This document shows positions 1 to 35,703 of a stretch of DNA of 35,703 nt, piece by piece. The notes beneath the pieces are model-generated. The model was not told where the DNA came from, ran no database searches, and saw only the letters and a list, made by a program, of their open reading frames with translations. The stretch comes from Anaerobranca gottschalkii DSM 13577 (GTDB lineage: Bacteria > Bacillota > Proteinivoracia > Proteinivoracales > Proteinivoracaceae), in contig NZ_FOIF01000018.1 of NCBI RefSeq assembly GCF_900111575.1, forward strand, positions 1-35,703, given 5' to 3'. Made by a program: the position numbers and the translations under genes. Positions within the stretch are counted from its first letter, which is position 1, and each line of letters begins with the position of its first letter.

Positions 1-28
1 CTTGATCATCTTTTCCATTTTTTTATAT

Positions 29-69
29 AAAAAAGTCAGCTAACTCTTATGAGTCAAGCTGACTTTTTT
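29..69. terminator. Bidirectional intrinsic terminator
   Basis: Perfect 13-bp inverted repeat (29-41 with 57-69). The outer ends are A6 and T6, and an inner ACTC/GAGT pair extends the stem, so it can end transcripts from either side. It sits 34 nt beyond the stop of the solute-binding protein gene and is its likely terminator. What lies to the left is outside the window. Confidence 0.85.
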
Positions 70-102
70 GGTGCCTATTTCCCGACAGCCCCTTTATTAC
101 CT

Positions 103-1452
103 TTAGTTTTGGATTTCCTCTAAAAATTTCTGTAAAGTAATTTTGCCCAGCCAATAATCATCTAATATTTTCTGAGTTTTTTCTAAGGCCTCCAGTTCTC
201 TCTTTAAATCTTTAAAATCTCTGCTTATAACAGGTTTGCCCTTTTCCGCCGAAAGGTGTATAACTTTATTACAATAAGGACTTAGACCGTTATTGTCACT
301 CCACTCCTTAATCAATGTTTTATCTGCTGGAATAAATCCATGGACTTTAGCTAATTCAAGGGAGTAGATAGGACCTATGGTTTGTAATGCTTCTATTACC
401 CCTTTACTATGGTCTTCTCCTTTATAAGTCCTTTGACTAAAGGGTACTGCCGATACTTGTTTCATACCATATTGCTGACTATGATCTACAATATATGGGT
501 AAGGCAAAAAAATTGTCTGGATTCTTTGGGTACTCCCTGCACCTTTAATTTTGTTTTGATCTAATGCTTCATTTCTTTTAATAGTTTCTGTAACTACCCA
601 ATGGGGAGCTCCTGCTAATATTGCCACTTTTCCTTTCCAGAAATCAGCTAACCATGATCTATTATAAACTATTAGTTCCTCTTTTTTTAACTTCTCTAGT
701 TCATTAAACCAAGTTATCAAAGTATGGCCATACCAGTTCAGCTTATTATTTACCGTTATAGAAGTTATATCTCCTTGAACTAAAAGATTTCTAGTAAAAT
801 TACCTCTATAATCAAAAACATTTACTGGATATTTACCTAAATTGTCCACCTTCTTAATAAAATCAACAAATTCTTCCAAAGACCACCCTTCAATGGCAAT
901 CTGAATAATATCCTCAAACTCTTCCAATAACTCTAAATTACCTATTAACATATTGGGTATGGCAATTAAAGGATAGGCCAGATGTTTTTGATTATAAGCA
1001 ACATAATCTATAGTTCCTGATAAAAACCTTTGCTGTAAATCGAGATATTTATTTACTGGTATTTGCATTTCTAGATCAATAAAAGGTGTTCCTAACCAAT
1101 CTATTACTATATCAGCCATGTTTTTATTTTTTATTCCTTTTTCAATAGACTGAAGATATTCATCATAGCTTAATAATTTTATATCTAAATGGATATTAGG
1201 ATATTGGCCTTTAAATTCATCAACTATCTTTTTCCAGACCTGGATTTGCTGTTCTTCGGAAATATACATATGGGGCTTTTTTAAATCCCAAATTTCAATT
1301 GTATAATTTTTTTGAGGATTGATCTCTACTTTAGGATTATAATTTCTCTTATCTAATCGATTAAGCTCATAATAGAAGTACCCGGAACCAAGTAAAACAA
1401 TCACCAAAATTATTGAAATTCCAATAATTATCCATTTCTTGTTCATAATCAT
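103..1452 (-). CDS. Extracellular solute-binding protein (family 1, ABC-type), membrane-anchored
   Basis: About 449 residues. A hydrophobic segment at roughly residues 7-28 is followed by a long extracytoplasmic domain with the general look of a family 1 (sugar-type) periplasmic binding protein, including the late APHWVV and AVPFSQRTY stretches. No Cys follows the hydrophobic segment, so it is probably held by an uncleaved N-terminal anchor and not as a lipoprotein. No permease or ATPase gene is adjacent, so the ligand and transport partner are unknown. The start at 1452 is 6 nt from a GAGG; an ATG two codons on (1446) is also possible. The gene begins directly after the L,D-transpeptidase stop, suggesting co-transcription and perhaps an envelope role. 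Family assignment rests on overall pattern. Confidence 0.7.
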   Translation of the reverse strand: MIMNKKWIIIGISIILVIVLLGSGYFYYELNRLDKRNYNPKVEINPQKNYTIEIWDLKKPHMYISEEQQIQVWKKIVDEFKGQYPNIHLDIKLLSYDEYLQSIEKGIKNKNMADIVIDWLGTPFIDLEMQIPVNKYLDLQQRFLSGTIDYVAYNQKHLAYPLIAIPNMLIGNLELLEEFEDIIQIAIEGWSLEEFVDFIKKVDNLGKYPVNVFDYRGNFTRNLLVQGDITSITVNNKLNWYGHTLITWFNELEKLKKEELIVYNRSWLADFWKGKVAILAGAPHWVVTETIKRNEALDQNKIKGAGSTQRIQTIFLPYPYIVDHSQQYGMKQVSAVPFSQRTYKGEDHSKGVIEALQTIGPIYSLELAKVHGFIPADKTLIKEWSDNNGLSPYCNKVIHLSAEKGKPVISRDFKDLKRELEALEKTQKILDDYWLGKITLQKFLEEIQN

Positions 1453-1455
1453 CAC

Positions 1456-2406
1456 CTACCTCAACCTTAGAAGATAGAGAATATTTTCATCTACAATTCC
1501 TGTAGGAGGTAGGCCTAGATATTTTTGAAACTCTTTTACCTCATTCTCCATTTCTTCATTAAATCTACCATCCCCTAATTCTTGACAAAAACCAAATTCC
1601 CGCATCGCCCGTTGAACATAGACGACATCTTGACCCATCATCCTCCTTTTATATTCTGCTCTAAAGGTCGGTGGCCATCTATTTGAATATATAGATACAG
1701 GAGTACCTACTGGTACCCAAGAATAAAGCTTTTCCACATCTTTATTAAACAGCCTTATACAGCCACCACTTTGGGCATGACCGATAGCCCCAGGATTATT
1801 AGTACCGTGGATACCATAACCACCCCATGGTGCACTTAACCTCATCCATCGGGTACCAAAGGCATTATTCCCAGGCATCAAACTTTTATCTACAATTTTA
1901 AAATCTCCAACTGGTGAAGGGCTGTTAGGTTTACCTATGGTTATAGGGAAAGTAGCGTATTCTTCTCCATCATTTAATAAAGTTAAAAGTCTTTTATCAA
2001 GATCCACCACAATTTTCAATTCACCTTTAGGTGGATCTTTAGGAACAGTTTTGGTATATGTATCCCCTAAATATATAGCTTCATAAAACTGAGTATTTAC
2101 AATACCATCAATGTTTAACCCCAACTCCCTTTGAATATTTTTAACTACTTGAACTATTTCACCTTGATAAACACCATCTATTTCTCCATGGTAATATCCC
2201 ATTCTCTTTAACTGAATTTGTAGTTCCTCAACATCATCCCCTACCATTGGAGGATTCTGAGGTTGTAAATCTCTTGCATACTCCGAACACAAGTGAAGAT
2301 CACCTTTTTTTTGTAAAGTATAAACAATACCAAACACTAAAGCTAATAAAGTCACAAATATAATAAAGTAAAAAAATAACTTACTTCTATTTAAAACTAT
2401 AAACAA
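1456..2406 (-). CDS. L,D-transpeptidase (YkuD) with two peptidoglycan-binding domains
   Basis: Likely cross-links or modifies peptidoglycan outside the membrane. From the TTG start at 2406 (GGAGG 8 nt upstream) the order is: membrane anchor (about residues 10-30), peptidoglycan-binding domain 1 (about 55-110), YkuD catalytic domain (about 130-240) and peptidoglycan-binding domain 2 (about 255-315). The YkuD signature is complete: HGTNNP near residue 200 and SGGCIRL with the catalytic Cys near residue 216. The open frame runs five codons further upstream, but those codons contain the ribosome-binding site, so TTG 2406 is preferred. The solute-binding protein gene follows with no gap. In spore formers, enzymes like this often act on cortex or coat-associated wall; that role is inferred. 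Confidence 0.9.
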   Translation of the reverse strand: MFIVLNRSKLFFYFIIFVTLLALVFGIVYTLQKKGDLHLCSEYARDLQPQNPPMVGDDVEELQIQLKRMGYYHGEIDGVYQGEIVQVVKNIQRELGLNIDGIVNTQFYEAIYLGDTYTKTVPKDPPKGELKIVVDLDKRLLTLLNDGEEYATFPITIGKPNSPSPVGDFKIVDKSLMPGNNAFGTRWMRLSAPWGGYGIHGTNNPGAIGHAQSGGCIRLFNKDVEKLYSWVPVGTPVSIYSNRWPPTFRAEYKRRMMGQDVVYVQRAMREFGFCQELGDGRFNEEMENEVKEFQKYLGLPPTGIVDENILYLLRLR

Positions 2407-2473
2407 TTTTCTCACCTCCAATTCTGTATAATGATATTCATCCAGTTAAAGTATAATTCCAGTTAATTTAGAC

Positions 2474-2514
2474 AAAAAAAATGCATATTAAACCTTTAAC
2501 CGTTTAATATGCAT
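2474..2514 (-). terminator. Intrinsic terminator of the splB-hsp20 unit
   Basis: Perfect 13-bp inverted repeat (2481-2493 with 2502-2514) with an 8-nt loop, followed on the minus strand by seven T. It lies 12 nt past the Hsp20 stop and separates that unit from the L,D-transpeptidase gene. Confidence 0.85.
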
Positions 2515-2526
2515 AGCTAAAAATTT

Positions 2527-2892
2527 TTAGTGAATTACTTCTTCTTTAGGCATATGAACAACTAAAACACCGTCTTCATAATATAACTGAATTCCATCTG
2601 CCCTAATCTTAGTTGTTATTGGTATTTCCCTATAAACTTTACCCATTTTCCTTTCTAAGATCCGAAACTCTTCACTCTGTTGATAAATCCCCTCAGCCTT
2701 CCGTTCTCCCCTGATAATAATACTATCATCACCTACCAAGACATCCATATCTTCTCTGTCAAAACCCGGCATATCTGCCAATAACCTTAAATAGTCCCTA
2801 GTTTCTACTAAATCTACTTCGGGTTCAAAGGCTGGAAGTAATTCTAAATTTTCTTCTGCCTTCACCTTTCTCCTTACAATAGCTTTTGACAT
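2527..2892 (-). CDS. Hsp20/alpha-crystallin small heat-shock protein
   Basis: 121 residues from the ATG at 2892 (AGGAGG 8 nt upstream; a TTG two codons earlier is less likely). The alpha-crystallin domain covers about residues 28-118 and ends in the typical GVLVVHMPK strand. The N-terminal arm is short and basic. The family consists of ATP-independent holdases that keep unfolding proteins soluble. Its ribosome-binding site overlaps the stop codon of the spore photoproduct lyase gene, so the two are almost certainly one transcript, ended by the hairpin at 2474-2514. This hints at a spore or stress role. Confident in the family, not in the physiology. Confidence 0.93.
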   Translation of the reverse strand: MSKAIVRRKVKAEENLELLPAFEPEVDLVETRDYLRLLADMPGFDREDMDVLVGDDSIIIRGERKAEGIYQQSEEFRILERKMGKVYREIPITTKIRADGIQLYYEDGVLVVHMPKEEVIH

Positions 2893-2904
2893 GGACAAAA
2901 CCTC

Positions 2905-3915
2905 CTAGACTAAATACAATATTTCACTTTTAGGAAACAGTTTTTCGATATTACTTCTAAAAAAACTTTCCACATCATCATAGATTTCCTTTGGATAGAC
3001 ATACTTAGTATATCCAAATTGTCCATATTTTAATTTCCTTTCCCCTTCATCAAGGGGAAGGGTTGTTTTAGGAAAAACTTCTAAAATATTGTTTTTAGCC
3101 CTAGTAGTAAACCGATGGGTTATTAACTCAAAGGTAAGTGATGGAACTTCCTCTAAATTTTTCTGTAAATTTTCTAATAAACTTAAATAATCCTGCTGCC
3201 AGTTAGGATATATTAAAATTGGAGCAATTATAAACCCCATAGGGTAACCACTCTTAGATACTAAATTCGCTCCTTTTATTCTAGCTGCTAAATTGGCTGT
3301 TCCCTTTTCATACTCTTTTATAACTTTTTCAGTATTTAAACTAAACCTAAAAGTAGTGTGATTATTATGCTCTAGATCTAATAAAGACTGAACATTGGCA
3401 TATTTAGTGACGAATCGAAATCTTCCTTTAGGCTCTTTTGCAAAAAATTCGATGGTCCTTCTTAAGACACCAGTATAATCTTCAACTGGTAATGGATCAG
3501 ATGTAGCTGCACCTTCAAAGACAGTAATTTCTTTTCTTTTATCTATATATTCCTTGGCTTTAGCTAAAATTTCTTCGATATTTACATAGACTTTAATTAA
3601 GGGTGTTTTCCCTAAGGTGGTCTGTAAATAACAGTACTCACATAATCCAGGGCAACTACTAACTAAAGGTAACTGATAATGGGCAGAGGGTTTACAAGTC
3701 TGAAATTGCAAAGTCTTTCTAACTGTAACAAATATAGTTTTTTTAGCTTCCTTATACTTTTGAGGTGCCCCTAAACCCCTTTGATTTACTAACCGAGGAC
3801 TTTTAACCTTATCTACTTCTACCCCATCCATTTTTATAAATTTTTTATATAACTCTTGACCTAGGGGATAGTCTAAAGAATCAAGATCAAAATAAACCCT
3901 TTTAGGAACAAACAT
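2905..3915 (-). CDS. splB: Spore photoproduct lyase (radical SAM), lacking the usual catalytic Cys
   Basis: 336 residues, full length for the family. The enzyme reverses the thymine dimer formed in UV-irradiated spore DNA. The radical-SAM cluster motif reads CPGLCEYCYLQTT, with Cys 88, 92 and 95 as 4Fe-4S ligands and the family YLQTT following. Other family blocks are present: FRFVTKY near 170, FRFSLNTE near 192, and FELITHRFT near 260. In Bacillus subtilis SplB the hydrogen-donor Cys141 sits in FEASCTSD (recalled); here the matching block is FEGAATSD, so the residue is Ala 137. The ATG at 3915 follows an AAGGAG. The Hsp20 gene follows directly. Function as a lyase is likely, but the last hydrogen transfer must differ from the Bacillus enzyme if the alignment is right. 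Confidence 0.93.
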   Translation of the reverse strand: MFVPKRVYFDLDSLDYPLGQELYKKFIKMDGVEVDKVKSPRLVNQRGLGAPQKYKEAKKTIFVTVRKTLQFQTCKPSAHYQLPLVSSCPGLCEYCYLQTTLGKTPLIKVYVNIEEILAKAKEYIDKRKEITVFEGAATSDPLPVEDYTGVLRRTIEFFAKEPKGRFRFVTKYANVQSLLDLEHNNHTTFRFSLNTEKVIKEYEKGTANLAARIKGANLVSKSGYPMGFIIAPILIYPNWQQDYLSLLENLQKNLEEVPSLTFELITHRFTTRAKNNILEVFPKTTLPLDEGERKLKYGQFGYTKYVYPKEIYDDVESFFRSNIEKLFPKSEILYLV

Positions 3916-3980
3916 TTTTAATTACTCCTTTTTGGTAATAGTTTTACCATCCCCTAGTTTCATATACTTGTCAAATAGTG

Positions 3981-6422
3981 CTAAATTTTAGACCTCCTTA
4001 GCAAATTAGCATTAGTAACAACACTTATAGAACTGATAGCCATTGCCCCTTCAGCGATTACTGGATGTAATAATCCTAATATTGCCAAAGGTATGGCAAC
4101 TGTGTTGTAGAAAAATGCCCAAAATAGATTTTGTTTAATTTTATTAAAGGTAGCTTTAGAAAGTTTAACTGCTGAAACTACTGCCGTTAAGTTCCCCCTA
4201 ACTATTGTTATATCAGCTGCTTCGATGGCTATATCCGTTCCAGTACCAATGGCAATACCTACATCACTTTGGGTTAAAGCTGGAGCGTCATTTATTCCAT
4301 CTCCTACCATAGCAACTTTAAAACCTTGACTTTGTAATTCTTTAATTTTCTCTACTTTACCCTCTGGCAATACATCAGCTAATACTTCAGTAATACCTAC
4401 TTCTTTAGCTATAGCCTCTGCAGTTCTCCAGTTATCACCAGTTATCATATAGGTTTTAATACCCATTTTTTTCAGTTCACTTATCCCTTGAACTGAATCT
4501 TCCTTTAATGTATCGGCAACGGCAATAATTCCTAAAAGTTCACCTTCCGTTGCTACCATAATAACCGTTTTCCCTTGATTTTCTAAACTAACTATTTTGT
4601 CTTCATATTCCCCTATCTCCACTTTATTTTCCACCATCATTTTCCGATTTCCTGCCAAAACCACAGTATTATCGATATAACCTTTAACTCCTTTACCGGT
4701 AATACTGATGAAATTTTCCACAGATAGTGGGGAAATATTTCTCTTTTCACCGGCTTCTACAATGGCTTTAGCGATAGGGTGTTCTGAACTTTTCTCAACA
4801 CTTAAAGCTAAAGTTAGTAAATGTTGTTCATCGGTGTTTATAGGAATAATATCCGTTACTTCCGGCTTTCCTTTAGTAATAGTACCTGTTTTATCAAAAA
4901 CTATTATTTGGGCTTCTTTCATTAACTGAATAGCTTCACCTCTACGGATGAGAATGCCCTTTTCTGCACCTAATCCACTGCCAACCATTAATGCTGTAGG
5001 GGTAGCTAATCCTAAAGCACATGGACAAGCAATAACCAATACGGCAATGGTAGCGTATAAAGCTAACATTGGCCCTGATAGGTGGACATTTACCCAAGGT
5101 AAATAAGGTCCTACCTTTTCAATGGCTATCGCCATGTAATGGGGGAAAATAAGCCAAGATAAGAAAGTAAGGGTTGCTATTACTAAAACAGCAGGTACAA
5201 AATAACCCGTTACTTTATCGGCAAATTCCTGAATAGGTACCTTTGTACCTTGAGCTTCTTCTACCATTTTAATAACTTGGGCTAAAAAGGTATCTTTTCC
5301 TACTTTAGTTGCTTTAACATGAAGTACTCCTTGGAAATTAACTGTTGAACCAATTACTTCATCGTTTACCCTTTTGGTTACAGGCATTGATTCACCAGTA
5401 GCCATAGATTCATCTACAGAACTTTCCCCCCAAACTACAATACCATCGGTGGGAATTTTTTGACCTGGTTTTACCACCATAATATCACCGGGCTGAATTT
5501 CCTCAACTGCTACTTCTTTCTCTTCACCATCTACAAGCAAAATAGCGGTTTTAGCCCCTAATTCTAATAATTTCTTTATCGCTTGAGATGCTCTCCCTTT
5601 AGCCCTTGTTTCAATATATCTACCAGTTAAATGGAATGCCATAATCATACTAGCTACTCCAGCATAATTTTCCACTGGCAAGAAAAATACCATAATCCCT
5701 GTAATAAAAGCTGCTAAAGTACCAATGGCAATCAATGCATCCATATTAGCACTACCATGTTTCACAGAATTAAAAGCTGAAAGAAAAACATGGCCACCTA
5801 CCCAAAACAACACAGGAAGGGCTAATAAGACCATCCCTAAATTAAAGGATAAAGATTGATGACCTCCATGGCCGCCAGTACCCATTACGATAAACATCCA
5901 AAGGGCAGCAGGTAATGTAAAGGCCCAAGCTAATACCATCCTTTTTTTAGCTAATTTTAGTTTAATTTCATCTTTATCTAATTCATCTTTTTTTTCATCA
6001 TCTTTTATTTTCCCTTTATACCCTAATTTTTCAATTAACTTAAGGAAATCTCCTGTGCTTACTGTTTCTTTGTCGAAAATAATAGTAGCTTGATTAAGGG
6101 CTAAATTTACACTGGCCCTTTGCACTCCATCTACCTTATTAAGGGATTTTTCTACTTTATTAGAACATGCGGCACAATGCATACCTTCAATATCAATGGT
6201 TACTTTAGAAATATTATCAACAACATTGTAACCTAATTTTAGGATTTGGTTTTTAATCTCTTCAACACTAATCCTTTCATCATAAGTTATATAAGCTTTT
6301 TCGTTGGATAAATTCACCTGTGCCTGATGAATCCCATCGAGTTTTTTTAATGCTCTTTCTACTTTACTAGAACAAGCGGCACAATGCATACCTTCAATTT
6401 GTAAAATTATTTTTTTCTCCAT
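3981..6422 (-). CDS. copA: Copper-exporting P1B-type ATPase, two heavy-metal-binding domains
   Basis: 813 residues from the ATG at 6422, chosen because a strong GGAGG lies 8-12 nt upstream and the open frame beyond it covers promoter and operator. Two N-terminal metal-binding domains carry GMHCAAC (Cys 14/17 and 83/86). Then come TGES (342-345), the transmembrane CPC metal site (466-468), DKTGT with the phosphorylated Asp 510, the SEHP loop (546-549) and GDGIND (707-712). The YN pair (772-773) and MxxSS (794-798) in the last helices are the Cu(I)-ATPase signature. It pumps Cu(I) out of the cytoplasm. No copZ or csoR is adjacent. Regulation is probably by a CsoR repressor at the 6435-6449 site. 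Confidence 0.96.
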
Positions 6423-6434
6423 ACTTCTCCCTCC

Positions 6435-6449
6435 TACCCCTATGGGGTA
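6435..6449 (-). promoter_or_regulatory. CsoR-like operator upstream of copA
   Basis: Palindrome TACCCC-TAT-GGGGTA directly upstream of the copA ribosome-binding site. It matches the G/C-box dyad known for CsoR-family copper repressors. It would block the copA promoter until Cu(I) releases the repressor. Possible promoter hexamers on the minus strand lie within about 60 nt upstream (TTGACG and TAAATT, 17 nt apart), but the exact start is unsure. No csoR gene lies in the window. Confidence 0.7.
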
Positions 6450-6507
6450 TAATGTCTTCCTTTTTAATTTAGCAAATATGTTAGCTTTCGTCAATAGTAT
6501 TTGACAT

Positions 6508-6542
6508 AAAAAAAAGATACATAAGTAAAATACTTAGTATCT
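6508..6542 (-). terminator. Terminator hairpin with T8 (probable original gerMN terminator)
   Basis: Imperfect hairpin (arms AGATACTAAGTA and ACTTATGTATCT around TTTT) followed on the minus strand by eight T. This makes a complete intrinsic terminator, now separated from the GerMN gene by a 270-bp insert. The same hairpin without its T-run is present again at 6813-6840, where it overlaps the end of that gene. Confidence 0.7.
6515..6542. repeat. 28-bp direct repeat, left copy
   Basis: Identical over 28 bp to 6813-6840, and identity stops at both edges. The two copies bracket a 270-bp insert. The unit is itself an imperfect hairpin, so it reads as a duplicated target. It is long for a transposition duplication, though in the range reported for some insertion-sequence groups. 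Confidence 0.9.
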
Positions 6543-6812
6543 CAGTTTGTAGACAAAGTCATTTTTTAAAGGCTGTGGTAATTAAACACTCTAACAAAGT
6601 CTCCATCGAGATTTAAGGCTTCTATCTAAAAGGAAGAAGGGTACCGCTCTAATTCGCCGTCCATGGCTCAATAGAGCTTTCGGAACGTCCTGTTCCTCAC
6701 CCCTTCTTCCTTTTATCTAATCAGCTCTTAAATCTATCTCTTCGACTTAATCATATCTTTGTTTAATTACCACAGTTGATGATGACTTTGTCTATAGTTT
6801 GTCTTCAGTTTG
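6543..6812. mobile_element. 270-bp inverted-repeat insert (MITE-like or structured RNA)
   Basis: No ORF. Nested inverted repeats run inward: AGACAAAGTCAT (6551-6562) with its complement near 6781-6794; CTGTGGTAATTAAAC (6573-6587) with its exact complement near 6760-6774; AAGGAAGAAGGG (about 6630-6641) with CCCTTCTTCCTT (about 6702-6713). The core holds two further hairpins, GCTCTA...TAGAGC and GGAAC-GTCCT-GTTCC, which gives a three-way-junction shape. The outer ends match imperfectly (11 of 16). The element lies between 28-bp direct repeats, so insertion of a non-autonomous palindromic element is the simplest reading. A structured RNA made as part of the GerMN transcript is also possible. Confidence 0.55.
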
Positions 6813-6840
6813 AGATACATAAGTAAAATACTTAGTATCT
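6813..6840. repeat. 28-bp direct repeat, right copy
   Basis: Exact second copy of 6515-6542. It covers the final codons and stop of the GerMN gene (6832-6840) and the hairpin after them, but on the minus strand it is followed by the insert and not by a T-run. Confidence 0.9.
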
Positions 6841-7380
6841 AACATCATTAATTGATAGGGGTTCCATAATATAAATATGACCTGCTAGGGTTTCTAACCT
6901 TCTACCTTCTACTAATATTTGTACTTTTTCTATATTCTCTAATTCCGTTAATGTGTAGACAATAGATGCTAAAGTAGCCAATTCACCGGCGGATCCTCCA
7001 GGATGTTTTGTTTGAAATTCTTTTGAAAAATTGACAAAGGCTATACCTTCAACAATTTCAAAACTGATTAAGGTTACTTCTTTAGGAATAGTACGGAGTA
7101 AATCGGTACTTTTAGGTCCTGCCATTAACTCTTTAATTATTGAAGTTTCTAATTTATTATTTAGGGGTATTACCCGCTTTTCTGGTATCATTTGAGTATT
7201 ATCCCTATTAGGAAAATAAAGGTTTACAGTAATATTTTCAACAGAAGGAGTTGGTTCTATTTTTATTAAAGAATTGTATTGAATCTTATCATTTAAGCTA
7301 TCAAATGCTATCCAGATTAATATTAAAGTTGTTAAAACTACTAGTGAACCTACAAAAAAAACTGTTTTTATTTTAAACAT
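6832..7380 (-). CDS. GerMN-domain lipid-anchored or membrane-anchored spore protein
   Basis: 182 residues. One N-terminal membrane segment (about residues 8-27) without a lipobox Cys is followed by a single GerMN domain (about 50-172). Recognisable pieces are VNLYFPNRDN, a PKEV-type turn, AFVNFSKEF, and the GGSAGE-x-ATLASIVYTL helix leading to VQILVEGR. Proteins with this domain (GerM and relatives) work in sporulation and germination at the cell or forespore membrane. Without the usual Cys the anchor is probably an uncleaved transmembrane helix. The start follows GAAAGGAAG. The last codons lie inside the 28-bp repeat, so the insert seems to have entered exactly at the gene end without damaging it. 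Confidence 0.85.
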   Translation of the reverse strand: MFKIKTVFFVGSLVVLTTLILIWIAFDSLNDKIQYNSLIKIEPTPSVENITVNLYFPNRDNTQMIPEKRVIPLNNKLETSIIKELMAGPKSTDLLRTIPKEVTLISFEIVEGIAFVNFSKEFQTKHPGGSAGELATLASIVYTLTELENIEKVQILVEGRRLETLAGHIYIMEPLSINDVRY

Positions 7381-7449
7381 TGCTAACTTCCTTTCAATGA
7401 TGATGTATTACCTTTATTGTAACTTATAGTTTTTACAACTTTATTAAAT

Positions 7450-8154
7450 CTATTTCCAACTAATATTTTCTTTTAATACCTTTGCCGGATTTCCCCCTGC
7501 TAATACACTACTGGGGAGATCCTTTGTTACAACAGAACCTGCAGCTATTACTGTATTACTACTGATTTTTACTCCTTTTAAGATAGTTGAATTACAGCCA
7601 ATCCAAACATTATCCCCGATTTTAATTTGAGGGTCTTCTGTCTTTCTTCCTTCATAATACAATTGATGGAAATCACTATCGATAATACTAGTTCCCCAGG
7701 AAATAGCACAATTTTTCCCAATCTCCATAGTGGAACTACAGAAAATCTTTGCATCAGCGGTAATATATGTACCATTGTTCATTATCAGCTTTCCACCTCT
7801 AGCTACAACGATCTGTACACCAGGTCCAATTTTCACTCTTCCATTAATAATTAAAGTTCCACCATCATATATTAAGACATTAGCAGAGGAGCTAGATAGA
7901 TTTGTTATATACCTTCCTCCCACAAAAAATTGTCCCCTTATAATCACTTTACTGCCCCTTTTTCTAACAAACCTACTCCGCCAATCCACCACTAATTGAA
8001 AGGGTTGAAAAATATTTAATCCGTATATGAGGCGAATAAAAAAACTGTAAATTAAATTAATCAAAATTACAGGATGATTTGATATCAATCTTAACTGTTT
8101 TTTCAACCTTTCTTTTTTGGATAGAACTTTACTTTCAAAAAGGTAGTCAGACAT
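7450..8154 (-). CDS. Left-handed beta-helix (hexapeptide) acyltransferase
   Basis: 234 residues. The N-terminal 60 residues are basic and hydrophobic. From about residue 70 the sequence has hexapeptide turns (for example INGRVKIGPGVQIVV, IGDNVWIGCNSTILKGVKI, NTVIAAGSVVTKDLP) and it ends with the family closing block LAGGNPAKVLKE. The inserted loop with IIDSDFHQ carries the likely active-site His. It resembles WbbJ/maltose O-acetyltransferase-type enzymes that acetylate sugars of surface polysaccharides using acetyl-CoA. The acceptor cannot be told from sequence and no glycosyltransferases are nearby. The ATG at 8154 follows GGAGGG. A palindrome lies just upstream. Confidence 0.85.
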   Translation of the reverse strand: MSDYLFESKVLSKKERLKKQLRLISNHPVILINLIYSFFIRLIYGLNIFQPFQLVVDWRSRFVRKRGSKVIIRGQFFVGGRYITNLSSSSANVLIYDGGTLIINGRVKIGPGVQIVVARGGKLIMNNGTYITADAKIFCSSTMEIGKNCAISWGTSIIDSDFHQLYYEGRKTEDPQIKIGDNVWIGCNSTILKGVKISSNTVIAAGSVVTKDLPSSVLAGGNPAKVLKENISWK

Positions 8155-8172
8155 AATTATCCCTCCATTACT

Positions 8173-8193
8173 TAATGTATAATATATACATTA
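8173..8193. promoter_or_regulatory. Perfect AT-rich palindrome upstream of the acyltransferase gene
   Basis: TAATGTATA-ATA-TATACATTA: 9-bp arms around 3 nt, between the histidine kinase stop and the acyltransferase ribosome-binding site. There is no T-run, so it is more likely an operator than a terminator. The binding protein is unknown. Confidence 0.45.
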
Positions 8194-8221
8194 GTAATCA
8201 AATTATTAGGGATAATCAAAA

Positions 8222-9619
8222 TTAATAGTTTAATCTAGGCAATTCAATAATAAATTCAGTACCTTCACCTAACTTACTATTGACTTCTATCTTTCCTTTA
8301 TGGAGGTCTACAACCATTTTAACGATAGATAGTCCAATCCCAGTTCCCCCTGTTTTAGTGCTTCTATGTTTATCTACCCGATAAAAACGCTCAAAAATAT
8401 GGGGTAAATCTTCTTCAGGGATTCCCTTACCATTATCTTTAACCTTTAATTTATAATAAGTTCCAGTACTTTCTAATGAGATGAGAATTAACCCTCCTTT
8501 AAAACTGTATTTAACTCCATTTTCTAAGAGATTTAAAATCATACTTTTTATTTTCTCTCTGTCCCCTAAAAACACACCCTTTTGAGAGTTGTCCATAAAT
8601 TTTATATTTATCTCTTTTCCTTTTGCTATTGTTTTAATGGAATCAACGGCCTCTTCCACAACGTCTTTAAATACAAATTCCCTTTTCTTAAGGGGTAATG
8701 TCCTATCACTGATTTTATTGAGTTGAATAATATTATCAACTATTAATGTCATTCTATTAACTTCTGATACTATATCAGACAAAAATTCTCTATATACTTT
8801 TATATCTTCCTCATCTTCTAAAGATTGGGCTAAGGCTTTTATTGTAGCTAATGGTGTTTTTAAATCATGGGATATATCCCCTAAAAATTTTAACCTAGTT
8901 TCCTCTATCCTTTGTAATTGTTCCGCCATACTGTTAAAGGATTGTCCTAAAATCCCTATTTCATCTTTAGAGGTTATTTCTACCGGTGCAGTGAACTGTC
9001 CTCTTTGCATTTCTTTAGATACTTGAGTCAATTTCTCAATAGGTTTAACTAAATTATTAGCTAGTATTATTGATACAATGATGATAATAAGGCCACTTAT
9101 TAACGAAATTGCTAAAATTGTAGTCTTTATATAACCAATAGCTGCCTTTATATCCTCGATAGCTGAGGATATAAAAACTGTACCAATTATTTCTCCACCT
9201 ATAATAATAGGTACAGCACTATACATTACCCAACCACTTTGGGGTAAATTATATATTTCCCAGACACTTTTACCTTTAAGGGCATCTTCTATCTCCCGTT
9301 GTCTTAAAACTTTACCCTCTAAATTACTCTTTGAAAAGGAATCTACCAAAACCTTTCCTTCCACATCTGTACAGATAATTCGCATTTGAACAGCTGGTAT
9401 GTAAAAATCTATGATCTCCTTTACTCTATGACTATCAAAATAACCAGTACTAATAGAGGTTGTAGCAATAATATTGGCGGTTTTAAACAAAGTAACCTGT
9501 CTTTGATTTAAATAATAATTTTCCATTGATTTACTAATTATTAAATTAGTTGCCGCCATGATTATAATTAAAATAATTACAAAAATCCCGGCAATTTTCC
9601 ACTTAATACTAATAAACAT
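8222..9619 (-). CDS. Membrane sensor histidine kinase (HAMP, HisKA, HATPase)
   Basis: 465 residues. Two transmembrane helices (about 9-29 and 164-188) enclose a 130-residue extracellular sensor region. A HAMP linker follows (about 186-240), then HisKA with the phosphorylated His 251 in DISHDLKTPLA, then the ATPase domain with NLLENGVKYS, DNGKGIP and GGTGIGLSI. It resembles the PhoR/WalK/ResE group. The start at 9619 follows GGAGG and overlaps the response-regulator stop by 11 nt, so the pair is translationally coupled. The signal is not apparent from sequence. Confidence 0.95.
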   Translation of the reverse strand: MFISIKWKIAGIFVIILIIIMAATNLIISKSMENYYLNQRQVTLFKTANIIATTSISTGYFDSHRVKEIIDFYIPAVQMRIICTDVEGKVLVDSFSKSNLEGKVLRQREIEDALKGKSVWEIYNLPQSGWVMYSAVPIIIGGEIIGTVFISSAIEDIKAAIGYIKTTILAISLISGLIIIIVSIILANNLVKPIEKLTQVSKEMQRGQFTAPVEITSKDEIGILGQSFNSMAEQLQRIEETRLKFLGDISHDLKTPLATIKALAQSLEDEEDIKVYREFLSDIVSEVNRMTLIVDNIIQLNKISDRTLPLKKREFVFKDVVEEAVDSIKTIAKGKEINIKFMDNSQKGVFLGDREKIKSMILNLLENGVKYSFKGGLILISLESTGTYYKLKVKDNGKGIPEEDLPHIFERFYRVDKHRSTKTGGTGIGLSIVKMVVDLHKGKIEVNSKLGEGTEFIIELPRLNY

Positions 9620-10298
9620 CCCGTGTTCCTCCGAAGTAATAACCTACCCCCCACTTTGTCATTATGTATTTGGGGTCACTAGGGTTATCTTCAATTTTTT
9701 CCCTTATTCTCCTTACATGGACATCAACTGTTCTGACATCACCATAATATTCATATCCCCAGATTAAATCTAAGAGATTTTCTCTAGTATAAATTTTTCC
9801 AGGATGGGTTGCTAAAAGGGCTATAATATCAAACTCTTTTGCTGTTAATTCAATGTTTTTACCTCTATGTATTACTTTTCTATTGTTTAAGATTATTTTA
9901 AGATCTTTACATTCAATTTCATTTCCTAGTCCTTTACCGGTTCTCCGTAATACAGCTTTTATTCTAGCAATTAACTCCTTAGTGTTGAAGGGTTTAGTTA
10001 AGTAATCATCGGCTCCATACTCTAAGCCTAATATTTTATCAACATCATCTCCTTTAGCAGTTAACATTATTATTGGGACAGATGATTTTTCCCTTATTTT
10101 TTTACATAATGTCATCCCATCTATTTTAGGTAACATTAAGTCGAGAATGACTAAACTATAGGGATTAGCCTTAATCTTTTCTAAACCTTCTTCACCATCA
10201 AAGGCAGAATCCACTTCAAACCCTTCCTTCTTTAAACTATGGCTCAATCCCTTTACCAACAATTCTTCATCATCGATTATCAAAATTTTTTCTTTCAT
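9609..10298 (-). CDS. OmpR-family response regulator
   Basis: 229 residues from the ATG at 10298, which has AGGAGG 8 nt upstream; the open frame extends eight codons further but without a better site. Receiver domain: acidic pair at residues 9-11, phosphoacceptor Asp 53 in LVILDLMLPKIDG, the LTAKGDD switch and YLTKPF Lys. The C-terminal winged helix (about 130-229) has the RTVDVHVRRIREKIE recognition helix and ends in TKWGVGYYFGG, like WalR/PhoP. It is partner of the kinase that follows. Its start lies 29 nt inside the preceding Fe-S protein gene, indicating tight coupling. Confidence 0.95.
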   Translation of the reverse strand: MKEKILIIDDEELLVKGLSHSLKKEGFEVDSAFDGEEGLEKIKANPYSLVILDLMLPKIDGMTLCKKIREKSSVPIIMLTAKGDDVDKILGLEYGADDYLTKPFNTKELIARIKAVLRRTGKGLGNEIECKDLKIILNNRKVIHRGKNIELTAKEFDIIALLATHPGKIYTRENLLDLIWGYEYYGDVRTVDVHVRRIREKIEDNPSDPKYIMTKWGVGYYFGGTRDVY

Positions 10299-10872
10299 AA
10301 ATATCCTCCTTTTTATTTCCAACAGGACATATATCTAAACATTTTTGACAGGCCCTCAATGAATATGGTGTACAGCGGGGGATAGAAACTCCCCTTTGGG
10401 AAATCGCCTTCCCTGGACAAACTTCAATACAAGCACCACATTTAAAACAATAATCGGGGACTTTACCTCTAAAGGGTTTAATAGGAGCGTTTGTATAAAA
10501 GGCTGAAAATAAGAGATTGCAACCATAATCTTTATGTAATATACTTCTATTAAGGCCCCTTTCTCCAATTCCTGCTATTCTAGCTAATCCCCGCAAATCT
10601 TCCTTGACACTGATGGGGCTAACTCCTTGACATCGATAATTATATCTTTCTAATAAAGAAAAAGATTGGGCAAACCCTTTTCGGAGTTTGTTAAATAATT
10701 GAAAATAACTGCCCGATACATCTACTAAATTTTGGGTATCCCTTAAACCTTTAGGAAGTATTACACCGGCAATGACATATTTGGTTCCATCGGATTTTTC
10801 ACCAAAGGATACAACATCAATTGAATGTTCTTCAACGAGAATTTTTATAATGTAATCATTATACATATTCAT
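10270..10872 (-). CDS. QueG-like double 4Fe-4S cluster protein
   Basis: About 200 residues. The C-terminal third has two ferredoxin-type cluster motifs: CFKCGACIEVCPGKAI (first block) and C...CQKCLDICPVG (second). The middle (ARIAGIGERGLNRSILHKDYG) resembles the stretch before the clusters in epoxyqueuosine reductase QueG and related corrinoid or dehalogenase-like proteins. The protein is much shorter than QueG and lacks its N-terminal cobalamin-binding part, so it is not queG itself. A redox or electron-transfer role is likely; substrate unknown. Three ATG/GTG codons cluster at the start; 10872 is 6 nt from GGTG. It heads the two-component operon, overlapping the regulator gene by 29 nt, and may supply redox input to it. 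Confidence 0.75.
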   Translation of the reverse strand: MNMYNDYIIKILVEEHSIDVVSFGEKSDGTKYVIAGVILPKGLRDTQNLVDVSGSYFQLFNKLRKGFAQSFSLLERYNYRCQGVSPISVKEDLRGLARIAGIGERGLNRSILHKDYGCNLLFSAFYTNAPIKPFRGKVPDYCFKCGACIEVCPGKAISQRGVSIPRCTPYSLRACQKCLDICPVGNKKEDIYERKNFDNR

Positions 10873-10950
10873 TACCATCACCTTTTTTATATTTGTGATG
10901 ATAGTTTATAACAAAACTATAAAATATATAAATATTATTCTTTTTAAAAG

Positions 10951-10981
10951 TTTCTTTTCCTGCTTACAAAGGGAAAAGAAA
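10951..10981 (+). promoter_or_regulatory. Hairpin directly before the lysO ribosome-binding site
   Basis: 10-bp inverted repeat TTTCTTTTCC (10951-10960) with GGAAAAGAAA (10972-10981), loop 11 nt. It ends 4 nt before the GGGGGA ribosome-binding site, so it could modulate translation of the exporter. No T-run follows on the plus strand, so it is not a terminator. No match to the lysine riboswitch is apparent. Confidence 0.4.
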
Positions 10982-10996
10982 AAAGGGGGAGATTTT

Positions 10997-11911
10997 GTGC
11001 TTAAAATTATTGGTTTTGTCTTTTTAGGTTATGGTTTAGGATTAATAGTAAAGGAAAGATTTAGTAATATAAATCAAAAAGCCCTCAGTTTTTGGCTATT
11101 AGCCCTTTTATTTGCCATGGGTATTTCCATAACTACCGATCCCGACGTTATCAATAACCTAAAAACATTGGGATTTTCTGCCCTAATTTTAGCTACTTTT
11201 GCTGTTATAGGGAGTATTCTCGGCCTGTTAATCCTTAATCCACTATTTAATAGGACCTTTATAGAAGGTGCTACAGAAAAACAGTCAGGGGAAAGTACAA
11301 ATTCCTTTCTATATTTTGTCGTCCTTGCTTTAATATTGGGGAGTTTAAGTGGACTATTTTTCCCTTCAACTATAACTTCCCTTTTAGAAGAATTAGTAAT
11401 TTATTTCCTCTACCTCTTACTATTTTCTGTAGGATATGACCTATATTGTAACCGTCATCTTTTAGCCTTTGTCAAAAAAATGGGTTTTAAAATCCTCCTT
11501 ATTCCTTTGTTAGTTATCATTGGAAGCTTGGTATTTACACTCCCCCTATTTTTATTACTGCCCTTTAATTTTGGTGAAGTAGGTGCCGTTGTTTCTGGAT
11601 TTGGTTGGTATAGTTTATCTTCAATAATAATTGGAAGTACATATAGCCCTTCCTTAGGAATAGTAGCCCTTTTATGTAATGTCTTCCGAGAAATAATCGC
11701 CTTTATAATCACACCATTATTGCCGAAACTTTTTCCTTCTTTAACTGTTATTGCCCCGGCAGGTGCCACTGCTATGGATACTTTGCTTCCTTTGATCACT
11801 AAATCAGGAGGCTCGGAATATACGGTACCAGCCTTAGTTTCTGGTATAATAATCTCAACTAGTGTATATTTTTTAGTACCATTGTTTATACAAATAGCTC
11901 ACTTCCTTTAA
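10997..11911 (+). CDS. lysO: LysO-family (DUF340) membrane exporter
   Basis: 304 residues from the GTG at 10997, which has GGGGGAG 5-6 nt upstream; the open frame runs 34 codons further but would put a basic tail before the first helix. About eight hydrophobic helices. Family blocks are clear: VSGFGWYSLSS in the middle, ALLCNVFREIIAF, then PAGATAMDTLLP and VSGIIISTSVYFLVPL. LysO (YbjE) of E. coli exports L-lysine and confers thialysine resistance; related family members are poorly studied, so the substrate here is inferred. The DUF4236-TPR gene follows 32 nt later on the same strand and is probably co-transcribed. Confidence 0.85.
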   Translation: MLKIIGFVFLGYGLGLIVKERFSNINQKALSFWLLALLFAMGISITTDPDVINNLKTLGFSALILATFAVIGSILGLLILNPLFNRTFIEGATEKQSGESTNSFLYFVVLALILGSLSGLFFPSTITSLLEELVIYFLYLLLFSVGYDLYCNRHLLAFVKKMGFKILLIPLLVIIGSLVFTLPLFLLLPFNFGEVGAVVSGFGWYSLSSIIIGSTYSPSLGIVALLCNVFREIIAFIITPLLPKLFPSLTVIAPAGATAMDTLLPLITKSGGSEYTVPALVSGIIISTSVYFLVPLFIQIAHFL

Positions 11912-11943
11912 AGGATAATAAAAGATAGAAAGGATGGGTAAAT

Positions 11944-12912
11944 TTGGGTTTAAGGTTTAGAAAAAGTATTTCATTAGGAAAAGGGGTTCGACTAATCTTT
12001 AGTAAAAGTGGCATTGGTGTTAGTGCAGGGGTAAAAGGTTACAGGGTAGGGGTAGGTCCTAGGGGAATAAGAAAAACCGTTTCCATCCCCGGAACTGGTA
12101 TTTCCTATGTAGAAGAAAAATCTTTTAAAAGTTTAGGAAGGGAAAAGAAATCAACAAATATTCCAATAGGAAATGTTCCGGCAGCAAATTCTCCAGTAGA
12201 TAATATACCCCTTAGAACTCCCAAGGGATATGGTTGGCTTTGGGGAATAATCCTAGGTTTTATCTTACTTTTCTCTATACCATTATTTGGTGTTCCCCTC
12301 TTACTAATATCTTGTTTCTACTTCTACAAAGCTTTAAAGGGCCCAGCTAATCAAATGATCAATGAATACAATAAAGGGGTTAATCAACTAAAAGGGGGAA
12401 ACTTAAGTTTTGCAGAAAAACATTTTTTAAATGTAATTAACTACAATCCTAATGATACCCTTACTTTAGTTTTCTTAACTTTTATCTATTATAGCAAAGG
12501 GGATTATCAAAAGGTTGTAGCAAATCATCCTAAAATCATTGAATATATACCTGAAGATCCAGAATTAACGTATATCCTTGCCCAAAGTTATTTTCAGATA
12601 GGGAATTATGATCAAGCAATCCCTTTACTACAACAAATTAATTCTTACGATGGGTTAAAAGATGAAGTTAATATATTATTAGGACGGTGTTTTTTAAAAA
12701 AAGGTTTATTTGAAATAGCTGTGGAACAGTTTAAAAAAGGTCCTGTGCTAAAAAGGACCATGACCCCTGAAGTAATGGAAGCTAAATATTGGTTAGGTGT
12801 TGCTTACTATAAATTAGGGGATAAGAAAAAAGCTTTAACTCAACTACAAAGGGTTTATGCTGAAGATGTTAATTACAAAGATGTAGAAAAATATATAGAA
12901 AATTTAATTTAA
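11944..12912 (+). CDS. DUF4236 domain fused to a membrane helix and TPR repeats
   Basis: 322 residues from a TTG start at 11944 (AAGGATGG upstream); the next residues give the standard DUF4236 opening GLRFRKSISLGKGVR. DUF4236 covers about residues 2-55, with SKSGIGVSAG and IPGTGISY. A low-complexity linker follows, then one or two membrane helices (about 97-125), then four or so TPR-like helical pairs (about 140-320; for example NPNDTLTLVFLTFIYYSKGDY and AKYWLGVAYYKLGDKKKAL). TPRs mediate protein contacts; the job of DUF4236 is unknown. It sits behind the LysO-type exporter and before a HesB-like gene, with no clear functional link. Confidence 0.8.
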   Translation: MGLRFRKSISLGKGVRLIFSKSGIGVSAGVKGYRVGVGPRGIRKTVSIPGTGISYVEEKSFKSLGREKKSTNIPIGNVPAANSPVDNIPLRTPKGYGWLWGIILGFILLFSIPLFGVPLLLISCFYFYKALKGPANQMINEYNKGVNQLKGGNLSFAEKHFLNVINYNPNDTLTLVFLTFIYYSKGDYQKVVANHPKIIEYIPEDPELTYILAQSYFQIGNYDQAIPLLQQINSYDGLKDEVNILLGRCFLKKGLFEIAVEQFKKGPVLKRTMTPEVMEAKYWLGVAYYKLGDKKKALTQLQRVYAEDVNYKDVEKYIENLI

Positions 12913-12943
12913 AAAATTTACCAAACTAAAAATTTTAAAAGGG

Positions 12944-12969
12944 GAAAACCTAAGAAAAAGGAGGTTTTC
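12944..12969 (+). promoter_or_regulatory. Hairpin holding the ribosome-binding site of the HesB-like gene
   Basis: GAAAACCT (12944-12951) pairs with AGGTTTTC (12962-12969) around a 10-nt loop. The ribosome-binding site AAGGAGG (12958-12964) is partly in the loop and partly in the right arm, 9 nt before the ATG. It could control translation, or partly end the upstream transcript, but no T-run follows. Confidence 0.4.
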
Positions 12970-12973
12970 ACCT

Positions 12974-13257
12974 ATGATTGAAGTAACAAAACAAGCTATT
13001 GAAGGCTAAAAAAGGCAATTATCGCTGAAGGAAAAAACATCGAAAATATTTATTTAAGGCTTTATATGGCTATGGGTTGAGGTGGTCCACAACTACAACT
13101 TGCTCTGGAAGAGCAACCTAAATCAGATGATACTTTGTTTAGTCAAGATGGGATCAACTTTTTAGTAAATGAAAGACATCTCCCCCATTTCCAAAATTCA
13201 ACTTTAGATTATTCATCAGGAATTTTTGGAGGGCAATTTAAATTGTTAAAAAAATAA
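12974..13257 (+). pseudogene. HesB/IscA-like gene with in-frame UGA (probable selenoprotein), one frameshift
   Basis: ATG 12974 sits behind a strong AAGGAGG and encodes MIEVTKQAIE before a TAA. Restoring one base near 13004 (for example GAAGGC to GAAAGGC) joins this to RLKKAIIAEGKN and onward to the stop at 13257, giving about 95 residues. The second part contains YMAMG-U-GGPQLQLALEEQP, where U is UGA 13078-13080. HesB/IscA-like proteins have Cys in this GCGGP motif, a known site of Sec in the HesB-like selenoprotein family. A SECIS-like hairpin follows at the right distance (13100-13116). The family binds or carries Fe-S clusters. Either a selenoprotein gene with a recent or artefactual single-base loss, or a decayed gene. 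The C-terminal half shows no other damage. Confidence 0.75.
13100..13116 (+). promoter_or_regulatory. Candidate bacterial SECIS element
   Basis: Perfect 7-bp stem TTGCTCT / AGAGCAA with apical loop GGA. The first loop G is 26 nt after the UGA at 13078-13080. Bacterial SECIS elements have a short stem, a small loop starting with G, and the loop about 16-37 nt after the UGA, where SelB binds. This fits all three. Confidence 0.7.
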
Positions 13258-13260
13258 ATC

Positions 13261-13282
13261 AAGTGGGCGTTTTTGCCCACTT
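13261..13282. terminator. Bidirectional terminator between the HesB-like gene and tyrS
   Basis: AAGTGGGC (13261-13268) pairs with GCCCACTT (13275-13282), loop 6 nt, with AT-rich runs on both sides. It serves the convergent transcripts. The tyrS stop codon overlaps the right arm. Confidence 0.85.
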
Positions 13283-14507
13283 ATTTTATTAAAACTTGAT
13301 GATATACTTTTTTTCCTTTTTTAATCATAATAGCATTATCTTCAAACCACTCTAAGGTAATTACTTGATTTATATCAGTAATCTTTTCTCCATTGATGGA
13401 GATTCCCCCTTGTTGTACTAGTCTTCTTCCTTCACTCTTAGATGATGTTAAACCTGCTTCTTGTAGTAAGTCTAATACCAAAATTCCCTTTTCAAAATTT
13501 TCTTTTTCCATTTCCGTAGATGGAATAGATCCCGCTACTCCCCCTTTTTCAAACAGGGCTTTAGCAGCATCCCTAGATTTTATAGCCTCTTCTTCACCAT
13601 GGACAATTTTCGTTACTTCAAAGGCTAATACTTCTTTAGCCTTATTAATTTCTGCCCCTTGTAGTTTTTCCAATTCCCTAATCTCATCCATAGGAACAAA
13701 GGTCAATAATTTAAGGCAATTGATCACATCATTGTCATCAACATTGCGCCAGTATTGGTAAAATTCGTATGGTGAAGTTTTTTCTGGGTCTAACCAAATA
13801 GCACCTTTTTCTGTTTTACCCATTTTCTTACCTTCACTGGTAGTTAAAAGGGTAAAGGTCATACCATAGGCTGGTTTACCTTCAACTCTACGAATCAAGT
13901 CTACACCTGAAATAATATTAGACCACTGGTCATCTCCCCCTAGCTGCAAAGTACAACCATAACGGCGGAATAACTCTAAGAAGTCATAAGACTGCATTAA
14001 CATATAGTTGAATTCTAAAAAGGATAAACCCTTTTCCATCCTTGATTTAAAACATTCGGCAGTTAGCATCCGGTTTACGGAAAAATGTCTACCTATTTCC
14101 CTTAAAAACCAAATGTAATTTAAATCCATTAACCATTCAGCATTGTTTACCATTATAGCTTTACCTTCGCCAAAATCTAAAAACTTGGAGATTTGCTCTT
14201 TAAACCTTTCGCTGTTTTTCTTAATTTCTTCTTCTGTTAACATTTTTCTTATATCAGTTTTACCAGTGGGGTCTCCTACCATAGTAGTCCCTCCACCAAT
14301 TAAAACAATAGGTCTGTGACCAGCTTTTTGTAGATGGGCCATAGCCATTAATTGTAGAAAATGTCCTATATGAAGGCTGTCAGCGGTAGGATCATAGCCA
14401 GTATAAAAAGTGACTTTTTCTTTTCCTAACAACTCTTTTATTTCTTCCTCATGGGTTGTTTGTTGAATAAAGCCCCTTTCTTGTAAAACATCAAATACGT
14501 TAACCAT
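13281..14507 (-). CDS. tyrS: Tyrosyl-tRNA synthetase
   Basis: 408 residues from the ATG at 14507, which has AGGAGG 7 nt upstream; the open frame runs seven codons more but through that site. Class I signatures: HIGH at 46-49 and KMGKT (the KMSKS loop) at 228-232. [12 protein letters not shown] and [10 protein letters not shown] form the tyrosine pocket, and an S4 RNA-binding domain closes the protein (about 340-408). It charges tRNA-Tyr in the cytoplasm. Expression is controlled by the T-box leader upstream, which ends in a terminator 46 nt before the start. Confidence 0.97.
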
Positions 14508-14550
14508 TTTAAAACCTCCTCTTTTCATTTCCTAGGAAATTTAATTAAAA

Positions 14551-14765
14551 AAGGCCCTTTCGTCTGTTAAGGACGAGAGGACCCGTGGTACCACCTTAAT
14601 TCCCGTTAATATATAACGGCTCAAACCATGATAACGGGTTGGTGCCCGGCAAAATGCTACTTAGGGAGTGTAATTCATCCACTGTGTACTACAGGTCTTT
14701 CACCTGCCGACCTGCTCTCTGATTTTGTAACCACAATGAACTACTGCCTTTCCCATCATCGTATT
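14551..14765 (-). promoter_or_regulatory. T-box riboswitch of tyrS
   Basis: On the minus strand the conserved T-box core GGTGGTACCAC (around 14585-14595) is followed by a terminator stem: GGTCCTCTCGTC with GACGAAAGGGCC, then T6 (14551-14583). Upstream is a stem I region with an AGAGAGCAGG-type bulge and a candidate UAC tyrosine specifier at 14670-14672. Uncharged tRNA-Tyr would pair with specifier and T-box and prevent termination. Confidence 0.92.
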
Positions 14766-14784
14766 TACTAATATTTTAAACATA

Positions 14785-14813
14785 TATTAACATAGGTATT
14801 CCCTACTTTTCAA
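14785..14813 (-). promoter_or_regulatory. Promoter of the tyrS T-box transcript
   Basis: Minus-strand TTGAAA (14808-14813) and TTAATA (14785-14790) are spaced by 17 nt. They lie about 20 nt upstream of the T-box leader and directly beyond the gltS stop. Confidence 0.6.
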
Positions 14814-14817
14814 GGGT

Positions 14818-16197
14818 TTATTTATTTTTTTTACCGGTTATAAACAGGCCAAAAATTAATGATCCAAAAGCTATAATTCCAGTAAAGATTAAAATTGGTA
14901 CAGCTCCAAATTGATAAATTAAAGGAACCGAGGCAGCTGTGAATAATCCTCCACCTACAAAGGGTTCAAACAAAATCTGTTTGTAACCGAAACTTTCAAG
15001 GGCAGGGGTTTTGTTTTCCGGATCAGCTACCCGCATAAGAAGTAGCCCCGTTGCCGTTACTCCCATAGATTGGCCAAAATCTCCTATACCCCTTTCAAAC
15101 CAATAATCTGGAAGCATTTTTGGAGCTAAAAACACAAAGCAAAATACTGTCCATAAAATACCAACTAAACTTAATAATAAGAAAGGAATTAAGTTTTCCC
15201 CTATTACCGTTAAAGATAAGGTTGCTAATGCACTTACAATTAGTACATCTAAAGCTAAACCTTGAATCCTATTAATCATCTGTCTATCAACAGTATTGTA
15301 AGGATCTATTTTGTCTAATATCCCTTGAACTATCATTCCACCTACCATAGCCAGTGGAAAAAGGGGAACATATCTTATGAGATACACTCCAGTTCTAGCA
15401 CCCCAAAGTACCTCTTCTAACCTTACAAGACCTTGTAAAATTCCGTAGCCTAATAAAATGGCTATTGCTATGTAACCAAAGTGAAGGGATAAGGGTTCAA
15501 TAGATTCTAACCTGGTACTTAAATAGCCTGCAGGTTCTCTTGTATCTAACTCATTTATCCCTTTCTTTTCGATTTCATCCCTAGTTTGGATTTTAATTTC
15601 ATTAACTAATTTCTTTCTTCTTATACCCCAGTTTATTAAAAACATACCTATAATTACTCCACCAAGGACCCCAACTGTAGCTAAGCCTAAAGCTAGATCT
15701 GCTCCCTCTGGAAAACCGATTTCTTGGAAAGTTGAAGCCATCCCTGCCGCTGTACCATGGCCTCCTACAAAGGCCACTTCGATTAAAGCCCCTGCAGTTG
15801 GATCAATGTCAAAAACTGGTGTTAAAAGGAAAATTACTAACAACAAACCTACTACATATTGACCAAAAGAAATACAATAACCCATTACCACTTGTGGTCC
15901 TGCTAATTTCCACACAGTTTTAATATTAGGTAATCTCTTTCCAATAAATAATGCAGCGAATACTACGTTTATCATCAGACCTGGCAAAACTCTCCACACC
16001 TGTAAAGACTTATCTGGAATAATTGTAAAAAAACGGCCTAGTACTTCTGGTCCCAATAACAAAGCAAAAAATCCTGCAATTAAAGAACTAGGTAGAAACA
16101 AATCCTGTAATATAGGTGTACTTACCCTAATCCACTTTCCTAAAACTAATAATAAGCCAAGTAAAAGTAAGCTAAAACCTACTACATTAGCAGTCAT
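14818..16197 (-). CDS. gltS: GltS-family sodium/glutamate symporter
   Basis: 459 residues from the ATG at 16197 (GGAGGGG upstream); the open frame starts six codons earlier at a TTG but crosses the ribosome-binding site. Around ten to twelve hydrophobic helices. GltS-type blocks: FLPSSLIAG near residue 35, GGHGTAAGM near 148, and MGVTATGLLLMR near 390 in the second repeat. The two blocks belong to the two inverted halves of the fold. It probably imports glutamate with Na+; substrate is inferred from family. It lies 35 nt downstream of the GR-repeat protein gene and may share its transcript. It ends at the tyrS promoter without a visible terminator. Confidence 0.88.
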   Translation of the reverse strand: MTANVVGFSLLLLGLLLVLGKWIRVSTPILQDLFLPSSLIAGFFALLLGPEVLGRFFTIIPDKSLQVWRVLPGLMINVVFAALFIGKRLPNIKTVWKLAGPQVVMGYCISFGQYVVGLLLVIFLLTPVFDIDPTAGALIEVAFVGGHGTAAGMASTFQEIGFPEGADLALGLATVGVLGGVIIGMFLINWGIRRKKLVNEIKIQTRDEIEKKGINELDTREPAGYLSTRLESIEPLSLHFGYIAIAILLGYGILQGLVRLEEVLWGARTGVYLIRYVPLFPLAMVGGMIVQGILDKIDPYNTVDRQMINRIQGLALDVLIVSALATLSLTVIGENLIPFLLLSLVGILWTVFCFVFLAPKMLPDYWFERGIGDFGQSMGVTATGLLLMRVADPENKTPALESFGYKQILFEPFVGGGLFTAASVPLIYQFGAVPILIFTGIIAFGSLIFGLFITGKKNK

Positions 16198-16232
16198 CAA
16201 ACCCCTCCTAGTCAAACATTTATGATTAAAAA

Positions 16233-16724
16233 TTATTTTCTCCCTGAACTACTTGCCTTTCTCCTGTCTTCTAAAAACGTAAAATATGTTATTGCTGCTA
16301 AAACTGCCGCTAAAATCGGTGGAAAATCTTCAGGATAGTTTATATTGACATCTACACCCACAACACTTCCACCCAACCTACCGGTTAGCCTTCCATTCTC
16401 TCCTTGTAAATTTACATCAAAACCTATAACCTGTCCTCCGACCCTACCGGTAAAATATTCTTTCCCATTTATTGAAATATCGTTACCTATTACACTACCA
16501 CCAATTCTACCGGTAAATGAATCTTCACTATAATTACCTTCTAAGTTATTACCAATAACAGCTCCGCCAATCCTACCACTTATACTTCCATTACCATAGG
16601 TTAAATCAACATTCTTACCTATAATTTTACCACCAATTCTGCCTATTATTTTTGAAGAATCAATACTACAATTAATATCATATCCATAAAATCCTCCACC
16701 TACTCTACCGCTAATACTTTTCAC
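16233..16724 (-). CDS. Small protein of six 22-residue GR-[IVL]-GG repeats with C-terminal membrane helix
   Basis: 163 residues from a GTG at 16724 (GGGGGAG upstream). I do not recognise the family. The Gly-Arg pairs occur at residues 6, 28, 50, 72, 93 and 115, so the period is 22 with one 21. Each unit reads roughly S-x-x-G-R-I-G-G-x-V-I-G-x-D-(I/V)-x-x-x followed by a polar turn; a stacked beta-solenoid is a reasonable guess. A hydrophobic stretch (about 134-150) and a basic tail EDRRKASSSGRK follow, consistent with a membrane anchor with the tail inside and no signal peptide. gltS follows 35 nt later. Confidence 0.7.
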   Translation of the reverse strand: MKSISGRVGGGFYGYDINCSIDSSKIIGRIGGKIIGKNVDLTYGNGSISGRIGGAVIGNNLEGNYSEDSFTGRIGGSVIGNDISINGKEYFTGRVGGQVIGFDVNLQGENGRLTGRLGGSVVGVDVNINYPEDFPPILAAVLAAITYFTFLEDRRKASSSGRK

Positions 16725-16803
16725 ATTACTCCCCCCTTTTTTAATTTACTCTAATTTATACTTCTACATAAGTTAACAATATTCCTTTAAAATATCCAAT
16801 TAA

Positions 16804-16838
16804 TGTGAAAAAAAGAGGTGTCGACCTCTTTTTTCACA
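16804..16838. terminator. Bidirectional terminator at the far end of the CRISPR array
   Basis: Near-perfect 15-bp inverted repeat (arms TGTGAAAAAAAGAGGT and ACCTCTTTTTTCACA around GTCG) with A and T runs at the base of the stem. It stops array transcripts coming on the minus strand. It lies 22 nt beyond the last repeat and upstream of the GR-repeat gene. Confidence 0.8.
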
Positions 16839-16860
16839 CTATTTGGCTTTAAATCCCTTA

Positions 16861-17821
16861 CTTTCAATCCCTTATAGTTAGGCTGGTAACTTTGCCCATC
16901 TGTTCCATACAAGGCTATCGTACATTTGTTTCAATCCCTTATAGGTAGGCTAGTAACGGATTTAGATTACGTGTACCGATGGAAAAAATACATGTTTCAA
17001 TCCCTTATAGGTAGGCTAGTAACTGAAAAATATGCAATACCATTCGGTGCAGAAGCATGTTTCAATCCCTTATAGGTAGGCTGGTAACTGTTTGGTACAC
17101 TCTATCACCTACCTTTCGATTAGGTGTTTCAATCCCTTATAGGTAGGCTGGTAACAAGCAGTGAAAAAACTTAAAAATTTAGAAGAAACACGTTTCAATC
17201 CCTTATAGGTAGGCTGGTAACTCGATACTATTAAACCTAGTCAAGGATACATTTTTTGTTTCAATCCCTTATAGGTAGGCTGGTAACCGAACAAAAAATA
17301 AGATTTACAACTATGCTAGAAAGTTTCAATCCCTTATAGGTAGGCTGGTAACACAGGGCTACTGCTAATCTGTCATAATTTACTGCCAGTTTCAATCCCT
17401 TATAGGTAGGCTGGTAACCTAATCCATTCAACTATATCATTGTTACCAAATCTTAGTTTCAATCCCTTATAGGTAGGCTGGTAACTTTTTCGGCAGCTGC
17501 TGCCTACCTATAGAGTATCAAAGTTTCAATCCCTTATAGGTAGGCTGGTAACGCCTTCTATATAATCACGTTTTGAAGCTCCAATATACTCGTTTCAATC
17601 CCTTATAGGTAGGCTGGTAACTTAAAAATTTTTCAAAAAAATACTTGACTCGGTATTGTTTCAATCCCTTATAGGTAGGCTGGTAACCTTTTTAGCTCGT
17701 CCACTGTTGTGCCATACTGTTGGGGTTTCAATCCCTTATAGGTAGGCTGGTAACGCAAGACTCCAACATGGTATGAACTAGATAGGTATATGTTTCAATC
17801 CCTTATAGGTAGGCTGGTAAC
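16861..17821 (-). CRISPR. CRISPR array, 15 repeats of 30 bp, 14 spacers
   Basis: Plus-strand repeat begins GTTTCAATCCCTTATAGG and ends GTAGGCTGGTAAC (overlapping parts of one 30-mer). Starts: 16861, 16928, 16994, 17059, 17126, 17192, 17258, 17323, 17389, 17456, 17523, 17592, 17658, 17725, 17792. Spacers are 35-39 bp, all different. The crRNA strand is minus: its repeat ends GGGATTGAAAC, the usual 5' handle of type I-B and III-A, and the leader promoter lies beyond 17821. Repeats at the far end have drifted (16861 has two changes; 16928 and 16994 have CTAG for CTGG), as expected for the oldest units. The I-B and III-A effectors downstream of the leader presumably share it. Confidence 0.98.
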
Positions 17822-17836
17822 CCATCAGTTATCTCT

Positions 17837-17865
17837 ATTTTACTGCATTTTTGTATTTTTGTCAA
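17837..17865 (-). promoter_or_regulatory. Leader promoter of the CRISPR array
   Basis: Minus-strand TTGACA (17860-17865) and TAAAAT (17837-17842) with exactly 17 nt between. Expected transcript start is near 17830, about 9 nt before the first repeat. A very good sigma-A match. Confidence 0.85.
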
Positions 17866-17903
17866 TAATTATTTTTTTGAATTATGTAAACTAAAATCAG
17901 ATG

Positions 17904-17938
17904 AAAAAATCCCCTAACGCCTGGTGTTAAGGGATTTT
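17904..17938 (-). terminator. Intrinsic terminator of the type I-B cas operon
   Basis: On the minus strand AATCCCTTAAC pairs with GTTAGGGGATT around a 7-nt loop, followed by T6. It lies 90 nt past the cas2 stop and before the array promoter, so cas mRNA and pre-crRNA are separate transcripts. Confidence 0.85.
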
Positions 17939-17954
17939 CGGTCTTTTTTTAGTT

Positions 17955-17998
17955 GTCGTCGATCGCCAGGGATTTTTACGCTATTGGTGATCGACGAC
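17955..17998 (-). promoter_or_regulatory. 14-bp stem-loop between cas2 and the leader terminator
   Basis: GTCGTCGATCGCCA (17955-17968) pairs with TGGTGATCGACGAC (17985-17998), 13 of 14 matched plus a G-T wobble, loop 16 nt. It stands 30 nt after the cas2 stop, is more GC-rich than its surroundings, and lacks a T-run. I recall similar TCGTCGA...TCGACGA stem-loops next to CRISPR leaders of other Firmicutes, but cannot verify it here. Role unknown. Confidence 0.6.
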
Positions 17999-18028
17999 AG
18001 TTTTATTTTTTGTATTTACTTTTTTACT

Positions 18029-18292
18029 TTATAATATATTTTCTTCTCCACCTTTTTTTATACCCATTGTTTCTATTACTTGATATTTCCTAGTAGAAAA
18101 TCTATAGATTATAACTGAATCCTTTTCTTTATCTATTATTCTTTCTAATTCCATTTTTAATTTTGTTAACCTACTTTCTGTTATTTCCCCTTCTAAAACT
18201 GAATTTTGTACCCAATATAAATATTTCCTACATGTTTTTAGCACCTTATTTACCCGCTTTTGTTCTACATCATAAACTAATATCACAAACAT
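18029..18292 (-). CDS. cas2: CRISPR integrase subunit Cas2
   Basis: 87 residues from the ATG at 18292; the open frame extends seven codons into cas1 but GGTGAT lies just before this ATG. It opens MFVILVYDVEQKRV with the conserved Asp 8, then the ferredoxin-like fold with WVQNSVLEGEI and IIYRFS. Cas2 dimer bridges two Cas1 dimers in spacer integration. Last gene of the I-B operon; 4-nt gap after the cas1 stop. Confidence 0.97.
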   Translation of the reverse strand: MFVILVYDVEQKRVNKVLKTCRKYLYWVQNSVLEGEITESRLTKLKMELERIIDKEKDSVIIYRFSTRKYQVIETMGIKKGGEENIL

Positions 18293-18296
18293 ATTA

Positions 18297-19289
18297 TCAC
18301 CATTTGGAAACAAAAGGAATGTATTCCTTTTCTTGGAGTAAATGCTTCTCTAATTTATAAAGTTCCATTCTTATTAACCATCTGTAGGAAATACTTCTAC
18401 CTAACTCTTTATGTTGAATTGTCGTCTTTAATCTTTTATCAAATTCTTCTACAAATATCCTTTTACCTTCTTCTTTTAACATGATTCCACCTAAATCATT
18501 ATCAAAATGTTTCTTTTGGATCATTTTCTTACTTAAAAGATAAAAAATCAATCTATCAACTAGTAAAGGTTTAAAGATTTCTGCAACATCTAAATTTAAA
18601 GTAAACCTCCTAAAATTAGTTGAATGTAAATACCCAATTCTAGGATCTAAATGGGTTTTATAAATCTCCCCTAAGACAGTTGTATAGAGCATGGAGTTGC
18701 CAAAACTAATCAAGGCATTTAAATGATTTTTAGGAGGCCTTTTAGTTCTTTGTTCAAACCTAAAATTTTCATCTTCAATTATTTTATCAAAAGCTTTATA
18801 GTAGGTTTCCCTGATATTTCCTTCTATTCCCATTAGCTCATCTGTTGAATCATATTCAGCAATTGATCCATAATAACCTAAAATATTATCTTCCACATCT
18901 CTAAGTTCTTTCCCTCTATTTAAATAATACCTTATAACACTCAACATATTTCTACTACTTCCTAAAACAAAGGACCTAGCTAATTTTATCCTTTTATCTT
19001 TATCTAAATAATGTTCTGCCTGTTTTAAAATCATATATCCGGAATTGTAATGTTCCCTTGGATAATAACTTCCAGTATAGTAACCATAATAATTAAAGAA
19101 ATGAAGAATAATCTCCTTTTGTGAAACAAATTCTAAAAACTTTTTATTAAGGGTTACTTCACCGAAAAAGAAAAAACTACTAATATCCTCTACCGGTAAA
19201 ACTTTTCTTCCAGCTTCTGATTGAAATAAAATTGTGTTATCTTTTCTACTAATTTCACCATCATTAAAAACATAGATATTCTTTTTCAA
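18297..19289 (-). CDS. cas1: CRISPR integrase Cas1 (type I-B)
   Basis: 330 residues from a TTG at 19289, chosen because GGGGGA lies 6 nt upstream; the open frame begins eight codons earlier. The protein opens KKNIYVFNDGEISRKDN as in type I-B Cas1. The metal-binding triad is in place: Glu 156 (MGIEGN), His 222 (GYLHS) and Glu 237 (DVAEIFKP). It cuts and joins new spacers at the leader end. It starts inside the end of cas4 and is followed by cas2, a standard adaptation module. Confidence 0.97.
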   Translation of the reverse strand: MKKNIYVFNDGEISRKDNTILFQSEAGRKVLPVEDISSFFFFGEVTLNKKFLEFVSQKEIILHFFNYYGYYTGSYYPREHYNSGYMILKQAEHYLDKDKRIKLARSFVLGSSRNMLSVIRYYLNRGKELRDVEDNILGYYGSIAEYDSTDELMGIEGNIRETYYKAFDKIIEDENFRFEQRTKRPPKNHLNALISFGNSMLYTTVLGEIYKTHLDPRIGYLHSTNFRRFTLNLDVAEIFKPLLVDRLIFYLLSKKMIQKKHFDNDLGGIMLKEEGKRIFVEEFDKRLKTTIQHKELGRSISYRWLIRMELYKLEKHLLQEKEYIPFVSKW

Positions 19290-19300
19290 AAAAATTCCCC

Positions 19301-19804
19301 CTATGCCCAACAAAATTCACTATAGGCACAATTTTTACAATACCCTATTTTTATAGCAGGTTGAGGTTTTTCTTCATATATTATCTTTAAAATATCTTTA
19401 GCACTTATCTCCACCTTTTCTATTAACTCATCATCTAAAACTACTTCTATTCGCTCCTTTTCTTTAGGAAACATTAAAACACCTGAAGAGTCTATCCCTA
19501 TTTTCTTCAATTCCCAAAGATAAAAGGCTAGTTGCATTTTAGCACTTTCTTTAAACTTTGATGATTTTTTCACTTCACCTACTATAATTTCTTTTTTCCC
19601 CTTTTTTATAACATCTATTTTTATATTTCCTACTATAACTTCCTTTCTTTTATCCCGTTCATAGCTATATTCTTGAATAAATCTACCCAAATCAAGAAGG
19701 GGATTATCTTGATTTGGGTTAATATTTCTCGCCATCAGCCAAACCTGTCTTTTACAAATATAGTAATACCACACTAAAGTACCATTTACACTAATCTCCT
19801 TCAA
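19301..19804 (-). CDS. cas4: Cas4 adaptation nuclease
   Basis: 167 residues, TTG start at 19804 with AAGGGG upstream. RecB-like nuclease core: Asp 64 (KIDVI), Glu 77 and Lys 79 (GEVKKS). Four Cys for the Fe-S cluster at 17, 156, 159 and 165 (CKNCAYSEFC at the end). It trims prespacers and fixes their PAM orientation together with Cas1-Cas2. It overlaps cas1 slightly and follows cas3 by 22 nt. Confidence 0.96.
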   Translation of the reverse strand: MKEISVNGTLVWYYYICKRQVWLMARNINPNQDNPLLDLGRFIQEYSYERDKRKEVIVGNIKIDVIKKGKKEIIVGEVKKSSKFKESAKMQLAFYLWELKKIGIDSSGVLMFPKEKERIEVVLDDELIEKVEISAKDILKIIYEEKPQPAIKIGYCKNCAYSEFCWA

Positions 19805-19826
19805 TTTATCATCCCCTTAATAAATA

Positions 19827-22148
19827 TTAGAAGATAATTGGGGTATCTAAATCCAGCCTCTTTAGACCTATATCATCACTGTATAACCTCTCTTTTTGTT
19901 CTAAAGCCATCCTAAACATCGTCTTTTCTTCAATCAATTCTTTCCTGGCAAACTCAATTGGAACAGAAACAATGTACCCATTCATTTTTCTCCTTAAATG
20001 GAATAACTTCCCCTTTCTTTGAATAGGATCAAATTCCTGTTCTAGTATTTCCTTGTATTTCTCAAATAAATCTTTACTTTCTTCATCTACTTCCAAAAAA
20101 ACATCTACATAGGTAGGCCTATCTTTAATCAAAGAAAATCCTTTAACTTTATCCATCTCCATTTCTTGCATTCCTTTAATTATTTCATTACTTTCTGTAA
20201 TTGTATTTAACCTTTTAAAAACACTATTAAAATATTCTTCTATCAGCTGTAAGAAATCCTTTTCCTCATAGCACCCACTTTTATTTAAAATCTCTTGAGT
20301 TATATTTAAAGCTATAGTGTTATAGATGTAACCTCCATACCTTTTGTTACCTTTAACCATTTTAACAACTTTAACTATACCCTTTTCTCTACTATCATTT
20401 CTATTACATCTCCCTGCCCCTTGAACTATAGAGTCCATAGGAGCTAGATCCCTGTAAACAACATCAAAATCTAAATCAACCCCTGCTTCAACAACTTGGG
20501 TTGAAACAACTATAGGTTTTTCATTTAAAATATCTTTAATTTTCTCTATCCTTTTTTTCCTTTCTTTAGGAATAATATTAGTAGATAAATACAGGAGTTT
20601 TCTGTTTAAACTAGCTTCAGCTAACCTTTTATATATTTCTAATGATTGATTAATAGTATTGCAAATAATTAGGTATGATTTATCTTCTAAGGAATCAGTA
20701 AATTCTTGGATAAAATCTTCTATCTCCATCGGTTCATCTTTATATTCAAGTTTCACCCTGTTAAACCTTTGAAAATATTTTTGATAGTCCTTTAACAACT
20801 CAATAGAATCTTGCAAAATAATTGGCTTTGTAGCGGTCATAGTGATAATCCTACAATCCAACTCCTCTGCTATTTGTTTAAACACATAATCTATAAGTTT
20901 CCAATATTTAATATCAATTGTCTGTAATTCATCAATTAAAATAATAGAACCCCTTATATTATGATATTTTTTTAACATTTTATTTCTAATTCCTATCAAA
21001 GATTCAAATAGCTGAATAAAGGTAGTTATTATCATCCCGCTATGCCAACCTTCTACTAACAACATCCCTTGATCTAAATCAAGGTGATACTTCCCACTTT
21101 TTTCTTCCTCTTTAAATAATAAGTCACTGAGGTGGTGATGTTTTAATAAATAAGGAAATATATCCTTTTCACTAATAAATTGATGATGGAGTCTTTCTAT
21201 CTCTCCATAATTTTGATCAATAATCGAAGTAAAGGGTAGGGTATAAATAATTTTCCGATCTCCACCTAACAGCTGCTGTAACCTTTTAGCTGCATAAAAG
21301 CCAGTAAGGGTTTTGCCACTTCCCGTTGGTGCAGTTATAGAGAAATACCTTCCATTTTTATATTCCCTTTCGATACCTTCCAAAACCCTTTGGAATATCT
21401 CTGACCTCATTTTGTTTAGTTCTCCTTTAGGCTCTTCAGGAAACTTTGACTTATATCCCTCTATTAGAGTGTTAAAAGGAAGGGATTGGGTATCGGGAAT
21501 ATGGGTATTAGAAGCATCTAATTTGTCTCCATCTATCAATGCTGAATAAATTAAATGGTGTAATGTATACATCCTTTCTCTCTTTATTTTTCCTCTCTTT
21601 CGCACACCATAATCTAACCGAGCTAACTTTGTTAGTACCTCTTCTATTGGTCGCTGCTCTAAGAATTCTTTAAAATATCCATGGAGACCTATTTTTTCTA
21701 GATCTTGATAAATTACTGAAAAGTTTTTCTCCATATCATCTAATTGTTTAAGAACATTTTTGATATTACCTTTTTTATCTTCATCTAGCTCATCTATAGT
21801 AAATTTCAATTTATTTGGCAAATTTTTATTTACTCTTTCTACATTGCTATGGTGATTGATTACAGCACTATAGAGAATTAGGGGAAGATAGTTTTCTTCC
21901 CCCAGTTCTTTAAAGGCAACATAGGCTGTAAACAATGCGGAGATAAAGGAATGGTGACTTAATCTTCCACTATAACCTTCTTTTAAATGTTTTTGAAAAT
22001 ATGTGGTGTATTTGCCGAAATCGTGACATTTAGCAGCTATTTCCACAGCTTTTTGATTTTCTCCAGCAAAACTAGTGGCAAGATTAGTGACATTTTGAAG
22101 ATGATCAATCAATTTTTTATTTGGGTTAATATGGGAATAGAAAATCAT
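19827..22148 (-). CDS. cas3: Cas3 helicase-nuclease (HD plus DExH) of type I-B
   Basis: 773 residues. N-terminal HD nuclease with His 42 and Asp 43 in CHDFGKYT and further His near 110-115 (INHHSN). Walker A APTGSGKT near residue 275, Walker B LIDELQ near 400 (DELQ in place of the common DEAH), MTATKP motif III, then STQVVEAGVDLDFD and QGAGRCNRND in the second helicase domain. Recruited by Cascade, it unwinds and degrades target DNA. The start at 22148 follows AGGAGG, 9 nt after the cas5 stop. Confidence 0.97.
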   Translation of the reverse strand: MIFYSHINPNKKLIDHLQNVTNLATSFAGENQKAVEIAAKCHDFGKYTTYFQKHLKEGYSGRLSHHSFISALFTAYVAFKELGEENYLPLILYSAVINHHSNVERVNKNLPNKLKFTIDELDEDKKGNIKNVLKQLDDMEKNFSVIYQDLEKIGLHGYFKEFLEQRPIEEVLTKLARLDYGVRKRGKIKRERMYTLHHLIYSALIDGDKLDASNTHIPDTQSLPFNTLIEGYKSKFPEEPKGELNKMRSEIFQRVLEGIEREYKNGRYFSITAPTGSGKTLTGFYAAKRLQQLLGGDRKIIYTLPFTSIIDQNYGEIERLHHQFISEKDIFPYLLKHHHLSDLLFKEEEKSGKYHLDLDQGMLLVEGWHSGMIITTFIQLFESLIGIRNKMLKKYHNIRGSIILIDELQTIDIKYWKLIDYVFKQIAEELDCRIITMTATKPIILQDSIELLKDYQKYFQRFNRVKLEYKDEPMEIEDFIQEFTDSLEDKSYLIICNTINQSLEIYKRLAEASLNRKLLYLSTNIIPKERKKRIEKIKDILNEKPIVVSTQVVEAGVDLDFDVVYRDLAPMDSIVQGAGRCNRNDSREKGIVKVVKMVKGNKRYGGYIYNTIALNITQEILNKSGCYEEKDFLQLIEEYFNSVFKRLNTITESNEIIKGMQEMEMDKVKGFSLIKDRPTYVDVFLEVDEESKDLFEKYKEILEQEFDPIQRKGKLFHLRRKMNGYIVSVPIEFARKELIEEKTMFRMALEQKERLYSDDIGLKRLDLDTPIIF

Positions 22149-22157
22149 AGTTTCCTC

Positions 22158-22892
22158 CTACATATATAAAATATTGGTATCCCCCACTTCATAGTAACTA
22201 TCTTCTAAATAAATGGGGATTGGATTACAATTTTCATCAAAAAGATAGGAACCTACCTCTTTAACTATTCTGTCATCTTCAAAATCCCTAGGCATTTTCT
22301 CTTTAACTAAAGCATAATCTGAGTTTAGTTTATTAAAAGCTAGGCCTTTATGGTTTATTTTGTTTAACGGTATTATGCTGGCAATATATACTAAATCATT
22401 AACCTTCTTTTCTTCAACCCTTTCCCTGCCAACATACTCTAGTACACAACTAAAGGGAGCTGCCCCCAAGTATGGTGGGAAAAAATACCTTTTATTTTTC
22501 AGCCTCTCTATAAACTGTTCTAAAAAAGTTGGGTCTATATGGGACAAATATACCCGGTATTTAAGGAAATCTCCTGCTCCTGTAACTATTTCAAAGGGTA
22601 TTTGGCTGTGATTACTAGGTTCTATAAACTCTTTTTTTGTAGTTATCTTCATGTAGTTTACAGTTTGAATGATTTTCCGGGTTTTCGTTAACTTTTGAAC
22701 AGCAATTTTTAATTTATCATCTTGGAGTTGTTGGTAATAACTATCCCTTTCAAACCCCATAACCGCTGCCACCAGACCAATTAAATTGGTCCTTGTTGGA
22801 ACCGAATAGGATAAAGAAGATGAGTTGGTATAGTATTTTCTAAAATGTCCCATATATCCAATTATGTCAAAAACAACTACTTCACTAGCCAT
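22158..22892 (-). CDS. cas5: Cas5 (type I-B Cascade subunit)
   Basis: 244 residues from the ATG at 22892 (AGGTGATAATT upstream; a GTG three codons earlier overlaps the ribosome-binding site). Opens ASEVVVFDIIGYMGHFRKYYTNSSS and continues with PTRTNLIGLVAAVMG, the Cas5 RAMP pattern of the Cas5h/Cas5b group. It caps the crRNA 5' handle in Cascade. The start overlaps the cas7 stop region. Confidence 0.93.
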   Translation of the reverse strand: MASEVVVFDIIGYMGHFRKYYTNSSSLSYSVPTRTNLIGLVAAVMGFERDSYYQQLQDDKLKIAVQKLTKTRKIIQTVNYMKITTKKEFIEPSNHSQIPFEIVTGAGDFLKYRVYLSHIDPTFLEQFIERLKNKRYFFPPYLGAAPFSCVLEYVGRERVEEKKVNDLVYIASIIPLNKINHKGLAFNKLNSDYALVKEKMPRDFEDDRIVKEVGSYLFDENCNPIPIYLEDSYYEVGDTNILYM

Positions 22893-22897
22893 AATTA

Positions 22898-23791
22898 TCA
22901 CCTAACTTCTTCAAAGGATATATCACCTAATAAATCAGTAATAGAAGCAGATTGACCATTTATTGTCATCACTAATTGAGGATGAACAAAGTAGCGTACT
23001 TTACCAATTTTATCTTTATTCTCCCTTAAAAATCCTTGTAAATTAGTAATATCTAAAGCTACTTCTGTTATATCCCTAGGACTATCAACCTTTGATTCTA
23101 GTTTAACTAATGACCTGTAATCCCCTAAAATAGTTTCACTATCTCTATACTCTACCCTCAAATAAAGTCTAGGATATTGACCAATTTTACTTCTGGTAGC
23201 TTGTAATGGAATAGCTTTAACTAAAGCTTGATCTAATTCTAAAACATCATCTTCTGTTAAATTGGTATATTTTGCCCTATTACCACTTATAACCCCTGAA
23301 AATCCAATAAAGGAATATTTTACCCGGTAATCCTTTCCAATAGCCCCTTGCTCATTTTTATCTGTGGTAGCAAATTGGGAGGTAATTGAAGCTTCAAATA
23401 TTTCAACTTTATTTAAAGATTGACCCCAATTGAATTGTACCGGTCCAGTAAAGGTTCTAGTATCTTTTTCCACAGGCATTGTGGCACCGAAAAGTCTTAC
23501 ATCGATAAATTTATTTAATAAATCATCATCGGTAAGTTTTTCTTTACCCAATTCCTCTTTTAGTTTTGTAATAATTTTTTCTGGTCTTACAGATTTGCCC
23601 TCTAATTTGCTAACAAAAATAGGATAATCCTTTTCTGATAAATAATCTCTTACATATCTTTTTAGCCTTAAATCAGAAACTAAATTGATTTCCCGCTCAT
23701 AGTCCATTCTAGGACGGTTTTCCTCATCGGGATCACCATTAGGATTTGTTAATTTAGCATCATACAAAAATAAGATTTCACTATTCTTCAT
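22898..23791 (-). CDS. cas7: Cas7 (Csh2-type) Cascade backbone
   Basis: 297 residues from the ATG at 23791 with AGGGGGA upstream; the ORF reaches seven codons further. Opens KNSEILFLYDAKLTNPNGDPDEENRPRMD, with the NPNGDP block typical of Csh2/Cas7 of subtype I-B, then LRLKRYVRDYL and RLFGATMP. Several copies line the crRNA. Overlaps the end of cas8b by 11 nt, so translation is coupled. Confidence 0.96.
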   Translation of the reverse strand: MKNSEILFLYDAKLTNPNGDPDEENRPRMDYEREINLVSDLRLKRYVRDYLSEKDYPIFVSKLEGKSVRPEKIITKLKEELGKEKLTDDDLLNKFIDVRLFGATMPVEKDTRTFTGPVQFNWGQSLNKVEIFEASITSQFATTDKNEQGAIGKDYRVKYSFIGFSGVISGNRAKYTNLTEDDVLELDQALVKAIPLQATRSKIGQYPRLYLRVEYRDSETILGDYRSLVKLESKVDSPRDITEVALDITNLQGFLRENKDKIGKVRYFVHPQLVMTINGQSASITDLLGDISFEEVR

Positions 23792-25706
23792 CAGAAATTC
23801 CCCCTTCATCATTTATCTCTTTTTTATTACCCATAACTTTTAAAGTAGAAAAACTATACCCTGATAAAATGTAATAAAGGTTTTCCATTTTATTTAACTT
23901 CCAATTTTTAATTTCTTTATCTAATAATTGTCGATGAACTGCAAAAACTCTTTCTGTCTCATAATTTAAAACTTTGTTTTGTCTTAGCTTGTCAATAATT
24001 TCATTTGATAATCTTAAAACCTTTCCTTGGTCCATACCATTGTAATTGAGCTTGTTTAAAATTGGTTTTCTCTTATTCCTTTCTAAGTACTGTTTATTAG
24101 CCACTTTACCAATTAAATAACCTAGTAAAAACATTGCTGCCTCTTGGGAATCCATTGCCATTTCCTCAAGATAACCTTTAATCTCTTCAGATAAATTAAG
24201 ATTAGTAGTATCCAACCCTTCTCCCTCCTCTATAATACCTAAATTTTGTAATACCCTAAGGTACATGTTAGACCTAATAACATCAAAATCGAGATTTCCT
24301 TCTTTTATATTAAAAGTTTTAAATTGCTCGTAATAAAGGATTTTAAACAACTTAATTTGAGTTTCGATGATCATTCTTTTTGCCAATTTGTTGCCAGTAA
24401 AGAAACTATCATAAATCTTTAATATTTTCCGAAACTCTGTAACTTCCCCTTTATTGTCTATCTTTACTGGAGTCAACCAGTAAACACTTTCTAGACCAAA
24501 ACTACTTAAATTGTATTCTGGCAAGATATTTTTAAACCTACCTTTAACATCATCAAAAGCTTTTATAATTTTGTTAAATCTAGAAGGTGCTACATCTTTG
24601 ATAAACTTTAATACTTTAGTTGAACTTTGACTTGTTTTATAGAAGATTATATTGAATAGAAAATAATTTTCTATCTCCTCATATTCTAAAAATTTTTGGA
24701 TTTCCTCTTCTATTTCTTTTAACTTTTCTACCCTTTTAGCAACATTAAAGGTTTTATTAGTTTTATCTGCAAATAGTTTTAAATCCTCTTCCTTTAAATT
24801 TGCTGGAAACAAAATATGGGGAATAACAAAGACTTTGAAAGCTGCCAGTCTAGTATCAAAGTTTTTAAAAACAAACTGTTCCCCTACTTGAAGTTTAGTA
24901 TAACAAGTCTTACACAAAAGCATATTTTTACTGTAGTTTTCTGGTTTAAAATTAGAGGGAAAATTCCATTGATTAGTTGTGTAAAACTTAATCTTCAGTT
25001 TTGTCGTATCATCAGTCAGTTCATCTCTAGAGCCACAGCCATAACAGATGCCTTTTTCAACTATTTTTACATTTGATTTTTCTTCAACTATTCTATCTAT
25101 ATATTCTTTCTTATCACTTAGCCTTTCTCCATCTATAGTAATGTAGTAAAGTTTGATACTTTTACTATTTATATCCCGTTCTTCTTTAAGATAATTATCA
25201 ATATGTTTTTTTGCATTTTTACCTAAATCCTTTAGTTTTCCCCCGGCTAATTCATTTAGTAATTCTTCTTTGTCCGGCAGTTTAGGTGAGATTTTCTTTA
25301 AATTAAGTAAGTACCTATAGCGTTTTTGTTGGCCCTTTTGTTCCCCTAAATCCCAAAAAAATTCCTGCAAAATATCCTTTAACCTATCACTTATTCCTTC
25401 TATCTCCATTTCTATCAAATTAGGGATTGTTTGGGTAATAAGATATTCTAAAGATGCAGCAGTTGTATACCATTGTGGAGAACTAGAACCATCGGCAGAT
25501 CCTACATATACCAATTCCTTTGCTGTTTCATCATCAATTTGACTTTCAATTAGCTCAATTTTTTTATTCCTAGTGTCAAAATCCAGCTGTACTACATAAA
25601 AATTGTTTCCTTTTTTGTCCTTTACATCAACCCTTTTAATTAAATCATCGATAAATTTACTGGGACTGTAGATGATATTTCCAATTTCTAAGATACTCTC
25701 TTGCAC
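23781..25706 (-). CDS. cas8b: Cas8b (Csh1/TM1802-type) large Cascade subunit
   Basis: 641 residues, GTG start at 25706 with GGGGGG upstream. A zinc-finger pair in the middle (CYGCG near 220 and CKTC near 265) and the late blocks GYLIGKVANKQY and YYILSGYSFST fit the TM1802 (Csh1) form of Cas8b. It reads the PAM and recruits Cas3. First gene of the I-B operon. It lies downstream of the intergenic block with the shared promoter word. Confidence 0.92.
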   Translation of the reverse strand: MQESILEIGNIIYSPSKFIDDLIKRVDVKDKKGNNFYVVQLDFDTRNKKIELIESQIDDETAKELVYVGSADGSSSPQWYTTAASLEYLITQTIPNLIEMEIEGISDRLKDILQEFFWDLGEQKGQQKRYRYLLNLKKISPKLPDKEELLNELAGGKLKDLGKNAKKHIDNYLKEERDINSKSIKLYYITIDGERLSDKKEYIDRIVEEKSNVKIVEKGICYGCGSRDELTDDTTKLKIKFYTTNQWNFPSNFKPENYSKNMLLCKTCYTKLQVGEQFVFKNFDTRLAAFKVFVIPHILFPANLKEEDLKLFADKTNKTFNVAKRVEKLKEIEEEIQKFLEYEEIENYFLFNIIFYKTSQSSTKVLKFIKDVAPSRFNKIIKAFDDVKGRFKNILPEYNLSSFGLESVYWLTPVKIDNKGEVTEFRKILKIYDSFFTGNKLAKRMIIETQIKLFKILYYEQFKTFNIKEGNLDFDVIRSNMYLRVLQNLGIIEEGEGLDTTNLNLSEEIKGYLEEMAMDSQEAAMFLLGYLIGKVANKQYLERNKRKPILNKLNYNGMDQGKVLRLSNEIIDKLRQNKVLNYETERVFAVHRQLLDKEIKNWKLNKMENLYYILSGYSFSTLKVMGNKKEINDEGGISDEE

Positions 25707-25741
25707 ATAATCCCCCCCTTTTTTTGTTAATCTTTTCCTTA

Positions 25742-25777
25742 ATTATTCTACAAAGAAAGAAAAATTCCTTTGTCGAA
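25742..25777 (-). promoter_or_regulatory. Promoter region of the type I-B operon: shared 13-mer and overlapping dyad
   Basis: On the minus strand the word TTTGTAGAATAAT (25742-25754) contains TAGAAT, a likely -10. It recurs exactly before the type III-A operon (33353-33365). It overlaps an imperfect inverted repeat, TTCGACAAAG / CTTTGTAGAA (9 of 10, arms 25746-25755 and 25768-25777), a candidate operator. No good -35 is visible at the right spacing, which suggests activator-dependent transcription. Confidence 0.55.
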
Positions 25778-25869
25778 AAAGATAGAATTTTGTCTTTTAG
25801 TTGAATTTTTTATTTTTTATCTGCTTATATTATATAAGATTAAATTACATATTTCTTTACAAAAAATAT

Positions 25870-25903
25870 GTGAAAATAGCAGGGAAAAACCTGCTATTTT
25901 CAC
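25870..25903 (-). terminator. Terminator of the type III-A operon
   Basis: Perfect 14-bp stem (25870-25883 with 25890-25903), 6-nt loop, followed on the minus strand by a T-rich stretch. It lies 13 nt past the csm5 stop and separates the III-A from the I-B operon. Confidence 0.85.
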
Positions 25904-25916
25904 AATAAAGTTATAG

Positions 25917-27017
25917 TCAATTTGTATCGATAGTAATTTTAACCCAACCTAAAGGTCTTATTTTTTTGTTTATATCACTATATACCCTCGTAGTTGGAAA
26001 AACAGTTTTAGACTTAGAATTTGAAAAAATCTCATTTTTTATCCTTTCTATATTTTCTTCTTTTAATTTATTAGATATAGTATTATCAAAATATGTTTTG
26101 CCCCATCCTATTCTCATTATAGCTTCTTGTGTGTTGTCTAATTTTTCTACAGATTGTATAAGATTTTCATAAAAACTTATTAAAGCTTTTTCTCCCTTTT
26201 CTTTTTTTAACATTCTTATTTCTTTAGAAATATTAACCTTAGTGTATTCATTAATTAACTTTAATAATCCTTTCTCTTCTCCTTTTTTTAAGAAAAGAAA
26301 ATCCTTTATATCTTCGTGATAATCCTCACCTAAAGTTTTGATAGTTAAAATTGTTTTTGCTCCTTCCTTAATTACTTCACGGACTATTGGTATAGAAGAA
26401 CCTTTATTATTGATAATGTTTATCCTTTTTAAATTAGTTACTACTAAATCACTTTCTGTGAACAACTGACTATCCGAAACTTGTAAATGTTTTAAAATAT
26501 CCCTGTCTCCCTTATATAAATAGTTTTCACCTATATAATGTTTCTCTCCCCTTTTTTTATCATCATCTTTATTTTTAAAAATGTATTCATATAATAACTT
26601 TGTATCATCATCTTCTTCAAAAAGGTTAAAGATAATAGCTGTTCTAATAGCTCCTTTTATAGTACTTCCTGGTATATAGGGTGCATTATTGGTTTTAATA
26701 TGAAGGGATATTTGTTTATTTATTACTCCTTCAGTTTCCACTGCACTTAAAACAGCCTTTTTAAAATCAATCTTGCAACTAATCAAAAAAGAAGTCAAAT
26801 TATATGAATTGCTATTTCTTTTGCTTTGTTCTTTAATTATTTTGATATACTCCTCTAACAAAGATTCACCTTGTGGATGTTTTTCAATTTCATCATATAA
26901 TTTATCATGATCTATATAATAAACTTTATTATTATCATAAATATAATCTAGAAATTGGGATGCTTTTTGTTCAGAGCCAATACTTACTGGCGTTAATGTT
27001 TCTAAATTAACCTTCAT
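25917..27017 (-). CDS. csm5: Csm5 (type III-A)
   Basis: 366 residues. RAMP protein with N-terminal TLTPVSIGSEQK and the glycine-rich block NAPYIPGSTIKGAIRTAI near residue 115. Csm5 caps the 3' end of the crRNA in the Csm complex and helps in its maturation. ATG at 27017 overlaps the csm4 stop by four bases (ATGA); GGAGGTG upstream. Last gene of the operon. Confidence 0.93.
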   Translation of the reverse strand: MKVNLETLTPVSIGSEQKASQFLDYIYDNNKVYYIDHDKLYDEIEKHPQGESLLEEYIKIIKEQSKRNSNSYNLTSFLISCKIDFKKAVLSAVETEGVINKQISLHIKTNNAPYIPGSTIKGAIRTAIIFNLFEEDDDTKLLYEYIFKNKDDDKKRGEKHYIGENYLYKGDRDILKHLQVSDSQLFTESDLVVTNLKRINIINNKGSSIPIVREVIKEGAKTILTIKTLGEDYHEDIKDFLFLKKGEEKGLLKLINEYTKVNISKEIRMLKKEKGEKALISFYENLIQSVEKLDNTQEAIMRIGWGKTYFDNTISNKLKEENIERIKNEIFSNSKSKTVFPTTRVYSDINKKIRPLGWVKITIDTN

Positions 27018-28060
27018 CTATTCACCTCCCCAAAGGGAATCAAAAATGCCCGTCCATATTGAAATATAGGATGTTTATTAAATACATCATATTGAGTTTC
27101 AAGTATATTCCCTTCAATATTTCCAGAAAATATACTACCTTCTTTAATAACTCTAATTGTTTTTTTTCTATAACTTCTCCCTGTAGTAGAATATATATAC
27201 CCATTTCTTTCTTCAAGATCATAATACATTAACTTAGATAACTCTTCTTTTTGAGGAATTACGCTAGATAAACTCATAAATAAATTTCCATTGTTGTTGA
27301 TTAAATTTTCCTCAAATTGTTCTTCTACTACTTTTTCAAAAATACCATGAAATAAACTTCTTTTACCACCTATACCCTCATCTGCTAATAATCTCACCAC
27401 TGCTTTAAATTTTAATGATACTTCTTCCCTACAAATAAAGTAGTAAAAGGGTTTTAAAGTTAAATTACCTTTTTTAAAGTAATTAACTTCTACTTCTTCT
27501 TGAAAAAAGAAATTTTCAGATGTATCATCAAGGCGAGATATCACAACTTTAGGTAAAGTCTTTTTTTGTAACAATTTAACATTATCAAGATTAGTTGTAA
27601 TATTTAAACCTGCTAATTCTTCTTTTGTATATATATAACTACCACCAATAGAAATAAAGGGATTAAAATCAAATTCAAGTTTTTCATTATTTTGATTCCA
27701 TTTAAATTGAAGTTCCTTAAAAGCTTCTATAGAAACATACCTAATCCTTTTATATTTTTTATTGGTTGATATTTCGTCATCATTGGAATTACTATTATCA
27801 ATAGGAAGAATAGGTTTGGGTAAAAAAAGTATTTCCCTTTCTTTTTCACCGGCAATAATTTTTATTCCTGGCATCATTGAAGAAATAGTCACTTTTTTTA
27901 ACTCATCAAAAAATTGATCATTTTTATCAAACATTAACACTCCACAATTATACAATGATGAAAATAGTTGATCTGATGAAAAAAAATCTTTTAAATTTCT
28001 ATTACTATCCCCTATATGAAATTTAGTTAAGTTACTAGGATATAGTTTAAAAATCAACAT
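27014..28060 (-). CDS. csm4: Csm4 (type III-A)
   Basis: 348 residues. Opens MLIFKLYPSNLTKFHIGDS and then has DQLFSSLYNC, as in Csm4. Late in the protein, GIGGKRSLFHGIFE is the RAMP glycine loop (G-x-GGK-x-S). It binds the crRNA 5' handle and anchors Cas10. ATG 28060 with AGGAGAG upstream; one nucleotide separates it from the csm3 stop. Confidence 0.93.
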   Translation of the reverse strand: MLIFKLYPSNLTKFHIGDSNRNLKDFFSSDQLFSSLYNCGVLMFDKNDQFFDELKKVTISSMMPGIKIIAGEKEREILFLPKPILPIDNSNSNDDEISTNKKYKRIRYVSIEAFKELQFKWNQNNEKLEFDFNPFISIGGSYIYTKEELAGLNITTNLDNVKLLQKKTLPKVVISRLDDTSENFFFQEEVEVNYFKKGNLTLKPFYYFICREEVSLKFKAVVRLLADEGIGGKRSLFHGIFEKVVEEQFEENLINNNGNLFMSLSSVIPQKEELSKLMYYDLEERNGYIYSTTGRSYRKKTIRVIKEGSIFSGNIEGNILETQYDVFNKHPIFQYGRAFLIPFGEVNR

Positions 28061-28061
28061 A

Positions 28062-28883
28062 TTACATCTCTCCTAGAACTTCTTTAATCTTATCAGATAT
28101 ATTCGGAACTTCATTTAATGTAATTTGACCTTTATCTTTATCTAACAGGGATATCGTTTCTTTATTTTCTAAATATACTGGAATAGTTTTTATTGAAATT
28201 TCATCAATAATAAATTGTACTTTACCGTATCCCCGGGAACCATTACCTCCTAAATAATCATCTTCTAACAACCTTAAACCGTAAATTAATTTTTCAAACC
28301 TGTCTATATCTTCATTCTCCATAACATTATAAATTAATTGAAAATCAAATTCTGCACCTTGAGGAACTCTTTCTGTTTGTCTCGGCATACCAGCCTTTGA
28401 AGTCAATCTATTTATTGAGTTTTCCCATTTACTTTCTGTATAAATTAATTGTAAATTTTTATATTCCCCTTCTTTTTTCAGCATTTTTTCCCTTGTTTTT
28501 TCATTTAAAAAAGCATCCCTTACAATTAATCTTGTAGGACCTTTTCTTTTATCTACATTAGCCCCGGTTCCGAAAATTACGCAAACTTCACATTCTCCAC
28601 AGTTACAGATATAAGTTTCTTTACTATTATCATCACTATTTTCTTCTTTTTCTTCTTTTTCTTCTTTTTTTATATCCATTATCTCTTGCAATTTTGTTTT
28701 TTCTAATAATGCACGTATTTTGCCTTTTAATGAAGAACCTGGAATATATGGAACTCCCTCAGAAGTCTTAATAACACTATTATCTATATCACCAATAGCA
28801 ACATCTGTTTTTGAACCCCCAATATGTAAACCTGTCATAGCTACTATTTTACCTTTGACAAATAATTTGCCTTTTAATTGCAT
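28062..28883 (-). CDS. csm3: Csm3 backbone and target-RNA nuclease (type III-A)
   Basis: 273 residues. LHIGGSK near 19-25, then GDIDNSVIKT, in which Asp 34 matches the catalytic Asp 33 of characterised Csm3, then GVPYIPGSSLKGKIR. Copies stack along the crRNA and cut the bound RNA every 6 nt. An acidic-lysine insert (about residues 73-90) precedes a compact Cys cluster CNCGECEVC (about 95-103) that leads into the usual FG turn and may bind zinc. GGGAGG precedes the ATG; 2 nt after the csm2 stop. Confidence 0.95.
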   Translation of the reverse strand: MQLKGKLFVKGKIVAMTGLHIGGSKTDVAIGDIDNSVIKTSEGVPYIPGSSLKGKIRALLEKTKLQEIMDIKKEEKEEKEENSDDNSKETYICNCGECEVCVIFGTGANVDKRKGPTRLIVRDAFLNEKTREKMLKKEGEYKNLQLIYTESKWENSINRLTSKAGMPRQTERVPQGAEFDFQLIYNVMENEDIDRFEKLIYGLRLLEDDYLGGNGSRGYGKVQFIIDEISIKTIPVYLENKETISLLDKDKGQITLNEVPNISDKIKEVLGEM

Positions 28884-28885
28884 AC

Positions 28886-29377
28886 TTATACCTCCCTCTG
28901 TTTTAAATCGTCTTTATCTTCCCCAACATACTTTCTATAAGCAACTATTCCTTCCATAAAATCTTTAAAATTCCTAAGTTGAACCTGTTCTTTATCAAAA
29001 TCCATATTTTTCACTAATTTATCCAATAATTCCATAAAAGCTTTAGTTTTCTTTTCCTTACCTGCAGTATAAGCAAATAAAGGCCTTAATTTTTTTAGAT
29101 CTAGTATTGTATTTGCATTCATGATCCTTGCATAAATCTTTCTAATCATAGATGTAGTGACTTCTAAATCTTTTAATTCATTTGCATATTCTTTAACCTT
29201 ATCACAAAAGGTGTCATACTCTTGACTTTTTTCATTCAAAACCAGTACATTTTTTTCAAAATACTCAGTTAAGTCTTTTAACTTATTTATTTTTTCATTA
29301 TTTTCTTTGTTTTTTTGCTGTTTATTCCGGTTGTGATTATAATTCTTTTGCTTATAAGGTTTTTGGTAACCTTTCAT
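28886..29377 (-). CDS. csm2: Csm2 small subunit (type III-A)
   Basis: 163 residues, mostly helical. Low-complexity Lys/Asn tail (about 1-35), then the Csm2 core, with TTSMIRKIYARIMNAN near 78-93 and a C-terminal FKDFMEGIVAYRKY. It forms the small-subunit filament along the target. AAGGAGG precedes the ATG; 5 nt after cas10. Confidence 0.9.
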   Translation of the reverse strand: MKGYQKPYKQKNYNHNRNKQQKNKENNEKINKLKDLTEYFEKNVLVLNEKSQEYDTFCDKVKEYANELKDLEVTTSMIRKIYARIMNANTILDLKKLRPLFAYTAGKEKKTKAFMELLDKLVKNMDFDKEQVQLRNFKDFMEGIVAYRKYVGEDKDDLKQREV

Positions 29378-29382
29378 AGGTT

Positions 29383-31809
<2,427 letters not shown>

Positions 31810-31856
31810 TTAATTATACATTATATTATCTTAAACAGCATGTATTGATATGGTAC

Positions 31857-33278
31857 CTATATTTTTTCTTTTATCCAATTTTCAATATTACCTTTTCTTG
31901 AACTAAAGTAATTATTATACTTAATCCATATTTTATCTGTACTTTTCTTTAAATCTACAACATTTCTTTCCATTCCACAATGGGCAAAGAAATTCCTTTG
32001 ATCTATTTCCCCTTCTGATTTTTCTCCGATTATCTTCCACAAAGGTACCCACTGATTATTATCATCAATTTTACTTTTATTTTTAAGCAAGTTATTTATT
32101 TCACTACTTAATAATTTATAATTACTCTCCATATTGAAGTTTATATAAACTTCTTCAAATACATTTCTAATTACTTCCATATCAACGCCATCTGCTTTAA
32201 AATTGGCAATATTTATTTTTTCAAAAGTATTTTTTAATGAAGTTAAAATACCGCGGTATAAAGCTAATGATAATAAACTCTTTACAAATGCACTTTTATT
32301 TAAATTAGGTGAACATTCATATCCTTTATTTTCAATTTCAATAATAATAAATTTCATCAAATCAATAATTTCTTCCTTTATCTCTTCTTCTTTATGACAT
32401 TCTAGAAAACTATCTATTATATATAATGGAAGATTATTTTTTATAGCTGAATACAAAAAAGAAAACTTCAACAATTTTGTCCTTAAGCTATTCTTATTTT
32501 TTCTTAACTCTTTTTTTGTATATATACTATCTTTAATAAATTTTAAATCATTTTGGCAAACATCTTCTTTATTCACAGGTGAATTAAAAAATGCTAAATA
32601 ATGCTGCTGTTCAACATAAACATTATATTTTGAAACATTGTTCCCAAGAATAGGATCGGTAAAGACAGTATATACTTTTGGTATTTTTTCTTTATTATCC
32701 CAGTTATATAATGTGGCAAAAACACTAAAATGCCTTGCTGCTTCTAATAGTGCTGATATATAAAAGTTATATCCACTAGAAATATCTATGTAAAATGATG
32801 TTACATCTTTGTGTAAATATCGAGTTACCATATCTGCTAAAATAGTCAAAACTATATCCGAGTAACTCCCTTTTACTTCAATATTATTTAAATATGTACC
32901 AAAAGAAGATAATACTAAATAATCATCTTTTTCTTCTTCAAATGGAAACAATTTGATTACATCTTTAGGATTTTTTAAATACTCAGTTGGTTTCTCAAAA
33001 ACATTTTCTAATTTATTGATTAGTTCCGTATTGTTTGAATATTTTACGTTTGTTTTTAAATTTTTTAGCAACCTTTCATTTAAAACAATACTTACAGGAT
33101 AAAAAATGACCGCCTCAGAATTTTCTTGTTTCGAATCTTTGAAATAATCTCTTACAACAAACGAACTTAAAGATGATTCTTTTTCAAACTTTTCCCTTTC
33201 GCAATCCCCTTCTTCAAAGGATATACAAAAAATTTTTTTTGAATCTTCCATTCTTGCAATTTGATAAATTACATTCAT
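31857..33278 (-). CDS. csx1: Csx1-type CARF-HEPN ribonuclease
   Basis: About 473 residues from the ATG at 33278. N-terminal CARF half with SFYIDISSGYNFYISALLEAARH near 160-180, the Csx1 nucleotide-binding pattern. C-terminal HEPN with the R-x4-H motif RNFFAH (Arg 428, His 433) in DQRNFFAHCGMER. It would be activated by cyclic oligoadenylate from Cas10 and cleave RNA non-specifically. First gene of the operon, 77 nt before cas10. It could be filed under Csm6; the AH-x-G after R fits Csx1 better. Confidence 0.88.
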   Translation of the reverse strand: MNVIYQIARMEDSKKIFCISFEEGDCEREKFEKESSLSSFVVRDYFKDSKQENSEAVIFYPVSIVLNERLLKNLKTNVKYSNNTELINKLENVFEKPTEYLKNPKDVIKLFPFEEEKDDYLVLSSFGTYLNNIEVKGSYSDIVLTILADMVTRYLHKDVTSFYIDISSGYNFYISALLEAARHFSVFATLYNWDNKEKIPKVYTVFTDPILGNNVSKYNVYVEQQHYLAFFNSPVNKEDVCQNDLKFIKDSIYTKKELRKNKNSLRTKLLKFSFLYSAIKNNLPLYIIDSFLECHKEEEIKEEIIDLMKFIIIEIENKGYECSPNLNKSAFVKSLLSLALYRGILTSLKNTFEKINIANFKADGVDMEVIRNVFEEVYINFNMESNYKLLSSEINNLLKNKSKIDDNNQWVPLWKIIGEKSEGEIDQRNFFAHCGMERNVVDLKKSTDKIWIKYNNYFSSRKGNIENWIKEKI

Positions 33279-33352
33279 TATTACTCTCACACCTCTTACT
33301 AATATCACAAGAAAATATATTACATTACAAATATTCTTATTTTATATTTTAC

Positions 33353-33365
33353 ATTATTCTACAAA
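33353..33365 (-). promoter_or_regulatory. Shared 13-mer in the type III-A operon promoter
   Basis: TTTGTAGAATAAT on the minus strand, identical to 25742-25754 before the I-B operon. It is about 75 nt upstream of the csx1 start. TAGAAT is a likely -10; no good -35 at 17 nt. Confidence 0.55.
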
Positions 33366-33384
33366 AATGTTTGATTTTCCTTCT

Positions 33385-33407
33385 TTTTTAAGACTTTTAC
33401 TTAAAAA
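33385..33407. promoter_or_regulatory. Dyad upstream of the III-A promoter word
   Basis: TTTTTAAG / CTTAAAAA, 8-bp arms and 7-nt loop, in the space between WYL gene 2 and the csx1 promoter. Either an operator or a weak terminator of the WYL genes; AT-rich, so low weight. Confidence 0.35.
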
Positions 33408-33450
33408 CCATATAGCATTATTATCAATTTTTTAAATAATCATACCCCCT

Positions 33451-34368
33451 CTATAAATACTTAGCCTTCGCCTTTTTTATTCTAGAAACAATTTCCCTTT
33501 GAAGTTCTAAGGGTGATAAAACCTTTACTGTTTCTCCTAAAGATAAAATTCGGTGAATAACTTCCATTTCTTCATAAAAATAATAATAGATGGTTAATAA
33601 ATATCTATTTTCTTCTTTAATATATTTAACCTTTCTTTTGAAACAAGAAAAAAGATAAAAGGTCCTTTCTAAGCCATTTTTATGTTGATAAACTTCTAAT
33701 GTCACTTTTTTAATATCCTTTTTTATAAAGTTTTTTAGATAGTTTTTACCCCTTTCCTTTACTTCATCATCTAGCAAAAATTTTTCATCTATAGTAAAGT
33801 TAGATAATATTCCTTTCACAATTTTATCTTCATCTATTGAATAATGGATTAAATAAAATATATCATCTTTTACTGAGTATTCTATTTTTAAAGGATAAGA
33901 TTTTTTATTTAAAATATCAGTTCCATCTTTTCTTCGATAATTATATATAATACCAAGTTCGTTAATAATGCAATTTAATACCTCTTTAAAATTCTTTTCT
34001 ACAGTTTCTAAATTTTTGCTATCAGTAATTCCTTTACCTTTTACTACTAAATTTTTTGAAATTATATCTTCACAACCAACTAATTTTTCATTTAACTTTT
34101 CTATAGTTATATCAGAGAGGAATAACCTAATTTTAGGATCTGTTAAAACATTTTTTAACCAAACCTTCTCCGGTTTTGTAACAAAATATGGAATTGGTCC
34201 AGAAATTATTGGTAAGTATTTGTTTTTCTCAACCTCATAAAGTATTTCCGAAATATCTATATTAAAGTTACTCAAATCAGCTAAAGATATATACTCATTA
34301 TTTTTACTATTTAGTAATGATACAACTTTACCAAATTCAATTCCAGTCAATGGATTAAATATTCTCAT
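33451..34368 (-). CDS. WYL-domain transcriptional regulator 2 (divergent)
   Basis: 305 residues. N-terminal 100 residues carry a divergent helix-rich part. The WYL domain is about 135-200, with IYNYRRKDG at its start and a YPLKIEYSVKDDIFYLIHYS core. A WCX-like region closes the protein (about 225-300). WYL proteins sense nucleic acid or nucleotide ligands and are common regulators of phage-defence loci. It begins inside the end of WYL gene 1 (14-nt overlap), so both are made from one transcript. GGAGGAGG lies 14 nt before the ATG. Confidence 0.75.
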   Translation of the reverse strand: MRIFNPLTGIEFGKVVSLLNSKNNEYISLADLSNFNIDISEILYEVEKNKYLPIISGPIPYFVTKPEKVWLKNVLTDPKIRLFLSDITIEKLNEKLVGCEDIISKNLVVKGKGITDSKNLETVEKNFKEVLNCIINELGIIYNYRRKDGTDILNKKSYPLKIEYSVKDDIFYLIHYSIDEDKIVKGILSNFTIDEKFLLDDEVKERGKNYLKNFIKKDIKKVTLEVYQHKNGLERTFYLFSCFKRKVKYIKEENRYLLTIYYYFYEEMEVIHRILSLGETVKVLSPLELQREIVSRIKKAKAKYL

Positions 34369-35329
34369 ATAGGGATAACACCTCCTCCCACTCTCCCTTT
34401 ATTTCTTCCCTTAGAGAATGTTCCTTAGAAGGCAATACTTCTGCCCTGTAACTAAATCCTTTGATCCACGGTTTAATTTCCATAATATCTGATACGTATA
34501 CAGTTAAGATAAATTCCTTTGGATTTAAAATTTCTATCTTGGGATTTATAATATCCCTTTTTACCATCTTTAATAAGAAATTTTCTGTAATTTCTGGATC
34601 TAAGGTAAATTTTATTTTTACTTCTTTAGTTCCATTTTTATTCCCTGCTACTAACCAACTGTTGCAAAAAAAGTTTTGGTACTTTTCTTCTATTTCCTGT
34701 TTAGTTATATCTATTGCTGCATTTAAAACTTCCACTTCTTCCACCCTATGTAAAGGATAAGTATAAAAGGTTTTTTGTTTTAAATTGTAAGCTATTAAAT
34801 ACCACCTTCCATATTTAACATCTAAAATAATTTTCACCGGCAAATTTTTATATACTTTTATCCCGCTTTTTTTACTTTGATAATAGATTTTAACCATCCT
34901 ATTACCTTGAATAGCTTCTAGTAAATTCCATACTATTTCTTCTTCTAATACTTGATGAAATTGTAAAAACCTATATAAAAAAGGTTCTTTAAAACTACTA
35001 GTACCAATCTTATCTTTTAAATATCTTTTAATGTTTTCTTTTAAAAAAATTCCTGGGACACTAGGTTTTTCTACATGGCTGAAAAATAAAGTTAAATAAT
35101 ATAAATCCTTTAGTTCTTGTTCAGAAAAATCCTTAAAGAAGTCACTTTGTAGTTTATATAGTTTTACATTCTTTTCTTTTCTAGCTTCGACTATTCCTAA
35201 TTCTAATAAGTATTCTAATTTGCGATAATAGGTCATTTTATCAAAAATCAAGTTATCATGTTCAATCCCATCGATTACATCATCAACGGAACATTCTCTT
35301 CCTGTGCCTAAAAATTTGATTATACTCAA
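34355..35329 (-). CDS. WYL-domain transcriptional regulator 1, 5' end disrupted by an IS
   Basis: 324 residues from a TTG at 35329. N-terminal winged helix with YYRKLEYLLELGIVE, then WYL domain about 140-215 (RMVKIYYQSKKSG, LPVKIILDVKYGRWYLIAYN, YPLHRVEEVEVL) and a WCX region about 240-320. The reading frame stays open for 14 further codons upstream (35330-35371) and encodes family-like residues SNLRPNDLLLF, but offers no start before a TGA at the IS edge. No ribosome-binding site precedes the TTG. The native start was probably lost with the insertion. What remains may be poorly translated. Confidence 0.8.
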   Translation of the reverse strand: MSIIKFLGTGRECSVDDVIDGIEHDNLIFDKMTYYRKLEYLLELGIVEARKEKNVKLYKLQSDFFKDFSEQELKDLYYLTLFFSHVEKPSVPGIFLKENIKRYLKDKIGTSSFKEPFLYRFLQFHQVLEEEIVWNLLEAIQGNRMVKIYYQSKKSGIKVYKNLPVKIILDVKYGRWYLIAYNLKQKTFYTYPLHRVEEVEVLNAAIDITKQEIEEKYQNFFCNSWLVAGNKNGTKEVKIKFTLDPEITENFLLKMVKRDIINPKIEILNPKEFILTVYVSDIMEIKPWIKGFSYRAEVLPSKEHSLREEIKGEWEEVLSLYENI

Positions 35330-35369
35330 AAAAAGTAATAAATCATTAGGTCGTAAATTACTATGATAG

Positions 35370-35703
35370 TGTCAACTTTTTATAGGATATTTATAAATTG
35401 ATGACCACTCTATTTTGGTTTATAAATCAAATGTTCCATTATGCATATCTTTCAAACATTTAAACATTGGTATGACTTTACCTTTGCTTAATATAGGTAC
35501 ATTATTTAATAGTTCACGTGCCTTGGTATAGGTATTTTTGATCTTTAGGACAATATTTTTTTCCAGGCTATAGCTTTTCTTTGCTTCTGATTTTAAATGT
35601 TTAAGTGTAATTTTGCCACCACTACTTAAATATGCTCGTAACTCAGCCATTGCCCGCAGTCCTTCACGACTCCAACCCATTGGTCGGCTGCTTAAGCGGC
35701 TTG
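35370..35703 (-). mobile_element. ISLre2-type insertion sequence, partial
   Basis: The end of an IS enters here and runs off the right edge. Its inner boundary is near 35366-35375, where the WYL reading frame ends at AGTTGACACTAT. The end carries a consensus-like TTGACA pointing toward the WYL genes, but no good -10 follows. Boundary is approximate. Confidence 0.6.
35420..35703 (-). CDS. ISLre2/UPF0236-type transposase, C-terminal part
   Basis: The reading frame continues through the window edge: SRLSSRPMGWSREGLRAMAE, a typical closing block of ISLre2-family (UPF0236) transposases, is followed by about 75 residues to the stop. Partial: only about 94 residues are visible. Confidence 0.75.
   Translation of the reverse strand, partial: SRLSSRPMGWSREGLRAMAELRAYLSSGGKITLKHLKSEAKKSYSLEKNIVLKIKNTYTKARELLNNVPILSKGKVIPMFKCLKDMHNGTFDL

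Follow-up and report, generated by a model that had tools for sequence, protein, structure and literature searches.

The window analysed here is the whole 35,703-nt stretch from Anaerobranca gottschalkii DSM 13577 (GCF_900111575.1, NZ_FOIF01000018.1, positions 1-35,703 of the forward strand). Between a gene for a DUF4236 and TPR protein and the gene for tyrosyl-tRNA synthetase (tyrS), it contains a small hesB-like gene, called copy a below, with a UGA codon inside and a frame that is broken near the 5′ end. Homologues were searched for in 61 genomes, the present one (G000) included. Within the genus, the comparison was with one further genome, G001, which comes from another species, not another strain; G002 belongs to the same family. 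The features of the locus are as follows.

11944-12912, plus strand: upstream neighbour, DUF4236 and TPR protein, a synteny anchor found in the same order in G001 and G002.
12960-12964, plus strand: ribosome-binding site GGAGG, 9 nt 5′ of the ATG, read directly from the sequence.
12974-13009, plus strand: 5′ part of hesB, ATG and 10 codons (MIEVTKQAIEG), then TAA at 13007-13009; the N-terminus agrees with relatives.
13003-13008, plus strand: site of the one-base loss (frame 0 to -1), located to within this range by the frames and the gap-free orthologue match.
13006-13257, plus strand: remaining hesB frame (-1), 83 residues including selenocysteine (Sec), stop TAA at 13255-13257, recognised by PF01521 and the homologue search.
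13078-13080, plus strand: UGA selenocysteine codon in G-U-G-G-P.
13100-13116, plus strand: bacterial SECIS hairpin (stem of 7 bp, loop GGA), placed 26 nt downstream of the UGA.
13261-13282, no strand: between hesB and tyrS, an inverted repeat of 8 bp that resembles a terminator, read by eye.
13281-14528, minus strand: tyrosyl-tRNA synthetase, the second anchor, also downstream in G002.

Elsewhere in the window (16928-17821 and 18029-28883), a CRISPR array with at least 14 CRISPR-DR2 repeats lies beside cas sets of type I-B (cas2, cas1, cas4, cas3, cas5, cas7, cas8b) and type III-A (csm5, csm4, csm3) on the minus strand.

Translated in the ordinary way from its ATG, hesB yields only 11 residues, because the frame is broken at about 13003-13008; UGA aside, the path from start to stop is interrupted by the TAA at 13007-13009. 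The rest of the protein is encoded in the -1 frame, which reads LKKAIIAEGKNIENIYLRLYMAMG-U-GGPQLQLALEEQ... from 13006 and ends in FKLLKK before the stop codon at 13255-13257. When joined, the 5′ and 3′ pieces align with the orthologue of G002, which is intact, and the alignment needs no gap near the junction, so one missing base suffices for the lesion; the match to this orthologue (E 7e-28) is far beyond chance. A preliminary description of this DNA had proposed a single missing base near 13004, and we can now place it at 13003-13008 as the only visible lesion. Everything 3′ of it is intact, including the UGA, the SECIS hairpin, the conserved residues and the stop codon. The same description expected gene callers to overlook the gene, which agrees with the list of open reading frames of the window. 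Restart of translation in the -1 frame was rejected as a way around the lesion: the ATG codons before the UGA lie solely within the last four codons preceding it, and a restart would therefore drop the first strand and the helix.

Another way to keep the gene expressed though apparently broken would be a doubly recoded mRNA, with a -1 shift at 13004-13009 that bypasses the TAA and then selenocysteine insertion at the UGA. The conservation of the downstream frame would fit such a shift, but there is no slippery heptamer at GAA-GGC-TAA, and GGC slipped back by one base becomes AGG, a misfit for the same tRNA. A lengthening of the A-run in transcription still leaves the TAA, since the T before the run and the first two As already form this codon. 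For the same reason, a wrong number of As in the run is not the cause of the lesion, and programmed or transcriptional slippage at the run was ruled out. The examined relatives cross this point in a single frame, so there is no conserved recoding signal. We consider double recoding highly improbable.

The gene has matches in 21 of the 61 genomes, the own one included, at 22 places beyond the window gene. Against PF01521 it scores 28.8 bits (cut-off 26.3) when the UGA is read as Cys, and 24.8 bits, below the cut-off, with the sequence as found in the genome. The assignment to a HesB-like family in the preliminary description is thus borne out, and so is its reading of the UGA as a selenocysteine codon followed by a SECIS hairpin. 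Among the relatives that keep the site (n=21), the codon is UGA in 18 and Cys in 3, and no other residue occurs there. The hairpin consists of a perfect 7-bp stem (arms 13100-13106 and 13110-13116) and the loop GGA at 13107-13109, and a 48-nt stretch that includes a second small hairpin has a folding energy of -10.7 kcal/mol. We note that the hairpin alone proves nothing, because 69 of the 1076 TGA triplets of the window (6%) are followed by a comparable one and its folding z-score is -0.86; hairpin strength was dropped as stand-alone evidence. These two figures would suit a reading in which an old pseudogene of a Cys-type hesB acquired the UGA as an ordinary stop mutation, with a hairpin behind it by coincidence. 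That reading conflicts with the finding that 18 of 21 relatives carry UGA at precisely this position, and with a covarying hairpin that is present in nearly all relatives with its distance from the UGA unchanged or almost unchanged. Across 18 loci, both sides changed in 4 of 8 pairs, and 91.7% of the SECIS cells were paired, compared with 28.5-50.7% in slid versions; none of 500 shuffles reached these values. The covariation, like the Pfam match, is far beyond chance. The window hairpin adds a compensatory change of its own, from G-C to U-A in the third pair. Judged by this conservation, an ordinary stop is already refuted, and we assign it practically no probability. The comparative evidence indicates that the UGA at 13078-13080 is genuine selenocysteine coding with a conserved RNA signal.

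The selenium machinery, which the preliminary description had taken as a check on its reading, was found and is complete in the present genome. It comprises selA, selB, tRNA-Sec (selC, anticodon TCA) and a Sec-type selD with its own UGA; a grdB gene with a UGA is also present. In G000, contig C42 (L042) ends with selD sequence that recurs at the start of C50 (L043), which bears tRNA-Sec. Because of this repeat at both contig ends, the two contigs seem to overlap and to carry one selA-selB-selD-selC cluster. In the window itself, the region 3981-6494 encodes a P-type ATPase of the copper type. It has two metal-binding domains, and one of them matches NF041115, a model for a UxxU metal-binding (seleno)protein.

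The window and G002 share the gene order LysO-TPR-hesB-TyrS; the hesB of G002 is intact and separated from tyrS by a transposase. In G001, the codons behind the UGA follow directly after the TPR gene, with an inverted repeat similar to that at window 13261-13282 downstream of them (by eye) and a transposase-like frame beyond. A protein tree groups this remnant with the window hesB (98/95). The preliminary description treated the window gene as a selenoprotein gene with a one-base frameshift and counted further inactivating changes in close strains against its reading. Such changes are indeed seen in the G001 orthologue, which belongs to another species and not to a strain: a deletion has removed the 5′ half together with the UGA, a single base is lost near the 3′ end as a second frameshift, and the SECIS loop has changed from GGA to AAA, losing its guanines. 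They leave the selenocysteine assignment unaffected, and a reading as a working gene is not supported. Further decay is suggested near the locus, as the G001 orthologue (L046:2613-2874) of a 203-aa frame at window 10270-10881 is matched only in part and seems truncated.

Between the present species and G001, the orthologous piece of copy a has a dN of 0.082 and a dS of 0.94 over 43 codons; for comparison, the dN is 0.187 for the neighbouring TPR gene and 0.165 for LysO. These substitution rates indicate strong purifying selection on the piece. Because of this selection, inactivation should be recent in both lineages, and a pristine sequence behind the lesion is what one would expect of a recent, one-lesion pseudogene.

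G001 also contains an intact HesB-like selenoprotein gene, copy b, which is 46% identical and lies beside trxB, trxA, degV and a 4Fe-4S gene; the protein tree does not place copy b reliably. The matching neighbourhood in the present genome is on contig C12 of G000. All that is left of copy b there (L059:1974-2340) is a 3′ remnant of its last 22 codons, 86% identical, which comes right after a small ferredoxin-like frame. Decay is therefore reciprocal, as G001 has lost most of copy a and kept copy b, and the present genome has copy b as a remnant. In the present species, the frameshift in copy a comes on top of the deletion in copy b. Together with the decay in G001, the copy b remnant lowers the chance that the window copy is still expressed.

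The same findings have to be weighed against an error in the draft sequence. If the missing base were present in the organism, hesB would work, and copy a would be kept here and copy b in the sister species. In the sister one copy, and only one, is intact, and such a tidy reciprocal retention is plausible. The intact sequence 3′ of the lesion, the compensatory U-A pair in the SECIS stem and the strong purifying selection seen for the piece shared with G001 would all suit a working gene with a sequencing error, and hesB would be the only A-type protein that PF01521 detects in the genome. However, broken frames are rare elsewhere. Besides hesB, none was found in the window genes that can be compared with relatives, and the approximately 70 ABC domains of the genome include one broken locus, with several stops. 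Draft errors therefore look rare, and one in this small gene is unlikely; a mistake in the length of the A-run, moreover, is excluded by the TAA that starts before the run. We regard a draft error as the chief alternative, though an unlikely one overall. The broken ABC transporter domain (G000 C30:14891-15338) appears to be a further pseudogene.

We believe that the one-base lesion is likely real rather than a sequencing artefact, and that the window hesB, which belongs to a known selenoprotein family, probably became a pseudogene very recently. Two genes for HesB-like selenoproteins were probably present in the ancestor of the genus: copy a, flanked by the TPR gene and tyrS, and copy b, beside degV and the 4Fe-4S gene. 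Later loss would have been piecemeal: the present genome would have lost copy b by deletion and copy a by frameshift, and the sister species would have lost copy a by deletion and kept copy b. The locus would thus offer a snapshot of selenoprotein gene loss, in which two copies decay reciprocally and by different lesions in sister species that retain the selenocysteine machinery. It reveals no new mechanism. Losses between sister genomes have already been described for HesB-like selenoproteins, with three loss events in Table 1 of an earlier study (PMC1794560). Annotation pipelines that pass over genes with an internal UGA would probably miss both the gene and the remnants.

Compared with known systems, the working form of the window protein would have a small A-type fold and contain one selenocysteine but no cysteine. 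It belongs to the same sequence family as the IscA/SufA/ErpA carriers (TIGR00049, PF01521), with selenocysteine at the position of their first conserved cysteine. Unlike these carriers, the window branch is missing the C-terminal Cys-Gly-Cys, so IscA-like cluster binding should not be assumed. Of the three conserved cysteines of IscA/ErpA, which include this CGC motif, the window copy has none; the selenocysteine position aside, it contains no cysteine at all, and the name IscA-type Fe-S carrier is therefore unsuitable. The role of the working protein would presumably be in redox chemistry or metal binding. In a further genome (G003, L050:9031-10202), a hesB-like selenoprotein gene is directly upstream of a thioredoxin-reductase-like gene on the same strand. 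This neighbour and the thioredoxin genes near copy b of G001 give a hint of a redox role.

The HesB-like selenoproteins form a recognised family (PMC1794560), whose motif is UxGP (PMC13188914). The window hesB misses the cut-offs of the two NCBIfam models, with 38.5 of 85 bits for TIGR01911 (HesB_rel_seleno) and 20.2 of 66.35 bits for NF038090 (IscA_HesB_Se). Three intact relatives that were tested also score below both cut-offs, which suggests a divergent branch and not a defect of this copy. The window branch thus differs from the known HesB-like selenoproteins in falling under the curated cut-offs, and the window copy in being frameshifted and without cysteine. It resembles them in being a small HesB/IscA-like protein of an anaerobe, with selenocysteine in G-U-G-G-P and a bacterial SECIS element just behind it.
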